Source: Ruficoccus sp. ZRK36 (lineage in GTDB: Bacteria; Verrucomicrobiota; Verrucomicrobiia; Opitutales; Cerasicoccaceae). From it: DNA of 64,000 bases. The notes below the pieces were generated by a model. It was not told the origin of the DNA. It saw only the letters and a list, made by a program, of their open reading frames with translations, and did not search any database. The stretch is taken from contig NZ_CP080649.1 of NCBI RefSeq assembly GCF_019603315.1, forward strand, positions 1,317,501 through 1,381,500, read 5' to 3'. The stretch's first letter is position 1. Each line of letters starts with the position of its first letter. Positions 1-64,000 of this stretch are shown here, in pieces. The position numbers were made by a program, and so were the translations under genes.

Positions 1-660
1 GCTTCGATCCGCGACCGCTTCCCCTCCATCTACGAGGGCTGCATGAAGGTCGGGATCAACATGGCCAAGGAAATGATCCCCGTCGTCCCGGCCTGCCACT
101 ATCTGTGCGGGGGTGTGACTACCGCCCTCGACGGCACCACCGGGCTCGACGGCCTGCTGGCCTGCGGTGAGGTGGCCTGCACCGGCCTGCACGGGGCGAA
201 TCGCCTCGCCAGCAACTCCCTGCTGGAGGCCTGCGTGCTCGCGCACAACGGTGCGCAGAGCGCCTTAACGTATTTGGAGACGCACGCCCCGGAGACCTCC
301 GAGATGCCGCACTGGCGGGACGGGGATGTGCGCGACCCGGACGAGCGCGTGGTCCTGCACCACAACTGGGACGAGCTCAAACGCACCATGTGGGACTACG
401 TGGCCATCGTGCGCACGGACAAGCGCCTGCAGCGCGCCCGCACCCGCATCCAGAATCTCCAGCGCGAGATCACCGAGTACTATTGGAACTTTAAGGTCGA
501 GCCCGAGCTGCTTGAGCTGCGCAACCTGATCCAGGTGGCCGAGCTGATCATCGACTGCGCCCTGCAGCGCCGCGAGAGCCGCGGCCTGCACTACACCCTC
601 GACCACACTGGTAAAGTCGAGGTCGCCCAGGACAGCGTCATGCAGCGCTTCCGGGGGTGA
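1..660 (+). CDS. nadB: L-aspartate oxidase, C-terminal part (gene runs in from the left edge)
   Basis: This is the last 219 residues of L-aspartate oxidase, the FAD enzyme that oxidises aspartate to iminoaspartate in the first step of de novo NAD synthesis. The frame is open from base 1, so the FAD-binding N-terminus lies outside the window. The end of the flavoprotein fold is clear: a CHYLCGG segment, a GEVACTG segment and the family signature HGANRLASNSLLE at about residues 71-83 of the visible part. The remaining ~100 residues are charged and helical, as in the C-terminal domain of NadB and the related succinate dehydrogenase flavoproteins. The signature and the aspartate-oxidase tail make NadB more likely than SdhA. 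The next gene is 246 bp away and not obviously linked. Confidence 0.93.
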   Translation, partial: ASIRDRFPSIYEGCMKVGINMAKEMIPVVPACHYLCGGVTTALDGTTGLDGLLACGEVACTGLHGANRLASNSLLEACVLAHNGAQSALTYLETHAPETSEMPHWRDGDVRDPDERVVLHHNWDELKRTMWDYVAIVRTDKRLQRARTRIQNLQREITEYYWNFKVEPELLELRNLIQVAELIIDCALQRRESRGLHYTLDHTGKVEVAQDSVMQRFRG

Positions 661-694
661 GGCTCCGAAGTTAACAGAGCCGAAGAGGTTTTTC

Positions 695-840
695 ACCGCA
701 AAGAACGCTAAGCACGCAAAGAAAGAGGGGAGGGCTGGAAGCCTGAATATCTATGAAATTCCATTTCCCCTCATCTGTGCTATCCGTGTAATCAGTGGTT
801 AAAAATCTTCTTTCTTTGCGTCCTTAGTGCCCTTTGCGGT
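695..840. repeat. Imperfect 31-bp inverted repeat built on CGCAAAG units
   Basis: The gap between nadB and mscS holds two 31-base arms (695-725 and 810-840) that match in inverted orientation at 27 of 31 positions. Each arm carries ACCGCAAAG, then a CTAAG unit, then CGCAAAGAAAG. The 84-base interior contains ATCTGTG, ATCCGTG and ATCAGTGGTTAAAAAT, which resembles the ATCTGTG-ATCAGTGG tracts seen beside CGCAAAG repeats in many unrelated bacteria. It has no coding capacity. I regard it as a dispersed non-coding repeat of a widespread type, unlike the hairpin mosaics elsewhere in this window. Confidence 0.8.
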
Positions 841-906
841 TACGTATCATTTTCCTGTCTTTACCCCTCTTTACGCTGAGCGGTTGCGTCGTTAGGATTT
901 TTGTCT

Positions 907-2079
907 ATGGTGGGGCGCATGGACTGGATGTACGATGAATGGCAGGGGAACCCGGTGTGGCATTATCTGCTGGCGCTGGGGATTGTAGTGGTAGCGATGC
1001 TGCTGGGGTTAATCTTACGGTCGGTTTTCCGCCGCTGGTCGGATCATCAGCATAAAAGCGGGCACGCGATTGTGGCCTCGGGTCTGAAGGCCGTGGCCGA
1101 GTCGATGATCTTCCTGTGCTTTGCGATTGCCCAGAATATCGCGCTGGACCTGGTCGTTTTCTCGCACGGGTTGGAAAAATTTCAGGAGGTCAGCAGCGAC
1201 CTGATCACGCTGCTGGCTTTTGCCCGGCTGGCCTGGCAGTTGATCCGTGTGCCGGAGGCCTGGCTGGGTGTTCTGGCACGCCGCGACGGCACCTCGCTCA
1301 ACTCCATGATCTCGCCCATGGTGCGCAACTGCCTGCGCACGCTGGTTATCCTGCTGACCCTCCTGCAGGGCGTGCAGATCATCAGCAATCAGGACTTTAC
1401 CACCATCCTCGCCGGTCTCGGTGTGGGGGCGGCGGCGCTGGCCCTGGCTTCTCAGCAGAGCGTGTCCAACTTTTTCGGGGCCATCGTGCTGTTCGTGAAT
1501 CGGCCCTTCGACATGGGCGACCGCATCGTCTACAGCGGCTCCGACGGGACCGTGGAGGAGATCGGCATCATGTGCACCAAGCAGCGCACGCTGGAGGGGC
1601 ATCTCGTGACAATCCCCAACGGCAAGCTCTCCGGCGACATGATCCGCAACATCAGCAAGCGTCCGAACCTGCGCCAGATCCACAACTTTACCATCACCTA
1701 CGATACGCCGCCGGCGAAGATCCGCCGTGCGGTGGAGATCGTGCAGGAGCTGCTCAAAGATCACGAGGGGATGGACGAATCGCTGCCGCCAAAGGTGTAC
1801 TTCAACGCCATGAACGCGGACAGCCTGAACATTTTCTGCATCTTCTGGTACCACCCGGTGGACTGGTGGGCGTTTAACGACTTTAACCAGAAGCTGCTGC
1901 TGTCCGTATTTGAGCAGTACGGAGAAGAGGGGATCGACTTCGCCTTCCCGAGCCAGACCGTTTACCTGGCCGGGGACGAACGCCGCCCGCTCAACTTCGG
2001 CGACCTCAACGTCAAGCTCCCGCCCGAGATCCGGGAGCAGATCGAGCGCGACGAGTCGGACGCCGCCAGCCAGTCCTGA
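907..2079 (+). CDS. Mechanosensitive ion channel, MscS family
   Basis: Inner-membrane channel expected to open under membrane tension and release solutes during hypo-osmotic shock. The 390-residue protein has N-terminal membrane helices (about residues 18-40, 62-90 and 100-120). A pore-lining TM3 follows near 170-195, with the MscS-type small-residue pattern GAAALALASQQS followed by NRPFDMGDRI. The C-terminal cytoplasmic part includes the beta domain (VEEIG, LVTIPNG). It is somewhat longer than E. coli MscS (286 aa), with one or two extra N-terminal helices. I chose the ATG at 907, which has AGGA nine bases upstream, over the TTG at 901, which is too close to that site. No operon partner is evident. 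Confidence 0.9.
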   Translation: MVGRMDWMYDEWQGNPVWHYLLALGIVVVAMLLGLILRSVFRRWSDHQHKSGHAIVASGLKAVAESMIFLCFAIAQNIALDLVVFSHGLEKFQEVSSDLITLLAFARLAWQLIRVPEAWLGVLARRDGTSLNSMISPMVRNCLRTLVILLTLLQGVQIISNQDFTTILAGLGVGAAALALASQQSVSNFFGAIVLFVNRPFDMGDRIVYSGSDGTVEEIGIMCTKQRTLEGHLVTIPNGKLSGDMIRNISKRPNLRQIHNFTITYDTPPAKIRRAVEIVQELLKDHEGMDESLPPKVYFNAMNADSLNIFCIFWYHPVDWWAFNDFNQKLLLSVFEQYGEEGIDFAFPSQTVYLAGDERRPLNFGDLNVKLPPEIREQIERDESDAASQS

Positions 2080-2199
2080 CGCTGCGTGGCGCCCGCCGAA
2101 TGGAATTCAGAGGGAACACGCGCCCGGGTTTGGGACTCTCAGGAAGGATACCTTTTGCATTGCCCCCGGGGTTCCGGCGGCACGAAATAGTCTTTTCCC

Positions 2200-3174
2200 A
2201 TGTTCAAGGACAAACCCAGAGTCGCGATTGTCGGGGCGGGGGCGATCGGTGCCTATTATGGCTGCCATCTGGCCCGCGTCGGCTGCGATGTACACTTCCT
2301 GCTGCGCAGTGACTACGAGGCTGTCATGCAGCGCGGATACATTATCCGCAAGGAGCAGGAGGAGTTTACCGTGCACCCGGTCCAGGGGTACACAGACCCG
2401 CGGAAGATCGGCCCGTGCGACCTCGTTATCGTTGCCCTCAAGTCTACCGCCAACCGGCATCTGAAAAAGCTGGTGGCGCCGCTGGTGGATGAGCACACGC
2501 TGGTGCTCACCCTGCAAAACGGCATGGGTAACACCGAAAAACTGGCGGAGTTTGTGCCCGCTGTGCAGATCCTCGCCGGGCTATGCTTCGTGTGCCTGAA
2601 TCGCGTGGAGCCAGGCGTGATCGAGAACTACATGGCCGGGCGGATTTTTATCGGCGAGTTTATGGGCAGCTATCGCCAGCGTACGGTTGATCTGGTGGAG
2701 CTGTTTGAGCGGGCAGGGATCGACTGCTTTTTCTCGCGCTCGCTGGATGAGTCGCTCTGGCGCAAGCTCGTCTGGAACATCCCCTTTAACGGCCTCGCTA
2801 TCGCTGCCGGTGGCGTGACTACGGACGAGATCATGGCCAGCGAGCATCTGACGCTGCTTGCCCGCGAGCTGATGAAAGAGGTGCAGGCCGCCGCTCGTGC
2901 CCATGGCCACGAGATCGAAGACGCATTCCTGGACTCGCAGATAGAGGAGACCCGAAAGATGGACGCCTACAAGCCCTCCAGCATGCTCGACTTTGTCGCC
3001 GGGCGGGAAGTCGAGGTGGAGGCGATCTTTGGTGAGCCGCTGCGTCGCGGCCAGTCGAAGAATGTTGTCATGCCGCGCCTGGAGACCTTGTATTACCTGT
3101 TGAAGGGGCTGTGTCCGGAGCCGGAGAGAAACGGCTCCCGTGCCAAAAATTCCAAGCCCCGTAAAAAAGCCTGA
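2200..3174 (+). CDS. panE: 2-dehydropantoate 2-reductase (ketopantoate reductase)
   Basis: NADPH-dependent reduction of ketopantoate to pantoate, for pantothenate and coenzyme A synthesis. The 324-residue protein starts with a Rossmann glycine motif (VAIVGAGAIGAYYG, about residues 9-22). ALKSTAN and LTLQNGMGN follow, as in the ApbA/PanE N-terminal domain. A helical C-terminal domain has the family-type LWRKLVWNIPFN near residues 186-197, where the catalytic lysine lies, and an EVEAIFGEPLRRG segment near 268-280. The Lys/Arg-rich tail of about 15 residues is extra. The gene ends 12 bp before trpA and probably shares its transcript. Distant family members reduce other 2-oxo acids, so the exact substrate is inferred. 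Confidence 0.88.
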   Translation: MFKDKPRVAIVGAGAIGAYYGCHLARVGCDVHFLLRSDYEAVMQRGYIIRKEQEEFTVHPVQGYTDPRKIGPCDLVIVALKSTANRHLKKLVAPLVDEHTLVLTLQNGMGNTEKLAEFVPAVQILAGLCFVCLNRVEPGVIENYMAGRIFIGEFMGSYRQRTVDLVELFERAGIDCFFSRSLDESLWRKLVWNIPFNGLAIAAGGVTTDEIMASEHLTLLARELMKEVQAAARAHGHEIEDAFLDSQIEETRKMDAYKPSSMLDFVAGREVEVEAIFGEPLRRGQSKNVVMPRLETLYYLLKGLCPEPERNGSRAKNSKPRKKA

Positions 3175-3186
3175 CCTTTTCCTATC

Positions 3187-3984
3187 ATGTCTGACCGCAT
3201 TGCCGCCGCCTTTGCCCGTGCCAAATCCGAGGAGCGCACGCTCTTCGTCTCCTATCTGTGCGCGGGTGACCCTGACCCGGACACCTCCTTTGAGGCCTGC
3301 CGCACGCTGATTGACAGTGGCGTCGGCCTGCTTGAGCTTGGCGTGCCTTTTTCCGATCCGCTGGCCGACGGCAAGACTAACCAGCACGCCGCCGAGCGCG
3401 CCCTGGCCGCTGGCATGACGCAGGAGAAGGTCTTTAACCTCGTGCGCCGCATCCGTGAGATCAGTGACGTGCCGGTCGTCTTTTATACGTACTACAACCT
3501 CGTCTATGCCTACGGTGAGGACAAGTACGTGCAGCTGGCGAAAGAGGCTGGCGTGGATGGCATGCTCGTGCTCGACCTGCCCCCCGAGGAGGCTGGCAGC
3601 TGGATGCAGATATGCGAGGCCGCCGAGATGAAGACCGTCTTCATCATCGCGCCGACGACCCCGCCCGCGCGCGTGGAAAAAATCGCCAACGCCGCCACCG
3701 GATTCCTTTACTATGTGTCCCAGCTAGGCGTGACCGGCGTGCGTGATAGCCTCGCCTCCGACATGGGCGAGAAGGTGCAGGAGATTCGTCGCCACACCGA
3801 CTTACCGGTCGTGGTCGGCTTTGGCATCTCCAAGCCGGAGCACGTCAAGGCCGTGGGCGAAGTCGCCGACGGGGCCGTGGTCGGCAGTGCGCTCGTCAAC
3901 TGTCTCGCCGCCAACGCAGACAACCCCTCCGCCGCCCTCAAGGCTCTGGGTGAGACCGCCCGCGAGCTCGTCGCGGGTTGCTAG
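3187..3984 (+). CDS. trpA: Tryptophan synthase alpha chain
   Basis: Cleaves indole-3-glycerol phosphate to indole and glyceraldehyde 3-phosphate, passing indole to TrpB. It is a 265-residue TIM barrel of normal family length. The catalytic glutamate and aspartate are in LELGVPFSDPLADG at about residues 47-60. Other family segments are present: PVVFYTYYNLV, DGMLVLDLPPEEA, FLYYVSQLGVTG and PVVVGFGISKPEHV. No trpB or other trp gene is adjacent; panE lies 12 bp upstream. The stop is TAG. The last codons (GCG GGT TGC TAG) resemble the left half of the CGGGTTGC hairpin module that follows other genes here, and a hairpin locus lies 16 bp downstream. Confidence 0.96.
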   Translation: MSDRIAAAFARAKSEERTLFVSYLCAGDPDPDTSFEACRTLIDSGVGLLELGVPFSDPLADGKTNQHAAERALAAGMTQEKVFNLVRRIREISDVPVVFYTYYNLVYAYGEDKYVQLAKEAGVDGMLVLDLPPEEAGSWMQICEAAEMKTVFIIAPTTPPARVEKIANAATGFLYYVSQLGVTGVRDSLASDMGEKVQEIRRHTDLPVVVGFGISKPEHVKAVGEVADGAVVGSALVNCLAANADNPSAALKALGETARELVAGC

Positions 3985-4000
3985 GGTGCGTTTGTTTTTT

Positions 4001-4044
4001 TGAGGCTCTGCCCTCAACGCCTGCACTTGCGATGCTGCGCATCG
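4001..4044. repeat. Hairpin mosaic locus A (trpA 3' side)
   Basis: Two short palindromes follow trpA. TGAGGCTCTGCCCTCA (4001-4016) is a shortened form of the GGGGC-loop-GCCCC module seen at loci B, C, E and F, in the same orientation relative to the upstream gene. CGATGC-TGC-GCATCG (4030-4044) has a 3-nt loop and matches the stem CGATGC-GTA-GCATCG at locus F. Between them, CCTGCACTTGCG resembles the CCTGCACTTTCG end motif of loci D and E. A T-rich run precedes rather than follows the first hairpin, so it is not a canonical terminator for trpA. Confidence 0.7.
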
Positions 4045-4070
4045 TCTAAAGCTCTTATTTGTTTGGGACC

Positions 4071-4910
4071 ATGACCGTCTACTACTACAAGGACCGGTTT
4101 ATCGAGTCGGGGCAGCAACTGCTGCCGATAGAGGAACGCGCCTATAACTTTGGCGACGGCATCTACGAGGTCGTGCGCTTCGAGCGGGGTGTGCCGGTCG
4201 GTCTGAGCGAACACCTGGAGCGCCTCGAAACGAGCGCCGCTGCCGTTCGCCTGCGCCTGCCCTATTCGCTGGAGGAGATTCGCGCGATCGTCGCCGAGGC
4301 CGCTGGGCGGGTGAAGTCCGAGGCGGTCGATGTTTATTTTCAGATCAGCCGGGGTGAGGCCCCGCGCGTGCACGCCTTTCCTGATGCCGAGCCGGTGCTC
4401 GCGCTTTTTGCGCGTCCGGGAAAGGTCCACACCGACGAATCTCGCCGGGTCGGCGTGTCGGTCATCACTGTACCGGACGAACGCTGGGCCAACTGCTATA
4501 TCAAGTCGCTCAATCTGCTCCCGAACATCCTCGCCAAGCAGGCGGCGGTCGAGGCCGGTGCCTATGAAGCGGTTTTCGTGCGCGATGGCTTTGTCACCGA
4601 GGCCTCGGCCAGTAATGTCTTCGGGCTGCACGAGGGGGTGTTTTATACGGCCCCTGCCGAGCGCGGTATTCTGAACGGCATTACGCGCCGCTTCATCATC
4701 GCCGCGATCAGGGATCTGGGCTATGCCCTGAAAGAAGAGCGGATGAGCGCCGCATTTTTTGAGCAAGAGGTGGAGGCCGCGTTCATTTCCAGCACGACCA
4801 TGGATATCATGCCGCTGTGCGCGATCAATAGCCGTAAGCTCCAGCCGCTGGAGGATACTTCACTGATCTGGCCAGTGCTCGGGCGCATGCGTGAGCTCAG
4901 CCGGGGGTAG
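4071..4910 (+). CDS. dat: D-amino-acid aminotransferase-like, fold-type IV PLP enzyme
   Basis: Probably D-alanine aminotransferase, interconverting D-alanine and 2-oxoglutarate with pyruvate and D-glutamate for peptidoglycan precursors. The 279-residue protein has the class-IV signatures: ERAYNFGDGIYEVVRF near residue 20, the PLP lysine in NCYIKSLNLLPN, EAVFVRDGFVTEASASN and GILNGITRR. The IKSLNLLPN form is closer to D-amino-acid aminotransferases than to branched-chain ones, but IlvE or aminodeoxychorismate lyase relatives cannot be fully excluded. I chose ATG 4071. A TTG at 4059 would add four residues. The stop at 4908-4910 abuts the stop of the convergent next gene with no gap. Confidence 0.82.
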   Translation: MTVYYYKDRFIESGQQLLPIEERAYNFGDGIYEVVRFERGVPVGLSEHLERLETSAAAVRLRLPYSLEEIRAIVAEAAGRVKSEAVDVYFQISRGEAPRVHAFPDAEPVLALFARPGKVHTDESRRVGVSVITVPDERWANCYIKSLNLLPNILAKQAAVEAGAYEAVFVRDGFVTEASASNVFGLHEGVFYTAPAERGILNGITRRFIIAAIRDLGYALKEERMSAAFFEQEVEAAFISSTTMDIMPLCAINSRKLQPLEDTSLIWPVLGRMRELSRG

Positions 4911-5435
4911 TTATTCTATGGTTCCCGCAGAGCTGTTGGCTTCTGCACTTTTAATTTTGTCCATCAGGTCAGGATACTCTTCAGCGGCTTTTAGGATCGC
5001 TTCCCGTATCGCAGGAACAGAATTGTAAGGCTCCGGAATATTGGCTGCGTAGCCGGGAGCAGAAATCCTGGCGTAGTAAGTGGCCAGAAGTTCGACACAG
5101 GATGCTCGGGCCTGCGCTGTGTCATTTTCTGCAAGTGGTTTCAGCAGTACGAGGCAAACCAACGCACCTGCAGAAGCGTCATTTTCAAACTGCTTGATAA
5201 CCGCTTCGTTGAGCTGCTGAATCTTTAGTTTATGGTCAGCGATTCCCTGTGGGCTAATATCCAGCTCTAATTTTTGCGCGAGAATGCGAAATTCTTCTAT
5301 GTCTTTGTCTGACCAACCGAGTATTTCTCCTATGCGCGCCTCAGTGCTTGCTGCCTGCCAACTCATCCCAGCCCGAAAACTGATCGCTGCAAAAACGATA
5401 GCCGCGATAAGGTAGGCGGTCTTTTTGAGCAGCAT
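4911..5435 (-). CDS. Membrane-anchored hypothetical protein
   Basis: I do not recognise this 174-residue protein. A short positive N-terminus (MLLKK) and a hydrophobic stretch at about residues 6-21 suggest a signal anchor or uncleaved signal peptide. The rest is soluble, mostly helical and moderately acidic, with no cysteine motif or repeat I can identify. Its stop codon abuts the stop of the convergent aminotransferase gene, and it ends exactly there, which supports the reading frame. The next gene on the same strand (foldase) lies 74 bp away and downstream. Composition is less GC-rich than its neighbours. Function unknown. Confidence 0.65.
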   Translation of the reverse strand: MLLKKTAYLIAAIVFAAISFRAGMSWQAASTEARIGEILGWSDKDIEEFRILAQKLELDISPQGIADHKLKIQQLNEAVIKQFENDASAGALVCLVLLKPLAENDTAQARASCVELLATYYARISAPGYAANIPEPYNSVPAIREAILKAAEEYPDLMDKIKSAEANSSAGTIE

Positions 5436-5509
5436 TATTCGAGTGAGTGTCGTTGCGTTAGGAGGCTTGAAGATTCGTTGGGGTTATTTCTTCAGGCACC
5501 GCTGCCGCC

Positions 5510-7144
5510 TTAGAACTCCTCGGGGGTGGCCATCTTGTCACCGACCGCGACGAGATCACGGATGATGCTCTGGGCAGTGGCGCCTGCGAAGTAGTAGCCG
5601 ATGGTGTCGGTGGCTTCCTTGAGGGCGTCAGGGTCGCTGGTCACGTCCGGGGTTTCCTTCTTTTTGACGTAGATGAAAACGCTCTCGGGGCCCACGCGCA
5701 GCATGGGAGATACCTGGCCCTGATCCATGTCCATGAAGGAGTAGAAGTAGTACTGGGGCAGGTCCTTAGGCGGGGACATGAGCGTGAAGTCTTCGTAGCT
5801 CTTGACCTCGAAGCCGTTCTTGCGGGCCACGGCGGTGAAGGAGTCGCCCTTGTCCACGGTCTGCTGAAGTTCGTTGTGGATCTTCTCGCCGAACGCGGTA
5901 AAGGCTTCGCTGGTCTTGGCGGTTTTGTAGTCGGCCACGACAGATTCGCGGACGTCCTCAAGCTTGGGCATCTTGGCCGGGATCAGCTCGCCGCGGAAGA
6001 CGACATAGGCACCCTCGGGGCCGGGGATGGCGTCGCTGTAGAGGCGGCGGTCATTGAGGGACGCACCGGCCTGGACGGCTTTGAGGGGGAGGGGGAAGTC
6101 CTTGGGGAGCTCCTGGCCACCAAAGGCCGGAGTGGCCTTCACGATGTAGCCGCCATTTTTAACGAAATCGAGCAGAGCCTGCTCGCCAGAGGCGATCTTC
6201 TTGGCGGTGTAGGCTTTGTAAATATCAACAGTGAGCTGGCTGGCCGCTTCGGTGGCCATATTGACGGCCTGGGGCTGGCTCCAGGCTTTAGCCACGGCGT
6301 CGCTCACATCTTCGAAGGGCTTGGCAGCTCCATCTTCGGTTTTCTCCCACTGGGAGATGTTGCGGATATAGTAGGCCTCGAGCTGCTCTTCGGTCGGTTC
6401 GGGGACCTTGGCGGCATATTCACTGGCCGGGAAGAAAACGTAGTTCAGGGTCATCTGGGCGGGGAGCTTGTAGCGCTCACCGGCCTGCTCAAAGTAGGTC
6501 TGGAGTTCGTCGTCTTTGACATCAACGACGGTCTGGAAGCCCTCGGAGGACATGACGGCGGTTTCGACGGACCAGGAGGTGCGGGCCTGAGCCTCTTGCT
6601 GCTCCGCGAGGTAGGAAAGGACATAGCCGGGGCCGGAGACGGCTTCGGCGGCGCGCTGGATGCGCCAGTCCTGAGCGATGATGTCAGCCACGACCTGCTC
6701 GCTGTAGCGGGAGGAGTTGGAGACGTTATCCAGGAAGGTGGTGTAAACGTTGTTGCTGAACTGGCCGGTCTGCGGATCGGTGAAGGCCGGGAGGCTCTGG
6801 ATGTACTGGGCCACCTGTTTGTCGCCGGGGGAGGGGATCTCCAAGGTGTTGGCTACGTAGAGCATGACGGCACGCTGCTTCATGGCATCTTCGAGGTTGA
6901 CGCTCTGCGGGTTGCGGCCGGATAGGATGTAGCTCATCTCGACGCCACGGGCGAGGTCCTGATTGACTTGATCGGAGGAGAGGTTGAATCCCAGGAAGTC
7001 GCGGGGGTATTCGGAGCGGTTCGGGCTGCCGATACCGGGCACGGCCCCTACCGTAAAGACGAAGGCGACAATGATAACGATGAGCAGTGCGCCAAAGAAC
7101 CATTTGTGGTGGCGCTGAATGATGGTCTGAATCCAGGAGATCAT
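5510..7144 (-). CDS. SurA/PpiD-like periplasmic foldase (SurA_N domain, membrane-anchored)
   Basis: The 544-residue protein starts MISWIQTIIQRHHKW with one membrane helix at about residues 16-35, the PpiD layout of a short cytoplasmic tail, one helix and a long periplasmic part. The segment that follows (residues ~50-240) is SurA_N-like helical chaperone sequence. A PPIase-like parvulin region is suggested near 240-480, but I cannot point to canonical catalytic residues. Expected role: helping outer-membrane or secreted proteins fold. I place the start at 7144. The frame stays open to 7351, but the extra 69 residues are Arg/Pro-rich and come from the repeat locus, with no signal sequence. The reverse strand carries a long antisense frame that I reject. 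Confidence 0.8.
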   Translation of the reverse strand: MISWIQTIIQRHHKWFFGALLIVIIVAFVFTVGAVPGIGSPNRSEYPRDFLGFNLSSDQVNQDLARGVEMSYILSGRNPQSVNLEDAMKQRAVMLYVANTLEIPSPGDKQVAQYIQSLPAFTDPQTGQFSNNVYTTFLDNVSNSSRYSEQVVADIIAQDWRIQRAAEAVSGPGYVLSYLAEQQEAQARTSWSVETAVMSSEGFQTVVDVKDDELQTYFEQAGERYKLPAQMTLNYVFFPASEYAAKVPEPTEEQLEAYYIRNISQWEKTEDGAAKPFEDVSDAVAKAWSQPQAVNMATEAASQLTVDIYKAYTAKKIASGEQALLDFVKNGGYIVKATPAFGGQELPKDFPLPLKAVQAGASLNDRRLYSDAIPGPEGAYVVFRGELIPAKMPKLEDVRESVVADYKTAKTSEAFTAFGEKIHNELQQTVDKGDSFTAVARKNGFEVKSYEDFTLMSPPKDLPQYYFYSFMDMDQGQVSPMLRVGPESVFIYVKKKETPDVTSDPDALKEATDTIGYYFAGATAQSIIRDLVAVGDKMATPEEF

Positions 7145-7209
7145 GGTGGGTGCTAAAAAGTAAAGTGATCGAAACGCGCCAGCGTGGCTGGCCGCTGCCC
7201 CCGTGTCAA

Positions 7210-7443
7210 CGGCGAAGCGCCGGATGCAACCCGCACTCCGGCTGGAGCGGCATTGAGGCCTCCGCTTAGGCGGAGTCATGGCCGGGTTGCACCCGGGGGA
7301 CTGGGGCCTTGACCTGGAGCGTCGGTCTGGGCAACGGCGGTTGACGCCCATTCACGCGAACTCCGCCTGCGCAGTAAAAACTCTCGGGGTAGGCACGCAG
7401 CGCCGTAGGGGCAGAGCCCCTCAGTGCTAGCGGGTGCCACCCG
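7210..7443. repeat. Hairpin mosaic locus B (foldase / yihY gap)
   Basis: A run of palindromes: CGGCG-AAG-CGCCG (7210-7222), CTCCGC-TTAG-GCGGAG (7260-7275), CCGGGT-TGC-ACCCGG (7282-7296), GGGGC-AGA-GCCCC (7408-7420) and CGGGT-GCC-ACCCG (7431-7443). The middle part (about 7329-7366, GGGCAACGG...GAACTCC) recurs at loci C and G. GGGGTAGGCACGCAG followed by GCCGTAGGGGC (7386-7412) recurs at C and E. The last hairpin lies inside the 3' end of yihY on the minus strand, and the TAG stop of that gene falls in the module's flank. The order of modules matches locus C in part, with different spacers. Confidence 0.85.
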
Positions 7444-8950
7444 CGGCGAAAAGCTCTTTGAGGCTTTTGCTGCCGGACTCGGTGGAGGAGTAGTCCAGGA
7501 GCTTTTCCTCGTAAGCATTGAGCACGGAGTCGGAGTACTTGATCAGGTCCACGCCTTCATTGTTACCGCGGGTTTCCAGCCGGTTCTTAAAGTCGCCCAG
7601 AGTGATGCGCTCCAGCGGGCGGGCTGGCTGGTAGCGGGAGGATTCTTCGCGGGAGCCGGTCTCGTTTTCAACCGGGCTGAGGTAGCCGATGTCTACCAGT
7701 TGGGTCAGACACTCGTTGAGGATGTTACCGGGCACGCGGATTTTGTCCGCCAGTTCATCGGCGCTGTAGGCTTTTTGGCACTCGTCGAAGCGACGGGAGA
7801 CCAGCAGCAGTGCGACGAGCGAAAGCGTTTCCCGGGTGCGCAGGCTGACGTTTTCCCACGCGCGCTGATTGGTCAGGTTATTGACGTTCTGGATGGCAAA
7901 GGAGAGCTGTCCGCCCAGCAGCAGAATGACCCAGAACAACCATAGCCCGAACAGGAAAATCGGCAGAAAGCTCACAACCCCCAGCAGGCTGCCCTGCCGG
8001 ATGACGAAGCCCACGTAGACAAAGCTCAGCCATTTGCTGGCATTGAGCAGGAGGGTGACGACCAATGCCCCGAGGAAAGCGGGCTTCCAGCGCACGTGGG
8101 TATTCGGGATAAAGCGGTTAAAGATGGCTACGAGGGCGACGACGCTGATGAAGGTCCACAGGGGCGCGAGCCACAGAAACGAGTCCTTGAAAAGGTAGCC
8201 GAGCGGGATGTGGTCGAACTGCTGGGCGATGCGCCCGTACACACCGAGGCTGACCGAGGTAAAGCCCAGGACTGTGCCGAGGCTGATTAACGTCCAGTAA
8301 AAGACGATCCGCTGGACGATGCTGCGGGCCTGCCTCACCCCCCATATCTGGTTAAAGGTTTTCTCGATCGTGGAGAGCAGTTGGACGCTGAGCCAGATCA
8401 GCACAAGCGAGCCGACCAAACCGAGTGAGCCCGAGCGCGCATTGCGCACCACGCCCTTGAGGAACTCCACCACGCGGGGGTCTACGGATACTTTTTCCGA
8501 GTCTCCGTCCTCCTGCTTGAGCGCGATTTCCTTTCCGTCGGCCTCGGGTTCATAGGCATCGAGCTCCAGACGTGCTGCCTGTTCGGCCGGGGGAGCTACG
8601 AAATAAATGAGCTTGGTCAGATTATCGACAATGACATCTTCGGCGTCGTCGCCTTTGAGGACAAAGCCCGAGACCATGATGACGATGGCCAACAGGGGGC
8701 CGATTGCGATCAGTGTATAGTAGCTGAGTGCGCCTGCCTGACTGGGGATGAGGTTCCGCAAGACACCTTCCCAGGTGATGGAGAGGACCCGCAGCACGGC
8801 AAAGCCCGAGCCACGGAGGCTCTTGTCGTCGACTTTCTCGGCCTGCCAGATCTCGTTCCCGATCAGGTGCGGGACGGAGACGATCCAGTCTTTCGCCTTA
8901 GTGAAAGCCTGGGCGAGGCGTGAGGGCTTCTGAGGCTTGTCGTTCGACAT
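7427..8950 (-). CDS. YihY/BrkB family inner-membrane protein
   Basis: 507-residue polytopic membrane protein of the YihY/virulence factor BrkB family. Members are often annotated as transporters, but their true role is unsettled. The family region spans residues ~50-320, with SQAGALSYYTLIAIGPLL at the first helix, a GSLGLVGSLVLIWLSVQLL helix and an FLPIFLFGLWLFWVILLLGG helix. A ~70-residue charged loop sits between helices 1 and 2. The C-terminal ~180 residues are soluble and include a winged-helix-like segment (YSADELADKIRVPGNILNECL), as in longer family members. The last residues (GGTR) and the stop are encoded inside repeat locus B, so the C-terminus was probably reshaped by the repeat. 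Confidence 0.88.
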   Translation of the reverse strand: MSNDKPQKPSRLAQAFTKAKDWIVSVPHLIGNEIWQAEKVDDKSLRGSGFAVLRVLSITWEGVLRNLIPSQAGALSYYTLIAIGPLLAIVIMVSGFVLKGDDAEDVIVDNLTKLIYFVAPPAEQAARLELDAYEPEADGKEIALKQEDGDSEKVSVDPRVVEFLKGVVRNARSGSLGLVGSLVLIWLSVQLLSTIEKTFNQIWGVRQARSIVQRIVFYWTLISLGTVLGFTSVSLGVYGRIAQQFDHIPLGYLFKDSFLWLAPLWTFISVVALVAIFNRFIPNTHVRWKPAFLGALVVTLLLNASKWLSFVYVGFVIRQGSLLGVVSFLPIFLFGLWLFWVILLLGGQLSFAIQNVNNLTNQRAWENVSLRTRETLSLVALLLVSRRFDECQKAYSADELADKIRVPGNILNECLTQLVDIGYLSPVENETGSREESSRYQPARPLERITLGDFKNRLETRGNNEGVDLIKYSDSVLNAYEEKLLDYSSTESGSKSLKELFAAGGTR

Positions 8951-8980
8951 CGGCAGGGCCTTTAAGGGCGTTAGCGCGGT

Positions 8981-9748
8981 TTAGAAGAAATTCATGATGG
9001 CCAGGGCGCCAAAGCTGGCGATCCCCAACGCTGCGAAGGCGACCATCGCGTACAGGTTCAGAGTGGCGGTACACACGTAGATCGAAAAAGATCCCAGCGC
9101 GACGGCGAGGCTCTGGGGAAGCTCGCCCCAAGACCAGAAAATATAGGTGAAAAATCCAAGCCCCAGCATGGCACGCACGCGCAGGAGCGGGAACACATCC
9201 GTGGCCGACAGGATGCAGCAGATGAAGAAAAATACATCCACCAGCCCTAGGATGAGCATCGGATACTCAAGCAGCAGGGCCCAGTCGCGTTCGCTGTATA
9301 TGAGCTGGACCGTATCCCAGTACGGATAAATGTCGGTAAAAACACAGAGTAACATCATCACGGCCAGAGCGGGCAGTGAGAGCGAGGCGGCTATGTTCAT
9401 GCGCTTTTGCCGGGCTCGGAGATAGCGTGTCTCCTTGGAGGTACCCTCGGCGGCGGCGAGCATATCATCGACGGTGACGGGGGGCGGCTCCTTGGCCGCA
9501 GAGGCAGGAGGGGGAGCGGACTGCGATGAGGTGTCGGTCCTGCGCAGTTGGATACGCTTTGCCTCCTTGTTCAGGATGGGGTGGAAGGCTTCGTTCTCGG
9601 ACAGGGGGAACCAGTCGTCTTGCCCCTCGTCGTAGTAGAGGGTTTGCGGGCTGGCGCGCCCGGCCTCAATCAGGTCTCCGAGACGCTCGAGGGTAAAGGG
9701 CCCCCGGGCTTCTTCAGAATCAACTTCCCTGATGTAATATTCCGCCAT
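8981..9748 (-). CDS. GYF_2-domain membrane protein
   Basis: 255 residues. The N-terminal ~65 residues match the GYF_2 (DUF4339) pattern: YYIREVDSEEARGPFTLERL, then an AGRASPQTLYYDEGQDDWFPL turn. This small domain is common on bacterial membrane proteins and thought to bind peptides. A disordered Pro/Ala/Ser linker (residues ~70-110) leads to four or five hydrophobic helices between about 118 and 255. The C-terminus is hydrophobic. The gene lies 30 bp upstream of yihY on the same strand, so the two probably form an operon. The function of the membrane part is unknown. Confidence 0.72.
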   Translation of the reverse strand: MAEYYIREVDSEEARGPFTLERLGDLIEAGRASPQTLYYDEGQDDWFPLSENEAFHPILNKEAKRIQLRRTDTSSQSAPPPASAAKEPPPVTVDDMLAAAEGTSKETRYLRARQKRMNIAASLSLPALAVMMLLCVFTDIYPYWDTVQLIYSERDWALLLEYPMLILGLVDVFFFICCILSATDVFPLLRVRAMLGLGFFTYIFWSWGELPQSLAVALGSFSIYVCTATLNLYAMVAFAALGIASFGALAIMNFF

Positions 9749-9854
9749 GCAGAGTTAGTGTTAAACCACGCATCTTATTGCTGGGCAAGATCAAAGCCAT
9801 GCGGGGACTCCCTATGCGCCCTCCGGGTTTTTCCTGAGATAGGGCGGTGTCGGG

Positions 9855-10520
9855 CTACCATTTGCCCATCCTTGTCGGGGCAGAGACGGCGTTGCCCAGT
9901 GTCCGCAGAAATAGCTCCCGGGGCCAGCAGGTCGCCCCAAAGCTGGCCAGGTAGCGCGTGGGCTGCTGGCAGTCGATGAGTTGAAACTCCCACTGCCGTA
10001 AACGCTCGACCAGCCCGACAAAGGCGACCTTGGAGGCATTGGGGACGCGGTGAAACATGCTCTCCCCAAAGAACGCGGCCCCGAGGCTGACTCCGTAGAG
10101 GCCGCCAGCCAGCTTCCCCTCGTGCCAGCACTCTACGCTGTGAGCGTAGCCGGCCGCATGCAGCTCATGGTAGGCTTTGATCATCTCGTCCACGATCCAG
10201 GTCCCGTCCTGACCGGGGCGGTTGGCATGAGCACAGCCGCGGATGACTTGCCCGAAGGCCTGGTCGAATGTGACCTCCCAGCAGTCTTTCTTCAGTTCCT
10301 TCTTCAGGGAGTGGGAGACCTTCAGCTCACGTGGCAGCAGCACAAAGCGCGGGTCAGGGCTCCACCACAGAATCGGCTCACCGGCATTGTACCACGGGAA
10401 AATGCCCCGGCTGTAGGCTTCGATGAGGCGCAGCACGGAGAGGTCCCCCCCGACGGCCAGGGGCGCGTCGGCGGGGGCATGTCGAGGATCGGGAAAAGCG
10501 TTTGTAAAACGCGGCTGCAT
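9855..10520 (-). CDS. aat: Leucyl/phenylalanyl-tRNA--protein transferase
   Basis: Transfers Leu or Phe from tRNA to N-terminal Arg/Lys of proteins, marking them for ClpAP under the N-end rule. The 221-residue length is normal. The family core is complete: LAVGGDLS, LIEAYSRGIFPWY, LWWSPDPRFVLLP (residues ~22-63), DGTWI, GYAHSVECW, GGLYGVSLGAAFFGESMF and CQQPTRYLASFGA. The gene is divergent from the small TPR gene, with 32 bp between starts. The 106 bp between this gene and the GYF_2 gene downstream hold no clear terminator. Confidence 0.96.
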   Translation of the reverse strand: MQPRFTNAFPDPRHAPADAPLAVGGDLSVLRLIEAYSRGIFPWYNAGEPILWWSPDPRFVLLPRELKVSHSLKKELKKDCWEVTFDQAFGQVIRGCAHANRPGQDGTWIVDEMIKAYHELHAAGYAHSVECWHEGKLAGGLYGVSLGAAFFGESMFHRVPNASKVAFVGLVERLRQWEFQLIDCQQPTRYLASFGATCWPRELFLRTLGNAVSAPTRMGKW

Positions 10521-10552
10521 GCGTCAATATACACTATTTCCAAGTTAAAGGT

Positions 10553-10930
10553 ATGCCGCAACAACAGAACGAACCCTCCCGTGACCCGATCTCTCTCGTC
10601 GAAGAAGCCACCTTTGATTTTACACTGGGAGACAATGACGAAGCCCTGCGCAAGCTGCGCCGGGCTGTCGATGAAGCACCCGAATGCTTCGAGGCCTGGC
10701 ACGCACTGACAGAGGTCCACGCCTCGCTGGAAGACTACGATCAGGCACTGGAGGCAGCCACTCGCGCCTTCGAGCTCAAGCCCGAGGACATCCACATCAA
10801 CACCAGCCTCTCCCGCATCTGGATGCACAAGGGGGATAAAAAAATGGCCGAGCATTTCGCCGCCAAAGCCCGCACCCTGGGCTGGAAGGACGAGCTGAAC
10901 TCGGACGGCGAAGACCCCGGATTGGCTTGA
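10553..10930 (+). CDS. Small tetratricopeptide-repeat protein
   Basis: 125 residues with about three TPR-type helix pairs at residues ~13-115 (for example LGDNDEALRKLRRAVDEAPE, CFEAWHALTEVHASLEDYDQ). TPR arrays mediate protein-protein contacts; there is no signal peptide, so it is likely cytoplasmic. The gene sits 74 bp upstream of accA on the same strand and may be cotranscribed with it. A similar TPR-then-accA order would be worth checking in relatives. No enzymatic motif is visible. Confidence 0.82.
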   Translation: MPQQQNEPSRDPISLVEEATFDFTLGDNDEALRKLRRAVDEAPECFEAWHALTEVHASLEDYDQALEAATRAFELKPEDIHINTSLSRIWMHKGDKKMAEHFAAKARTLGWKDELNSDGEDPGLA

Positions 10931-11004
10931 TTTTTGTGTTTTAAAAACGCCCATTTCCTTTTCAGAATCATCCTTAAGCGTAAAGAAGCGCTCCTTTCTG
11001 CCTT

Positions 11005-11970
11005 ATGAGTAAAGCCACTTTCACCCTGGACTTTGAAAAACCGATCCAGCTCCTCCGCGATCAGCTGGAGGAACTGCGTAAAAGCTCGACGGAGAGCCAG
11101 ATGGACGTCTCGGCAGAGATCCGCGCCATTGAGGATAAAATCACCGAGACCAAGAAGCGCATCCATGCAGAGCTGACGCCCTGGCAGAAGGTCCAGCTCG
11201 CCCGCCATCCGCAGCGGCCCTACTCGCTGGACTACATCGGCCTGCTGTTTGAGGACTTTCAGGAGCTGCATGGGGACCGGCAGTTCCGCGACGACCGCGC
11301 GATCGTAGGTGGCACCGCCACCTTTGAGGGGCGCCCGGTAATGGTCATCGGCCAGCAAAAGGGCCGCACGACCAAGGAGAATCTCGCCCGTAACTTTGGC
11401 TGCCCGAATCCCGAAGGCTACCGCAAGGCCCTCCGCCTGATGAAGATGGCCGAAAAGTTTGGCATGCCCGTGTTCTGCCTGATCGACACCCCCGGAGCCT
11501 ATCCGGGTGTCGGCGCTGAGGAGCGGCATGTGGCCGAAGCTATCGCCGTAAACATCCGCGAAATGAGCAACCTGCGGGTGCCGATCATCGCCACCGTTAT
11601 CGGTGAGGGTGGCTCTGGCGGCGCGCTCGGTATCGCTGTGGCGGACCGCGTACTTATCCTCCAGAACGCCTACTACTCTGTTATTTCGCCCGAAGGCTGT
11701 GCGGCTATCCTCTGGAAGGACCGCTCCCACTCGGCCCGTGCGGCCGAAGCACTCAAGATCACGGCGGATAAGCTCCTGGAGCTCGGCATCGTGGACGAGA
11801 TCGTCGAAGAACCGCTCGGCGGTGCTCATACGGATCCGGCATCTGCCGGCGAGAGCCTGCGTGCTGTGTTGGCCCGCCAGCTTGAGGAGGTCAGCGGTCT
11901 GTCGATGGACAAGATGCTCGACGGCCGCTACGGCAAGTTCCGCAAGATGGGCGTCTTCCAGGAAGCCTAA
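11005..11970 (+). CDS. accA: Acetyl-CoA carboxylase carboxyltransferase subunit alpha
   Basis: Alpha half of the carboxyltransferase that moves CO2 from carboxybiotin to acetyl-CoA, the committed step of fatty-acid synthesis. It pairs with AccD, which is not in the window. The 321-residue length fits the family. Recognisable segments: LDFEKPIQLLRDQLEEL at the N-terminus, LARHPQRPYSLDYI, GDRQFRDDRAIVGG, PVMVIGQQKGR, FCLIDTPGAYPGVGAEERH near residues 165-185, GEGGSGGALGI and SPEGCAAILWKD. Repeat locus C starts 12 bp after the TAA stop. Confidence 0.97.
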   Translation: MSKATFTLDFEKPIQLLRDQLEELRKSSTESQMDVSAEIRAIEDKITETKKRIHAELTPWQKVQLARHPQRPYSLDYIGLLFEDFQELHGDRQFRDDRAIVGGTATFEGRPVMVIGQQKGRTTKENLARNFGCPNPEGYRKALRLMKMAEKFGMPVFCLIDTPGAYPGVGAEERHVAEAIAVNIREMSNLRVPIIATVIGEGGSGGALGIAVADRVLILQNAYYSVISPEGCAAILWKDRSHSARAAEALKITADKLLELGIVDEIVEEPLGGAHTDPASAGESLRAVLARQLEEVSGLSMDKMLDGRYGKFRKMGVFQEA

Positions 11971-11982
11971 AGCCAGACTCCA

Positions 11983-12311
11983 CCAGGACAAAGTCCTGGA
12001 CCTGTGATGCTTACGCATCACTGATGCCTCCGCCAACGCGGAGGCATGGCCGGGTTACACCCGGTGGTACTCCTTCTGAAGGAGCATGGGCAACGGTAGT
12101 TGATGCCGATGCACACGAACTCCTCTTACCCAGCTGATGGCGCACGGGGCAGCGAACGCAGTGAGCGATGGGGCGGAGCCCCATGATTGTCCAGTGCGGT
12201 CACGCACGGGCGGAGTCCCATGAGTGTCGAGCGCGGTCACGCACCTCCCCAAATGCCAGCAGGTGTAACCTGTGGGGTAGGCACGCAGTGCCGTAGGGGC
12301 GAAGCCCCTCA
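11983..12311. repeat. Hairpin mosaic locus C with a 37-bp tandem duplication
   Basis: Fills the gap between convergent accA and the IPT lipoprotein gene. Perfect hairpins: CCAGGAC-AAA-GTCCTGG (11983-11999), GTGATGC-TTAC-GCATCAC (12004-12021), ATGCCTCCGC-CAAC-GCGGAGGCAT (12024-12047), CCGGGT-TAC-ACCCGG (12050-12064), CTCCTT-CTG-AAGGAG (12070-12084), CAGGT-GTA-ACCTG (12260-12272) and GGGGC-GAA-GCCCC (12296-12308). Two adjacent 37-bp copies (12171-12207 and 12208-12244) start GGGCGGAG and end GGTCACGCAC, with a few mismatches. The stretch 12141-12183 is the inverted counterpart of 54283-54322 at locus F. The part at 12088-12125 matches loci B and G. Confidence 0.87.
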
Positions 12312-12337
12312 ATCGGATCAAACGTCGAGCGTTTGTG

Positions 12338-13333
12338 TTATTCGATCTCGATGACTTCCTGCTGCTCGTCAACAATGACGGGGCCATCGGCACCGGCAGG
12401 CTCGATGATGTCCACCGAGGTGCTTTCGATCACTGCGCCGAGCACGTTGACCGGGATCTTTGCCTCGGAGAAGCCAGGAGCGGAAATGTAGAGCATACCG
12501 GAGCCGGGCATACCGCCCTCGATCGGGATGCTGACGGTCTTGGCCCCGGCGGGGATTGCGACCTCAGGCATGATCACGCTCTCGGGCACATCGGTGGTGA
12601 CTTCGATCGGCAGGCCACCCTGCGGGGCAGCGAAGCCGATACCGACGACGATGACGGCCTTCTGGCCGGTGGAGAGGGAGAGATTGTTGCGGCTGACAGT
12701 CAGCAGGGCCGGGTCGACCTGGAAGTTACCGACCGGCATCAGGCCGGTGCCACTGGCGAGCTCGACGCGGTAGGAGTCACCGGCGGGCAGCGGCGGAACG
12801 ATAAAGCTCAGGGCGGTGGGGGAGTAGTAGGTCGTGTCTGCTTCGAAGCCGCCGATCACGATTTTGTCGAACTTGCTGAAGCCGCGGCCAACGACCGGGA
12901 TGCTGGAGCCGACCGGACCACGGTAGGCCTCAAGCGTGATGACGTAGCGATTGGTCAGGGCGAGGGTGTAGACCTTGCCGCTTTGGACCTGCTTGTCCTT
13001 GATGTCGCCCTTGAAGTCCGTCTGGTAGTCCAGGATAAAATAGTAGCGGGCCGCATTGCGGTTCTCCGGCATGGGGTAGTTGTACTTGTAAATACCCTGG
13101 CCAACCTCGCTGCCGGTCATGGGACGGGCTTCGCCGTCGATGACCACGTAGGGCTTGAAGCTCTTTTTGATCAGCGAGTTGTCCATGTTTTCGACGGACA
13201 TGCTAATCTCGTAAATACCCGACGGGTTTTGCGGGACCGGATTGCTGGTCAGGTTCGTGATGGTCGGGCCACACCCGACGAGGAACGCCGCAAGTGAGAG
13301 CAGCGGGAGGAAAAGAAACTTTGCCTTGCTCAT
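12338..13333 (-). CDS. Secreted lipoprotein with IPT/TIG-like Ig domain
   Basis: 331-residue exported protein. MSKAKFLFLPLLSLAAFLVGC is a lipoprotein signal with lipobox LVGC, cysteine at residue 21. The mature part is beta-rich. A central segment (YVITLEAYRGPVGSSIPVVG, then FSKFDKIVIGGFEADTTYYS and LSFIVPPLPAG) is typical of IPT/TIG immunoglobulin-like folds. A final beta domain follows, with an acidic tail ending EIE. The function is unknown, probably cell-surface or periplasmic binding. I use the start at 13333; an upstream in-frame start at 13378 would break the signal peptide. Divergent from hemW with 29 bp between starts. A hairpin GGGGC-loop-GCCCC lies 29 bp after the stop. Confidence 0.78.
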   Translation of the reverse strand: MSKAKFLFLPLLSLAAFLVGCGPTITNLTSNPVPQNPSGIYEISMSVENMDNSLIKKSFKPYVVIDGEARPMTGSEVGQGIYKYNYPMPENRNAARYYFILDYQTDFKGDIKDKQVQSGKVYTLALTNRYVITLEAYRGPVGSSIPVVGRGFSKFDKIVIGGFEADTTYYSPTALSFIVPPLPAGDSYRVELASGTGLMPVGNFQVDPALLTVSRNNLSLSTGQKAVIVVGIGFAAPQGGLPIEVTTDVPESVIMPEVAIPAGAKTVSIPIEGGMPGSGMLYISAPGFSEAKIPVNVLGAVIESTSVDIIEPAGADGPVIVDEQQEVIEIE

Positions 13334-13362
13334 GGAGAAGCGCTTAGCCAATAGAGCTTTTT

Positions 13363-14526
13363 GTGAGCCTGCAAGCAAAACCCTCGGGTCCTTTAACGCC
13401 CCTCGGCCTCTACGTCCACGTGCCTTTTTGCGCGCGGGCCTGTGATTTTTGTGCCTTTTATCAAGAGGCGCCTCGGCGTGGAGATATCGACCGCTACCTC
13501 GAAGGCGTGGCCAGTGAAGCCGCTGCCATGCTAACCGGACGCCCGGTCGAAACGATTTTCTGGGGCGGAGGTACGCCCGGCCTTCTCCCGGCGGAGGATC
13601 TGCGGCGGCTGGGGGAGACGCTGCTCAAGCAACTGCCGGGGCCGCCCAGGGAGTGGTCGGTTGAGATGGCCCCCTCCGCCGTCAAGCCCGACAAGGCCGC
13701 AGCCCTGCGCGAGATCGGTGTCAACCGCATCTCCATGGGCGTGCAGAGTTTTGACGACGCCCTGCTGGACAAGCTCGGACGCCAACACCGCGCTAACCAG
13801 ATATACCGGGCCTGGGAAACGCTGCGCGAGGCGGGCTTTGACAATATCAACCTCGACCTGATGTTTGCGCTGCCGGGCCAGAGCCGCGAGCAGTGGCTGG
13901 CGGACCTGAACGAGGCGATCCGGCTCGCCCCAGAGCACATCTCGACCTATTGCCTGACCTTTGAGGAGGACACCGCACTGTGGGTCAAGCTCTCCGAGGG
14001 CAAACTCCGGCGCGATGTGCCTCAAGAGGCCGAGCTTTACCAGCTTAGCTGGGAAACACTGGAGGCCGCCGGCTACGCCCAGTACGAGGTGTCGAACTTC
14101 GCCCGCCCCGGCCACGCCTGTATCCATAATTTAAATACGTGGAAAATGACCGAGTGGGTCGGCCTGGGCCCGTCTGCAGCCTCGCAGCTCGGCGGGCGAC
14201 GCTTCGCGAATGTCGCCAACCTCGACCAGTGGCTGGCCGGCATCGAAAAGGGCCTCCCTGCGCGTGTAGATGAGGTAGACTTAACGCCCTCCATTCTGGC
14301 TACCGATACGCTGATCTTTGGGCTGCGCATGAACGCCGGGGTAGACCTCGCCAAGCTCGAAGCCGACTGGCCGGATATTGACCTGTCAGCCGTTCGCCCC
14401 TGGGCACAGACGCTCGTGGCCGAGGGGCTAGCTCTGCTGGAAGGGAACTCTCTCCGCCTCACCCCCGAGGGCCGCCTGCTGGCTGACCGTGTCGGCGCGG
14501 ATGCCCTGGAGTTGCTGGAGGAGTAA
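13363..14526 (+). CDS. hemW: Radical SAM heme chaperone HemW (coproporphyrinogen oxidase-like)
   Basis: 387 residues with the radical-SAM motif CARACDFC: Cys23, Cys27 and Cys30 in the CxxxCxxC spacing, then GGGTPGLLP. The HemN C-terminal domain is suggested by the segment around SILATDTLIFGLRMNAGVDL near residue 315. Short HemN-like proteins of this size are generally HemW, which inserts heme into target proteins, rather than the oxygen-independent coproporphyrinogen oxidase itself. The start is GTG, divergent from the lipoprotein gene. Repeat locus D begins 8 bp after the TAA stop. Confidence 0.87.
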   Translation: MSLQAKPSGPLTPLGLYVHVPFCARACDFCAFYQEAPRRGDIDRYLEGVASEAAAMLTGRPVETIFWGGGTPGLLPAEDLRRLGETLLKQLPGPPREWSVEMAPSAVKPDKAAALREIGVNRISMGVQSFDDALLDKLGRQHRANQIYRAWETLREAGFDNINLDLMFALPGQSREQWLADLNEAIRLAPEHISTYCLTFEEDTALWVKLSEGKLRRDVPQEAELYQLSWETLEAAGYAQYEVSNFARPGHACIHNLNTWKMTEWVGLGPSAASQLGGRRFANVANLDQWLAGIEKGLPARVDEVDLTPSILATDTLIFGLRMNAGVDLAKLEADWPDIDLSAVRPWAQTLVAEGLALLEGNSLRLTPEGRLLADRVGADALELLEE

Positions 14527-14534
14527 GAAGGACG

Positions 14535-14736
14535 CTGGGGGCTTCACGCCCCCAGACCCCGCGGCAGGCAAAGCCTGCACTTTCGGTTCAGTGCCCGAGC
14601 TTCGCTCAAGCACTGAACCGCTATTGAAGTCTCTCCTGACGCGACCCGCCCAAAGGGCTGCATGTGCCTTCAGTAAACGCCAACGTAATGCGCGGCATCG
14701 AAAGTGCAGGATACATGCTGGTCCAGTGGGACCAGC
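14535..14736. repeat. Hairpin mosaic locus D, with 12-bp terminal inverted repeats
   Basis: Between convergent hemW and the response regulator gene. Hairpins: CTGGGGGC-loop-GCCCCCAG (14535-14555), GCAGGC-AAA-GCCTGC (14564-14578), GGTTCAGTGC...GCACTGAACC (14585-14619, with inner GAGC-TTC-GCTC) and GCTGGTCC-AGTG-GGACCAGC (14717-14736). CCTGCACTTTCG (14574-14585) and CGAAAGTGCAGG (14699-14710) are exact inverted copies and bound a 137-bp unit, like the ends of a small mobile element. The second and third hairpins recur at locus E with compensatory changes. Confidence 0.85.
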
Positions 14737-14746
14737 TGAGCCCTGA

Positions 14747-15394
14747 CTACTCAAAGGTGGTGCTGCTGATGAGGCCGTTTTCGATGGCGTAGCGGGTGAG
14801 GCCGACAGCGTCGTGGATGTCGAGCTTGCGCATGATGTTGTTGCGGTGGGTCTCGGCAGTCTTGACGCTGATGTGCAGCTTGTCGGCGATCTCCTTGTTG
14901 GAGTTGCTCTCGGCGATCAGCTGCAGGATCTCCTTTTCGCGGCCGCTGAGCCCTGCCATGGAGTCGGCCTGGTCAGGGTTGAGCATGATGTGCTTGAGCA
15001 TGCTGGAGACATTCGGGCTGTAGAAGGTCTGGCCGTTGGCGACCATATCGATGGCTTTTTCCAGCACTTCGAGCCCCTCTGACTTCTGCACGAGCCCATC
15101 GGCACCGGCCTCGATCATTTCTTTAACGATGCGGCGGTTGGGGAACGCTGAAAAGCCCAGTACGAGGATGTCCGGGTTGTCGCGCTTGAGGCGGCGCAGG
15201 ATCTCGACGCCGTTGAGGCCGGGCAGGAAAACGTCGAGAATCACCAGCTCGGGTTGCAGGCGTTCATACGCCTTCCAGCCCTCCTGCCCGTCACCACAGG
15301 CTTCTGTGAGCTCAAGGGCGGGGTAATCTTGGAGGAGGCGGCAGATGAACTCTCGGAGGACGACCTGATCCTCGATGACCAAAACTTTCTTCAT
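14747..15394 (-). CDS. NarL/FixJ-type response regulator
   Basis: 215 residues: an N-terminal receiver domain (1-120) with acidic pocket residues near Asp9, phospho-acceptor Asp54 (VILDVFLPG) and the conserved lysine at about 104 (LVQKSEG), then a LuxR-type helix-turn-helix at ~145-205 (LSGREKEILQLIAES, NKEIADKLHISVKTAETHRNN). It should bind DNA as a dimer on phosphorylation. No sensor kinase is adjacent, so it is an orphan here. It is transcribed alone towards repeat locus D. Confidence 0.92.
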   Translation of the reverse strand: MKKVLVIEDQVVLREFICRLLQDYPALELTEACGDGQEGWKAYERLQPELVILDVFLPGLNGVEILRRLKRDNPDILVLGFSAFPNRRIVKEMIEAGADGLVQKSEGLEVLEKAIDMVANGQTFYSPNVSSMLKHIMLNPDQADSMAGLSGREKEILQLIAESNSNKEIADKLHISVKTAETHRNNIMRKLDIHDAVGLTRYAIENGLISSTTFE

Positions 15395-15523
15395 AGCTAC
15401 AGGAGAATAGGGGGCAAGAGACCCGATTTTGAGCTTATGATGATCTGCTCAATTGTAAACTGCGAATTCATGATTTGTTCAGGGGTGGCTCTTGCGCTTG
15501 GCAGCACTCAAGGGCTTTGGCGC
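15395..15523. other. Upstream region of the response regulator gene
   Basis: 129 bp between the response regulator start and the transaldolase terminator. It should hold the promoter of the regulator gene. I see no convincing -35/-10 pair, operator palindrome or RNA. Confidence 0.5.
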
Positions 15524-15555
15524 AAAAAAGCCCGCAGCTTTTAGGGCTGCGGGCT
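15524..15555 (-). terminator. Intrinsic terminator of the transaldolase transcript
   Basis: Stem AGCCCGCAGC / GCTGCGGGCT (15529-15538 and 15546-15555) with a 7-nt loop. On the minus strand it is followed by a run of six U. It lies 28 bp past the transaldolase stop. Confidence 0.88.
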
Positions 15556-15583
15556 AGTGTAAAAAAGCGCTGTTTGCCTGAGC

Positions 15584-16555
15584 TTACAGGCTCTTGGCGA
15601 TAATGGCTTCGAGCTTGTTGATGTCGGCGGCGAAGAGGCGGATGCCGTCGGCCAGCTTTTCGGTGGCCATGGCGTCTTCGTTCAGCATCCAGCGGAAGGT
15701 CTTCTCGTCCATGTCGATCTTTTCGACGTCGGCCTTGGCGGAGGCCTCGGGGCTGAGCTTGCGCTCGACCGGTGCGTCAGACTCGGAGAGGTCCTTCAGG
15801 AGATTCGGGCTGATGGTGAGCAGGTCGCAGCCGGCCAGCTCGGTGATTTCGTCCGTATTGCGGAAGCTGGCACCCATGACTTCGGTCTTGTAGCCGAACT
15901 TCTTGTAGTAGGTGTAAATGGCCTGGACGGACTTCACGCCGGGATCGTTCTCGCCGGTGTAGGTTTCGCCGGTTTTGGCCTTGTACCAGTCCATGATGCG
16001 GCCGACAAAGGGCGAGATGAGCTGGGCCTTTGCCTCGGCGCAGGCGATGGCCTGAGCCATGGAGAAGAGCAGGGTCATGTTACAGTGGATGCCGTCGGCC
16101 TTCACGATTTCGGCGGCCTTGATGCCCTCCCAGGTCGAGGCGATCTTGATCAGGATACGGTCACGGGAGATACCCTTGCCTTCGTAGAGCTTGATGATTT
16201 CGCGGGCCTTGGCGACGGTGGCGTCGGTATCAAAGGACAGACGGGCATCAACCTCGGTGGAGACGCGGCCGGGGACGATCTGCAGAATCTCGCAGCCAAA
16301 GAGCACCAGCAGGTGGTCAACGATCGTCTTTACCTCGGCGTCGCCGCTGAGGCCGAGCTCTTTAACCTCGGCGATAGCCTTTTTCAGCAGCGGTGCGTAT
16401 TCGTCCATCTGGACGGCCTTGAAAATCAGGGACGGGTTGGTCGTGGCGTCCTGCGGCTTGTAAGCCTTCATGGAGGAAAAGTCGCCGGTATCGGCTACGA
16501 CCTTCGTGAATTGCTTTAGCTGCTCGAGTTGGCTGGTAGCAGTCTTGGATTCCAT
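15584..16555 (-). CDS. tal: Transaldolase
   Basis: Non-oxidative pentose phosphate pathway enzyme that moves a dihydroxyacetone unit between sedoheptulose 7-phosphate and glyceraldehyde 3-phosphate. The 323-residue length matches the long TalB type. Key segments: [20 protein letters not shown] and TNPSLI at the N-terminus, EVDARLSFD, the Schiff-base lysine in [11 protein letters not shown] (about residues 135-145), [19 protein letters not shown] and GASFRNT. It is followed by a clear terminator. The upstream DUF423 gene lies 61 bp away on the same strand. Confidence 0.97.
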
Positions 16556-16616
16556 AGATTAGGGTGTTGGTGATTAATTTGAGAGGTTGGTAAAGGCGTT
16601 GATGCTTTCTCAGTTA

Positions 16617-17063
16617 CTATTTCGTGTTTGCCGGTTTTTTCAAATCTATAAACGCGGAAGCTCCCAAGGCGATCCAGCCCCCCAGCAGGCAAAGCCCGCC
16701 CAGAGGAGTGACCGGGCCCAGCCATTTCCAGCCCACCGTGGTGAGCAGGTAAAGGGAGCCGCTGAAAAGCAGCACGCCCGTGACCCACAGCCGGGCCGTC
16801 CAGCGGGCGGCTCCGCAGCACGAGCGCCCGGCGCGCAGCCAGCTGGCCAGCGCTAACAAGGAGACCGCGTGGACGAGCTGATATTTGACGGCAGTGTGCC
16901 AGTTGGCGGTCATCCCGCGCTCAGCGAGGAGGTCCTTGAGAGCATGGGCTCCAAAGGCTCCCAGGGCGACACCGGTAAAGCCTAAAAAGGCAGCCCAGAA
17001 TAGCATTTTTAACAGCATTTTTTCATGCCGAGAGGGAGATGTGACTTCTGTAGGGGATTGCAT
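16617..17063 (-). CDS. DUF423 family membrane protein
   Basis: 148-residue inner-membrane protein of the DUF423 (YgdD-like) family, function unknown. Four hydrophobic segments are visible at about residues 17-40, 58-76, 88-108 and 117-138. The family signature GAFGAHALKDLL follows the first helix, and GVLLFSGSLYLLT and LGPVTPLGGLCLLGGW mark the later helices. The first 15 residues (MQSPTEVTSPSRHEK) may be extra; an internal ATG at 17018 would give the usual family N-terminus, but neither start has a clear ribosome-binding site. Confidence 0.85.
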   Translation of the reverse strand: MQSPTEVTSPSRHEKMLLKMLFWAAFLGFTGVALGAFGAHALKDLLAERGMTANWHTAVKYQLVHAVSLLALASWLRAGRSCCGAARWTARLWVTGVLLFSGSLYLLTTVGWKWLGPVTPLGGLCLLGGWIALGASAFIDLKKPANTK

Positions 17064-17226
17064 GGCTTGTTAAGTCGTTTTTAGTAAGGTGTTTGTGGCT
17101 GATTATGGGGTGCTTTTCAGACTGATTTAAATGTAAAAAAACTGCTTGATTATTTGAACGAAATTTAGCGAGAATGGCCCCTGAGCTAATTTACTGCTCA
17201 AAAATAACCTAAACAAACTCAATACA
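17064..17226. other. AT-rich leader of the outer-membrane protein gene
   Basis: This 163-bp gap is AT-rich compared with its surroundings. The last 16 bases before ATG 17227 (ACAAACTCAATACA) have no Shine-Dalgarno match, although the protein downstream looks highly expressed. The gap probably contains divergent promoters for this gene and DUF423. I see no convincing -35/-10 pair. Confidence 0.5.
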
Positions 17227-18054
17227 ATGAAGAAACTGATTGCAACTCTGGCGATCGTTGGGGCGATGGGTACGTCCGGTCTGTTTGCGCAGACGGGTGA
17301 TTCCATCGAAGACCTTTCGATCACGAGCTCCTTCGCATATGAATCCCAGTACGTCTTCCGTGGCGTGAAGCTGGAATATGATTCCTTCCAGCCGAGCCTC
17401 GAATTCGGCTTCCCGGTTGTTGGCGGCGATCTGTACGCCGGTATCTGGACCAACCTCCCGATCACCAACAAGGGCCCGATGGGTAACGACAACGAAATCG
17501 ACATCTATGCCGGTTACGCTTACCCGATCACCGACATGGTCACCCTCGACGCTGGTTTCATCTACTACTGGTACGCAAACGCTCCGGCCAACAACTCGAC
17601 TGCTATGTCCTACGTTGAGCCCTACGTTGGTGCTTCGTTTGACGTTCTGCTCAGCCCGGCGATCTATGTGTACTACTCGATCGACCAGCTGTCCAAGAAT
17701 GCTAACGGCCAGATGGACTCCGGTATCCTGACCATCGAAGCTTCGATCGGTTACAGCTTCGACCTGAGCGAGTACGTCTCCGTTGAAGGTTTCTCCTTCG
17801 ACGTTGGTGCTTACCTCGGTATGGGCATCCCGAATGACAGCTCCGCCACGAATGGTACCTCCAGCTTCCTCTATGCTGGTGTGACCGGCGACCTCGTTTA
17901 CGCCTTCAGCGAAAACGTCAGCGCCTCCATTGGTGTCCGCTACTCCAACTACTCGCAGTCCGGTACCGCCTACACTGGCACCACCGGTTATGCTCCGACC
18001 ATTGGCAACCAGAACAACATCTGGATGGGTGCCTCCGTCGGCTTCGCTTACTAA
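17227..18054 (+). CDS. Outer-membrane protein, Gcw_chp/TorF-like beta-barrel
   Basis: 275 residues. The signal peptide MKKLIATLAIVGAMGTSGLFAQ ends near residue 22. The mature part begins with SSFAYESQYVFRGVKLEYDS, typical of the TIGR02001 (gcw_chp/TorF) family. Alternating aromatic and polar strands run to a C-terminal aromatic residue (GASVGFAY), the signal for outer-membrane barrel assembly. The function is unknown; related proteins are putative channels. The codons are strongly biased to one or two per amino acid, which suggests high expression. A strong terminator follows. There is no Shine-Dalgarno site. Single-gene transcript. Confidence 0.83.
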   Translation: MKKLIATLAIVGAMGTSGLFAQTGDSIEDLSITSSFAYESQYVFRGVKLEYDSFQPSLEFGFPVVGGDLYAGIWTNLPITNKGPMGNDNEIDIYAGYAYPITDMVTLDAGFIYYWYANAPANNSTAMSYVEPYVGASFDVLLSPAIYVYYSIDQLSKNANGQMDSGILTIEASIGYSFDLSEYVSVEGFSFDVGAYLGMGIPNDSSATNGTSSFLYAGVTGDLVYAFSENVSASIGVRYSNYSQSGTAYTGTTGYAPTIGNQNNIWMGASVGFAY

Positions 18055-18081
18055 GCGTAGTTTGAGCTCATAAAGCTTTCG

Positions 18082-18110
18082 AGCCCGCGGCTAGCGCCGC
18101 GGGCTTTTTT
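18082..18110 (+). terminator. Intrinsic terminator of the outer-membrane protein gene
   Basis: Perfect 10-bp stem AGCCCGCGGC / GCCGCGGGCT with loop TAGC, then TTTTT. It begins 28 bp after the stop codon. Confidence 0.93.
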
Positions 18111-18403
18111 GTGCCTGGAGATCGAGATGGGGGAGTGGTTGCTTTGTCCTTATATCGGTATCTTCTATATAGAAGGGCGCGCGAGGTTATACCGCTGGAG
18201 GTTTGATCCCCGCTTTCGCTCGGTATTTGTTGGGATAGGTGCGCTTCGGGGCTTGCCATCGGTGGGCGAAGTGTTCTTGATGGGCCGCTTTCAGGATTCG
18301 CTCCTTCCCGAGTGAGTCTGCGCACCGGCCGACGGATACGGGTTTCCATGAGGATGGAGACTCTTGATTCGTCATCTATTTTTCAAAAAGCGCAGGAAAG
18401 TCA
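18111..18403. other. Intergenic region of unclear content
   Basis: This 293-bp region holds no confident gene. A 14-bp palindrome CTTCTATATAGAAG lies at 18162-18175, with TTGTCC at 18144-18149 in -35 position to TATATA, so a plus-strand promoter is possible. A minus-strand frame at 18187-18375 could encode a basic 62-residue peptide (starts [16 protein letters not shown]) but it lacks a ribosome-binding site or any family I know. Either could be real; I do not call them. Confidence 0.35.
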
Positions 18404-18431
18404 TTGACAGGGGAGGGTGCTCGTCTATTTT
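18404..18431 (+). promoter_or_regulatory. Sigma-70-type promoter of rplM-rpsI
   Basis: TTGACA (18404-18409), a perfect -35 box, is followed after 16 bp by TATTTT (18426-18431). Transcription would begin close to 18438, leaving a leader of only about 10 bases before the rplM ATG at 18449. A TTG at 18404 could extend the rplM frame, but it lies inside this -35 box. Confidence 0.72.
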
Positions 18432-18448
18432 TCCACGCTTTTCCCAAC

Positions 18449-18874
18449 ATGAAGACAACTCTTGCCAAACCCGATATCGACAGGAAGTGGTACGTGGTCG
18501 ACGCCTCCGGGCAGACCCTGGGCCGTCTGGCGGTTAAAATCGCCAACCTCCTGCGCGGCCGGCACAAGCCGATCTACACTCCGCACATGGACGCGGGGGA
18601 CTATGTCGTCGTGATTAATGCCGACAAGGTGAAGCTGACCGGTAAGAAAGAAGAGCAGAAGCTGTATATGTTCCACACGGGCTGGTTCGGTAACGAGTAC
18701 TATCGTAGCGCCGCCGCCATGCGTGAGAAGAAGCCTGCCTTCATCATCGAGCACGCCGTCAAGGGCATGCTCCCCCGCAACAAGCTCGCCAACGCCATGA
18801 TCAAGAAGCTGAAGGTCTATGCCGGTGAAGAACACCCGCACGAAGCCCAGCAGCCCATCACCTTTGAAGGTTAA
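18449..18874 (+). CDS. rplM: 50S ribosomal protein L13 (uL13)
   Basis: 141 residues, the normal length for bacterial uL13, which binds 23S rRNA early in assembly of the large subunit. Typical segments: [16 protein letters not shown] at 13-28, [40 protein letters not shown] and [12 protein letters not shown] near 107-118. The frame is open upstream to 18404, but ATG 18449 gives the family N-terminus and leaves the promoter intact. It is the first gene of the rplM-rpsI pair, with 5 bp between the genes. Confidence 0.98.
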
Positions 18875-18879
18875 GACCC

Positions 18880-19284
18880 ATGAGTACCGCAACTGAAAGC
18901 GAAACCTTTACCGCCGTCGGTCGGCGTAAGACCTCTGTAGCCCGCATCCGCCTCCGTCGCGGCGAAGGTAAGCTGGTCGTCAACGGCCGTCCGCTCGAAG
19001 CCTATTTCCCGACTGAAATGCTGGCCAAGCGCGCCACCCGTCCGCTGGACGTGGCTGAACTGTCAGGTGAGATGGACTGCACATTCCTCGTCGAAGGCGG
19101 CGGTTGTGTCAGCCAGGCCGGGGCCGTTTCCCACGCCCTCGCCCGCGCCCTGCAAAAGTACAATCCGGAGCTGCGTCCGGCCCTCAAGAAGGTGGGCCTG
19201 ATCACCCGTGACCCCCGCATGAAGGAACGCAAGAAGTCCGGTCAGCCGGGCGCCCGTAAGCGATTCCAGTTCTCCAAGCGGTAA
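18880..19284 (+). CDS. rpsI: 30S ribosomal protein S9 (uS9)
   Basis: 134 residues. Binds 16S rRNA near the decoding site, with its basic C-terminal tail reaching the P-site tRNA. Family features: FTAVGRRKTSVARIRLRRG at the N-terminus, VNGRPLEAYFP, GGCVSQAGAVSHALARAL, DPRMKERKKSGQPGARKR and the invariant end FQFSKR. It follows rplM by 5 bp, the usual order in bacteria, and is followed by a strong terminator. Confidence 0.98.
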   Translation: MSTATESETFTAVGRRKTSVARIRLRRGEGKLVVNGRPLEAYFPTEMLAKRATRPLDVAELSGEMDCTFLVEGGGCVSQAGAVSHALARALQKYNPELRPALKKVGLITRDPRMKERKKSGQPGARKRFQFSKR

Positions 19285-19305
19285 GCGTACCGACTCGGCT
19301 TTCCT

Positions 19306-19338
19306 GCCCTCCGTGTGCGCTTGCCCGGAGGGCTTTTT
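19306..19338 (+). terminator. Intrinsic terminator of rplM-rpsI
   Basis: Perfect 8-bp stem GCCCTCCG / CGGAGGGC with a 12-nt loop, then TTTTT at 19334-19338. It begins 21 bp after the rpsI stop. Confidence 0.9.
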
Positions 19339-19396
19339 GTTTCTCAGGCCAGAGATTAGCCTCGTTTATTTTCAACACTCTCAGCATTAATAAATT

Positions 19397-20425
19397 ATGA
19401 AAACCGCGATCATTGGTGCATCCGGATATTCAGGCGAAGAACTCGTGCGGCTGCTTGCGCGGCATCCGCAGGTGGAGCTTGCACTGGTTTCCTCGCGCTC
19501 GCTCGTCGGTAAGCCCCTGGTCGAGGTCATGCCGAAGTTTCGGGGCCTGGTTCCGGCGGATCTGGTTTTCTCTGATTCGGACCCGGTGGCCCTTGCCGCG
19601 CGGGACGATATTGATGTTTTCTTCCTCGCCCTGCCGCACGGGGTAGCTGCTGAGTTTGCGGTGCCGCTGGTTAAGGCCGGGCACAAGGTGATCGACCTCT
19701 CCGCAGACTTCCGGCTCGGCTCGACCGCGCTCTACGAGGAGTTCTACGGGCAAAAGCACCCGGCTCCCGAGCTGCTGGAGCAGGCCGCCTATGTCATCCC
19801 CGAGGTCGCGCAGCCTGGCTGGGAAAAGGCCCCGCTCATCGCTAATCCCGGCTGCTACCCGACGAGCATTATCACTCCGCTCACGCCGCTGCTGCGGGAG
19901 GGGATCGTCTCGACGAAGGGCATCGTGGTCAACGCCATGAGTGGCGTCAGTGGCGGTGGCAAGAAGGTCGCGGAGATGTACCTTTACTGTGAGCGCAACG
20001 AAAGCGCCAAGGCCTACGGGCTTCCCAAGCACCGGCACCTTTCCGAGATCGAGGAGCAGCTCGGTGCCGCAGCCGGTGAGCCGGTCGTGATCCAGTTTAA
20101 CCCGCACCTGGCACCGATGGCACGGGGCATCGCCACGACGATCACCGTCCCGGCTGCCAAGCCCGACCTCGCCGCGCTCTATGCCGCTTGGGAAAAGGCC
20201 TTTGCCGGTCGGCCCTTCATCGGCATCCTGCCCAGTGGCACCTGCCCGGACACGCTGCATGTGAGCGGTACGAACCGGGTCGATATGTCCGCCGTGTACG
20301 ACGAGCGGACCGGAAATTTTGTTATCACCAGCGCCGAGGACAATGTGGTCAAAGGCGCCAGCGGCCAGGCGGTTCAAAACATGAACCTCTGGCTCGGCTT
20401 CAAGGAAACGGACGGACTTCTCTAA
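19397..20425 (+). CDS. argC: N-acetyl-gamma-glutamyl-phosphate reductase
   Basis: Third step of arginine synthesis: NADPH reduction of N-acetylglutamyl phosphate to the semialdehyde. The 342 residues have the Rossmann motif AIIGASGYSGEELVRLL at residues 4-20. The catalytic cysteine is in LIANPGCYPTS near residue 155, and the active-site histidine is in KAYGLPKHRHLSEIEEQL. SGTCPDTLHVSGTNR lies near the C-terminus. First gene of argCJBDF, with 12 bp before argJ. The 58-bp gap to the rpsI terminator upstream should hold the operon promoter; no clear ARG box was found. Confidence 0.97.
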   Translation: MKTAIIGASGYSGEELVRLLARHPQVELALVSSRSLVGKPLVEVMPKFRGLVPADLVFSDSDPVALAARDDIDVFFLALPHGVAAEFAVPLVKAGHKVIDLSADFRLGSTALYEEFYGQKHPAPELLEQAAYVIPEVAQPGWEKAPLIANPGCYPTSIITPLTPLLREGIVSTKGIVVNAMSGVSGGGKKVAEMYLYCERNESAKAYGLPKHRHLSEIEEQLGAAAGEPVVIQFNPHLAPMARGIATTITVPAAKPDLAALYAAWEKAFAGRPFIGILPSGTCPDTLHVSGTNRVDMSAVYDERTGNFVITSAEDNVVKGASGQAVQNMNLWLGFKETDGLL

Positions 20426-20437
20426 ACCCTGACTACC

Positions 20438-21667
20438 ATGAGCTTCGCAGTGACGTTGACGGATGATTCACCGGGCTTGGCCGATGTGCCAGGCTTTAAA
20501 CTGGCGGGCGTCCACTGCGACGTGCGTGAGACGGGTGCTCAGCGGCGCGACCTCGCCGTGGTTTTTTCTGAGCAGCCCGCGGTGGCTGCCGGTGTCTTTA
20601 CCACTAATGACGTGAAGGCCGCCCCGGTGAAGCACTGCCAGGCTGCGCTGGCCGCGCGGGAAGACTTTCACGCCATCGTGGCGAACAGCGGTAACGCTAA
20701 CGCCTGCACCGGTGTGCAGGGCTGGAACGACTGTGAGGCCATGGCTGCCAAGGCCGCCGAGCTGCTGAAAATTTCTCCGGACCAGATCTTTGTCTGCTCC
20801 ACGGGGCGGATTGGCCGGGCGCTGCCGATGGGTAAGATCTCTGCCGGGATCGCCGATGCGGTGTCCAAGCTCACGGCGGATTCGGCTCACTCCCTCGATG
20901 CCGCCTGGGCTATTCTGACCTCTGACACTAAGCCGAAGACTGTGACCGCTCGCTTCGAAGTCGACGGCCAGACCGTGACCGTTTCCGGTATGGCCAAGGG
21001 CGCTGGCATGATCGAGCCAAACATGGCTACGATGCTCGCCTTTGTCGCCACCGATGCGCAGATCTCTAAGGCCGCGCTACAGGATGCCTTGGCGGGCGCC
21101 GTGCGGACGAGTTTTAACTCCATCACGGTGGACGGCGACATGAGCACGAATGACACGGTGCTCGTACTGGCCAACGGTCAGAGCGGTGTGGCTGTAGATG
21201 CGGCTGACTCCGAGGCTGGTGTGGCTTTCCGCGACGCGCTGGGCCAGGTCTGCCGGTCACTGGCCGCAAAGATCGTCGGCGACGGCGAGCGGATCACCAA
21301 GGTCGTCACCCTCCACGTCAACGGTGCTCCCACCGAGGCTGCCGCCGAGAAGGTGGCACGGGCTATTGGTAACTCCTTGCTGGTCAAGACGTCGTGGTTC
21401 GGGAACGACCCCAACTGGGGGCGGGTGCTCGATGCCGCCGGGTATGCCCGGATCGGCCTCGTTGAGGAGAAGCTCGACATGTTCTACGACGAGATCCCGG
21501 TCATTGATCAGGGGACTCCGCTGCATGACAACCTGCCGCAGTGGAAAGAAGCCGTCTCGAAGAAACACTTTACCATCACTTTAAACCTGAATCTCGGGTC
21601 TGCGGCCTACCATCTGCTGAGTGCCGATCTGTCCGAGGGCTACGTGCAGTTTAACAAGAGCGAATAA
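20438..21667 (+). CDS. argJ: Bifunctional glutamate N-acetyltransferase / amino-acid acetyltransferase
   Basis: Transfers acetyl from N-acetylornithine to glutamate, recycling the acetyl group in the cyclic arginine pathway; some ArgJ also use acetyl-CoA. 409 residues. The autocleavage site is present: [20 protein letters not shown] contains the Ala-Thr bond at about residues 194-195, where the new N-terminal Thr becomes the nucleophile. Other family segments: [43 protein letters not shown] and FGNDPNWGR. The stop TAA overlaps the argB start by one base, suggesting translational coupling. Confidence 0.97.
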
Positions 21668-22563
21668 TGCCGAACGCGACCGACCATATCGACATCACGA
21701 CCAAGGCCCAGGTGCTGCTGGAGGCCCTGCCGTACATCCTTCGCTTCCGGGGCTCGACCTTTGTCGTCAAGTACGGCGGCAGCTTCATGGACGACCCGGA
21801 CCCGGCGGTGCGCATTCGCGTGGCCACGGATATTGTTTTTCTCGCGGCGGTGGGCATTCACGTCGTCGTCGTGCACGGTGGCGGCAAGGCGATCTCGCGG
21901 GGCATGGAGGAGGCTGGGCTGGAGCCGGTCTTCCGGAACGGCCTGCGCGTGACCGACGAGAAGACGATCGAGATCGTCGAAAAGACGCTCAATCAGGTCG
22001 TCAACCTCGACATCTGCGAGCTGATCCAGGCCCGGGGCGGCAAGCCGCTGGGCATGCACGGTAACAACGTGCTGGTCTGTGAAAAGCTCCTCTCCAAGGA
22101 CCCCGAGGGGCAGCCAGTAGACCTGGGCTTCGTCGGGCAGATCCAGTACGTGAAGGCCAAGCTGATCAAAAAAGCCATCTCGGACGGCTACACTCCGATT
22201 ATTTCGCCCATAGCGGTGGACGAGCTGGACCACCCTTACAACACCAATGCCGATGTGGCTGCCGCTGCGGTTGCCTCTGCCCTGCGGGCGCGGCGTCTGG
22301 TCTATCTTTCCGATGTCCCTGGCTTACTCCGTGACCCCAGCGACCCCTCCACGCTGATTTCCTCGCTCCATATCGACGAGGTCGAGGCCCTGACCAAGGA
22401 CGGGACCATCTCGCGGGGCATGCTGCCCAAGGTCAACAGCGCGGTCGGTGCCCTGCACAACGGCGTGCACCGGGTGCACTTCGTCGATGGACGCCAGCCG
22501 CACAGCATCCTGCTGGAAATCTTTACCGATAAGGGTATCGGTACCGAAATCGTTAATCAGTAA
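21667..22563 (+). CDS. argB: Acetylglutamate kinase
   Basis: ATP-dependent phosphorylation of N-acetylglutamate, often feedback-inhibited by arginine and a PII target in some bacteria; glnB is in this window at 37.3 kb, but a link is only inference. 298 residues. Amino-acid-kinase motifs: [12 protein letters not shown] near residue 35, [14 protein letters not shown] near 72-85, [44 protein letters not shown] and [16 protein letters not shown] overlaps the argJ stop by one base. argD follows after 17 bp. Confidence 0.97.
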
Positions 22564-22580
22564 TCAAGAACCCTCCGACT

Positions 22581-23798
22581 ATGAACGCAACCTCCCCGGA
22601 CACCACCGCCGAGCTCTACACCTCGTATGTACTCGGTAACTATGGCACGCCCGCCTGCACGCTGACGCGCGGCGAAGGCGCCTACGTGTGGGACTCCGAG
22701 GGCCGTCGCCTGCTGGATTTCGGCTCGGGGATTGCGGTCACGGCTATCGGCCACAGCCATCCGCACTGGGTGGAGGCTGTGCAGAAGCAGGCCGCGACGC
22801 TGGTTCACGTGAGTAACCTGTACCGGCATCCGGGGCAGGGGCGGCTCGCTGAGCGGCTCTGCGGCTATGCCGGGCCGGGTAAGGTCCTCTTTTGTAACAG
22901 CGGAGCCGAGGCCAACGAGGCCCAGCTCAAGCTCGCCCGGCTCCACGGACGGGCCAAGTGCGGCGAAGAAGGCAAGCGCTACAAGGTGCTGGTCGCCGCT
23001 AAGGCCTTCCACGGGCGGACATTCGGGGCCATGGCAGCCACGCCGCAGGAAAAGATCCAGGGTGGGTTCCGGCCCATGCTGGACGGTTTCGCCGTCGGCA
23101 CCTACAACGATTTGGCCAGCTTTGAGGCGCTGGTGGATGACTCCACCGCCGCCATTCTCGTCGAGTCCATCCAGGGCGAGGGCGGTGTCAACGCCGCCAC
23201 TCCGGAGTTCCTTCAGGGGCTGCGGGCGCTCTGCGATAAGCACGGCCTGCTCATGCTCATGGACGAGGTCCAGTGCGGAGTGGGACGGACGGGCCGCTTC
23301 TTCGGCTTCGAAGAGGCCGGTATCGTGCCGGATGCTATCGCCATGGCCAAGGGCCTGGGCGGGGGTATCCCCATCGGCGCTGTCTGGATGCGCGACGAGC
23401 ACGCACCGCTTTTCCACCCCGGTTCACACGGGACGACCTACGGGGGAAATCCCCTTGTCTGCGCTGGCGCCAATGCCGTGCTCGATGTGATCGAGTCGGA
23501 CGGGCTGCTCGCCCAGGTCTCCGAATTTTCCCAAATCTGGATCGCCAAGCTCAAGGCGCTGGAGCAGCAGTTCCCCGCATTGGTGCAGGAAGTCCGGGGC
23601 CGGGGCTATCTCGTGGGCGTCGTGCTCAAGGTGAACCACCTTCCGATCATCGAATCTCTGCGGGAGAAGGGCATGCTCGCCATCCCGACCGCCGGGCAGG
23701 TGATCCGGCTTCTGCCGCCTTTGACCGCCACCATGGACGATCTCGACCGCTCCGTCGCTCTACTGACGGAGGCTTTATCTGACTATAACCCAGCTTAG
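22581..23798 (+). CDS. argD: Acetylornithine aminotransferase
   Basis: PLP enzyme that converts N-acetylglutamate semialdehyde to N-acetylornithine. 405 residues of class-III aminotransferase. Segments: LDFGSGIAVTAIGHSHPHWV, LFCNSGAEANEAQLKLAR (phosphate-binding), AFHGRTFGAMAAT, VESIQGEGGVN, DEVQCGVGRTG and the PLP lysine in AMAKGLGGGIPIGAVW near residues 254-269. Context in argCJBDF fixes the role over ornithine or GABA aminotransferases. The 22 bp before argF fit one operon. Confidence 0.96.
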   Translation: MNATSPDTTAELYTSYVLGNYGTPACTLTRGEGAYVWDSEGRRLLDFGSGIAVTAIGHSHPHWVEAVQKQAATLVHVSNLYRHPGQGRLAERLCGYAGPGKVLFCNSGAEANEAQLKLARLHGRAKCGEEGKRYKVLVAAKAFHGRTFGAMAATPQEKIQGGFRPMLDGFAVGTYNDLASFEALVDDSTAAILVESIQGEGGVNAATPEFLQGLRALCDKHGLLMLMDEVQCGVGRTGRFFGFEEAGIVPDAIAMAKGLGGGIPIGAVWMRDEHAPLFHPGSHGTTYGGNPLVCAGANAVLDVIESDGLLAQVSEFSQIWIAKLKALEQQFPALVQEVRGRGYLVGVVLKVNHLPIIESLREKGMLAIPTAGQVIRLLPPLTATMDDLDRSVALLTEALSDYNPA

Positions 23799-23820
23799 TT
23801 TTCCACCAGCCATCCCGCAC

Positions 23821-24765
23821 ATGAAACACTTTCTGAAAGTGACCGATTTTTCGGCCGACGAGGCCGAAGTGATTTTCCAGAACGCCGCCGAGTTTAAGCG
23901 CCTGGGCCGTAACACGCCTGCCTTGCTCCAGCGCCAGTCCTGGGGGATGCTCTTCTATAAGAACAGCACGCGTACGCGTGTGTCCTTTGAGGTCGGGCTG
24001 AACGAGCTGGGTGCGCACGCCGTGATGCTCAGCGCCGGTAATACCCAGCTGAGCCGTGGCGAGACGGTGGCCGACACCGCGCGGGTGCTTTCACGCTACC
24101 TGTCCGGTATGATCATCCGCTGCTACGATCACAGCCTGGTCGAGGAGTTCGCAGCTGCCGGCACCATTCCTGTCGTCAACGCCCTCACGGACCTGACGCA
24201 CCCCTGCCAGCTCTACGCGGATCTGTTTACGCTGGCCGAGCGCTGGACCCCCGGTGATGGCCAGGCTGACATTGAGTCGCTCAAGGGCCGCAAGGTCGCC
24301 TTCCTCGGGGATACCGCCTGCAACATGGCCAACTCGTGGATTCTCTCTGCTGCCCAGTTTGGGATGGAGATCACGCTGGCCGGACCTACGGAGTTTGCTC
24401 CCGGCAACCAAGTGCGCGAGCTGCTCAAGAAGGCTGATCTGCCCGAGACTTTCAAGTTTACCACGGACGCCCGCGAAGCTGCCCAGGGCGCTGATGTGGT
24501 CTACACCGATGTGTGGGTGAGCATGGGTAACGAGGCCGAGGAAGCCGCACGCCTCGCCCAGATGAAGCCCTTCTCCGTCACCTCAGCGGTGATGGCCGAG
24601 GCCGCCAAGGACGCGTACTTCATGCACTGTCTGCCCGCCCACGTCGGGCAGGAGGTCACGCAGGAAGTCCTCGACAGCCCCGCCTCCATCGTCTTCGACG
24701 AGGCAGAAAACCGCCTCCACATCCAGAAGGCCATTCTCGCCAGCCTGTCCGGTGAACCCCGCTAG
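23821..24765 (+). CDS. argF: Ornithine carbamoyltransferase
   Basis: Forms citrulline from ornithine and carbamoyl phosphate. 314 residues with the carbamoyl-phosphate loop STRTRVSFEVGLNELG near residues 50-65, HPCQLYADLFT, FLGDTACNMANSW, VYTDVWVSMG and the catalytic HCLPAHVGQE at about 268-277. Last gene of argCJBDF. The TAG stop is followed after one base by a perfect hairpin (CGGGT-TGC-ACCCG), the same arrangement as at argG far away at 54.26 kb. argG and argH are not in this operon. Confidence 0.97.
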   Translation: MKHFLKVTDFSADEAEVIFQNAAEFKRLGRNTPALLQRQSWGMLFYKNSTRTRVSFEVGLNELGAHAVMLSAGNTQLSRGETVADTARVLSRYLSGMIIRCYDHSLVEEFAAAGTIPVVNALTDLTHPCQLYADLFTLAERWTPGDGQADIESLKGRKVAFLGDTACNMANSWILSAAQFGMEITLAGPTEFAPGNQVRELLKKADLPETFKFTTDAREAAQGADVVYTDVWVSMGNEAEEAARLAQMKPFSVTSAVMAEAAKDAYFMHCLPAHVGQEVTQEVLDSPASIVFDEAENRLHIQKAILASLSGEPR

Positions 24766-24766
24766 A

Positions 24767-25007
24767 CGGGTTGCACCCGCTGGCATTGACTTGGGGGCTG
24801 CGCTCGCCCAAACCGCGCGGCAGGCGAAGCCTGCACTTTCGGTCCAGTGTCCGAGCTTCGCTCAAACACTGGACCGCTATTGAGTTTTCCCCTGATGTGG
24901 GCCACCCAGTTTAGATGCTCTGCTCAGCGATTACTGGGGCGTCGCTTTTCTATTCGTAGGCTTGTTGCTGGGGTAGGCGCGCAGTGCCGTAGGGGCGGAG
25001 CCCCTCA
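24767..25007. repeat. Hairpin mosaic locus E (argF / phosphatase gap)
   Basis: CGGGT-TGC-ACCCG (24767-24779) starts one base after the argF stop and is followed by CTGGCATTGA, as at argG. GCAGGC-GAA-GCCTGC (24820-24834) and GGTCCAGTGT...ACACTGGACC (24841-24875, inner GAGC-TTC-GCTC) are copies of locus D hairpins. Two of the outer pairs change on both sides (T:A to C:G and C:G to T:A). GGGGTAGGCGCGCAG followed by GCCGTAGGGGC and GGAGCCCC (24970-25004) matches loci B and C; its GGGGC-loop-GCCCC stem abuts the TGA stop (25005-25007) of the convergent phosphatase gene. Confidence 0.87.
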
Positions 25008-25598
25008 TTGCTGCTCTAGCCGGAGAGCGTTCCAGGTGAGGATGGCGCGGTTTTCGTGTTCGTAGCCGAGTCGGTTGAGGGAGCCGGTGTTAAGCACGAA
25101 GTGCGCGCCCTGCTCCGGGGCGAGCTTAAGCCAGCGGGCAGCGAATACCCGCAGGTAGTGCCCGTGGGCAAAAAGAGCGACATCGCCGGGTGTTTCCAGG
25201 ATGCGGTTAATGGCACGGTCGCAGCGGGCGGCGACGTCACCGGGCGTTTCTCCGCCGGGTACGGGATGGCTGAAGATGCCCCATCCGGGCACCTGCTTGC
25301 GGATCTCCTCGGTGGTCATGCCTTCGTACTGGCCGTAGTTCCACTCCGTCAGATCGGGGTCGATTTCCATCACCTCGTCCAGTCCGGCGAGTTGGCAGGT
25401 TTCGCGGGCTCGCTTGAGCGGACTGCACAGCACGAGTGAAAATTTCCACTGCGCGACGATAGGGCGCAGGGCGACAGCGTCCTGGCGGCCCTTATCGGTC
25501 AGGTCTATGTCGGAGATAGAGGTATGCTTACCGTTCAGGCTCCACTCGGTCTGACCATGCCGGAACACCAGCACCTGTTTGCGCGTATCCTCAGGCAT
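25005..25598 (-). CDS. Histidine phosphatase superfamily protein (phosphoglycerate mutase-like)
   Basis: 197 residues. The RHG motif VFRHGQTEWSLNGKHTS near residues 11-27 holds the phospho-accepting histidine. LVLCSPLKRARETC, DLTEWNYGQYEGMTT and the second catalytic histidine region VALFAHGHYLRVFAARWL complete the fold. It resembles broad-specificity phosphatases and CobC/GpmB types more than true phosphoglycerate mutase; the substrate is unknown. I start at ATG 25598 (MPEDTRKQ); an upstream ATG at 25634 adds 12 basic residues. The TGA stop is the first base triplet of repeat module GGGGC-loop-GCCCC. Confidence 0.86.
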   Translation of the reverse strand: MPEDTRKQVLVFRHGQTEWSLNGKHTSISDIDLTDKGRQDAVALRPIVAQWKFSLVLCSPLKRARETCQLAGLDEVMEIDPDLTEWNYGQYEGMTTEEIRKQVPGWGIFSHPVPGGETPGDVAARCDRAINRILETPGDVALFAHGHYLRVFAARWLKLAPEQGAHFVLNTGSLNRLGYEHENRAILTWNALRLEQQ

Positions 25599-25721
25599 GG
25601 GCCGGAGATTGAGGGCAGGGCGGCGGCGGGTCAATGCCTGGGATGCGGTCTGGACAAGAAAATCTCAGCGCTGGCTCCGCGCGATGCCCCCGGCGTGCCG
25701 GGAGTGGGTCGCGCCGTGGGC

Positions 25722-26315
25722 CTAGGCCTTGGACTTCCGGCGCCAGGCGACGAGGCCGAGGCAAAGCACCCCGATCAGAGCGGCGTAGGTCGCGGGCTCG
25801 GGCACGATGGTGAGTTCTAGGTAGTCGGCGTTTTCTCCGCTGCCCCAGGTCCAGGTGTAGATGCCGGAGGTGAGGCCGAGGTTGCTGAGGGTGGCGTCCT
25901 CATACGTTGATGTGGCGCTCAGGGCCACGCCGGAGACGTAGTCCTCGGGCACGTAGAGAGTAGATGTTACCAGCGCGAAGCCAAATGTGTCCCCCGTGCC
26001 GGAGTTGACGCTGATGAAGGAGTTGCCATCCCCGAAGCTACTGGGCCCGCTGAAGATGCCATCATACACATCAATAGTGGTATACGCGGCGGGCCCGACA
26101 TAGATGACGGATGTGGAGGCCTTCAGGGATGGCCAGAGGTTCGATTTCGGGATGTACGATTTGTACGACAGGTCGGCCAGGTTAAAGCTGCCGCTGCCGG
26201 TGACCACGACATTACCGTCGACCTCATTGATGACAAGTTTGACTTCCGCGCGAGTCGTATTGGCCCAAAAAGCCAAGCTGAGAATTGCCAGGAGGAATAT
26301 GCGATAGGTTTTCAT
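25722..26315 (-). CDS. PEP-CTERM sorted surface protein
   Basis: 197 residues: signal peptide MKTYRIFLLAILSLAFWANT, a beta-rich body and a C-terminal sorting signal VPEPATYAALIGVLCLGLV followed by AWRRKSKA. The VPEP-helix-basic-tail signal marks exosortase substrates, which are cut and attached at the cell surface; no exosortase gene is in the window. LYVPEDYVSGVALSATSTYE and ATLSNLGLTSG, then a TWTWGSGENADYLEL stretch before the signal, recur in the protein at 43737-44291, so the two are related. I use the start at 26315; 25 more residues are possible but would spoil the signal peptide. Confidence 0.85.
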   Translation of the reverse strand: MKTYRIFLLAILSLAFWANTTRAEVKLVINEVDGNVVVTGSGSFNLADLSYKSYIPKSNLWPSLKASTSVIYVGPAAYTTIDVYDGIFSGPSSFGDGNSFISVNSGTGDTFGFALVTSTLYVPEDYVSGVALSATSTYEDATLSNLGLTSGIYTWTWGSGENADYLELTIVPEPATYAALIGVLCLGLVAWRRKSKA

Positions 26316-26534
26316 GCTGAACGTCTCGTCTATGTGTTGCGTATAGGTAACAAGGTTAAGAATAGGAAATAGCGCATCATTATGGGCCATAAAGGCAATG
26401 CGAATGAGGTGTTTATATTATCCGGCTGGGCCTGTTTCTGGATGATATAAGTTTGTTGGATTGTCAGAATAAGCCGACATATCCGTGCGCGGTCCGGCGA
26501 TGGGACCGCTTTTCGTGTCCTCGGTGGGACAACG
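26316..26534. other. AT-rich gap upstream of the PEP-CTERM gene
   Basis: 219 bp that is less GC-rich than the flanks. It should hold the promoter of the PEP-CTERM gene (minus strand) and the end of the exchanger transcript. No convincing box, hairpin or gene is visible. Confidence 0.4.
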
Positions 26535-27524
26535 CTATTGCGCCATCGCTGAGAGCGTCAGGATGAGCGCATACAGCAGGATGAAGTACCCGCCCTCGCG
26601 TCGGCTCACCGTGCGGTTGGTGAAGAACGCCATCCACAGCAGGATCGTTACGATGATCATCGCGGGGTACTCCAGCAGGAAGAGGTGCCCCTCGATTTTA
26701 ATCGGAAAGATCGTGGAAACGCCACCGCCGACCAGCAGCATGTTAAAGATATTCGATCCCACGATATTGCCTGCGATAATGTCACTCTGTCCACGGATGG
26801 CAGCGGCGACAGAGGCGGCAAGCTCGGGCAGACTGGTACCGATGGCGACGATCGTCAGGCCGATGAGGGCATTACTGATCTCCATGCGCTCGGCCAGCAC
26901 CACGGCACTGCCGATGAGCAGCTCCGCGCCCAGCCACAGGGCGATCCCTCCGAGAGTGATCAGGCCTGCACAGCCCCAGAAGGACTTGACCGGCTCACCC
27001 GTTTCCTCCGCGTACTCCTCCTGGATGTTTTTCTGGGCACGGCGTGCCTGCAGGACGAGAAAGATCAGGTACGCTGCCGCACCGGCCAGCAGTATTCCAC
27101 CCTCAAGACGGCCGAGGTGACCGTCGATGAGGTAACCGCTCAGGCACAGCAGTGTGAAAATCAGGGTGGCGACAAACAGGATGGGGACCTCCTGCCGGAT
27201 GAGGCGCCACTGGATCTTGACCGGGTTGATAATCGCGGCCACGCCCAGAATGAGCCCGATGTTGCCCAGATTGCTGCCGATGATGTTACCGAGGGCGAGG
27301 TCGGAGTTTCCCTGACCGGTCGCCATCAGGGCGGTGATCAGCTCCGGCATGGAGGTGGCGATGGATACGATAGTCAGCCCGACCACCACGGGGTTGATAT
27401 TCCACAGGAGTGCCAGTGAGGCCGCGCCGCGCGCCAGCCAGTCTCCCCCGAAACACAGACCGGCAAGACCGATCAGCAGCAGCAGGATGAGTAAAAGAGT
27501 AGAATAATCAGCGTAGGCAATCAC
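26535..27524 (-). CDS. Calcium/sodium antiporter, CaCA family (YrbG-like)
   Basis: 329-residue inner-membrane exchanger, expected to export Ca2+ against Na+ or H+. About ten hydrophobic helices are arranged as two inverted homologous halves. The first alpha-repeat has SIATSMPELITALMATGQGN with NIIGSNLGNIGLILG. The second has AIGTSLPELAASVAAAIRGQ with NIVGSNIFNMLLVGG. These carry the acidic residues (SMPE, SLPE) and asparagines that bind the cation. No operon partner is evident. Confidence 0.92.
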   Translation of the reverse strand: MIAYADYSTLLLILLLLIGLAGLCFGGDWLARGAASLALLWNINPVVVGLTIVSIATSMPELITALMATGQGNSDLALGNIIGSNLGNIGLILGVAAIINPVKIQWRLIRQEVPILFVATLIFTLLCLSGYLIDGHLGRLEGGILLAGAAAYLIFLVLQARRAQKNIQEEYAEETGEPVKSFWGCAGLITLGGIALWLGAELLIGSAVVLAERMEISNALIGLTIVAIGTSLPELAASVAAAIRGQSDIIAGNIVGSNIFNMLLVGGGVSTIFPIKIEGHLFLLEYPAMIIVTILLWMAFFTNRTVSRREGGYFILLYALILTLSAMAQ

Positions 27525-27628
27525 AGGGCTATATTAGCGGTAAATCAGCCAGACAGGTCATGATGGCGGCCGATGAAAGGCAAGCGGAATTAGGTTTTTC
27601 CCGTATTGAGTGCGTTCAATCGAGCCAT

Positions 27629-28078
27629 TTACCCGCGCCCGCCCACGCTGACGGCGGCGTCCCAGCTATGGAAGGTCGCGTACACGACGCCCTTGAGGTT
27701 ACTCTCGGTGACCCGCTCGGGGTCGACATCGGGGTTATTGATGCCCTCGACCTCCCACGTGCGCCCGATCTTGCGTGAAAGCGCGTGGCAGATCAGCCGC
27801 CCGTCCCGTGCCTCATACAGCACGACCATCCCGGCTCGGAGGTCGTCGAAAGCGATCGGATCAAACACCACCACGGTATTGTCTCCGTATAGTGGGGCCA
27901 TGGAGATGCCCTCGCCCTGGGCGGCCATGCGGCCATTGGCCAGGCGCTCGACCTTATAGGCGGCAGCGCGGGCACTGCTGGGGCTCACCGTCGAGCTCGG
28001 AGGCTGAGAGCCGGAATCCGTTACGCAACCAGCTAAAAACAGTGCTAAACCCGCATGAATACTGAGCCGGAGAGTCAT
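27629..28078 (-). CDS. Lipoprotein with S24/S26B signal-peptidase-like domain
   Basis: 149 residues with lipobox LAGC (Cys18), so probably outer- or inner-membrane-anchored facing the periplasm. The mature domain reads like a Ser-His (archaeal/ER/SipW-type) signal peptidase: Gly-Ile-Ser59-Met, APLYGD, LRAGMVVLY, then ICHAL with His98 where bacterial SPase I has Lys. WEVEGINNPDVDPE stands where SipW/Sec11 have the GDNN box, with the first Asp replaced by Ile113. It lacks the second membrane anchor and much of the classical fold, so protease activity is doubtful. The divergent gene at 28269 is a paralog. I chose the ATG at 28078; 28096 is possible. Confidence 0.68.
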   Translation of the reverse strand: MTLRLSIHAGLALFLAGCVTDSGSQPPSSTVSPSSARAAAYKVERLANGRMAAQGEGISMAPLYGDNTVVVFDPIAFDDLRAGMVVLYEARDGRLICHALSRKIGRTWEVEGINNPDVDPERVTESNLKGVVYATFHSWDAAVSVGGRG

Positions 28079-28268
28079 GGCGACAAGATTAGTCATACGC
28101 CGTATTTTGGCAAGCCCACTCCTTAATACAGTAAACACCTGAGTGCCCCTACAGTACCCACCGGATCACCTCTACAGCGGGAATACTGTATGATTACCGT
28201 GAACCTGCGGTAAAGGATCAGCCCTAGGCCGAATGCCTGAAATCGCAGATAAATGAGATACTTCAGGC

Positions 28269-28751
28269 ATGAAAACGAAAACACCTGTAACAACCTCGTT
28301 TTTCTTCGCCCTGATCGTTCTCTTCTCGGCTCTCACCGCCCGTGCTGAAGTTGAACTCGCCTCTGACGTCCGCGCCTCGGACGCCTACAATGACGCCCTG
28401 AGCGTCGCGGCCATGAATGCCAACTGGACGGCGATCCCCGCAGACGGGACCTCGATGCTCCCCTACTACGACAGCAAGAGCATCCTGATGATCGACCGCG
28501 CTTCCTTTAACCAGCTCCGCGCCGGGATGATGGTCGTCTACCGCGACAACGACGGTGACCTGGTCGGCCACCAGCTGATCCGCAAGACCGAAAATGGCTG
28601 GGTAGCTCGTGGGATCAACAACCGCGGCGAAGACCCTGAGCTGGTCACGGCTGCCAACTACCGCGGTGTGGTCTTCGGAGTTTTCCACTCCAACGGCGTG
28701 GACGCCGAAAAGCTCGCCGGTAAGGAACGCGTCATCGGCAAGAGCTTCTAA
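28269..28751 (+). CDS. Secreted S24/S26B signal-peptidase-like protein, paralog of the divergent lipoprotein
   Basis: 160 residues with a cleavable signal peptide (ALTARAEVEL, cleavage likely near residue 26). The domain repeats the motif order of its divergent neighbour: GTSM with Ser62, QLRAGMMVVYRDNDGD, LVGHQLIRK with His101, GWVARGINNRGEDPE with Asp122, then VTAANYRGVVFGVFHS. Shared spacing and residues show that the two are duplicated copies. Ser-His spacing fits ER/archaeal-type signal peptidase rather than Lys-type, but here the domain is exported and not membrane-embedded. The role is unknown, perhaps periplasmic processing or a non-catalytic binding fold. It is followed by a terminator. 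Confidence 0.66.
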   Translation: MKTKTPVTTSFFFALIVLFSALTARAEVELASDVRASDAYNDALSVAAMNANWTAIPADGTSMLPYYDSKSILMIDRASFNQLRAGMMVVYRDNDGDLVGHQLIRKTENGWVARGINNRGEDPELVTAANYRGVVFGVFHSNGVDAEKLAGKERVIGKSF

Positions 28752-28783
28752 AACAATTTTCTAGGTATAGTACTTGGGTTTAA

Positions 28784-28816
28784 ATCGCGGCTCCCGTTTG
28801 GGGCCGTGATTTTTTT
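28784..28816 (+). terminator. Intrinsic terminator of the S26-like gene
   Basis: Stem about AAATCGCGGCTCC / GGGGCCGTGATTT with a short GTTT loop and G-U pairs, then a run of T (28811-28816). It lies 33 bp after the stop. Confidence 0.8.
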
Positions 28817-28860
28817 GTGCCCATACCTGCGTGTCGGCGGAGTGCCCCCGACCTCACGGC

Positions 28861-29535
28861 TTAATCCGTGGATACCGTGCGCGTGGTCTGGCTGCTGGGG
28901 CGGTAGTTCGGGGACCAAACCCGATAGCCGGGGATCGTGATGGTGCCGCCCTCCTGCATGATCGTCTCCTCCAGTTGGATCTGGCGCTGGATCGAGTCCT
29001 GGCGCTGCTGTTTCAGAAGCTCGGTCTGTGCGGTCAGCTGCTCCAGCTCCAGCTTGCGACGTTCGATGTCTTTCAGGACGGCTTTCTGCTCCTCCGTCAG
29101 GCTGGAGCCAAGAGCGGCCTGCCGGGCGGCAATCTCGGCCTGCTGCTTGCGGGTGGCCTCCAGTTGATCCTGAAGCTTCTGCATCTTCGCGGCCAGTTCG
29201 GCAGCCTGCTTTTCTGCGGCCTCACGAGCGAGGGCTTCTTTATGCAGTTGATCGTTCAGGGCCTGAAAACGTGCCTGGCGCTCGGCGATTTCCTTTTCGG
29301 TTTTAGCCTCAGCCATGCGGGCAGCCTCTTCGGCGGCCTTGGCGCGTGACTCGGCGGCGATGCGTGCTTCTGCCTGGGCTTGGGCCTTACGGGCAGCCGC
29401 GGCCTCCAGCTCGGCCTGTTGCGTGGCCAGCTCGGAGACCTCTTCGGTGGCGGAGCGGTTGACGTTGAGCAGGACCAGTACGCCGACAAGGGCGGCCACG
29501 AGGGCAAGTGAGAGGATGACAATGGCTTGCTTCAT
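28861..29535 (-). CDS. Membrane-anchored coiled-coil protein
   Basis: 224 residues: an N-terminal membrane helix (about residues 4-24, MKQAIVILSLALVAALVG), then a long Ala/Glu/Lys/Gln-rich coiled coil to about residue 190, and a short proline- and threonine-rich tail (GTITIPGYRVWSPNYRP). The low-complexity heptads prevent assignment to a family. It may be a structural or division-associated protein in the periplasm. It is not in a clear operon; nspC lies 158 bp away and upstream. Confidence 0.7.
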   Translation of the reverse strand: MKQAIVILSLALVAALVGVLVLLNVNRSATEEVSELATQQAELEAAAARKAQAQAEARIAAESRAKAAEEAARMAEAKTEKEIAERQARFQALNDQLHKEALAREAAEKQAAELAAKMQKLQDQLEATRKQQAEIAARQAALGSSLTEEQKAVLKDIERRKLELEQLTAQTELLKQQRQDSIQRQIQLEETIMQEGGTITIPGYRVWSPNYRPSSQTTRTVSTD

Positions 29536-29693
29536 GATTATCGCCTGGGTTGAAGGGTGCGTCTAAAGAAAGTGAAAACAATACAGCAGGGCGAAGCTTG
29601 GACGACTTCGCGAGAAGGGGGAGAGCAGACAGTATAAACACTAGCAGACTCCATGGGGCTGCGCCAAGAGTGTTTTAGCCTGCCGCCGAAGGC

Positions 29694-30845
29694 TTAGGAC
29701 AGGCGGTTTCGGTAGTCTGAATAGCCGAACTTTTTTACGACTTCGATCTTGTCTGCGGCCGGGTCCCAGGTGCAGATCGAGGGCAGGGGGACGCCGTTGA
29801 AGGTCGTGGTCTTCACCATCGTGTAGTGCGACATGTCGAGGAAGACCAACCGCTGCCCGATGCGAAGTGGCTCTTTAAAGGAATAGCTGCCGGCGACATC
29901 GCCTGCGAGGCAGCTGGGGCCGCCGAGCCGGTAGGTGTGTGCGTGCTCATCGGGTAGCCCGCCGCCGACGATGTCCGCCCTGTAGGGCATTTCCAATACG
30001 TCGGGCATGTGGCAGGTGACGGAGGTGTCGAGGATGGCGACGGGTCCGGCATTGTCCACGATGTCGATCACCGTAGCGACGAGTACACCCGTACCGATGG
30101 CGATGGCCTCGCCGGGCTCCAGGTAGACCTGCACGCCGTATTTGTCATGGAAATCCGATACAAGCCTGCAGAGCAGGTCCACGTCGTAGTCGGCGCGGGT
30201 GATGTGGTGCCCGCCACCGAAGTTGACCCACTTCATCTGCGGGATGAGATGGCCGAATTTTTTCTCGAAGTGCGGCAGCGTGCGCTCCAGGACATCGGCG
30301 CCCTGCTCGCACATGGTGTGAAAGTGCAAGCCCTCCAGCCCTGACAGGTCTTCGCCCTCAAGCGAGGCGGCGGTGATCCCCAGGCGCGAGCCGGCGGCGC
30401 AGGGATTGTAAATCTCCACCTCGACCTCGGCGTACTCGGGGTTCACGCGCAGTCCGCAACTGGGCGGGTTTTTCGCGGCCTCGACGATGGGGCGCATCTG
30501 CCGCCACTGAGCGAGCGAGTTGAAGGAAAGCGAGTGCGTGAAACGCACGAGGTTGCGCATCTCGTCCTCTTTAAAGGCGGGGGAGTAGGCGTGGATTTCG
30601 CCCCCGAAAAACTCCTCGCCCAGCAGCGCTTCGTGCAGGCCGCTCGCAGTGACACCGGCCAGGTGTGGACGGATTACATCAAAGGTCGAAAAGGCAGCGT
30701 AGCCCTTGAGCGCGAGCAGGATCTTGCAGCCGGTGCGGCGCTGGACCTCGCCCAGCAGTTCACAGTTTTTCTCCAGCGCGCGCAGGTCCACCACGTAGCT
30801 GGGGGAGGGGGCGCGGGCCGGATCGAAGTGCGTGAAGTGCTGCAT
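29694..30845 (-). CDS. nspC: Carboxynorspermidine (carboxyspermidine) decarboxylase
   Basis: PLP enzyme of the alternative spermidine pathway; removes CO2 from carboxyspermidine. 383 residues, alanine-racemase fold type III. The PLP lysine lies in CKILLALKGYAAF near residues 41-53. Family segments: VTASGLHEALLGEEFFGGEIHAYSP, VNPEYAEVEVEIYNPC, GLHFHTMCEQGADVL, WVNFGGGHHITRADYD and YLEPGEAIAIGTG. The dehydrogenase gene sits 27 bp upstream, forming the usual two-gene unit. Close relatives act on carboxynorspermidine, so the exact polyamine is inferred. Confidence 0.93.
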   Translation of the reverse strand: MQHFTHFDPARAPSPSYVVDLRALEKNCELLGEVQRRTGCKILLALKGYAAFSTFDVIRPHLAGVTASGLHEALLGEEFFGGEIHAYSPAFKEDEMRNLVRFTHSLSFNSLAQWRQMRPIVEAAKNPPSCGLRVNPEYAEVEVEIYNPCAAGSRLGITAASLEGEDLSGLEGLHFHTMCEQGADVLERTLPHFEKKFGHLIPQMKWVNFGGGHHITRADYDVDLLCRLVSDFHDKYGVQVYLEPGEAIAIGTGVLVATVIDIVDNAGPVAILDTSVTCHMPDVLEMPYRADIVGGGLPDEHAHTYRLGGPSCLAGDVAGSYSFKEPLRIGQRLVFLDMSHYTMVKTTTFNGVPLPSICTWDPAADKIEVVKKFGYSDYRNRLS

Positions 30846-30872
30846 GAAAGCGCAGTTGGCTGAGTCAGAAAA

Positions 30873-32084
30873 TTACTTGATTGCGCCAGCAGGGTCGAGC
30901 TCCTCGACGCCCCAGGTGATGCCGAGCTTAGGCATCAGCTCCAGGAACGGATCGGGGTCGCATTGCTCCATGTTGTAGACGCCGTCCTTGTGCCACTTAC
31001 CGGTGGCGACCATGGCCGCGCCAGTCACGGCGGGGACGCCGGTGGAGTAGCTGATGGCCTGGCTGCGTGTGTCCTTGTAGGTGTCGACGTGGTCGAGGAT
31101 ACTACGCACGAAGTAGCGCTTTACCTGGCCGTCCTTGACGCCGGTGATGTCGCAGCCGATGCAGATCTTACCGGTGTAGCGCTCGGCGAGGCTGGCCGGG
31201 TCGGGCAGTACGGAGCGCAGGAAAGCGACCGGCGAGATGGCCTTACCTTCGAACATCACGGGCTCGTGCGCGGTCATGCCGACGTTTTGCAGCACGTTCA
31301 GGTGGTTGAGATAATTCTCCGAAAAGCCCATCCAGAAACGGATGCGCTTCAGGCCCTTGAGGTTGAGCGCGAGCGACTCCAGCTCCTCATGGTAGAGCAG
31401 GTAAAGCGGTTGCGATCCGATCCCGGCTGGGAAGGTGTAGTCGCACTTCACGGACATCGGGGAGACGGCCTTGAACTCGCCCTCTTCCCAGTAGCGGCCC
31501 TCCTGCGTGATCTCGCGGATGTTGATCTCGGGGTTAAAGTTCGTGGCAAAGGGCAGGCCGTGGTTACCGGCGTTGACGTCCACGATGTCCACGGTGTGGA
31601 TCTCGTCAAAGAGGTGCTTTTGGGCGTAAGCGCAGAAGACATTTGTCACGCCGGGGTCGAAGCCCGAGCCGAGCAGAGCCATCAGGCCGGCCTCCTTGAA
31701 GCGCTCCTTGTAGGCCCACTGCCACTTGTACTCGAACTTAGGCGTATCGAGCGGCTCGTAGTTGGCGGTGTCGATGTAGTCGACGCCAGCGGCGAGGCAG
31801 GCGTCCATCAGGTTCAGGTCCTGATAGGGGAGGGCGACGTTGATCAGCAGGTCCGGCTTTTCCGATTCGAGCAGACGGGTGACTTGCGGTACGTTGTCGG
31901 CATCGAGTGCGCAGGTGCGGATGGTCTTGCCACGCATGCGCTGGATCTCCTCGGCGATGAGGTCGCACTTCTCCACCGTGCGCGAGGCCAGCAGAATATC
32001 CGTAAAGATGTTTTCAGCCTGGGCGCACTTGTGTGCGACCACTTTCCCGACACCACCGGCTCCGACAATAACGACTTTGCTCAT
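30873..32084 (-). CDS. Carboxynorspermidine/carboxyspermidine dehydrogenase (saccharopine dehydrogenase family)
   Basis: Condenses aspartate semialdehyde with putrescine or diaminopropane and reduces the product with NADPH, feeding NspC. 403 residues. N-terminal Rossmann motif KVVIVGAGGVGKVVAHKCAQ, YIDTANYEPLD and GFDPGVTNVFCAYAQKH are typical of this branch, together with GNHGLPFATNFNPEINIRE. It begins at ATG 32084; a TTG at 32090 adds two residues. The 27-bp gap to nspC and the paired order make the polyamine role more likely than lysine metabolism. No spermidine synthase is in the window. Confidence 0.9.
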   Translation of the reverse strand: MSKVVIVGAGGVGKVVAHKCAQAENIFTDILLASRTVEKCDLIAEEIQRMRGKTIRTCALDADNVPQVTRLLESEKPDLLINVALPYQDLNLMDACLAAGVDYIDTANYEPLDTPKFEYKWQWAYKERFKEAGLMALLGSGFDPGVTNVFCAYAQKHLFDEIHTVDIVDVNAGNHGLPFATNFNPEINIREITQEGRYWEEGEFKAVSPMSVKCDYTFPAGIGSQPLYLLYHEELESLALNLKGLKRIRFWMGFSENYLNHLNVLQNVGMTAHEPVMFEGKAISPVAFLRSVLPDPASLAERYTGKICIGCDITGVKDGQVKRYFVRSILDHVDTYKDTRSQAISYSTGVPAVTGAAMVATGKWHKDGVYNMEQCDPDPFLELMPKLGITWGVEELDPAGAIK

Positions 32085-32215
32085 GGCCAAAAGGAGTGCC
32101 CACGACCCGCCGTCGTTGCAAGCGCATTATTGCGGGGTGTGACCGCACACGACGCTGAGGTGCTCTGTCGCTGCGGCCCAGCGTGCCTACCACAAGGATT
32201 GCGCAAGCGATGCCA

Positions 32216-32301
32216 GACGAAGCTCGTTTGAATTGGCGTTAATCACCGTTGCCCATGGCTCCACCTTCGTGGAGCCATCAGTGCCAGCGGAGGTACTCCG
32301 C
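32216..32301. repeat. Hairpin mosaic locus G (sufS 3' side)
   Basis: GCGGAG-GTA-CTCCGC (32287-32301) forms a perfect stem whose last base is also the G of the sufS TAG stop on the minus strand. The flank that follows on that strand, CTGGCACTGATGG, matches the flank after the argG hairpin. ATGGCTCCAC-CTTC-GTGGAGCCAT (32255-32278) is the next palindrome. The outer part (32216-32254) matches the GGGCAACGG...GAACTCC module of loci B and C in inverted orientation. Confidence 0.85.
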
Positions 32302-33569
32302 TAGCCGAGGAAGAGGCGGCGGATTTTATTCAGGCTGGTAATGAGTGCGTCGATTTCCTCGCGAGTATTATAAAAGGCGAAGGAGGCGCGGGTGGTGCCG
32401 GTCAGCCCGAAGCGCTCCCACAGCGGCATGGTGCAGTGGTGCCCGGTACGCACGGCGATGCCGTCCATATCGAGCATCGTGCCGATGTCGTTGGGGTGGA
32501 GCCCGTCGATCATAAAGGAAATGAGTGAGACCTTTTCGGCTGCGCGACCGTAAATGGTCAGCCCCTCTATCTGCTGAAGCTGGGCGGTGGCATAGGCGAG
32601 CAGGTCCTGCTCCTGGGCGGCGATGGCCTCATGGCCAATGCTGTCCAGGTAGTCAAAGGCGGCGGCCAGGCCGATGGCACCGGCGATGTTCGGAGTGCCT
32701 GCCTCGAAGCGCTCCGGCAGCCCGCGAAAGGTCGTCCCGGAGAAGCTCACCACGTCGATCATGTCACCACCGCCCTGATAGGGGGGCATGGCGCCGAGCA
32801 GGGCGGCCTTACCGTAGAGGACGCCGATCCCGGTGGGGCCGAAAATCTTGTGCCCGCTGCACACGAACCAGTCGCAGTCCAGATCGCGCACGTCGATCTT
32901 CATGTGGGCGCTGGACTGTGCCCCGTCCAGCAGGACTGGCACGCCCTTGGCGTGGGCTTTGGCGATCATGGCCTTGGCCGGATTGACCGTGCCGAGCGAG
33001 TTGGAGGCGTGGCAAAAGGCGGCCAGCTTCGTGCGCGGGCTGATGAGCTTTTCCCACTCTTCGACGAGTAGCTCGCCCTCATCTGAAATCGGGGCGACCA
33101 CGAGCTTGATGCCGAGGCGCGTTTCGAGCATCTGCCACGGGACGATGTTGGCGTGGTGCTCCATCACGGTGAGCAGCACCTCGTCACCCGCCTGGAGGTT
33201 GGCCCCGCCCCACGAGCTGGCCACGAGGTTAATCGCCTCGGTGGCCCCGCGGGTGAAGATACATTCGCGGGCCTCGGCGGCATTGAGATAGCGGGCCACG
33301 GTCTCGCGGGCGGCTTCGTAGGCACCAGTGGCCTCCTGGCTGAGCACGTGCACACCGCGGTGGATGTTGGCGTGCTCGTGGGCGTAGTAGTGCTCCAGGC
33401 GGTTGATGACGGCGCGCGGTTTTTGCGAGGAAGCACCGTTGTCGAGATAGATCAAGGGCTTGCCGTTGACCTCACGTCCGAGAATGGGAAAGTCCTGACG
33501 CCACGCTGCGATCGTTTCCGGAGAAGGCCGATCTGCGAGCAGGGTTTCTGTCTGCTTATTTGGAATCAT
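32301..33569 (-). CDS. sufS: Cysteine desulfurase SufS
   Basis: PLP enzyme that pulls sulfur from cysteine for Fe-S cluster assembly by the SUF system. 422 residues. Segments: GKPLIYLDNGASSQKP, HANIHRGVHVLSQEAT, TRGATEAINLVASSWG, TVMEHHANIVPWQ, the PLP lysine in SGHKIFGPTGIGVLYGK, and the catalytic cysteine in RTGHHCTMPLWERFGL. I place the start at 33569 (MIPNKQTE); 28 earlier codons are possible but lack family similarity. It is divergent from sufU with 112 bp between starts. No sufBCD in the window. The TAG stop forms part of a repeat hairpin. Confidence 0.95.
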   Translation of the reverse strand: MIPNKQTETLLADRPSPETIAAWRQDFPILGREVNGKPLIYLDNGASSQKPRAVINRLEHYYAHEHANIHRGVHVLSQEATGAYEAARETVARYLNAAEARECIFTRGATEAINLVASSWGGANLQAGDEVLLTVMEHHANIVPWQMLETRLGIKLVVAPISDEGELLVEEWEKLISPRTKLAAFCHASNSLGTVNPAKAMIAKAHAKGVPVLLDGAQSSAHMKIDVRDLDCDWFVCSGHKIFGPTGIGVLYGKAALLGAMPPYQGGGDMIDVVSFSGTTFRGLPERFEAGTPNIAGAIGLAAAFDYLDSIGHEAIAAQEQDLLAYATAQLQQIEGLTIYGRAAEKVSLISFMIDGLHPNDIGTMLDMDGIAVRTGHHCTMPLWERFGLTGTTRASFAFYNTREEIDALITSLNKIRRLFLG

Positions 33570-33681
33570 TCTTAGTTGAGAACCTAAATCAAAAACAGCA
33601 TCCCGCAAGCCAAATGCCGGAATTAATCGCACCGGAGTCCGCGATTGATTCACGGCTGCGGGCGTGATTGAGTTTAAGCTT

Positions 33682-34113
33682 ATGCCGCTGACTCCGGAGC
33701 TTTATCAGGAAATCCTGCTCGACCACAGCAAGCACCCGCGTGGGCAGGGGCTGCTGGCTGCGCCTGCCTACCGGGCCGAGGCTGAGAACCCGGAGGCCGG
33801 GGACAAGGTGCGGCTGACTCTGGAAACAGGTGCGGACGGTACCATCACTGCTGTGGGCTGGGAAGCGGCTGGAAGCGCCGTGCTGCGGGCCTCGTGCTCC
33901 CTCATGGGGGAGCGTATCCGTGGGCTGACGGTCCCCGAGGCACAGGCCTTGGCGGAGCGCTTTCGGAGCTTCCTGACCGGAGCTGAGCCGGACGAGGCGG
34001 AGACGGACTACTGGGAAGATGTGGCCGCGCTGGGAGGCATTCGCCACCTGCCGCCCCGCGTCAAGTGCGCCATGCTCCCGTGGCGGGCCCTGCTCGCCGT
34101 CGAGGGTGAGTGA
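33682..34113 (+). CDS. sufU: SufU-like Fe-S assembly protein with two metal ligands missing
   Basis: 143 residues of the SufU/NifU_N fold, expected to receive persulfide sulfur from SufS through a Zn site of three Cys and one Asp. LYQEILLDHSKHPRG matches the N-terminus and RVKCAMLPWRAL keeps the C-terminal Cys. However, the NPxCGD motif is NPEAGD (Cys to Ala) and the GxGC-type motif is AAGSAVLRAS (Cys to Ser). Only the Asp and one Cys remain. The insert between GD and the final Cys has normal length. It may be a structural or regulatory variant, or a true SufU elsewhere may serve SufS. I chose ATG 33682; a GTG at 33664 adds six residues. Confidence 0.82.
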   Translation: MPLTPELYQEILLDHSKHPRGQGLLAAPAYRAEAENPEAGDKVRLTLETGADGTITAVGWEAAGSAVLRASCSLMGERIRGLTVPEAQALAERFRSFLTGAEPDEAETDYWEDVAALGGIRHLPPRVKCAMLPWRALLAVEGE

Positions 34114-34114
34114 T

Positions 34115-34177
34115 GGCATTTTCTCCTGAAAATGCCTGGGTGACCCGTAGGATTACAGGTGCAGGACTCTGTCCTGC
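34115..34177. repeat. Hairpin locus H (sufU / membrane protein gap)
   Basis: Two perfect stems fill the gap between convergent genes. GGCATTTTC-TCCT-GAAAATGCC (34115-34136) begins one base after the sufU stop. GCAGGAC-TCT-GTCCTGC (34161-34177) ends on the first base of the CTA that is the TAG stop of the next gene, the same geometry as sufS at locus G. The sequences do not match modules elsewhere, but the stop-adjacent layout with 3-4 nt loops does. Confidence 0.7.
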
Positions 34178-34584
34178 TACTTCGTGAAGAGCCTTGCGAT
34201 GGAGGGCTTATTGAGCACGTACAGGGCCCAGGCGCTGGCTCCGATCCCCATCACGGTGACAAACCAGAAGTAGACCTGAAAGCCGACGGTCTGGCCGGGA
34301 GGATAGGGCTGGCTCCACCTGAGCAGGGCGAAGATCAGCGGCATCGCCGTAAAGACCAGGACGAAGACCGAGATGGTCAGAGTAAACAGGCGCCAGTAGG
34401 GCTTCAGTCGCAGGAGCCCGTAACCGGCCAGCAGCATCAGGATGAGGAAGTCGACATTGTGGCCACCCTGCATGGTTAGCGAAATGACGGTACGCACAAG
34501 CGCCAGCGCGCCCAGTGCGATCAGGATTCCGGCCAGGATGGTGAGCTCCTTGGGCAGATCAGAGGCGATTTTAGGGAATTTCAT
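34177..34584 (-). CDS. Small polytopic membrane protein
   Basis: 135 residues with four likely membrane helices at about residues 14-34, 44-62, 68-88 and 102-124. Short loops and a Lys/Arg-containing C-terminus (NKPSIARLFTK). No conserved family motif that I recognise. The TAG stop participates in a repeat hairpin. hisF lies 31 bp upstream on the same strand, so the two could share a transcript, but no functional link is evident. Confidence 0.62.
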   Translation of the reverse strand: MKFPKIASDLPKELTILAGILIALGALALVRTVISLTMQGGHNVDFLILMLLAGYGLLRLKPYWRLFTLTISVFVLVFTAMPLIFALLRWSQPYPPGQTVGFQVYFWFVTVMGIGASAWALYVLNKPSIARLFTK

Positions 34585-34615
34585 AGCTCAGAAACTAACG
34601 GGACTGGGCACGGGC

Positions 34616-35383
34616 TCAAGCCTCAAGCGGCAGTCGTACCGGAAGCCCGGCCGAGGCGATCTTTTCTTTAGCCTGCAGAATCGAGTACGTGCCAAAGTGG
34701 AAGATCGAGGCTGCGAGCACAGCACTGGCTTTGCCCTGCTGCAGCACATCAACGAGGTGGTCGAGGCTGCCCGCACCACCCGAGGCGATGACGGGGACTT
34801 CTACTGCCTCGCTCACGGCGCGCGTCAGCTCGATGTCGTAGCCGGCCTTGGTACCGTCCGCGTCCATGCTGGTGAGCAGGATTTCGCCAGCGCCGAGGCG
34901 CACGACTTCGCGCGCCCACTCGATGGCATCCCATTCCGTCTCGCGGCGTCCACCGTGAGTGAACACTTTCCATTTGCCGGGTGCTACATTCTTTGCGTCT
35001 ACGGCGACGACGATGCACTGGTTACCGAAAATGTCCGAGGCCTCGCGGATGAGCTGCGGGTTTTGCACGGCAGCGGTGTTGAGGGAGACCTTGTCCGCTC
35101 CGGCATTCAGCATGGCGCGGATGTCGTCCACGGTGCGCAGGCCACCGCCCACGGTCACGGGCATGAAGCACTCCGAGGCGGTGCGCTCGACTACCTCGCG
35201 CATGATCGCGCGCTCGTCGCTGGAGGCGGTGATGTCCAGAAAGACCAGCTCGTCCGCGCCCTGAGCCTCATAGGCTTTGGCCTGCTCGACGGGGTCGCCC
35301 GCGTCGATCAGGTTAACGAAATTCACGCCCTTGACCACGCGCCCGGCGTGGACATCGAGGCACGGAATGATGCGGACGCTCAC
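34616..35383 (-). CDS. hisF: Imidazole glycerol phosphate synthase subunit HisF
   Basis: Cyclase subunit that joins ammonia from HisH with PRFAR to make imidazole glycerol phosphate and AICAR in histidine synthesis. The 255 residues fit the family. The catalytic aspartates sit in [16 protein letters not shown] (Asp11-like) and [10 protein letters not shown] (Asp130-like). Other segments: [40 protein letters not shown] and [15 protein letters not shown] use the GTG start at 35383, with GGGCAG just upstream; 21 further codons are possible but are not part of the family. No other his gene is in the window. Confidence 0.95.
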
Positions 35384-35489
35384 CTGCCCGCTGTTTGCCT
35401 TAGCATTCACGCCGCAAAGATTCGGCCCGTGCGCGTTCAGGCGCAAGCCGTAACTGACGCGCCGGGTGTCTTCGCGGGGCGAATCACGC

Positions 35490-36269
35490 TCAGAGCGTGA
35501 GCTTGAGCCCGTCGTAGGCCAGGTGGACGGTCTCGGGGAGCTTGGCCTCCCAGGTGGCGTGATCGACCTGGAAAGTCAGGTGCGTGAGCCAGCTCTGGGG
35601 GGCACCGATTTTGAGGGCGGCCTCGGTGGCCTCGTCGATGGTCATGTGGCTAGGGTGCTCGGTGGGGCGGAGCCCGTCCAGCACGACCGCTGCCGCGCCC
35701 TCGGCGAGTTCGTAGCCGCGCGGAGTGATCTCCTTGCAGTCGTTGTAGTAGACAAATTTGCTGCCGGTGGACTTTTCCACGAAGACCAGGCCCAGTGATT
35801 CAAAACCGCCGTGCGGGAGCAGGGTGGAGTAAATATCGCCGCCGGGGGTCTCCAGCTTTTCGGGCATGGGGATGGGGCGAAAGGCCGCGTAGCCCTTGCG
35901 GACGGGTTTGTCGCCGATGGCATAGGGGAACACCTGGCGCAGGCGGGTCAGGCCCTCCTCGGAGCTGTACACCTCCAGCGCGCTGAAGTTGCGCAGGTCG
36001 CAGAAGCGCCGCAGGTCGTCCATGCCCATGATGTGGTCGGCGTGCCCGTGGGTCAGGATAAAGGTATCGATCTGGCGTAGGTCATGGCGCAGGCACTGCA
36101 GCCGGAACTCCGGTCCGGCGTCGATCTGGACGTGCCAGCCGTCCATCACGATGTGCATGGCGCAGCGGGTGCGCCAGTTTTTCGTATTCGTCAGGTCGCA
36201 GCCCTCATTCTCGTGCGCGATCATGGGAACCCCCTGCGAGGTGCCCGTCCCTAAAAAAGTCACTTCCAT
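35490..36269 (-). CDS. MBL-fold metallo-hydrolase (PhnP-like phosphodiesterase)
   Basis: 259 residues of metallo-beta-lactamase fold. [16 protein letters not shown] starts the domain, and [16 protein letters not shown] near residue 77 is the metal-binding HxHxDH motif. Later histidines and an aspartate ([23 protein letters not shown]) complete the site. It resembles cyclic-phosphodiesterase PhnP and tRNase Z relatives, so it likely hydrolyses a phosphodiester, but the substrate is unknown. I reject the upstream extension to 36398 because the conserved N-terminus begins at 36269. 106 bp separate it from hisF. Confidence 0.83.
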
Positions 36270-36433
36270 ATATCTAAGACTATCGAATACCTCCCCGGTG
36301 CCCAATAAAAGCAAAAAGCGTTCCGTGACGGACTCTTTACGCGCAGCGTGAGTTTGTCTCTTATTGGGGCTGTGGCTGTGTAAAAAACGGCTCAGCACTG
36401 GCCAGACGACGGAAAATAAGGCATCGTAGGGGC

Positions 36434-37138
36434 ATGAGCACCGAATCTCCGCGCAAGATCGTCCTGACAGGTATTACCCGTGGCCTGGGCCGTGCCCTGG
36501 TGGAAAAGTTTACGCGTCTCGGCCATACGGTCATCGGCTGCGGGCGACGGTTTGAGGCGGTGGAGGAGGTGCGACGCGCGCTCGATCCTTATCCCTACCT
36601 GTCCGTGGTGGATGTGCTCGACACCGAGTCTGTGCAGGCCTGGGCGCTCGATGTGCAGGACCGTTTCGGGGCACCGGATCTATTGATCAACAACGCCGCA
36701 GTGGCGCATCCGGGAAAGGCCTTCTGGGAGCTGTCGCAGGAGGATTACGATTCCGTTATCGATACGAATGTGAAAGGCCCGGCCAATGTCATGCGGGCCT
36801 TCCTGCCGGGGATGATCGCCCGCGGGAGCGGGATCGTGGTCAATATTAGCTCCGGGGTGGGGCGCTTTGCGGTGAAGAATTTCTCCGCCTATGTCGCCTC
36901 CAAGCATGCCGTCGAGGGGCTGAGCAAAGCCGTGGCGCTGGATTTGCCCAAGGGGCTGGCCTGCGTGCCGCTTTCTCCCGGCGTGGTGGATACCGATATG
37001 CTCAAAGCCCACTGGGGAGAGGAGCGCTCGGGGCAGGAGATTGATCCCGCCTCGTGGGCGGAAATCGCTGCGCCCTTTATTCTCGGCCTCACGCCAGCCG
37101 ACAATGGCAAATCTTTGAACACCTCCGAGGAGAGGTAA
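36434..37138 (+). CDS. Short-chain dehydrogenase/reductase
   Basis: 234-residue SDR of classical type. Cofactor motif TGITRGLGRALVEKF at the N-terminus, NNAAVAHPG at about residues 87-95, a catalytic Ser in NISSGVGRF, and the YxxxK pair in SAYVASKHAVEGLSKAV. The C-terminal half is shorter than many SDRs. The substrate cannot be read from the sequence. It is divergent from the MBL hydrolase and convergent with glnB. No operon partner. Confidence 0.86.
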   Translation: MSTESPRKIVLTGITRGLGRALVEKFTRLGHTVIGCGRRFEAVEEVRRALDPYPYLSVVDVLDTESVQAWALDVQDRFGAPDLLINNAAVAHPGKAFWELSQEDYDSVIDTNVKGPANVMRAFLPGMIARGSGIVVNISSGVGRFAVKNFSAYVASKHAVEGLSKAVALDLPKGLACVPLSPGVVDTDMLKAHWGEERSGQEIDPASWAEIAAPFILGLTPADNGKSLNTSEER

Positions 37139-37244
37139 AATTTTATACACTGGGCGATAGCGTTACCTGGGCGGAGACTGTGCGCAGTATGGGCCTGTAT
37201 CGGCCCTATGTCTCTCGCTGCGATGGATTTATCGCTGGTGGCAT

Positions 37245-37273
37245 AAAAAAACCGGGGTCCTTGCGGACCCCGG
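37245..37273 (-). terminator. Intrinsic terminator of amtB-glnB
   Basis: Perfect 9-bp stem CCGGGGTCC / GGACCCCGG with loop TTGC. On the minus strand it is followed by a run of U (A-run at 37245-37251). It lies 34 bp past the glnB stop. Confidence 0.92.
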
Positions 37274-37306
37274 CCTGTGAAATGACTCGCTAGAGAGGGA
37301 GGTGCC

Positions 37307-37663
<357 letters not shown>

Positions 37664-37709
37664 TTAGCATTCAGATAGGTTACGTGGAATCAAGGTAAAT
37701 TCCACCCGA

Positions 37710-39095
37710 TTAACCCTTCGTGGCGGGAGCGAAGTCCGGATAGGATTCCTGACCGTGCTCGCCGATGTCGAGGCCTTCGCTCTCTTCTTCTTCGCTCACG
37801 CGGACGCCCATGATGGCCTTGACGATGCCGAAGATGATGAAGGAGCAAATGAATGCAAAGGCGGAAATGGCCACCGTACCGATGAGCTGCGACATGAAGA
37901 AGCCGCCGCCCCAGATACCAACGGCGATCGTGCCGAAGTTACCGCAGATGCCGTGGACGGAGATAGCACCAACCGGGTCGTCGATCTTGATCTTGTCGAA
38001 GAACAGAACGGCGATCACGACGATGACACCAGCGATGACGCCGACGAGAACGGCAGACCACGGCGGGATCGTGTCAGCACCAGCGGTGATACCGACGAGA
38101 CCGGCGAGGATACCGTTGAGGCCCATGGAGAGGTCCGGCTTCTTGAGCAGGATCCAGGAGGTGAACATGGCACCGAGGCCACCAGCACAACCGGCGAGCG
38201 TGGTCGTCACGAAGACGAAGGACACGAGCTGCGGGTCAGCGCTGAGCACGGAACCACCGTTAAACCCGAACCAGCCGAAGAACAGCATGAACACACCGAT
38301 GGCAGCCAGCGGCATGGAGTGGCCGAGGATCGGCTTGACCTTACCGTTGACGTACTTGCCCTTACGAGCGCCCAGCAGGATAACAGCAGCCAAGGCAGCG
38401 TAACCACCGAAGGCGTGCACCAGCGAGGAACCGGCGAAGTCCATGAATTCCTTTTCACCGCCGCTGAAGTTGTTCAGCCAGCCGCCGCCCCATTCCCAGG
38501 AGCCCGTGATCGGGTAGATGAAGCACACCAGGATCGTGGCGTAGACCATGAAGCTGGAGAGCTTGATGCGCTCGGCCACGGCACCGGAGACGATGGTCGC
38601 AGCGGTAGCGGCGAACATGGCCTGGAAGATGAAGTCGGCCCAGTAGGTGTAGTCAGCGTAGGCGCTGGTCATGTTGCCGAAGATGTCTTCATCGGCGAAC
38701 ATGCTCGGGATCGGGCTGCCAGCGGCGAAGAAGCCGTTGAAGTCGCCCGGGTACATCGCGTTGAAGCCCCACAGAGCATACACGATGACGCCCATGCAGA
38801 CGATGAACACGTTCTTGAACAGAATGTTCACCGTGTTCTTGCTCTGGGTCAGACCGGTCTCCACGCAGGAGAAGCCGAGGTGCATGATGAAGACCAGCGC
38901 GGCGGAAATGAGGATCCACAGGTTGCTGACCGTGAAGTAGGCTGAAGCGGGGGTGCTCATGAAACCTTCGTAGGTTTCAAGGGCGGCGCCCTCGGTCAGT
39001 TTATCGACTTCCTGTGCCATGGAGGTGGAGCTGGCGATAAAGGCCAGGCCGAGTCCAAGCAGCAGAAACTTCCAGAATCTGAGTTTAGTTATCAT
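37710..39095 (-). CDS. amtB: Ammonium transporter
   Basis: Trimeric ammonium channel of the inner membrane. 461 residues with a cleavable signal peptide (MITKLRFWKFLLLGLGLAFI, cleavage near residue 27) and about eleven membrane helices. The pore histidines lie in SLVHAFGGYAALAAV and VGAISVHGICGNFGT, and the ammonium site tryptophan region is around FAATAATIVSGAVAERIK. A C-terminal cytoplasmic tail would contact PII, whose gene follows after 64 bp. The unit amtB-glnB is read from a sigma-54-type promoter at 39167-39183. Confidence 0.96.
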   Translation of the reverse strand: MITKLRFWKFLLLGLGLAFIASSTSMAQEVDKLTEGAALETYEGFMSTPASAYFTVSNLWILISAALVFIMHLGFSCVETGLTQSKNTVNILFKNVFIVCMGVIVYALWGFNAMYPGDFNGFFAAGSPIPSMFADEDIFGNMTSAYADYTYWADFIFQAMFAATAATIVSGAVAERIKLSSFMVYATILVCFIYPITGSWEWGGGWLNNFSGGEKEFMDFAGSSLVHAFGGYAALAAVILLGARKGKYVNGKVKPILGHSMPLAAIGVFMLFFGWFGFNGGSVLSADPQLVSFVFVTTTLAGCAGGLGAMFTSWILLKKPDLSMGLNGILAGLVGITAGADTIPPWSAVLVGVIAGVIVVIAVLFFDKIKIDDPVGAISVHGICGNFGTIAVGIWGGGFFMSQLIGTVAISAFAFICSFIIFGIVKAIMGVRVSEEEESEGLDIGEHGQESYPDFAPATKG

Positions 39096-39166
39096 GATAT
39101 TGTTTAGGGTTTGTTTGAAATCAGAGCGTTTCTGGTTTCACGTTTGAGTTTAGGCGTAGGCGATAT

Positions 39167-39183
39167 AGCAGCGTGCGTGCCAA
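39167..39183 (-). promoter_or_regulatory. Sigma-54 promoter of amtB-glnB
   Basis: On the minus strand TTGGCACG-CACG-CTGCT matches the consensus YTGGCACG-N4-TTGCW except for one base, with GG-N10-GC spacing as required. Transcription would start about 60 bp before the amtB ATG. Further upstream TGCACCA (39227-39233) resembles half of an NtrC enhancer site. This fits nitrogen control of the operon. Confidence 0.8.
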
Positions 39184-39412
39184 CACGCGCTCTCCACGGG
39201 GTAACGCCTAAAAAATGATCCCGATGTGCACCAATTTTACACAGCTTACTTTTTGTGCAAATGCGGTAAGTTGCTCGCTTTAAGCTCTTTTCGCATTCTG
39301 TCTTTTTCGCTCTGAGCGCCGGATAAAATTACGTTAAAAACGAAATCGGCGTCGAAAACAGGGCCTGAAACACTCCCTGCGAGAGGGGCCGGATATCGGT
39401 GTAATCGGGCAC
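39184..39412. other. Intergenic region upstream of amtB
   Basis: AT-richer than the genes on either side. It holds the TGCACCA half-site at 39227-39233 mentioned for amtB control. I see no gene or RNA. Together with the promoter it forms the 420-bp gap between amtB and aspS. Confidence 0.45.
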
Positions 39413-39448
39413 AAAAAAGCCCCGCTACAGCTTTTGCCGTGCGGGGCT
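39413..39448 (-). terminator. Intrinsic terminator of aspS
   Basis: Stem AGCCCCGC / GCGGGGCT with a 15-nt loop; on the minus strand followed by UUUUUU. It lies 68 bp past the aspS stop. Confidence 0.85.
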
Positions 39449-39515
39449 TTGGATAAAAATGAAGAGTCCTTTAGCTCTACTGTCGCCTGAGGCTTAATCT
39501 TTGTAGGGCCGGAGC

Positions 39516-41312
<1,797 letters not shown>

Positions 41313-41543
41313 GGCAGAAAAGCCACAGAGTCACGCAAAACCTGTCCCGTGAGGCAAGCGCGGAATTACGGAGGTGAAGGCAGGTGCCGGCCATGCGATC
41401 TTATCGGGCTTGAGTGAAGGCTCCCGGTATCCGGTTGTCGGAGTGCTCTGTTGGGGATATTCGAGAAAAGAGCTCGAAGGGTGTAACGTTATTTTGAAGA
41501 GCTTAATGGGGGCTGTTATCTATTGATAATACAGTTAGTTTTT

Positions 41544-41561
41544 GTAAGAATGGATTCTTAC
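41544..41561. promoter_or_regulatory. 18-bp palindrome upstream of a PEP-CTERM gene
   Basis: GTAAGAAT-GG-ATTCTTAC, a perfect inverted repeat, sits 23 bp before ATG 41585 and just after TATTGATAAT (41520-41529), a possible -10. It could be an operator or a leader hairpin. No U-run follows, so it is not a terminator. Confidence 0.5.
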
Positions 41562-41584
41562 CCTAAACCCCAGCCAACGAGATT

Positions 41585-42334
41585 ATGAACATCTTTACTG
41601 CGCTCGCAAGAGCCCTGTCATCTGCGCCGAAGCCCCTTCTGGCCCTGTGTGCCCTCGGCTCCCTCCTTGCTGTGCCCGCTGCTGACGCGGCGATCTCCAT
41701 TACCTTCACCTATGATTCCACTGCCGGGACGATCGTGATCGCCTCTGCGGGCTCGGCCCCGACCTCGACTACGGGGGGCGGCTCCGTCCTGGGCGATACG
41801 AGCGACGTTTTTTCAGGAGGGCTCTGGATCGATATTACGGGAGTCGTTATTGCCTCCAAAGAGGACAATATTCAGGCGGACGGCCCATGGCATACCGGTT
41901 CGGCGCTCTATCTCTACTCGGAATCCACGCAGAGTGAGTTGTCGATCGATCTGTATTTATACCTGAGCTCGTGGGAGGACGCGGGGCTGGCTGTGGCGAC
42001 CTCGACGGGCACAGACCTGATTTTGTCCTATGGCAGGACCGGGGATGCCGCTGATTTCCTGGTGAGGCACGACTCTGGCAGCGACAGCCTGACGCCTTGG
42101 GGTGACGGCACGATGACGCTGACGGAGACGACCGAGGGCGCGTTGGCTTCGCTCTGGGCTAACTTGTCAACGGTGGTCGGCGATGGGCTATATTACGCCA
42201 CGGCCTCAGATGCCGAACACCTTATCGACGTCACCCTCGTGGACTCTAATGTCCCCGAGCCGAGCACCTATGCAGCGATCCTCGGCGGTGCCTGCCTCCT
42301 GGTGATCGGTCTCAAGCGGGTGCGCCGTCGGTAG
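41585..42334 (+). CDS. PEP-CTERM sorted surface protein
   Basis: 249 residues with a signal peptide that ends near ADAAISITF (about residue 37), a beta-rich Ser/Thr-rich body, and the sorting signal VPEPSTYAAILGGACLLVIG followed by LKRVRRR. Expected to be cleaved by an exosortase and displayed on the surface. SITFTYDSTAGTIVIAS after the signal peptide resembles SFSYDPNTNTTTAYY in the protein at 43737-44291. The function is unknown. The next gene lies 3 bp away on the opposite strand (tail-to-tail). Confidence 0.83.
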   Translation: MNIFTALARALSSAPKPLLALCALGSLLAVPAADAAISITFTYDSTAGTIVIASAGSAPTSTTGGGSVLGDTSDVFSGGLWIDITGVVIASKEDNIQADGPWHTGSALYLYSESTQSELSIDLYLYLSSWEDAGLAVATSTGTDLILSYGRTGDAADFLVRHDSGSDSLTPWGDGTMTLTETTEGALASLWANLSTVVGDGLYYATASDAEHLIDVTLVDSNVPEPSTYAAILGGACLLVIGLKRVRRR

Positions 42335-42337
42335 GCG

Positions 42338-42793
42338 TTACGCCTCCGGCAGCAGCTTCGGGATCATTTCGTTGCGATAGCGGAAGATGGTCTCGACCTG
42401 GCGCTTGATGAACGGGTAGGCGAGGTCGCCCAAGGGGGTGAGGGGCAGCACATAGGTGACGTCGTCGAGGATGCGGGTGCGGCCGCTGTCGATCTCCTCG
42501 AAGCGGTGGCGATGGACCCAGCTGCGGTATGGGCCTTTGAGCTGCTCATCGACAAACTCATGTGGCGGGTCCCAGACCGGGATGTGGGTGCGCCAGCGCA
42601 TGGGCAGGCCGGAGATCTTTATGCGGTAGTCGATCAGCGTGCCGACCTTCATCTTGATCGGCAGCGGCGTGAGTATCTCGAACCCGAGACTCGGCGGGGT
42701 GATGCGCTGGAGGTTCTCAGCCTTGGAGAAAAAGTCGAACACCTCCCCGATAGGCAGGGGCAGCTCCAGCTCGGCATGCAGATGGTGACGCAT
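42338..42793 (-). CDS. SRPBCC/START-like ligand-binding protein
   Basis: 151 residues of the helix-grip fold found in polyketide cyclases, coenzyme Q-binding proteins and lipid transfer proteins. ELELPLPIGEVFDFFSKAENL at the N-terminus and ITPPSLGFEILTP, then PHEFVDEQLKGPYRSWVHRH and TYVLPLTPLGDLAYPF are typical. It probably binds a hydrophobic ligand in the cytoplasm. No partner gene is obvious; a PEP-CTERM gene ends 3 bp away. Confidence 0.8.
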   Translation of the reverse strand: MRHHLHAELELPLPIGEVFDFFSKAENLQRITPPSLGFEILTPLPIKMKVGTLIDYRIKISGLPMRWRTHIPVWDPPHEFVDEQLKGPYRSWVHRHRFEEIDSGRTRILDDVTYVLPLTPLGDLAYPFIKRQVETIFRYRNEMIPKLLPEA

Positions 42794-42905
42794 GCGAAGA
42801 ATTATAGCCGCGCCGGCCCTTAAAATAAAGCGCTGCGGGCGGATTGTTGGTCTGAGGTGAAATTCATCCTTTTCGTGTGAGGGACGGCTTCTTACAATCG
42901 GACTT

Positions 42906-43601
42906 ATGAAACTGACCTACTTTGGACATTCCGCCTGTTTGCTTGAAACCGAAGAGCACAAGCTGCTGTTCGACCCCTTCCTCTCCGACAACCCCCTCTG
43001 CCCCGTCAAGCCCGAGGACATCAAGTGCGACTACATCCTGCTGACGCACGGGCACGCTGACCACTACGGCGACACCGAGACGATTTCCAAGGCCAACGAT
43101 GCGCCCGTCATCGCCACCTATGAGCTGGCCTCCTACTGCGGGCACAAGGGCCTGCGCACCGTTGCGATGAACCTCGGAGGTCCGTCGGCATTTCCCTTTG
43201 GCCATGTCAAGCTGACCACGGCGCACCACAGCTCCAGCTATCCGGGGCCGGACGGCCTGCCCATCTACATGGGGGAGCCGGCAGGCATCCTCGTCATGTC
43301 GCAGGGGCAGACCTTTTACCATGCTGGCGACACGGCGCTGACCATGGATATGAAGCTGACCGGCGAGCAGCACGATATCGACCTGGCAATGGTGCCCATC
43401 GGTGGGCATTTCACCATGGGGCCCTTCGAGGCGGTCAAGGCCGTGTCATTCTTAAAGGCCAAGCGTGTCGTGCCCTGCCACTACAATACCTTCCCGCCGA
43501 TTGAGATCGATCCGATGTCGTTCGTCTCGAAGCTCTCGGGAGCCGAGGACATCGTCTGCGAAGGCCATGTGCTGGCCCCCGGCGAGTCGATGAGCTTCTA
43601 G
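42906..43601 (+). CDS. Metal-dependent hydrolase, UPF0173 (YtkL-like)
   Basis: 231 residues of metallo-beta-lactamase fold. MKLTYFGHSACLLETEEHKL opens the domain, [16 protein letters not shown] near residue 42 gives the first metal ligands, and TAHHSSSYPGPDG, AGDTALTMDMKL and VVPCHYNTFPPIE supply the others. It belongs to the UPF0173 group of predicted hydrolases whose substrate is unknown. Single gene with its own terminator, shared with the convergent PEP-CTERM gene. Confidence 0.9.
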   Translation: MKLTYFGHSACLLETEEHKLLFDPFLSDNPLCPVKPEDIKCDYILLTHGHADHYGDTETISKANDAPVIATYELASYCGHKGLRTVAMNLGGPSAFPFGHVKLTTAHHSSSYPGPDGLPIYMGEPAGILVMSQGQTFYHAGDTALTMDMKLTGEQHDIDLAMVPIGGHFTMGPFEAVKAVSFLKAKRVVPCHYNTFPPIEIDPMSFVSKLSGAEDIVCEGHVLAPGESMSF

Positions 43602-43664
43602 GGGCGAGCGGCACATTTAACGTGTCCTGCGGGCGGAAACCGTTGGCACGCTACAGCATTGCAT

Positions 43665-43702
43665 AAAAAAGCAGCGCGCTTGGACAAGCGCGCTGCTTTT
43701 TT
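43665..43702. terminator. Bidirectional intrinsic terminator
   Basis: A perfect 17-bp stem from 43665 to 43702: AAAAAAGCAGCGCGCTT, a 4-nt loop GGAC, then the complement ending in TTTTTT. Its A and T flanks allow it to stop both the hydrolase transcript (plus) and the PEP-CTERM transcript (minus). Confidence 0.93.
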
Positions 43703-43736
43703 ATCCGTAAACTGCTAAGGTAAAGATCCTCAATGT

Positions 43737-44291
43737 CTATCGTCGCCCGCGTCCGCGGATGATTGCATATCCGATGGCAACCAAGCCGAGGCCAAAGGCG
43801 TAGGTTGAGGTCTCGGGGACCTGGACGGCTTCAAAGCTGACGGTATTGTTTCCACTCTGTGAGGTGTAGGTGTCGGTTTGGCCAAGGCTCAGTCCGAGGT
43901 CGGCCAGAGTGGTTTCTTCAAAAGTCAGGCTGCCATTAATATCGTCGCCGCTCACATAGCCCGAGGGGGCGTAGAGACGTTCGCTATCGAAGGCGAGGAA
44001 GTCGCCATCCTGGCTGTCGGCTGTCGCTTCGCCCCAGGCGAAAGTCACGCCTTCGAAATCATCGCCCGAAAGCATAAACCAACCATCAATGGCGTAAAAC
44101 GCCGTCGGACTTATATCAATTTCTGAATATGAGGAGAAGTTATTGAAGGAGGCCACCCAGGAGCCTGAGTAGTAGGCAGTCGTTGTATTTGTGTTGGGAT
44201 CGTAGCTGAAACTGATGTTGATGGCCCCGAAAGACGGTATAGCGCTGAGGGCGAGGATGGCGAGAGTAGCGAGTAGATTTGTTTTCATCAT
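43737..44291 (-). CDS. PEP-CTERM-type sorted protein with a PET variant signal
   Basis: 184 residues: signal peptide (TNLLATLAILALSAIPSFG), beta-rich body, and a sorting signal VPETSTYAFGLGLVAIGYA followed by IIRGRGRR. The usual Pro-Glu-Pro is Pro-Glu-Thr, a variant that may still be recognised by an exosortase. A domain of LYAPSGYVSGDDINGSLTF, then ETTLADLGLSLGQTDTY before the signal matches the protein at 25722-26315, so the two are homologous. The start may be the second ATG at 44288. A promoter matches at 44326-44354. Confidence 0.82.
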   Translation of the reverse strand: MMKTNLLATLAILALSAIPSFGAINISFSYDPNTNTTTAYYSGSWVASFNNFSSYSEIDISPTAFYAIDGWFMLSGDDFEGVTFAWGEATADSQDGDFLAFDSERLYAPSGYVSGDDINGSLTFEETTLADLGLSLGQTDTYTSQSGNNTVSFEAVQVPETSTYAFGLGLVAIGYAIIRGRGRR

Positions 44292-44325
44292 GTCCTTAAT
44301 ACTAGTGGGATGTTACTTCACCAGT

Positions 44326-44354
44326 ATTAGCATTAAGGCTGGATGATTTGTCAA
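44326..44354 (-). promoter_or_regulatory. Sigma-70-type promoter of the PET-variant PEP-CTERM gene
   Basis: On the minus strand TTGACA (44349-44354) is followed after 17 bp by GCTAAT (44326-44331). The -10 box lies about 35 bp before the start codon. AT-rich upstream sequence supports it. Confidence 0.6.
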
Positions 44355-44451
44355 ATATTTGTTAATTTATAAAATTAGAACGACTTATTGGGGTGTCCTC
44401 ACGAATAGCCGGTAGGATTGTCTTGTGCTGGTTTGGGATGCTTGGAGCAGG

Positions 44452-46668
44452 CTAATTGCTCGATGAGTCTTCTGGCTGAGCCTCCACGGTGAAGGTTGTC
44501 TGGGCGACTCCGCGGTTGGCAGACTCGTCGAGCACCTCGACCACGATGCTGTGGGGGCCGGGCTTGGGGCTGTCGAGCTTGATGCGGAAGATTTCCTCCT
44601 GCGCGTCAAAGATCCCGTCCTCGGGCTGGAGGGTGACAGGTGCCCCGCCGTCGAGCACGTAGCTGGCGGCGGCGATGACGCTGCTCTTGTCCGTGGCGGT
44701 AAAGACGAGCACGGTGTTGTCGTCGTTGTGCTTCTGGGTTTCCAGGGTGACGACGGGCGCGGTGTTATCCACCAGAAAGGGCTGGCTGATCTTGGTGCCG
44801 GTGCGTGCCTCGTCGGGCGGGTTGTCGAGCTGATCGGAGGCGGTGACTTTTAGCCGGTAGTAGCCATCGTCCAAGCCGCGGGTATTGAAGGAGAAGACAT
44901 TCACATCAAGGTCATCGGTCAGGGTGATCCACTCGCTGTCGCTGTCAGGCTTGATGGCGACGGCGTAGACGAGCTCGTCGCCGTTGGGGTCATAGGCGCG
45001 CCAGCCTGCCGAGAAAAACCCGCTCTCGCCTAGGGGGCGAATCTGCTGGATGGGCGGCGGCTCCTGCTCCAGCCCGGCCGGGTCGTTGCTGCCTGTCAGT
45101 TGGGCGACACTGATCGGGGAGGGCTTCGGAGGGATAGAGATGATGGTCAGGCCGCCGGGCAGGACGTTGATCCGGCTGACCAGGGGTGCTGAGTTGGGGG
45201 TGGTGTAAAAGAGTCGCACGCCGCGCAGGAGGGCCTCGGGCTGGTCAAAGGCGGCTTTGTACTGCAGGTAGCGTCCGGGAGGGCTGGCCACGGTGTGGTC
45301 CTTCAGGCCGGTCCAGGCACTCCAGGTCGCGTCGGGTTGGGGGGAGTTACCGGTGCGGGTCTCCCAGTTGATGCCGGGGACCTCCTGAGTGGCGCTGCCA
45401 AAGAGTCGCAGCGTCCCCCAGCGGGCAATGATCTCCGCATCGACCGGCTCGGAGGTAAAGCTCCCGCTCGCGGCAGGACGGCCCGAAAGTTTGTAGACGG
45501 CGCCGGGGTTACTGGTGAGGACGTAGACGGCTCCTTCCTCGCCGGGGACGGACACAAGATCAGTCACCTCACCTCCGCTCTCGGCACACTGCAGCAGACT
45601 CCACTGGGTGAGATCATTAACGCTGAAAAGGCTGCCATCCTCGCTGGCACCGATCAGAAAGCTGCCATCCGGGCGCGGCAGAAAGGTGCAGATGTTCATG
45701 TTGACCGGAGACCACAGCGGCTCGGCAAAGCCATCCGTACCGAGCGCGAAAAGGAGGCTCGGTGCCTTGGAGGCGGTGGGTTCATCGGGTTCGTCCTTGT
45801 CGCCGGGGCCGCCACGATTGCGGGTGCCCGTGCTGCGCTCAAGTCGCTCCAGGATGTCGGGCAGGTTCTGCGCGGAGCCGTTCTTGTCTTTCTTCGGTTC
45901 GTTACCGGAGACGTGCAGCGTGGAGAAGTATACGGTGCCGTCCTCGGCGGTGCTCACGCCTGAGATTTCATCCGTACCGGCATTGTAGATGACGGTTCCC
46001 GTGCCGTCGGGGGCGATACGGTAGAGATAGGCGCGGGGAGCCGTTCCGGCGAGCAGGTTACCCTCGGGGTCAAAGGTCAGGGTCGTGACGTGGGCGCGGT
46101 CGGTTTCGAACCACTTCACCGCCTCATCGCCGGGCTTGAAGTCGGGCTTGAGCTTGTAAATGGTCCCGGCGGCTCCGGTGGCGACGTAGAGATTGCCGTC
46201 CTTGTCAAAGATCATGTCCCAGATGTACTCGTCGGCGGGGTCGAAGTAGATCTCGGGCCGCTGGCCGGGCGGGATGCGGTATACGCGGCCTTGCGGTGAG
46301 GTGCCGACGTAGAGGTTGCCCTCGTCGTCGAGCACCAGTGCGCGGGTGAGGATTTCCTCCGGCGAGAAAACGGTCTCGATCTCGCCGGTGGGGGTCATCT
46401 TGTAGACGGTGCCCTCCTTGCCAGTGCCGAGGTAAAGATTCCCCTGCTTGTCAGCGACAGCCCGCCAGATGACCGGGTCGTCGAGGACGGTGAGCTGCTC
46501 CAGGGTGGGGGCTAGGCCGATCTCGCCCAGATTGGAGAGGGAGACGTCCTTGGGCTCGCCGCTGGCGAAGGCCGTGTAGTCTGCCTGGAGGACAGAAAAG
46601 GTCTGGACGGCGCTCAGGGACGCGGCTGCTCCCAGAGAGGCGAGGGTGGTCAGGAGAAGTTTTTTCAT
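44452..46668 (-). CDS. Secreted beta-propeller protein (WD40/NHL-like repeats)
   Basis: 738 residues with signal peptide MKKLLLTTLASLGAAASLSA. Repeated segments with NLYLGTGKEGTVYKM, NLYVGTSPQGRVYRI and NLYVATGAAGTIYKLKP at residues ~75-180 are blades of a propeller of about six or seven units; a second half continues to ~400. The C-terminal third is a fibronectin/Ig-like mix with GYYRLKVTASDQLDNPP and NTAPVVTLE. The function is unknown, probably sensing or binding carbohydrate or protein. Operon partner: the S55-like gene ends 18 bp upstream. The TAA-like end is followed by a short gap. Confidence 0.8.
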   Translation of the reverse strand: MKKLLLTTLASLGAAASLSAVQTFSVLQADYTAFASGEPKDVSLSNLGEIGLAPTLEQLTVLDDPVIWRAVADKQGNLYLGTGKEGTVYKMTPTGEIETVFSPEEILTRALVLDDEGNLYVGTSPQGRVYRIPPGQRPEIYFDPADEYIWDMIFDKDGNLYVATGAAGTIYKLKPDFKPGDEAVKWFETDRAHVTTLTFDPEGNLLAGTAPRAYLYRIAPDGTGTVIYNAGTDEISGVSTAEDGTVYFSTLHVSGNEPKKDKNGSAQNLPDILERLERSTGTRNRGGPGDKDEPDEPTASKAPSLLFALGTDGFAEPLWSPVNMNICTFLPRPDGSFLIGASEDGSLFSVNDLTQWSLLQCAESGGEVTDLVSVPGEEGAVYVLTSNPGAVYKLSGRPAASGSFTSEPVDAEIIARWGTLRLFGSATQEVPGINWETRTGNSPQPDATWSAWTGLKDHTVASPPGRYLQYKAAFDQPEALLRGVRLFYTTPNSAPLVSRINVLPGGLTIISIPPKPSPISVAQLTGSNDPAGLEQEPPPIQQIRPLGESGFFSAGWRAYDPNGDELVYAVAIKPDSDSEWITLTDDLDVNVFSFNTRGLDDGYYRLKVTASDQLDNPPDEARTGTKISQPFLVDNTAPVVTLETQKHNDDNTVLVFTATDKSSVIAAASYVLDGGAPVTLQPEDGIFDAQEEIFRIKLDSPKPGPHSIVVEVLDESANRGVAQTTFTVEAQPEDSSSN

Positions 46669-46686
46669 CGGTGCGGTCGAAAGGGG

Positions 46687-48474
46687 TTACTGGATGCGGG
46701 CGGGCAAGGTGTATTCACCGTTGAATACACCGGGGACTTCGAGGGAGGTCTCCCAGAGGGTAACGCTGTCGGTGTCAGTGACGGGAGTGGGGCTGCGGTC
46801 GGAGTCCAGCAGCGCCCGTACGGAGGCGGGCAGCTCTCCCAGACGCTGGCCGTTGACGTTCAGCCCTTTGGCTTTGCGGAGGACTTTGACGTAGAGTCGG
46901 TGGTTGCTGCGCTCGGCCCGTATGGCGTTCACGATACCCGCCAGCGAGTCGGCGGTGTTGAGCAGGCCACCATGATCCAGACTGTCCGCAGCCTCGGCAT
47001 CGCCGACAAAGACGGTCAGCTCCTCGCCGGAGGTGCCCGCCGGGATCGGCACGCTGAAGTGATGCCGCGTCCGCTCCTCCAGATAGTTGTTGAGCGTGAC
47101 GGCCAGCTCCAGCGACTCCCCGGGCTGTAGCTGCCCGCTGAGGATCTGGATCGAGTAAAGGGAGCTGTAGATCCACTCGTCCACGATCTTGATCTCCACC
47201 GAGATGGACTTCACCTCGGCCATCCCGAAGGGATTGTTCAGGAGCAGGTCGTAGTCGTTTAAAAACTGAAAGGCGGTGCGTACCGCTCCGGAGGGGCCTG
47301 TGGCGACGCGGTCAAAGACCAGCGGCTCAAACCCGGCCACATCCATGGTCACCTCAACGTAGAAGGTCTGCTCGGCGGATGCTTCCATCGTGTTGTTGAG
47401 CGTCTCAAGCAGCGCGATGGCACTGATCAGCGGCGACCACTGGCGGCTCTGGTAGAGCTGGCTGGAGAAGGATTTGTCGGCAGTGCCGGGACCGCTGATG
47501 TGGATGGATACATCCGTCATGGGCGGTGGGCTGCCTACCTCACCAGCGATTGCCGTGAGGCGGTCCTGATAAATCCTGCCGACGACGGGGCCGACATTGG
47601 CGAGCTTGAAGGAGCTGGGCAGGCTCTGGATGACGGTGATGATCTCGGCCGGGGCCATGGGCATGTTATCGTCGCCGCTCGCGAAGAAGGGGTGCCCGAA
47701 GGCCAGGACCTGGTCGCCCTCGCGCCAGGTAACCGTGCCTACTCCTGCGAACTGAAAGTCTCCCGTCATGAGCACACCCGCTACGGGGCTGGCGGTCTGA
47801 ATGTCATCGGCTACCAGGTCGGAGGTTGTCCCGATGGGGGCCTGCATCGGGGTGACTCCACGCTTGGCGAACTCCCCGCCAAAGGCTTTCAGGGTTGTTT
47901 CGCTCACGCCGGAGATCATCAGCGGGCTGGGCAGGGGCTTGAGCTTGCTGTCCAGCGGCAGGCCGCTCATCTGATCGTGGCCGCTCTGGGGCTGCCAATG
48001 CGGGTTTTGCTGCTCATAGGCGGGGTATCCGGCCTGGCGGGCCTTGTCGGGGCGGCGCTCGGCCTCCTTCTCAAAGGTTTCCATCATGTCGGCGATGGGG
48101 GTGATGCCGATGATGGTCTGCTGCTTGGGCCAGGTGTAGCCGTAGGCGTAGGCGCCGACGAGCTTGCCGTCGATAAAGCAGGGGCTGCCACTCATCCCGG
48201 CGACCGGGCCGCTCACGATCTGGCTCTCATCCAGCGCGCGCGCGATGATGATGTCCCGCTGTGGGCCGCTGAAGTTCCGGGCCGTGCCCAGCACCTCAAA
48301 GCGAAAGGTCTCGATCTGCGAGCCGGAGATCACCGTGTTCCACTCGCCCTGCATGCCGGGCCGGATCTCGGACACGGGCAGGGTGGGGGTGGACAGAGGC
48401 GGCGGGGCTGCCGTCAGGCTGAGAGAGGAGAGGAGGCCCGAAAGGGCCAGGATAGGGAGAAGAAAGCGTTTCAT
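46687..48474 (-). CDS. SpoIVB-type (S55) serine-protease-like secreted protein
   Basis: 595 residues with signal peptide MKRFLLPILALSGLLSSLSL. The motif VAGMSGSPCFIDGKLVGA has Ser95, and AFGHPFFASGD near 258-267 has His261. Both are the active-site motifs of the SpoIVB peptidase domain, but in swapped order: SpoIVB has GHG before GMSGSP. A C-terminal half of ~300 residues is beta-rich. I start at 48474; 35 earlier codons are possible but precede the signal peptide. It is upstream of the beta-propeller gene by 18 bp, probably one operon. Whether it is active or a binding module is open. Confidence 0.78.
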   Translation of the reverse strand: MKRFLLPILALSGLLSSLSLTAAPPPLSTPTLPVSEIRPGMQGEWNTVISGSQIETFRFEVLGTARNFSGPQRDIIIARALDESQIVSGPVAGMSGSPCFIDGKLVGAYAYGYTWPKQQTIIGITPIADMMETFEKEAERRPDKARQAGYPAYEQQNPHWQPQSGHDQMSGLPLDSKLKPLPSPLMISGVSETTLKAFGGEFAKRGVTPMQAPIGTTSDLVADDIQTASPVAGVLMTGDFQFAGVGTVTWREGDQVLAFGHPFFASGDDNMPMAPAEIITVIQSLPSSFKLANVGPVVGRIYQDRLTAIAGEVGSPPPMTDVSIHISGPGTADKSFSSQLYQSRQWSPLISAIALLETLNNTMEASAEQTFYVEVTMDVAGFEPLVFDRVATGPSGAVRTAFQFLNDYDLLLNNPFGMAEVKSISVEIKIVDEWIYSSLYSIQILSGQLQPGESLELAVTLNNYLEERTRHHFSVPIPAGTSGEELTVFVGDAEAADSLDHGGLLNTADSLAGIVNAIRAERSNHRLYVKVLRKAKGLNVNGQRLGELPASVRALLDSDRSPTPVTDTDSVTLWETSLEVPGVFNGEYTLPARIQ

Positions 48475-48551
48475 GGCGTCTCGCACACGCGACACGCTGA
48501 CGATGTCCATTGTTCCAGATGAGGCAATCTTGAAAAATCTGACGCCGGGAA

Positions 48552-48599
48552 TTTGCATTTTAGTCTCTTGCAAAACCAACCAAATTTTGCATAGTCTCT
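48552..48599. repeat. Imperfect direct repeat upstream of the S55 gene
   Basis: TTTGCAT-TTT-AGTCTCT at about 48552-48568 and TTTGCAT-AGTCTCT at about 48586-48599 are direct copies that differ by three bases. Between them TGCAAAA and TTTTGCA form a 7-bp inverted pair. The spacing upstream of a secreted-protein operon suggests a regulatory site, but nothing is known. Confidence 0.45.
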
Positions 48600-48675
48600 A
48601 TTTCGGTATGGGGTAACATCTTCACATGGGAGATGTGCTGAAGTATGTAGATTTATAAGTCTATACTACGGGCCA

Positions 48676-48897
48676 ATGATGAGGGTATTCTGTAAATTTT
48701 TAGTTCTGTTGTCTTTTTCAGCCTCGCGCGGCATGGCTAGCGCGTCGGGGGAATCCACTGCGGTCGCTTCTGGCACCGGGTACGGTGGCATCATTTTCAT
48801 GGTAGCTGGCTTCGCACTCGCTGTCTTCGTGGTGGTCTCCTTGCTCCGCCGCTACCGCCGCCGCAGCAAGCCCCAAGGGCTCTCCCATATGCTGTAA
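48676..48897 (+). CDS. Small hypothetical membrane protein with sorting-like C-terminus
   Basis: 73 residues. An N-terminal hydrophobic stretch (MMRVFCKFLVLLSFSASRG) looks like a signal peptide. GTGYGGIIFMVAGFALAVFV followed by VVSLLRRYRRRSKPQ is a second hydrophobic stretch with a basic tail, as in exosortase or other sortase-like signals, but no Pro-Glu-Pro is present. It could be a small two-helix membrane protein. It is alone between two divergent genes. No family recognised, so confidence is modest. Confidence 0.5.
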   Translation: MMRVFCKFLVLLSFSASRGMASASGESTAVASGTGYGGIIFMVAGFALAVFVVVSLLRRYRRRSKPQGLSHML

Positions 48898-48960
48898 GAC
48901 CGTTGTGTAACGGGATGCCTTATCGGATTTCCAGATCTCTGCGGAGGTTTTAGGAGAAGT

Positions 48961-50025
48961 TTATTTGGAATCTAGTGCGCCAGGTGTGCTCAGGGCCTGC
49001 GTGATCTCAGCGGCCTTGTCCTCCAGGTGTATGAGCCGATCCAGGCGCTGTCTGTAAATGGCCAGGGTGTCGTCATCATCAAAGAGGAGTGTCTCTGACT
49101 CAACATCGTATGCCCATTTCCCCCAGTTGTCTTCGAGCAGCTTTAGGAATTTGTCTGTGCTGGCTGCGTACTCGGTGTGGGTCCGGTAAAGCTGAATGAT
49201 GAGGCGGTATCTGTTTTCTCCCATTTCCTGCATCGTGCTTTGCTGAATGCTTTGGATTTGGCTGGCGCTTAGGCCTCCCAGAGATAGTCGCTGCTCCAGA
49301 TAGGAGGGGATATCTGTGTAGAATGTGGCAACCTCCCGCGCAGCCTGTTCATACGCTGGAATGAGTGAACGAGCCTCGGCGATTTGCTCAGAGGACTCAT
49401 ACTTTTTCGCATCAAAATATACCCCTTCAGTGAATCGTTCGTTGGCTGTGATAAATTCGTTCAGCTTAGCCTGCAGGTCGCGAAGAAACTTTCCCATCAC
49501 TTTATAGGTGGTAGCTTCAGTTTCGCTCTTCGTCTCGGTACCGTATTGCTCTATATCCGAGGTGATCTCGTCCATGTTCGCCAGAATCTCTCTGGGATTG
49601 TTTTCCCCATTGCGGACAGCTTCCATTGTTGAGTCTCTGAAGCTTTGCGCTTTCTGGTAGATGGCGTCTGCCTTTTGTATCTGCTGACTGCGTGTCCAGT
49701 TGCCAAAGATAATGAGACTGTTACCGGCAATGAAGAGACCGCTGAGCAGGCACACGGCTAGATTACCCGCTCCAGCCCGTTTCTTGGATAGTCGCCATGC
49801 CAGCCAGCCCGGCATATAGATGAAAATAAATGCTCCAATTATTGCCCCTACTGTTTCTGCTGCTCCGAGTGGGGCATCCGTGTTCATTTTAGCAGCACCG
49901 GCTATTATTATGCTGATGGCCAGCAGCACGATCGACACCGGGTGGAGCTTGAAGCTCTTGGTGCGGGCCGGTTCGGGCTTATGCCGGGGTTCATTTATAG
50001 GGGGCAGCGGAGGCGGGAGATCCAT
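48961..50025 (-). CDS. Hypothetical membrane protein with long helical domain
   Basis: 354 residues. After a Pro-rich N-terminus (MDLPPPLPPINEP), three hydrophobic helices occur at about residues 29-45, 55-78 and 88-106. Then a long helical soluble part to the end with coiled-coil character (many Glu, Lys, Gln). The layout resembles other unknown verrucomicrobial membrane proteins, but I recognise no family. No operon partner. Confidence 0.62.
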   Translation of the reverse strand: MDLPPPLPPINEPRHKPEPARTKSFKLHPVSIVLLAISIIIAGAAKMNTDAPLGAAETVGAIIGAFIFIYMPGWLAWRLSKKRAGAGNLAVCLLSGLFIAGNSLIIFGNWTRSQQIQKADAIYQKAQSFRDSTMEAVRNGENNPREILANMDEITSDIEQYGTETKSETEATTYKVMGKFLRDLQAKLNEFITANERFTEGVYFDAKKYESSEQIAEARSLIPAYEQAAREVATFYTDIPSYLEQRLSLGGLSASQIQSIQQSTMQEMGENRYRLIIQLYRTHTEYAASTDKFLKLLEDNWGKWAYDVESETLLFDDDDTLAIYRQRLDRLIHLEDKAAEITQALSTPGALDSK

Positions 50026-50207
50026 GGGAGGTAACAGTTGAAGACGGTGTGAGCGGATGAACGGTGAGCCGAAAGGCCCTTCAGTCCGCAGATTGGATAC
50101 AGCTTGGTGGGCAGCACGTGTCTCGGCAAGCCGTGATTATCTATCGCAGCTTTGATTGAGCTGTGTAGAACAGCTGCTGCCCGCGGGGGTGAGTAATGCT
50201 TATCGAC
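50026..50207. other. Short intergenic region upstream of the membrane-protein gene
   Basis: 182 bp between the start of the membrane-protein gene and the PFK terminator. I see no gene, strong hairpin or promoter match. Confidence 0.45.
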
Positions 50208-50242
50208 AAAAAAAGCCCCCGCCGGTGAGGCGGAGGCTTTTT
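50208..50242 (-). terminator. Intrinsic terminator of the phosphofructokinase gene
   Basis: Stem GCCCCCGCC / GGCGGAGGC with one mismatch and a GGTGA-type loop, with A-run/T-run flanks on both sides. It lies 26 bp past the stop on the minus strand. Confidence 0.82.
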
Positions 50243-50267
50243 GTTAAAGGAAAACCGGAGGTCGGGC

Positions 50268-51509
50268 TTAGTGGCCGACTTCGAGCTTCTTGCCCTTGCT
50301 CTGGCCGATGGCGCTGAGCAGGTCGTCGAACCACGGCTGGTCGATGTCGAAGGGCTTGCCACCGGCAATACGCTCGAACTCGATGGCGCGCAGGACAAAG
50401 CCCTGGTCCTCGTCGTGCCCGATGACGCCGCTGTGCCCCTCGAAGGCGCACTGCACGGCCAGATCGGTGCAGGACTTGATCAGGCGCAGGTCGTCGGCGT
50501 TGGCCGGGGCGGCGCGGGAGAAGTAGCCGCTCTTCTGGACCATGGTCTTGTCGGCTTCGATCTTCTTGGCGAACTCCTTGGCGAAGTACTGGCCGGGGTT
50601 GATCGTGTCGAGCTTGACGTGGCCGAAGGGGTCACGCTGGACTTCCTGACCGGCAGCTTCCATCGCCTTGATGATGCTGTCCAGGCCGGCGCCTTCGCTG
50701 AGGAAAATGTTCACGCAGTCGACCTCGTCCATGACCTTCTTGAGGCGGGCGGCTTCGGCGTCGATGTCGATCTCCATTTCGGGAACGAACACGGCATGCA
50801 CGTCGAGGTTGCTCTTGGCCAGGCCGATTTCCGGGAGGAAGCCACGGTCACCCAGGACGCTCTCGCGGTAGTACTTGGCGGTGGCGGCGGTGAGCCAGCC
50901 GCAGTTGCGGCCCATGACCTCGTGCACGATGAGCATGCGCGGGTTGGAGTTGTGCTCGGCCACGATGTTGCGGAAGTACTTGGCGCCCTCTTCGGCGGCG
51001 GTCCATGCACCGAGGCTTTGCTTGATCGGGAAGACGTCGTTGTCGATCGTCTTGGGCAGGCCGATGACGCGCAGCTCGTAGTTGTTTTCGGCCAGGAACT
51101 TGGCCAGGTCGGCAGCGGCGGTGTTCGTATCGTCACCCCCGATGGTGTGGAGGACGTCCACGCCGTCCTTGACGAGCTGGTCGGCGGCGACCTTCTGCGG
51201 GTCTTCGCCGTCCTTGACCAGGCCGCGCTTCACGCAGTCCTTGACGTTGGTCAGCTTCACGCGGCTGTTGCCGATCGGGCTGCCACCGTGGCGGTGCAGG
51301 ATGGCGGCGTTTGCGCGGATCTCCGGCGTCACCGTGATGTAGTCGCCCAGCAGCAGGCCCTTGTAGCCGCTGCGGTAGCAGATGATTTCAACATCCGGAG
51401 CGATCTCGGTGTAGCGTTCGATCAGGCCGCCCACGGCGGACGACAGGCAAGGGGCGAGGCCCCCGGCGGTAAGGATTCCAACTTTCTTCGGCGTCATAGC
51501 GCGGGTCAT
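50268..51509 (-). CDS. pfp: Pyrophosphate-dependent 6-phosphofructokinase
   Basis: Phosphorylates fructose 6-phosphate with pyrophosphate instead of ATP, a reversible step of glycolysis/gluconeogenesis. 413 residues. GGDDTNT at about 124-130 and PKTIDND at 152-158 carry the Asp and Lys that favour PPi; ATP-type PFK has Gly at these spots. MGRNCGWLTAATA and GAGLDSI complete the site. The start is ATG 51509 or 51497. The enzyme agrees with the PPi-based glycolysis found in many Verrucomicrobiota. Followed by a terminator. Uncoupled from the neighbouring gltS gene. Confidence 0.93.
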   Translation of the reverse strand: MTRAMTPKKVGILTAGGLAPCLSSAVGGLIERYTEIAPDVEIICYRSGYKGLLLGDYITVTPEIRANAAILHRHGGSPIGNSRVKLTNVKDCVKRGLVKDGEDPQKVAADQLVKDGVDVLHTIGGDDTNTAAADLAKFLAENNYELRVIGLPKTIDNDVFPIKQSLGAWTAAEEGAKYFRNIVAEHNSNPRMLIVHEVMGRNCGWLTAATAKYYRESVLGDRGFLPEIGLAKSNLDVHAVFVPEMEIDIDAEAARLKKVMDEVDCVNIFLSEGAGLDSIIKAMEAAGQEVQRDPFGHVKLDTINPGQYFAKEFAKKIEADKTMVQKSGYFSRAAPANADDLRLIKSCTDLAVQCAFEGHSGVIGHDEDQGFVLRAIEFERIAGGKPFDIDQPWFDDLLSAIGQSKGKKLEVGH

Positions 51510-51628
51510 TGTCCCGATTTCCGCCCGCTTGGAAACAGTAAAATGCGCTAATACGCGAAAACACGCTTATCAGATGGGCTTCGGAGGAAATGTCCGCAAA
51601 CCACTGGTTGGCGCATCCGTGGTCTCGC

Positions 51629-52849
51629 TCAGCCGTACCAGTGCAAGAACAGCTTGATGACGGCGGCGTTGGTGATGTCGAGGATGAAGGCACTGACTAA
51701 CGGCACGATGATAAACGCCTTGTGGGCGGCTCCGTAGCGTGCAGTCACGGCCTGCATGTTGGCGATGGCGATAGGGGTGGCCCCGAGACTGATCCCGCCG
51801 AACCCGGCTGAGACGACAGCTGCTTCGTAATCTCGACCCATCAGCGGGAAAACCACCGCCACTGCGATGATGATGGCCAGGATAAACTGCGCGAGCAGGA
51901 TCAGCAGTACCGGGCCAGCCAGATCGACCATGGTCCATAGCCGCAGGCTCATCAGCGACATGACCAGGAAGCTGCCAAGCGAAATATCCGAGATGAGCCC
52001 AAGCGCTTCGCTCTCGCCGGGCCATTTGACGTTCATACGCATCCGGCGACAGAGCGGAGGGACGGTATTCGTCGCGATGATGGCGAGGGCCAGGCACGAG
52101 ACAAAGGTTGGGAGCATGATGCCAAAGCTCTCCAGTATCTCGTCCAGCCCCGAGCCCAGCACGATGCAGATATTCATGATGAACCAGCAGCCGAGCAGGT
52201 CGAAGTAGTCGAGTTTGCGCTCCTCCTGCCGATCCTCGTACATGACGCCGAAGTCCAGGTGTCGGTCCTCGTTGGGCTTGAGCTTAAACACCCGGATAAG
52301 TCCGCGTGCGATGGGGCCGCCCATGAGGCTGGCGAGTACCAGTCCCGCTGTTGCGCTGGCGATGCCGATCTCCATGGCGTTGGTGATGCCGTACTGCTCG
52401 GTAAATGTCTGGGCCCAGGCGATGGTGGTGCCGTGGCCACCCACGAGCGAGACACTGCCGCAGAGAAGCCCTGCCGCATCGTTCATACCTGCGGTATCCG
52501 CGATACTGACGCTCACGTAATTCTGGACAAAGATGTAGGCGACGCAGATGACGGTCAGGATGGCGAGCCGTACCCCTCCTGCCCGCAGCTTGGATAGACT
52601 GGCATTGAGCCCGATGCCGGTGAAAAAGTACAGGATGAGCCCGTCTCGCGCATCCAGATCGAAATGAAACTCCAGGCCTGAAACCAGATAAATGCCCAGG
52701 CCGATGATGGCAGCTATCAGGCCGCCAGTGACGGGCTCGGGGATGTTGAACTCGCGCAGCAGGCGGAAGCGCCGGTTAACGGCCTTACCGATAAGTAAAA
52801 AGAGCACGCCGAGCGTGAAGGTGGTATATGCGTCAAATTCCGTGTCCAT
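51629..52849 (-). CDS. gltS: Sodium/glutamate symporter
   Basis: 406 residues with ten or more hydrophobic helices and the GltS family repeats. LREFNIPEPVTGGLIAA at residues ~32-48, GSVSLVGGHGTTIAWAQTF at ~130-148, and in the second half VSAGFGGISLGATPIAIANM. The last pair of GGxGT-type loops forms the substrate and sodium sites in the two halves. It would import glutamate with sodium, which fits a saline habitat. It is a single gene, 119 bp upstream of the PFK gene. Confidence 0.92.
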   Translation of the reverse strand: MDTEFDAYTTFTLGVLFLLIGKAVNRRFRLLREFNIPEPVTGGLIAAIIGLGIYLVSGLEFHFDLDARDGLILYFFTGIGLNASLSKLRAGGVRLAILTVICVAYIFVQNYVSVSIADTAGMNDAAGLLCGSVSLVGGHGTTIAWAQTFTEQYGITNAMEIGIASATAGLVLASLMGGPIARGLIRVFKLKPNEDRHLDFGVMYEDRQEERKLDYFDLLGCWFIMNICIVLGSGLDEILESFGIMLPTFVSCLALAIIATNTVPPLCRRMRMNVKWPGESEALGLISDISLGSFLVMSLMSLRLWTMVDLAGPVLLILLAQFILAIIIAVAVVFPLMGRDYEAAVVSAGFGGISLGATPIAIANMQAVTARYGAAHKAFIIVPLVSAFILDITNAAVIKLFLHWYG

Positions 52850-53017
52850 GCGATGAGCGTTGAGCCGCAGGTGCTTCGTTAAGCAGGCGCCGCACCAAGA
52901 GGTGGGTGGAGATGGGATCTGTCAAGGTGTTTACGGTCAGCGTGAAAGACTCCTCACTGATATCTGCTTCCGTCCAGCATTGACTTGCCCTGAAAAATCT
53001 AGTGTTTGTGGGGGCTT

Positions 53018-54259
53018 ATGAAGATTGTCCTGGCATACTCAGGCGGGCTCGATACGTCCGTCCTGGTCAAGTGGTTGAAAGAAGAATACTCGGCCGAGAT
53101 CGTGACCTTTGCCGCCGACGTCGGCCAGCAGGAAGAGCTGGACGGCCTCGAAGAAAAGGCCAAGGCCACCGGCGCGGTCGCCCACTACACGCTCGATCTG
53201 GTCGAGGAGTTCGCCAGTGATTTCATCTACCCGATGATGCGCGCCAACGCCATCTACGAGGGCCAGTACTACCTGGGCACCTCCATCGCGCGCCCGCTCA
53301 TCAGCAAGCATCACATCGAGATCGCCCGCCAGGAAGGCGCCACGCACGTGGCCCACGGTGCGACCGGTAAGGGTAACGACCAGTGCCGTTTCGAGCTCGG
53401 CTATGCCGCGCTTGCTCCGGATCTGGAAATCATTTCGCCGTGGCGCATGGACAAGTTCCGCAAGGCCTTCCCGGGCCGTAAGGAAATGATCGACTGGTGC
53501 CGCGAACAGGGCGTCAACGTCGAGGCCAGCGCTTCCAAGCCGTACTCGATGGACCGCAACCTCCTGCACATTTCCTACGAGGCCGGTATCCTCGAAGACC
53601 CGTGGTTCGACCCGACCACACCGGAGAACAAGGCCATGTTCAAGCTGACGACCTCCCCCGAGGACGCGCCCGATCAGGCCGAGTACGTCGAGCTGGACTT
53701 TGAAAAGGGCGACTGCGTGGCCGTCAACGGCGAAGCTCTCTCGCCCGCGGGCGTCATGCTCAAGCTCAACGCCCTCGCCGGTAAGCACGGCATCGGCCGC
53801 ATCGATATCGTCGAAAACCGTTTCGTGGGCATGAAGAGCCGCGGCGTCTATGAGACCCCCGGTGGCACCATCCTGCTGCACGGCCACAAGCAGGTCGAGT
53901 CCCTCACCATGGACCGCGATCTCGAGCACCTGCGCGACGGCCTCATCCCGAAGTACGCCGAGCTCGTCTACAATGGCTTTTGGTACGCTCCCGAGCGTGA
54001 AGCGCTCCAGGCCTTCATCGACGAGTCCCAGAAGAGCGTCACCGGCACCGTCCGCCTCAAGCTTTACAAGGGCAACATCATCACCGTCGGCCGTAAGTCC
54101 CCGGTCTCGCTCTACGACGAAAACATCGCCTCGATGGAAGGCGTCAAGAGCGACTACAACCCGGACGACGCCAGCGGGTTCATCCACCTGCAAGGTCTGC
54201 GCCTGCGCGCCCGCGCCAAGGCTCAGGGTGGTCCCCGCCTCGGCGACCTGCGCAAATAG
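53018..54259 (+). CDS. argG: Argininosuccinate synthase
   Basis: Joins citrulline and aspartate with ATP, the step after ArgF. 413 residues. ATP pyrophosphatase motif [15 protein letters not shown] at residues 5-19, then [48 protein letters not shown] and [20 protein letters not shown] use ATG 53018 with GGGGG just ahead; a TTG at 53006 adds four residues. It is separate from argCJBDF at 19.4-24.8 kb; argH is not in the window. The TAG stop directly abuts the first hairpin of repeat locus F. Confidence 0.97.
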
Positions 54260-54599
54260 GCGGAGTGCCTCCGCTGGCATTGATGGGGCTCTGCCCCATC
54301 GCTCACTGCGTTCGCTGCCCCCCGGGGAAAACCACAAAGAATGCTGGTCCAGCCCGGACCTTTCGATAAAGGCCGAGTGCTACGCACTCGGCCTTTATCG
54401 TCTTTGAGGTTCACCCTGACGCGTGCCACGCCCAATGAGCAGCACACATCTTCAGCCCAAAATGGAGCAACCTAGTTTTGATGTTTATATCTCAGCGATT
54501 ACTTAAACCAGCCGCGCTGGTTTAAGTAATCGCTGACACGATGCGTAGCATCGAAAGTGCAGCCTGCTGCTGCTGCGGGTCTGGGCTGCACAAGCCCAG
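54260..54599. repeat. Hairpin mosaic locus F, with long perfect stems
   Basis: GCGGAG-TGC-CTCCGC (54260-54274) begins right after the argG TAG, followed by the shared flank CTGGCATTGATGG. Next come ATGGGGC-TCT-GCCCCAT (54283-54299), a 17-bp perfect stem with loop TAC (54364-54400), a 20-bp perfect stem with loop CGC (54493-54535), CGATGC-GTA-GCATCG (54539-54553), CGAAAGTGCAG (the right-end motif of locus D) and CTGGGCT-GCACA-AGCCCAG (54581-54599). Part of 54283-54322 is the inverted copy of the 12141-12183 block in locus C. No reading frame. Confidence 0.88.
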
Positions 54600-54606
54600 G
54601 AAAAAC

Positions 54607-55527
54607 TCAGCCTTCGCATGCGGCGGCAGCGATGCCGTAGCGCAGGTTGTGCAGGGAGTGCACGAAGTGTCGGGCTCCGGCGATTTCGGCCACGGTGAGG
54701 AGGATGATGCAGGCCACGGGCATGATGTCGGCGCGGGCAGCGGGGAGCTGCGGGATGCGCTGGCGTTCTTCCAGCGTGGCGGCGGAGAGCTCCTCGGAGA
54801 GGTAGCGCAGGAAATTAACCGTGATCACGGACGGAACTTCGGCGTAGCTGCATCCCAACCAACCGGCACGCACGGCACGGGCCACGTTGACGGCTCCGCC
54901 GGTGGCAGCGAGAAAGGGCTGGCTCTGGATCGCTCCGAAGCCCGACTCGGCGATTTTTGTCCGCACGTAGTCGGCGATGCGTGCAGCGGTACGCTCGGGC
55001 AGGGGCTCGGTGGGGTCTTTGACAAAGCGTTCCATCAGGCGAACCGCGCCGAGCTGGAGGCTGGTTTTGTCGGTGATCGAGCCGCCCTCCAGCCGGATAA
55101 ACTCCAGGCTGCCTCCGCCGAGGTCGCAGAGGGTAAAGGCCGGGTACTCTTTCAGCGCGGGGTCGGTGGTGATGGCTCGGCCGATGTAGGCGGCCTCTTC
55201 CTCGCCGGAGAGGACACGCAGGCGATGCCCGGTGGCGTCCTCGATACGCTGGATGAAGTCCTGGCGGTTGACGGCGTCGCGCACGGCACTGGTGGCGACG
55301 ATGGCAAAGTTTTCCGGGGCGAAGCGGTCGGCCTCGGCGATGAGTTTGACCACAGCGGCAGTGGCGGCCTTCATCGAGGCTTGGCTGAGCACGGGCTCGT
55401 CGCGGTCGATACCCGCCCCTATGCGGGTCTCCAGCGTGGTCTGGTAGAGCGCGGCCAGCGTGGAGCCGGTCTCAGCCACGAGCAGCTTGATGGAATTGCT
55501 TCCGATATCGATGACGCCGATTCTCAT
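54607..55527 (-). CDS. Ppx/GppA family phosphatase
   Basis: 306 residues of the exopolyphosphatase/guanosine pentaphosphate phosphatase family, sugar-kinase fold. IDIGSNSIKLLVAETGS at the N-terminus, VATSAVRDAVNRQDF, VLSGEEEAAYIG, LCDLGGGSLEFIRLEGG and ATGGAVNVARAV mark the ATPase-like core. The protein is shorter than E. coli Ppx because it lacks the C-terminal HD-like domain. It should hydrolyse polyphosphate or (p)ppGpp pentaphosphate. rsmI lies 22 bp upstream, so one operon is likely. Confidence 0.9.
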   Translation of the reverse strand: MRIGVIDIGSNSIKLLVAETGSTLAALYQTTLETRIGAGIDRDEPVLSQASMKAATAAVVKLIAEADRFAPENFAIVATSAVRDAVNRQDFIQRIEDATGHRLRVLSGEEEAAYIGRAITTDPALKEYPAFTLCDLGGGSLEFIRLEGGSITDKTSLQLGAVRLMERFVKDPTEPLPERTAARIADYVRTKIAESGFGAIQSQPFLAATGGAVNVARAVRAGWLGCSYAEVPSVITVNFLRYLSEELSAATLEERQRIPQLPAARADIMPVACIILLTVAEIAGARHFVHSLHNLRYGIAAAACEG

Positions 55528-55549
55528 GCAGGGTAGGGTGCGAAGTTGG

Positions 55550-56275
55550 TTAAAGCTCGTAGCTGGCGGGTGCGATCAGGACGGTGAATTCTCCTTTGAG
55601 ATTATTACCGGTGAGCTGGGCGGCAACGCTTTCTGCGCTGCCGATGAGGAAGGTTTCGTGGAGCTTTGTGACCTCGCGGGCGAGGCACACCACACGCTCA
55701 GGCCCGAGCACCTCGACCATCTCGACGGCAAACTTGCCGATGCGGTGGGAGGATTCGTACAGCGCCAGAGTATAGGCGAAGTCCTTGTGCTCCTCCAGGA
55801 AGCGGCGGCGGGCTGCGCTCTTGGGCGCGAGGAAGCCGACGTAGAGAAAGCCATTCGTCGGAAGGCCGGAGGCGCACAGGGCGGCGATGACCGCGCTCGG
55901 GCCGGGGATCGGTACGACCTTCAGGCCCCGGCGGCGGCACTCGCGCACGACCCGGAATCCGGGATCGGAAATGGCCGGGGTGCCCGCATCGGAGACGAGG
56001 GCGACAGATTGTCCGGAGGCGATCTTGTCCGCCAGTTCGCTGGCCCGGTCCTTCTCGTTATGCTCGTGGCAGGAAAGGGTGGGGCGGGTGCTCTCGATAC
56101 GCTTGAGGAGCTGGCCGGTCTTACGGGTATCTTCGCAGGCGATCCAGTCGCAGCTGCATAGCAGGTCGGTGGCCCGTTGGCTCAGGTCGGAGAGGTTGCC
56201 AATGGGGGTGCCGACCACGTACAACGCCGCCTCAGGGCTTGCGGATGGCGTTTCCTCGGAAGTGGACTTGCTCAT
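55550..56275 (-). CDS. rsmI: 16S rRNA (cytidine(1402)-2'-O)-methyltransferase
   Basis: 241 residues of the tetrapyrrole methylase-fold RsmI, which 2'-O-methylates C1402 in the ribosome P site. LYVVGTPIGNLSDLSQRA, ACEDTRKTGQLLKRI, VSDAGTPAISDPGFRVVREC, VPIPGPSAVIAALCASGL and LYESSHRI are the family segments. I reject the N-terminal extension to 56533; residues before MSKSTSEETP are not homologous and run through the small lipoprotein gene. It is shorter than E. coli RsmI at the C-terminus. Part of a run of genes from pgi to ppx. Confidence 0.94.
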   Translation of the reverse strand: MSKSTSEETPSASPEAALYVVGTPIGNLSDLSQRATDLLCSCDWIACEDTRKTGQLLKRIESTRPTLSCHEHNEKDRASELADKIASGQSVALVSDAGTPAISDPGFRVVRECRRRGLKVVPIPGPSAVIAALCASGLPTNGFLYVGFLAPKSAARRRFLEEHKDFAYTLALYESSHRIGKFAVEMVEVLGPERVVCLAREVTKLHETFLIGSAESVAAQLTGNNLKGEFTVLIAPASYEL

Positions 56276-56387
56276 TGTTGGTGTGAGAAAGGGATCAGTT
56301 CTGGCTGCTACGGCGCGCGGTAGACGAAAACGCTCAGGGCCGATAGGCACTGAGCGCTGTGAAGTGAAGCATGTAAGGTATTGTTGC

Positions 56388-56558
56388 TTAGTAGCGTTCC
56401 TTGCCGGGCAGGGAATCGCCGTAACCGGCCGGGCCACCTTCCCAGGAGGCCGGGCGGCCCCAGGGGATGTTAGACTCATCCGGGTCGGCGCTTTCGCAGC
56501 CGCTAATGGCGAGTGCTGCCAGCACGAGGGCACTTAGGCACAACAATTTCTTCCACAT
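56388..56558 (-). CDS. Small lipoprotein, 56 residues
   Basis: Starts MWKKLLCLSALVLAALAISG, then Cys21 in lipobox AISGC. The mature peptide is only 35 residues (ESADPDESNIPWGRPASWE, then GGPAGYGDSLPGKERY). It is too short for usual gene calling and overlaps an open frame upstream of rsmI in another phase. Signal, lipobox, TAA stop and 5-bp spacing to the coiled-coil gene upstream all argue that it is real. The NIPWGRPASWEGG stretch suggests a conserved motif; the function is unknown. Confidence 0.72.
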   Translation of the reverse strand: MWKKLLCLSALVLAALAISGCESADPDESNIPWGRPASWEGGPAGYGDSLPGKERY

Positions 56559-56563
56559 GGTAC

Positions 56564-57493
56564 TTACTGGATAATGGAGACCTTATCGCCTTCCTTGTAG
56601 GCCCGGGCACTGTTGTCGCCGGGGACAATGTTGGCGATGATGTAGGTCGGTTCAACGCGGGTTGCTTTTAAACGGACGGGCTTTTCAAAGCCTTTGACGA
56701 CGCCGAACTCCATCTGGCGCTCAAGTCCACCCTGCTGCGGGCGGCTGATGATGACGATGCCCGTCTTGTGGTCCACCTTGAGGATCTGGGCTTCGCTGAT
56801 GGCACCTGTCGCGACCGGAGTGGCAGCCTTGGGGGCGCTCGTGGTCGCAGCCGCAGTAGTGGCTGTGGCCGGAGCGCTGGTCGTGTTATCAACGGTCGTT
56901 GCGGCCGGGGCGATGTTGGTCGGCGTGTAAGTGGAGCTGCCGTAGGTCGGATCGACACGAGCCGTCGTTGTCGGGGCTGCGGTCGGAGCGGTCTTGGCCT
57001 GCTGCTGAGCCTGAGCGAGCTGGGCGGTCAGCGTCTGGACCTGAGCTTCGAGGCTATCAATCTTGGACTGATACTCGGCCGTGGTAGTGCTGCTCGCAGC
57101 GGCGGCGGGGACGCCAGTGCGCTGATCGATCAACTCACGCTTGAGGCTCTCGTTCTTGCTCTTGAGGGAGGTGATCTCCTGCTGGGCAGACTTGAGGTCG
57201 TTCTGCAGGCCGGTGATGTCACGGCTGGCCTTGGCATACTGGGAGCGGGCCTTGGCCTCGCGGTCCTTGAACGCACCCAGATCGGAGTCGAGGCTGCGGA
57301 CTTGGCCCTGCAGGCCGGACAGCTGGTCTTGAGCTTCGCTGGCCTGCTGCTGGGCGGTCTGTACCTGTTGGTCCTTTTGGGCAAGCTTTTCGTTGGCTTC
57401 ATTGACCTTGCCCTGGGTGAGAACCCAGCCGGCAACGGCGGCGCAGGCGCCGAGGATGGCAATGACGCGGAGTAGGATAGAAACCATTTTCAT
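56564..57493 (-). CDS. Membrane-anchored coiled-coil protein with C-terminal beta domain
   Basis: 309 residues: an N-terminal membrane helix (about 5-26), coiled coil to ~170, an Ala/Thr/Pro-rich spacer (170-235), and a C-terminal ~75-residue beta domain (KVDHKTGIVIISRPQQGG, FGVVKGFEKPVRLKATRVE, IANIVPGDNSARAYKEGDKV). The beta domain has the look of an SH3/KOW-like fold used for binding. Function unknown, probably envelope or surface linked. It lies between pgi (30 bp upstream) and the small lipoprotein (5 bp downstream). Confidence 0.68.
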   Translation of the reverse strand: MKMVSILLRVIAILGACAAVAGWVLTQGKVNEANEKLAQKDQQVQTAQQQASEAQDQLSGLQGQVRSLDSDLGAFKDREAKARSQYAKASRDITGLQNDLKSAQQEITSLKSKNESLKRELIDQRTGVPAAAASSTTTAEYQSKIDSLEAQVQTLTAQLAQAQQQAKTAPTAAPTTTARVDPTYGSSTYTPTNIAPAATTVDNTTSAPATATTAAATTSAPKAATPVATGAISEAQILKVDHKTGIVIISRPQQGGLERQMEFGVVKGFEKPVRLKATRVEPTYIIANIVPGDNSARAYKEGDKVSIIQ

Positions 57494-57523
57494 AGAGCGG
57501 GTAACTGAACTGATTACGTAGGG

Positions 57524-59101
57524 CTAAGCGCAGGAATATTGATTGTCGTAGAAAGCTTGGCCAGCACTTTTTTGAACGCCCTTGGCGGGGTTGGCGGCCA
57601 GGTTTTCAAGAATTTTGTATATCAGTTCCGCCTGCTCTTCGCGCGATAGTTTTTGAGCGAGGGCCTCAGCGGTGAAGCTTTCGCCCTTGGCGGAACGGAG
57701 GGTGTCGAGGATGGCCTGGCGAAGATCGAGGGTGCCGGCGGCAGCCTTTTTACCGGCTTCGACGCCGGGCTGATGGTAGGCGTTGATGTTCACCAGCGAG
57801 CCGTAGTAGCCGACTGCGCGCTCGTACAGGGCGATCAGCATGCCGACGGTAAACGGAGTGACTTCCTCCACGGTGATGGTGATGGAGTTGCGGCCATTCT
57901 CGTAAAGGGCGTCGCGGGTACCGAGCAGGAAGCCCTGCAGGAAGTCTCCGGCGGTGTGCTCACCCTCGACCAGGATGGAGTCGCCGTCGCGGGACTTGAG
58001 CACTTCGATAAAGGTGGCGTAAAAATTCGGGACACCGTCGCGCAGCTGCTGCACGTAGGCGTGCTGATCGGTCGAGCCCTTGTTACCGTAAACGGCTATC
58101 CCCTGGTGGACGACGTTACCGTCGAGGTCCTTTTCCTTACCCAGAGACTCCATGACGAGCTGCTGGAGGTACTTGGCAAAGAGGGAGAGGCGCTCCTTGT
58201 AGGGCAGGATAACCATGTCCTTGGCGCCCTTGCCACCGGTCAGGTGGTACCACATGAGGGCGAGGAGGGCGGCGGGGTTCTTGCGCGGATCAGTGTTGCG
58301 GGTGGCTTCGTCCATCGCTGCGGCGCCGTCCAGCATGCCGTCGATGTCATAGCCGGAAAGGGCTGCCGGGACGAGACCCACGGCGGCAAGCTCACTGGTG
58401 CGGCCGCCGACCCAGTCCCACATCGGGAAGCGTTCGATCCAGCCTTCGGAGACAGCGACCTTGTCCATCTTGCTGTCCACGCCGGTGATGGCCACCGCGT
58501 GCTTGGAGAAGTCCAGGCCAGCGGCCTTCCAGGCGGCTTCAGCCTCGACCATGCCGTTACGGGTCTCGGGGGTACCGCCGGACTTGGTGGTGACGACGGC
58601 CAGCGTCTCACCGAGCTTGCCTTCGAGCTGCTTGAGGACGACGTCGAAGCCGTCCGGGTCGGTGTTATCAAAGAAATAGACCTTTACCGGGTCGGAGGCG
58701 GGGTTACCGAGGGCCTGGGCGACAAATTGCGGGCCCAGAGCGGAGCCACCGATGCCGATGCAGAGGATGTTTTTGAAGGGGCCGCTTTGTCCGGCAATTT
58801 CACCTGAGAGCACCTTGGCGGCAAAGTCCTTGATCTTGGCGCGGGTGGCGGTGATTTCGTCGCCGATGGCTTTGTCCGGGGCGATCGCGGCGTTGCGGAG
58901 CCAGTAGTGGCCGACCATGCGGTTTTCGTCCGGGTTGGCGATGGCGCCGCCTTCGAGGGCCGCCATGTCTTCGATCGCCTTGGCGATCTTGGGCTGCATC
59001 TCTGCGAAATAGGTATCCGGGAAATCGACGCGACTGATGTCCAGCAGCAGATCGAGGGAGGGGACGTGCAGGCAGTATTCTTTGAAGCGGCTCCAGCTCA
59101 T
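57524..59101 (-). CDS. pgi: Glucose-6-phosphate isomerase
   Basis: Interconverts glucose 6-phosphate and fructose 6-phosphate. 525 residues, close to the bacterial long form. Segments: [34 protein letters not shown] (residues ~165-180), [34 protein letters not shown] with the active-site His, and [17 protein letters not shown] near the C-terminus with the catalytic Lys. The first gene of a minus-strand run pgi, coiled-coil protein, small lipoprotein, then rsmI and ppx after 112 bp. Confidence 0.96.
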
Positions 59102-59342
59102 GGCAATAATTGTCTAAAGGGTTAATCCAAAACGACGTGGCGTTACGATTGAGCCACGCAGCTTAGCGACAATTACCGCTACGTCCATACGAAAGGCGCG
59201 CAGGGCTGATTTTTTCGGGGTAAACCGAGGGTGTCAGCCGGTGTCCGTATGGGGCTTGAGACCCCATTCAGGGTCTGCTGGCTGTCAAGTCCTGATCAGG
59301 CAAGTGTCTTGCCTGCAAAAGGACGGGAGGGAACAGGCGCTT
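59102..59342. other. Intergenic region with a hairpin downstream of the small genes
   Basis: 241 bp. A perfect 8-bp stem CAGGCAAG-TGT-CTTGCCTG at 59297-59315 has the 3-nt loop typical of the mosaic hairpins and lies 27 bp past the 59343 stop (minus strand). No U-run follows. The remainder has no gene; it should carry the pgi promoter. Confidence 0.5.
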
Positions 59343-59531
59343 TTACCGGCCTTCCAGGATGGCCGTAGCAATACTCCGCAAGGCACGCAGATCCGGATAA
59401 TTCGGATCTTCCAATAGTCTGCGACCCTGCAGAACCTTTTCCCGGCGAGACCGTCCGGAGGGGGCTTGATACTGCCCGGTACGCGGCGGAATGGGGAGGC
59501 TTACGTCGGAATATTCGTGTTGCGGCACCAT
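59343..59531 (-). CDS. Small protein with FlgM-like C-terminal motif
   Basis: 62 residues: MVPQHEYSDVSLPIPPRTG, then RREKVLQGRRLLEDPNYPD and LRALRSIATAILEGR. The second half resembles the C-terminal helices of anti-sigma factor FlgM-type proteins (KV, LLEDPNYP, IA..IL). A strong ribosome-binding site AAGGAG lies nine bases before the ATG, so the gene is likely real. Its target, if any, is unknown; no flagellar gene is in the window. It follows the DHp-like gene by 51 bp. Confidence 0.55.
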   Translation of the reverse strand: MVPQHEYSDVSLPIPPRTGQYQAPSGRSRREKVLQGRRLLEDPNYPDLRALRSIATAILEGR

Positions 59532-59582
59532 GTGTTAGTTCTCCTTATCGGCGAGGCTCTTAGCCTCTTAAGAGAAAAACGC

Positions 59583-59822
59583 TTACAATGCTTTTTCCTT
59601 GGGGATATCTGTCTCCTGCAGGCAGGAGCCGTGTATGGTTTCGATATGTTTACTCAGGATTTCCGCGTGTGTGATGATCTCTTTCAGGCTTTTCCTGGCC
59701 GGAGAGTCTTCCGGTAGTCCGATTAGCGCCATATCGGCGTTTCCCCGGATCAGGAATATCTCTCCGTTAATGTCATGGAACAGCTTGCGTAGATCGCTGT
59801 GTTCGCGAGAACCCGTTTTCAT
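59583..59822 (-). CDS. Free-standing DHp-like (HisKA) domain protein
   Basis: 79 residues. LRKLFHDINGEIFLIRGNAD is very like the H-box helix of histidine kinases (HD-N-x-L-x-x-I-x-GNA), followed by LPEDSPARKSLKEII and a second helix. The ATPase domain is absent. It could be a phosphotransfer partner, a dimerisation decoy, or a remnant. TAGGGA is placed six bases before ATG. It forms a likely operon with the 62-residue gene downstream. The stop codon overlaps AAAAACGCTTA, which also occurs at 59886-59896 in the upstream palindrome. Confidence 0.55.
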   Translation of the reverse strand: MKTGSREHSDLRKLFHDINGEIFLIRGNADMALIGLPEDSPARKSLKEIITHAEILSKHIETIHGSCLQETDIPKEKAL

Positions 59823-59872
59823 GTTTGTCCCTACTTTATCGCCCTGAGTGGCGATTGATTAATGCCGCAATG

Positions 59873-59894
59873 AGCGTTTTTATATAAAAACGCT
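59873..59894. promoter_or_regulatory. 22-bp palindrome upstream of the DHp-like gene
   Basis: AGCGTTTTTAT and ATAAAAACGCT form a perfect palindrome with no loop, 51 bp before ATG 59822. Its half AAAAACGCTTA recurs at 59575-59585. It has the look of an operator, or of an extended -10 region (TATATA), in front of the small gene pair. On the other side it lies 109 bp past the rho stop. Confidence 0.6.
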
Positions 59895-60002
59895 TATCGA
59901 ATAAGGAAATGTTATTCTGCGCGCAGAGACAAGGCCACGCTACATTCTGCCGGACGCAGGGCTCAACCTGTTCGCCAGCTATAAGCCTGCGCAGAGCGAT
60001 AA

Positions 60003-61133
60003 TCAGCCCTCCAGCAGGCGCAACAGCTCGGCGTTGTCCTTGGTCTTGCTCATGCGCTCGATCAGGGTTTCGCAGCCATCCTCGATCTTCATCGGGGCGA
60101 GTGCGCGGCGGAAGAAGCCGACCTTGTCGAGGGTTTTGGCGTCGAGCAGGAGTTCTTCCTTACGGGTGCCGGAGGAGTTGATGTTAATGGCGGGCCACAG
60201 GCGCAGCTCGGCGCACTTGCGGTCGAGGACCATTTCCATGTTACCGGTGCCCTTGAACTCCTCAAAAATCAGATCGTCCATCTTGCTGCCCGTCTGGATC
60301 AGCGCGGAGGCGATAATCGTAAGGCTGCCGGCCTCCTCGGTGTTACGGGCGGAAGAGAACAGCTGGCGCGGTTTTTCCAGTGCGCGCACATCGAGGCCAC
60401 CGGTCATGGTCCGGCCGGAGGCTTTGCGGGCATTGTGGGCGCGGGAAAGGCGGGTGATGGAGTCCAGCAGCAGGACGACATCCTTGCCGACTTCCATCTG
60501 GCGCTTGGCGCGGTCGATGGCGATGTCGGCGATACGGATGTGGCTGTCCAGCTCCTCGTCATTGGAGGAGGCGAAAATCTCGGCGGTGGGCAGCTCGCGG
60601 CGGAAGTCGGTGACCTCCTCGGGGCGTTCGTCCACCAGCAGGATCATGACGGCGCACTCGGGGTGGTTCTCGATCACCCCTTCGGCGATGTCCTTGAGCA
60701 GGGTGGTCTTACCGGTGCGGGGCGGGGCCACGATGAGGCCGCGCTGGCCTTTACCGATGGGGCAGAACAGGTCAATCACGCGGGTGGTGAGGCGCTCGTC
60801 CTTGCTTTCCAGCTTCAGGTGCTGATTGGGGGCGATCGTCGTGAGCTGGGAAAACTCGTAGCACTTGCGGCGATCCTCGACGCTGAGCCCGTCGATGGAC
60901 TCGATGTAGCGCACTTTTGGGTTCGGGAAACGGTTGTCGTGGAGGGCGTTAGCGCATATCCACTGGCCGCGTTTGAGCTTGAAACGGCGGACCAGCTCAC
61001 GCGGGATAAAGGGGTCGGAATGGCGTTGGCGGCCATTTTTCGTGGGGTCCAGCAGCTGCCCCGTCTTGTTGTTGGACGGCTCGAAGATGCCTTCTACAGT
61101 GATCTGTTGCTCGGGCGAGTGGTTTTCGCTCAT
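60003..61133 (-). CDS. rho: Transcription termination factor Rho, N-terminally short
   Basis: 376 residues. The ATPase core is complete: Walker A APPRTGKTTLLKD, DERPEEVTDFRRELP, Walker B DVVLLLDSITRLSRAHN, ALIQTGSKMDDLIFEEFKGTGN and the arginine region FFRRALAP. Compared with E. coli Rho (419 aa) it begins about 45 residues later. The helical SAP-like domain is missing, and the RNA-binding motif DGFGFLR is replaced by NKTGQLLDP. The reading frame stays open for about 55 codons upstream, but without ATG, GTG or TTG. It is probably a divergent but functional Rho. No Shine-Dalgarno site. Confidence 0.93.
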   Translation of the reverse strand: MSENHSPEQQITVEGIFEPSNNKTGQLLDPTKNGRQRHSDPFIPRELVRRFKLKRGQWICANALHDNRFPNPKVRYIESIDGLSVEDRRKCYEFSQLTTIAPNQHLKLESKDERLTTRVIDLFCPIGKGQRGLIVAPPRTGKTTLLKDIAEGVIENHPECAVMILLVDERPEEVTDFRRELPTAEIFASSNDEELDSHIRIADIAIDRAKRQMEVGKDVVLLLDSITRLSRAHNARKASGRTMTGGLDVRALEKPRQLFSSARNTEEAGSLTIIASALIQTGSKMDDLIFEEFKGTGNMEMVLDRKCAELRLWPAININSSGTRKEELLLDAKTLDKVGFFRRALAPMKIEDGCETLIERMSKTKDNAELLRLLEG

Positions 61134-61475
61134 AAATAATAAGGTTCGCGCAGCGCAACCGCAGGCCGGTGCTTGCGCAAAGAAGAAGAGAGGGGTGTCT
61201 GCCGCAACCAGGCGACGACGGGCCGGAATGGCCTCCGGGCGGGTAGTACACGTTTGCCCCGGATGGCGTAAGGCTCTCAGGGCGGTGTCAGGGAATCAAG
61301 CCCAAATTTTCAACCCCGTTCGGCTCAGTGTTTCATGGGGCCTCGCACAGGCCGGTATCTTTTTGGCAGGGCAGGGGGATGCAAATCGGAGCCGGACGGG
61401 GTATACTATATATTAGCCACATGGGATAGCCATTGACAGACCCCGTGTGCTAGCCAGACTTTTATTCCTTACCCT
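61134..61475. other. Divergent promoter region between rho and the pseudopilin operon
   Basis: 342 bp between divergent genes. TATACTATATATTA (about 61402-61415) and TTGACA (61433-61438) could be parts of a promoter for the pseudopilins, but no pair with proper 17-bp spacing exists. The half near rho is an open but start-less extension of the rho frame. No RNA gene seen. Confidence 0.4.
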
Positions 61476-62108
61476 ATGAAGCATACCCCTATGCAGACGC
61501 CCAAGAGGCGGCCCGCTTTCACCCTGATCGAACTGCTTGTCGTTATGGGCGTGATTCTGGTTTTGGCCGGGATCGTCGTCGGCGTCCAGCGTGGTGTCTA
61601 CCACCAACAGGCCCAGGCCCGCGCAAAGGCGGACCTGCACACCATCGCGAACGCCATGGAGACCTTTAAGCTCAAGTATGGCGACTACCCTTGGATACGC
61701 GATGACGAGGGAGATCTTTTCAAGGTCCTGACCGGGCAGCTCGTGCTGCGTCGCGGGGGCGCAAATCAAACCGGTGATTATGGCATGTACGCCCCGGTCG
61801 GAGATGTTGAGCCGCTGCTGGATGAGACCTTGATTGATACGGCAGAGAATGCTGCCGGAGAAACGTATTTCGTCGATCCATGGGGGACCGAATACCGCTA
61901 TTACTATAAGACCGAGGCGAGGCCAACCAATCCCTGGGCATCTGCCGGTTTCATCCTGATCTCCCTGGGGCCGGGCGGCACAACCAGCCCTGAGCCTAAT
62001 ATATATAATGGCTTTGAGAGTGGCTCTTTACCAGGGCCTTCCGTCTACTATGCTGACCCGGAAGATGACGAATTTGACGACGTTGTGTACGGGCTCGACC
62101 CGCTTTAA
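61476..62108 (+). CDS. Type II secretion/type IV pilin-like pseudopilin (GspG-like)
   Basis: 210 residues. The prepilin signal RPAFTLIELLVVMGVILVLAG has the Phe-Thr-Leu-Ile-Glu pattern, with Glu at +5 after the cleavage site at about residue 14. The helix is followed by ARAKADLHTIANAMETFKLK, KYGDYPW and VDPWGTEYRYYY, as in major pseudopilin GspG. It would be cleaved by a prepilin peptidase and assembled in the periplasm. The start is followed by three more pseudopilin genes in the same direction. No GspD/E/F genes in the window. Confidence 0.85.
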   Translation: MKHTPMQTPKRRPAFTLIELLVVMGVILVLAGIVVGVQRGVYHQQAQARAKADLHTIANAMETFKLKYGDYPWIRDDEGDLFKVLTGQLVLRRGGANQTGDYGMYAPVGDVEPLLDETLIDTAENAAGETYFVDPWGTEYRYYYKTEARPTNPWASAGFILISLGPGGTTSPEPNIYNGFESGSLPGPSVYYADPEDDEFDDVVYGLDPL

Positions 62109-62127
62109 TGCTGACTCACTTTTCTCT

Positions 62128-62676
62128 ATGAAACACACACACCCCGCTTCCCGCCGCGCCTTTACCCTGATCGAACTGCTGACCGTGATCGCGGTCATCG
62201 GTATCCTGGCGTCCATCCTGATCCCAACTGTCGGTGCGGCCCGCACCGCCGCCAACAAGGCCAAGACGCGAACTCAATTCGCTGGCTACATTAATGCCCT
62301 TCAGCAGTTCAAAAGCACGTATGGCTACTGGCCGACTGTTTTTAATGCCAATGGCAATGACGATGAGATCGGTATCAATGACAGCACAGACGATTTTGTG
62401 GCAGCTCTTTCCGGGCGCGATGAGGATGGTAACCGGACGGTCGCTGGCGGAAACCGCCGGGCGGCGCCTTTCTATTCCTTTGCGGATGACGAGTATGACG
62501 ACAGCGGCAACCTGGTAGACGCTTTTGGTAATGAGCTGATCCGGATCCGGGTCGACGGAGATGGTGACGGCCAGATTACCGTGCCTGACGAGAACGATCC
62601 GATCAAGGCGAAGGTAGTCATCTGGAGTGAGGCAAATGAGACCGAGAATCTTCCGGCTGTTTATTCTTGGGACTAA
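62128..62676 (+). CDS. Pseudopilin (GspG/prepilin-like)
   Basis: 182 residues. RRAFTLIELLTVIAVIGILAS gives the prepilin signal at residue ~10 with Glu +5. The helix continues to AANKAKTRTQFAGYINALQQF, then YGYWPTVFNANGNDDEI and acidic stretches (DENDPIKAKVV). I start at ATG 62128 (MKHTHPASRR); the frame is open for 40 codons upstream, inside the previous gene, and these are not family-like. 19 bp after the previous gene and 3 bp before the next: one operon. Confidence 0.82.
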   Translation: MKHTHPASRRAFTLIELLTVIAVIGILASILIPTVGAARTAANKAKTRTQFAGYINALQQFKSTYGYWPTVFNANGNDDEIGINDSTDDFVAALSGRDEDGNRTVAGGNRRAAPFYSFADDEYDDSGNLVDAFGNELIRIRVDGDGDGQITVPDENDPIKAKVVIWSEANETENLPAVYSWD

Positions 62677-62679
62677 GCG

Positions 62680-63399
62680 ATGAGGAAATTTCATGCATCA
62701 GCACGCCGCCGTGGCTTTACCCTGGTAGAGCTACTGGCTGTTATTGGTATCATTGGCATCATGGCGGCGATCATTGGGACCGCCTTCGGGGGTGGTAACG
62801 CCAGTGTCAGCCTGGGGAGCAGCCAGCGTATCGCTGCCGGTGTCTTCCAGTCCGCCCGAAACCTCTCGGTGCTCAAGCATACCAAAACCAAGATTCTGAT
62901 CCACAAAGACCCTTCAGATCCCGGCAAATACCTGCGCTACATGATGGTGATCTATGAGTACACGGATGAGGATGCGGGGGCAACCCACTGGGTGGCCGCA
63001 AATGCCGGCACCTATCTGCCGCCCGGTGCCTATTATCTACCGGCCGATTTGGATGCGTTGGGAAATATCGACGTAGATGGTGCGATGATCTTGAGTGACG
63101 CTGTTACTGACAACAATTTCACCGATAACGTTTGCCCGAATGAAGATGCGTTGACTGCGGACATTGGGTTCGCGGCTTACGCCTACAGCTATGATAGCCG
63201 TGGTCTTCTGGAAGGGGATGATGCGGGTGATGCTGTTGTTTTCGGTGCAGGTAGCCTCTCTGCCCCGCCCGCCGGCACGACCGGTATACCTACTCTGCTC
63301 TTTGATAACCCCTACGCGGTTACAGGCTTTTTCCTGAGGCGAACCGGTGGTGTCAGCCTGGCCAACTCAGATGAGCTTGCACATGTATTGGGGCCTTAA
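62680..63399 (+). CDS. Pseudopilin (GspH/Verru_Chthon cassette D-like)
   Basis: 239 residues. RRGFTLVELLAVIGIIGIMAA is the prepilin signal (Glu +5). GSSQRIAAGVFQSARNLSVLKHTKTKILI resembles minor pseudopilin GspH and the Verru_Chthon cassette D proteins of Verrucomicrobiota, where the helix is followed by a run of AR..A pattern. The rest is beta-rich. The assignment to the Verru_Chthon family is inference. It begins 3 bp after the previous gene, ends 14 bp before the next. Confidence 0.78.
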   Translation: MRKFHASARRRGFTLVELLAVIGIIGIMAAIIGTAFGGGNASVSLGSSQRIAAGVFQSARNLSVLKHTKTKILIHKDPSDPGKYLRYMMVIYEYTDEDAGATHWVAANAGTYLPPGAYYLPADLDALGNIDVDGAMILSDAVTDNNFTDNVCPNEDALTADIGFAAYAYSYDSRGLLEGDDAGDAVVFGAGSLSAPPAGTTGIPTLLFDNPYAVTGFFLRRTGGVSLANSDELAHVLGP

Positions 63400-63413
63400 C
63401 GCTAATAGTTAGA

Positions 63414-64000
63414 ATGAGAATTAATCGGCGACATTTTGGCTGGCTACAGATGGTAAGTCCGGCGTCAGTTTCTGAAGGCCGCTCCCGTCTGCGCGGTAGC
63501 GAGCGCTCCTCAAAGGGCTTTTCCCTGATCGAGGTTGTCTTGGCTATTGGCGTGCTCTCGCTCGCTGTGGTCGCGATGCTCGGGCTGCTGGCCCCCACGA
63601 TGAACTCTGTCAAGGAGGTCGTGGACAACAACAAGACCACCGCTATGATTGGAGCGGTCAATGCTCAGGTCAACGATCGCATCGCGTACGAAGATGTCGA
63701 GGCGCTGGCAACTACTCCTGACCTCTATTTCTATGCCTGGGAGCGGCAGGCTGCAAATGGCAACGTCGAGATTGTCATGCTTGACCCTGATGACGCTTTT
63801 GCAAACTCACCCAACGGTACTTGGGTCACACAGGGACCCGACATCGAAGCCATTGGTGCCGACATTATTCTTGGGCCGCTCTTTGTCGTGAGAATCAGTC
63901 AACTCGACTTGGATGGATACACCTACAATCAGGCCACCTTCGACGATAATGCCTATATCCCTTTCCTGGTCCGCATTTATCCGGTAGATGCCACTAGCTA
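63414..64000 (+). CDS. Pseudopilin (GspI/Verru_Chthon cassette B-like), truncated by the window end
   Basis: Visible 195 residues, open to the last base. A long N-terminal leader (MRINRRHFGWLQMVSPASVS...) precedes SSKGFSLIEVVLAIGVLSLA, the prepilin signal with Glu at +5. AVVAMLGLLAPTMNSVKEVVD follows, typical of the Verru_Chthon cassette B and GspI type. The leader of about 35 residues is longer than usual; the internal ATG at 63450 is an alternative start. The C-terminus lies outside the window. Last visible gene of the four-gene operon. Confidence 0.75.
   Translation, partial: MRINRRHFGWLQMVSPASVSEGRSRLRGSERSSKGFSLIEVVLAIGVLSLAVVAMLGLLAPTMNSVKEVVDNNKTTAMIGAVNAQVNDRIAYEDVEALATTPDLYFYAWERQAANGNVEIVMLDPDDAFANSPNGTWVTQGPDIEAIGADIILGPLFVVRISQLDLDGYTYNQATFDDNAYIPFLVRIYPVDATS

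Follow-up and report, generated by a model that had tools for sequence, protein, structure and literature searches.

What is the small hairpin that starts one base behind the stop codon of argF in Ruficoccus sp. ZRK36, and does its recurrence behind argG, some 29 kb away, tie the two arginine genes together? The argF gene, whose product is an ornithine carbamoyltransferase by NCBIfam, ends with a TAG at 24763..24765 of the forward strand. A single A separates this stop from the stem-loop CGGGT-TGC-ACCCG (24767..24779), which is followed by the conserved 3' linker CTGGCATTGA (24780..24789), as delimited by the sequence and by a covariance model that the copy matches with 42.2 bits. We refer to the 27-nt unit, composed of a stem of 5-7 bp, a 3-nt loop and the 3' linker TGGCAYTGA, as H1.

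H1 copies in the window and in the genus

By the window we mean the whole 64,000-nt stretch of DNA analysed here. A preliminary description, made from its letters, had reported the hairpin and its flank at argF, argG, sufS and yihY, and all four copies are present. At argG the TAG stop, the stem-loop GCGGAG-TGC-CTCCGC and TGGCATTGA span 54257..54283 (forward strand, 41.6 bits), and at sufS a TAG, GCGGAG-TAC-CTCCGC and TGGCACTGA lie at 32278..32304 of the reverse strand (37.7 bits). The yihY copy, CGGGT-GGC-ACCCG, is found within the 3' end of the gene (7421..7447, reverse strand, 33.8 bits); since the TAG stop of yihY falls in the flank, this hairpin is translated. The flank, said to stay constant beside varying stems, is indeed common to the copies, but at argG and sufS one base had been counted twice, since the C with which CTGGCAYTGA begins already closes the stem (GCGGAG..CTCCGC TGGCA). 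With at most one mismatch, CTGGCAYTGA occurs 14 times in the window against a mean of 8.18 in shuffles, and 3 of 100 shuffles reach 14, so that the flank alone is weak evidence. The combination of hairpin and flank is far beyond chance: the four copies have E values from 1.3e-10 to 4.3e-08 under the covariance model, all four being among the 21 copies that built it.

Further hairpins lie next to these copies. Downstream of the argF H1, a mosaic hairpin array of family D2 occupies 24792..24908 on the forward strand; this 117-nt intergenic array is present at two sites of the window, being 83% identical to 14536-14652. The argG H1 is followed by a second module, TGGGGC-TCT-GCCCCA (54284..54298, forward strand, from sequence and fold), and the sufS H1, which is common to the orthologue in the congener G001, by a different second hairpin. 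Two partial H1-like hairpins lie in intergenic arrays of family D8, at 12049..12067 (19.2 bits, E 0.0011) and at 7281..7299 (19.3 bits, E 0.001), both on the forward strand. Taken alone, the 17-nt argF hairpin folds with -6.4 kcal/mol, the family median being -9.8 kcal/mol (68 copies). The fold of the argF array (24757-24905) has z = -3.53 relative to shuffles, and that of the argG region (54260-54340) is hardly better than its shuffles (z -1.14). Elsewhere in the window, between 61509 and 62753, neighbouring genes contain three similar 47-nt stretches (family D4), which we take to encode a prepilin-like N-terminus (FTLIELL).

The covariance model has 27 positions and 7 pairs, and its 21 copies were picked by hand. 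In the ZRK36 genome (3,759,138 bases, two contigs) it yields 89 matches at E <= 0.5, and in the three congeners G001, G002 and G003 it yields 27, 39 and 39, respectively; because 150 candidates were scored per genome (150 of 3413 first-look candidates in ZRK36), these counts may be incomplete. The exact sequence CTGGCATTGA occurs 31 times in the genome versus 3 times for the reversed control pattern. A scan for CCSGCTGGCAYTGA in 36 genomes, ZRK36 included, gave matches in the four genomes of the genus and at three loci of a family member from outside it, G008; one of the three (L035) matches the model, weakly (15.6 bits) and with no clean stem. H1 as found by these searches occurs almost only in its genus. 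The nearest record to argF in an orthologue search was Verrucomicrobiota bacterium JB024, with other Verrucomicrobiia and Cerasicoccus next in order; the organism is accordingly a verrucomicrobium, in our reading one of the Opitutales. Within the open-licence PMC literature we recognised no paper as describing H1.

The counts below rest on 72 of 79 ZRK36 matches, seven partial or weak ones having been dropped and the weak L230 kept, and on 57 of 67 matches from other genomes, where ten duplicates of sites represented in two loci were removed and the weak L053 and L035 retained. The covariation and mismatch counts on ZRK36 matches drew on all 79.

Position relative to stop codons and the genes upstream

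Measured to the conserved C of the stem, the distance from a coding-like stop is 0, 1 or 2 nt in 15, 16 and 5 ZRK36 copies, respectively (36 of 72); 40 of the 72 fall within 15 nt of such a stop, and 51 have a sense coding-like stop at most 60 nt upstream. In the other genomes 29 of 57 copies lie 0-2 nt past a coding-like stop. For 8 of the 72 and 13 of the 57 copies the search upstream yielded no coding-like stop. The abutment is one-sided, with 35 of 72 ZRK36 copies abutting on their 5' side and 0 of 72 on their 3' side, and with 28 of 57 versus 0 of 57 in the other set. The model includes 2-3 columns 5' of the stem, which slightly bias it towards stop-like letters; in our first pattern search, which had no columns upstream of the stem, many copies already abutted stops.

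Among the 27-nt copies of ZRK36, 8 of 68 are internal to an ORF. A copy inside a gene end adds a short translated tail to the protein, e.g., AGCTRGH, AGCPRGQ or AGYTRGQ, which ends at the TGA of the linker; such copies are found at L089:2015-2041 (reverse strand), L119:1442-1468 (reverse), L123:1201-1227 (forward) and L213:1201-1227 (reverse), as well as at L234 and L268 of the congeners.

Where H1 lies at a distance from the stop, the space between them sometimes holds an additional hairpin, one more H1 copy (L115, L033) or a short remnant of the GCAGG type. The GCAGG(GC) remnants in the gaps of L108, L269, L256 and L264 match the 5' arm of a stop-abutting hairpin, CAGGGC...GCCCTGCACC, and this likeness suggests that modules may have replaced one another. 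That some other hairpin always fills the gap between a stop and a distant H1 was not established. Half of the 28 gaps (17 from ZRK36, 11 from other genomes) reach a folding energy of -10 kcal/mol or lower (10 and 4, respectively). Sixteen of the gaps measure 20 nt or more, and 28% of the sampled 3' regions of matching length fold as well as these or better; the gap folds are thus not clearly above the background of a hairpin-rich genome.

At 8 of 173 gene ends a stem of 6 bp or more begins 0-2 nt past the stop, as compared with 4 of 173 for starts at 30-32 nt and 0.4 expected from letter shuffles; these ends, each with at least 40 nt of space, came from 364 kb (the window plus sampled ZRK36 sequence). 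Our gene caller found only 0.68 genes per kb in this sequence, and so it misses genes and may also make wrong calls. The effect at stops is broader than H1 but modest. At 34113-34176 of the window two convergent genes lie 63 nt apart and each stop is abutted by a different hairpin, according to a crude gene caller, one of whose calls here conflicts with a longer ORF on the opposite strand and may be wrong.

We named 20 of the upstream proteins by NCBIfam: ornithine carbamoyltransferase, argininosuccinate synthase, SufS, YihY, GroES, GroEL, Rho, PurU, a SUI1-like protein, ribosomal protein S1, IspG, GlyS, MurA, a class I aldolase, DnaJ, EF-P, YebC, AtpC, NuoN and MetF, of which IspG (a partial frame) and the SUI1-like protein fall below the curated cut-offs. 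The H1-bearing genes are without an arginine theme. In ZRK36 one copy lies within the 119-nt gap between groES and groEL. In three of four species two further hairpins, TCATGGC-TGC-GCCATGA and a longer one containing A and T, are found 3' of H1 in this gap (from sequence, L094:1205-1323, L315 and L323).

Pairing, turnover among congeners and rival explanations

The stems had been described as differing among copies while remaining paired, the pattern expected of a structured element, and a larger alignment bears this out for the most part. Among 78 distinct ZRK36 matches all 7 pairs have changed on both sides (67 cells), and the covariation score is 0.391 as compared with 0.167 in shuffles and at most 0.058 when slid; 54 distinct matches from the other genomes score 0.275 against 0.108 in shuffles, both alignments having been fitted to the model. 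Further pair types, on the other hand, are no more numerous than in shuffles, 89 of 500 (ZRK36) and 401 of 500 (other genomes) reaching the observed number. At orthologous groES sites the stems differ by species, as CGGGT-TGC-ACCCG, CAGGT-TAC-ACCTG and CACGT-GAC-ACGTG, and orthologous purU and SUI1-like sites show a G-C versus U-A pair difference inside the stem. Mismatches at the six inner pairs comprise 9 G-U versus 17 A-C in ZRK36 and 2 versus 9 in the other genomes. A good part of the A-C excess resides in a single column, in which the base of the stem is overlapped by TAA stops; without that column there remain, by subtraction, 9 G-U and 9 A-C in all, and still no G-U bias. Since pairing on the mRNA strand thus lacks such a bias, a DNA palindrome without any RNA function is a serious rival.

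According to this rival, H1 would be selfish DNA that copies as single-stranded hairpins, stops would be the first insertion place that does not break the gene, and covariation would reflect maintenance of the palindrome in DNA. The translated copies in gene ends are in line with it, and so is the turnover of sites among congeners. From the 36 abutting ZRK36 genes we picked 21 by hand, and 62 of the 63 corresponding orthologous ends were found in G001, G002 and G003. H1 is absent from 54 of the 62, which makes it dispensable for those genes. It is clearly kept at 6 (at most 9 nt from the same stop, E <= 0.0012), namely at purU, rpsA and fba in G003, at sufS in G001 and at groES in G001 and G003, and weakly kept at two more, groES and rpsA in G002; a match ~140 nt past the groEL stop of G003 (L316) was left out. 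The P value of 6e-5 for 6 of 62 is too small, because sufS, purU and rpsA were known beforehand to be shared; without these genes 3 of 53 ends are shared (P 0.02). Read in the other direction, about 44 copies of the other genomes have a coding-like upstream gene and 9 of these genes have a ZRK36 orthologue that also carries H1, versus ~0.9 expected (P 2e-7, assuming 3500 genes in ZRK36; L258, whose partner is the weak L230, is not counted). By eye, a different hairpin directly follows the stop in the orthologues of fba in G002, of rho and purU in G001 and of ppiC in G003. Some genes, then, keep H1, and most of the orthologous sites tested either lack it or have exchanged it. What speaks against a purely selfish palindrome is that some sites are common to species, with paired differences between them, that abutment is one-sided (35 versus 0) and that the spike at 0-2 nt is, in our judgement, tighter than avoidance of coding DNA predicts.

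The enzymes of such repeats are also pertinent here. Searches with PF01797 for RAYT genes gave 0 matches in ZRK36, G002 and G003, 4 in G001 and matches in five of six other family members searched. No H1 lies near the RAYT genes in nine stretches (three with the matches of G001 and six others), and one weak H1 match (15.6 bits) is located ~6 kb from a RAYT in L277. Hitch-hiking of H1 with a RAYT in this genome was rejected, as ZRK36 gave no PF01797 match and the nine stretches of other genomes no H1 near their RAYT genes. That no RAYT was found in ZRK36 weighs against selfish spread; the RAYT genes that other family members carry amid other hairpin arrays, as judged by eye, speak for it. On balance we regard a selfish palindrome without further function as possible but somewhat unlikely. 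In L272, L273 and L277 to L280, RAYT-type genes are seen by eye between arrays of other short hairpins (e.g., CGGGGGTT..AACCCCCG in L272 and L273), and REP families of this lineage may have arisen from such arrangements.

Could H1 instead be a GTAG-type REP of the classical kind, with a terminal TAG that serves the upstream gene as its stop? GTAG REP termini often supply TAG stops, and O. terrae is rich in GTAG repeats, according to Di Nocera, De Gregorio and Rocco (2013; PMC3733652). In ZRK36, the stops that H1 abuts at 0-1 nt are TAG in 24 of 31 cases, an excess over the 71 of 243 sampled gene ends, and some GGGGC..GCCCC hairpins (34 of 186, counting both strands) are followed by TAC, which reads GTA on the opposite strand. 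The O. terrae of that survey is presumably Opitutus terrae, a verrucomicrobium. However, among 27-nt copies (68 from ZRK36, 54 from other genomes) a TAG stands directly before the stem only in abutting ones. In ZRK36, 24 of the 34 abutting copies have it, as against none of the 26 non-abutting and none of the 8 internal ones; for the other genomes the figures are 14 of 29, 0 of 22 and 0 of 3. TAA and TGA also occur among the abutting stops, and thus the TAG belongs to the gene and not to H1. The TAG as a part of H1 is ruled out by the 48 non-abutting 27-nt copies, none of which carries it, and the GTAG interpretation as a whole is improbable.

A GC-rich hairpin directly 3' of stop codons could equally be an intrinsic terminator of transcription for the arg genes and others. 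Yet none of 72 copies has at least 5 T in 8 nt, whether the count begins behind the stem, behind the linker or another 15 nt downstream, and a terminator scan called nothing on the sense strand at argF. Moreover, one copy separates groES from groEL, and U-tract terminators are seen by eye further downstream at fba of G003 and rpsA of G002. H1 is therefore not the terminator of these genes, and we give this explanation very little credence. Least credible is a regulatory RNA element specific to arginine biosynthesis, for which the argF and argG copies of this window are the only point in favour; neither it nor any other link between the two arg genes is supported, as H1 is dispersed behind rho, murA, glyS, groES, groEL, dnaJ, efp, rpsA, sufS, nuoN and others, is absent from the argF and argG orthologues of three congeners, and lies in a 64-kb window with 0 Rfam matches above the gathering score.

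A hairpin at the stop codon and its relation to known repeats

H1 is multi-copy, oriented to the gene that it abuts, often stop-abutting, covarying, variable in presence among relatives and free of a terminator U-tract. It is a real and well-structured dispersed repeat, ordinary in kind and unusual in its tight, oriented fit to stops. Our analysis favours, with a probability of about 0.55, a dispersed palindromic repeat of mobile origin that would be transcribed and would act as a 3' hairpin in the manner of the stop-proximal REPs of E. coli. Liang, Rudd and Deutscher reportedly dealt with such REPs, lying within 15 nt of the stop codon, in 2015. H1 would be the first thing transcribed 3' of the coding sequence, and with a stem starting 0-2 nt past the stop it would have to be melted by the terminating ribosome. 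Once the ribosome leaves, the hairpin would refold, block 3'-5' exonucleases and fix the mRNA 3' end near the stop. It may also slow termination, as reported of E. coli REPs at most 15 nt from the stop. Copies may have spread by recombination between modules, or through a mobilising enzyme not found in this genome. Several observations count against the 3' hairpin: there is no G-U bias, most orthologous sites are empty and the targeted orthologue test is weak without the three genes known beforehand; the argF hairpin is weak alone and the argG region has a z of only -1.14; and half of the copies lie away from stops, where the hairpins in their gaps are not clearly above background.

A more far-reaching and rather doubtful variant takes the stop codon as a docking point. 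H1 and several unrelated hairpins would then interchange, in fixed orientation, in the slot after the stop and provide genes with ready-made mRNA 3' ends, either through an enzyme that targets stops or through selection for a hairpin that meets the ribosome.

REPs have been known for decades, and whether they are parasites or elements of mRNA 3' ends is still unsettled. The H1 family is tagless, has one orientation and often starts exactly at stops, and its full and empty orthologous sites in relatives constitute natural pairs for the effects of a stop hairpin on termination, decay and protein yield. BIMEs and REPINs join several hairpin units in composite intergenic arrays. Like BIMEs, H1 often leads a mosaic array of further small hairpins. 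Unlike in BIMEs and REPINs, these arrays are made of dissimilar units and turn their H1 end towards the stop codon; in an unsystematic look we noticed no simple inverted pair of one REP as in REPINs.

The account in PMC3733652 covers GTAG and CGTC REPs near ORF 3' ends, with alternative stems of 5-13 bp, an often minimal loop and a rich set in O. terrae. H1 shares with the GTAG REPs of that account the short stem, the alternative complementary stems and a dispersed, often grouped, intergenic location near ORF 3' ends. In the broad sense of the term it is a REP, being a many-copy palindrome of 20-40 bp, mainly extragenic and 3' of genes, with alternative stems. It differs from the GTAG superfamily in having no terminal GTAG (0 of 48 non-abutting 27-nt copies) and no genomic RAYT flanked by the repeat, and furthermore in its one-sided abutment and its spike at 0-2 nt from the stop. 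With the GTAG tag absent and no RAYT found in the genome or beside H1, we class H1 as REP-like rather than as a member of the GTAG REPs.

According to PMC12306157, translation is lowered by E. coli REPs that lie less than 16 nt from the stop. H1 resembles these stop-proximal REPs in being close enough to meet the terminating ribosome (40 of 72 copies within 15 nt), and differs from them in sequence and in its concentration at 0-2 nt. In a small sample of E. coli REP units, with a crude gene caller, 0 of 17 lay within 2 nt of a stop and 1 of 17 within 15 nt. H1 is built like a REP, but without the tag typical of REPs and with an oriented placement that often begins at the stop itself.
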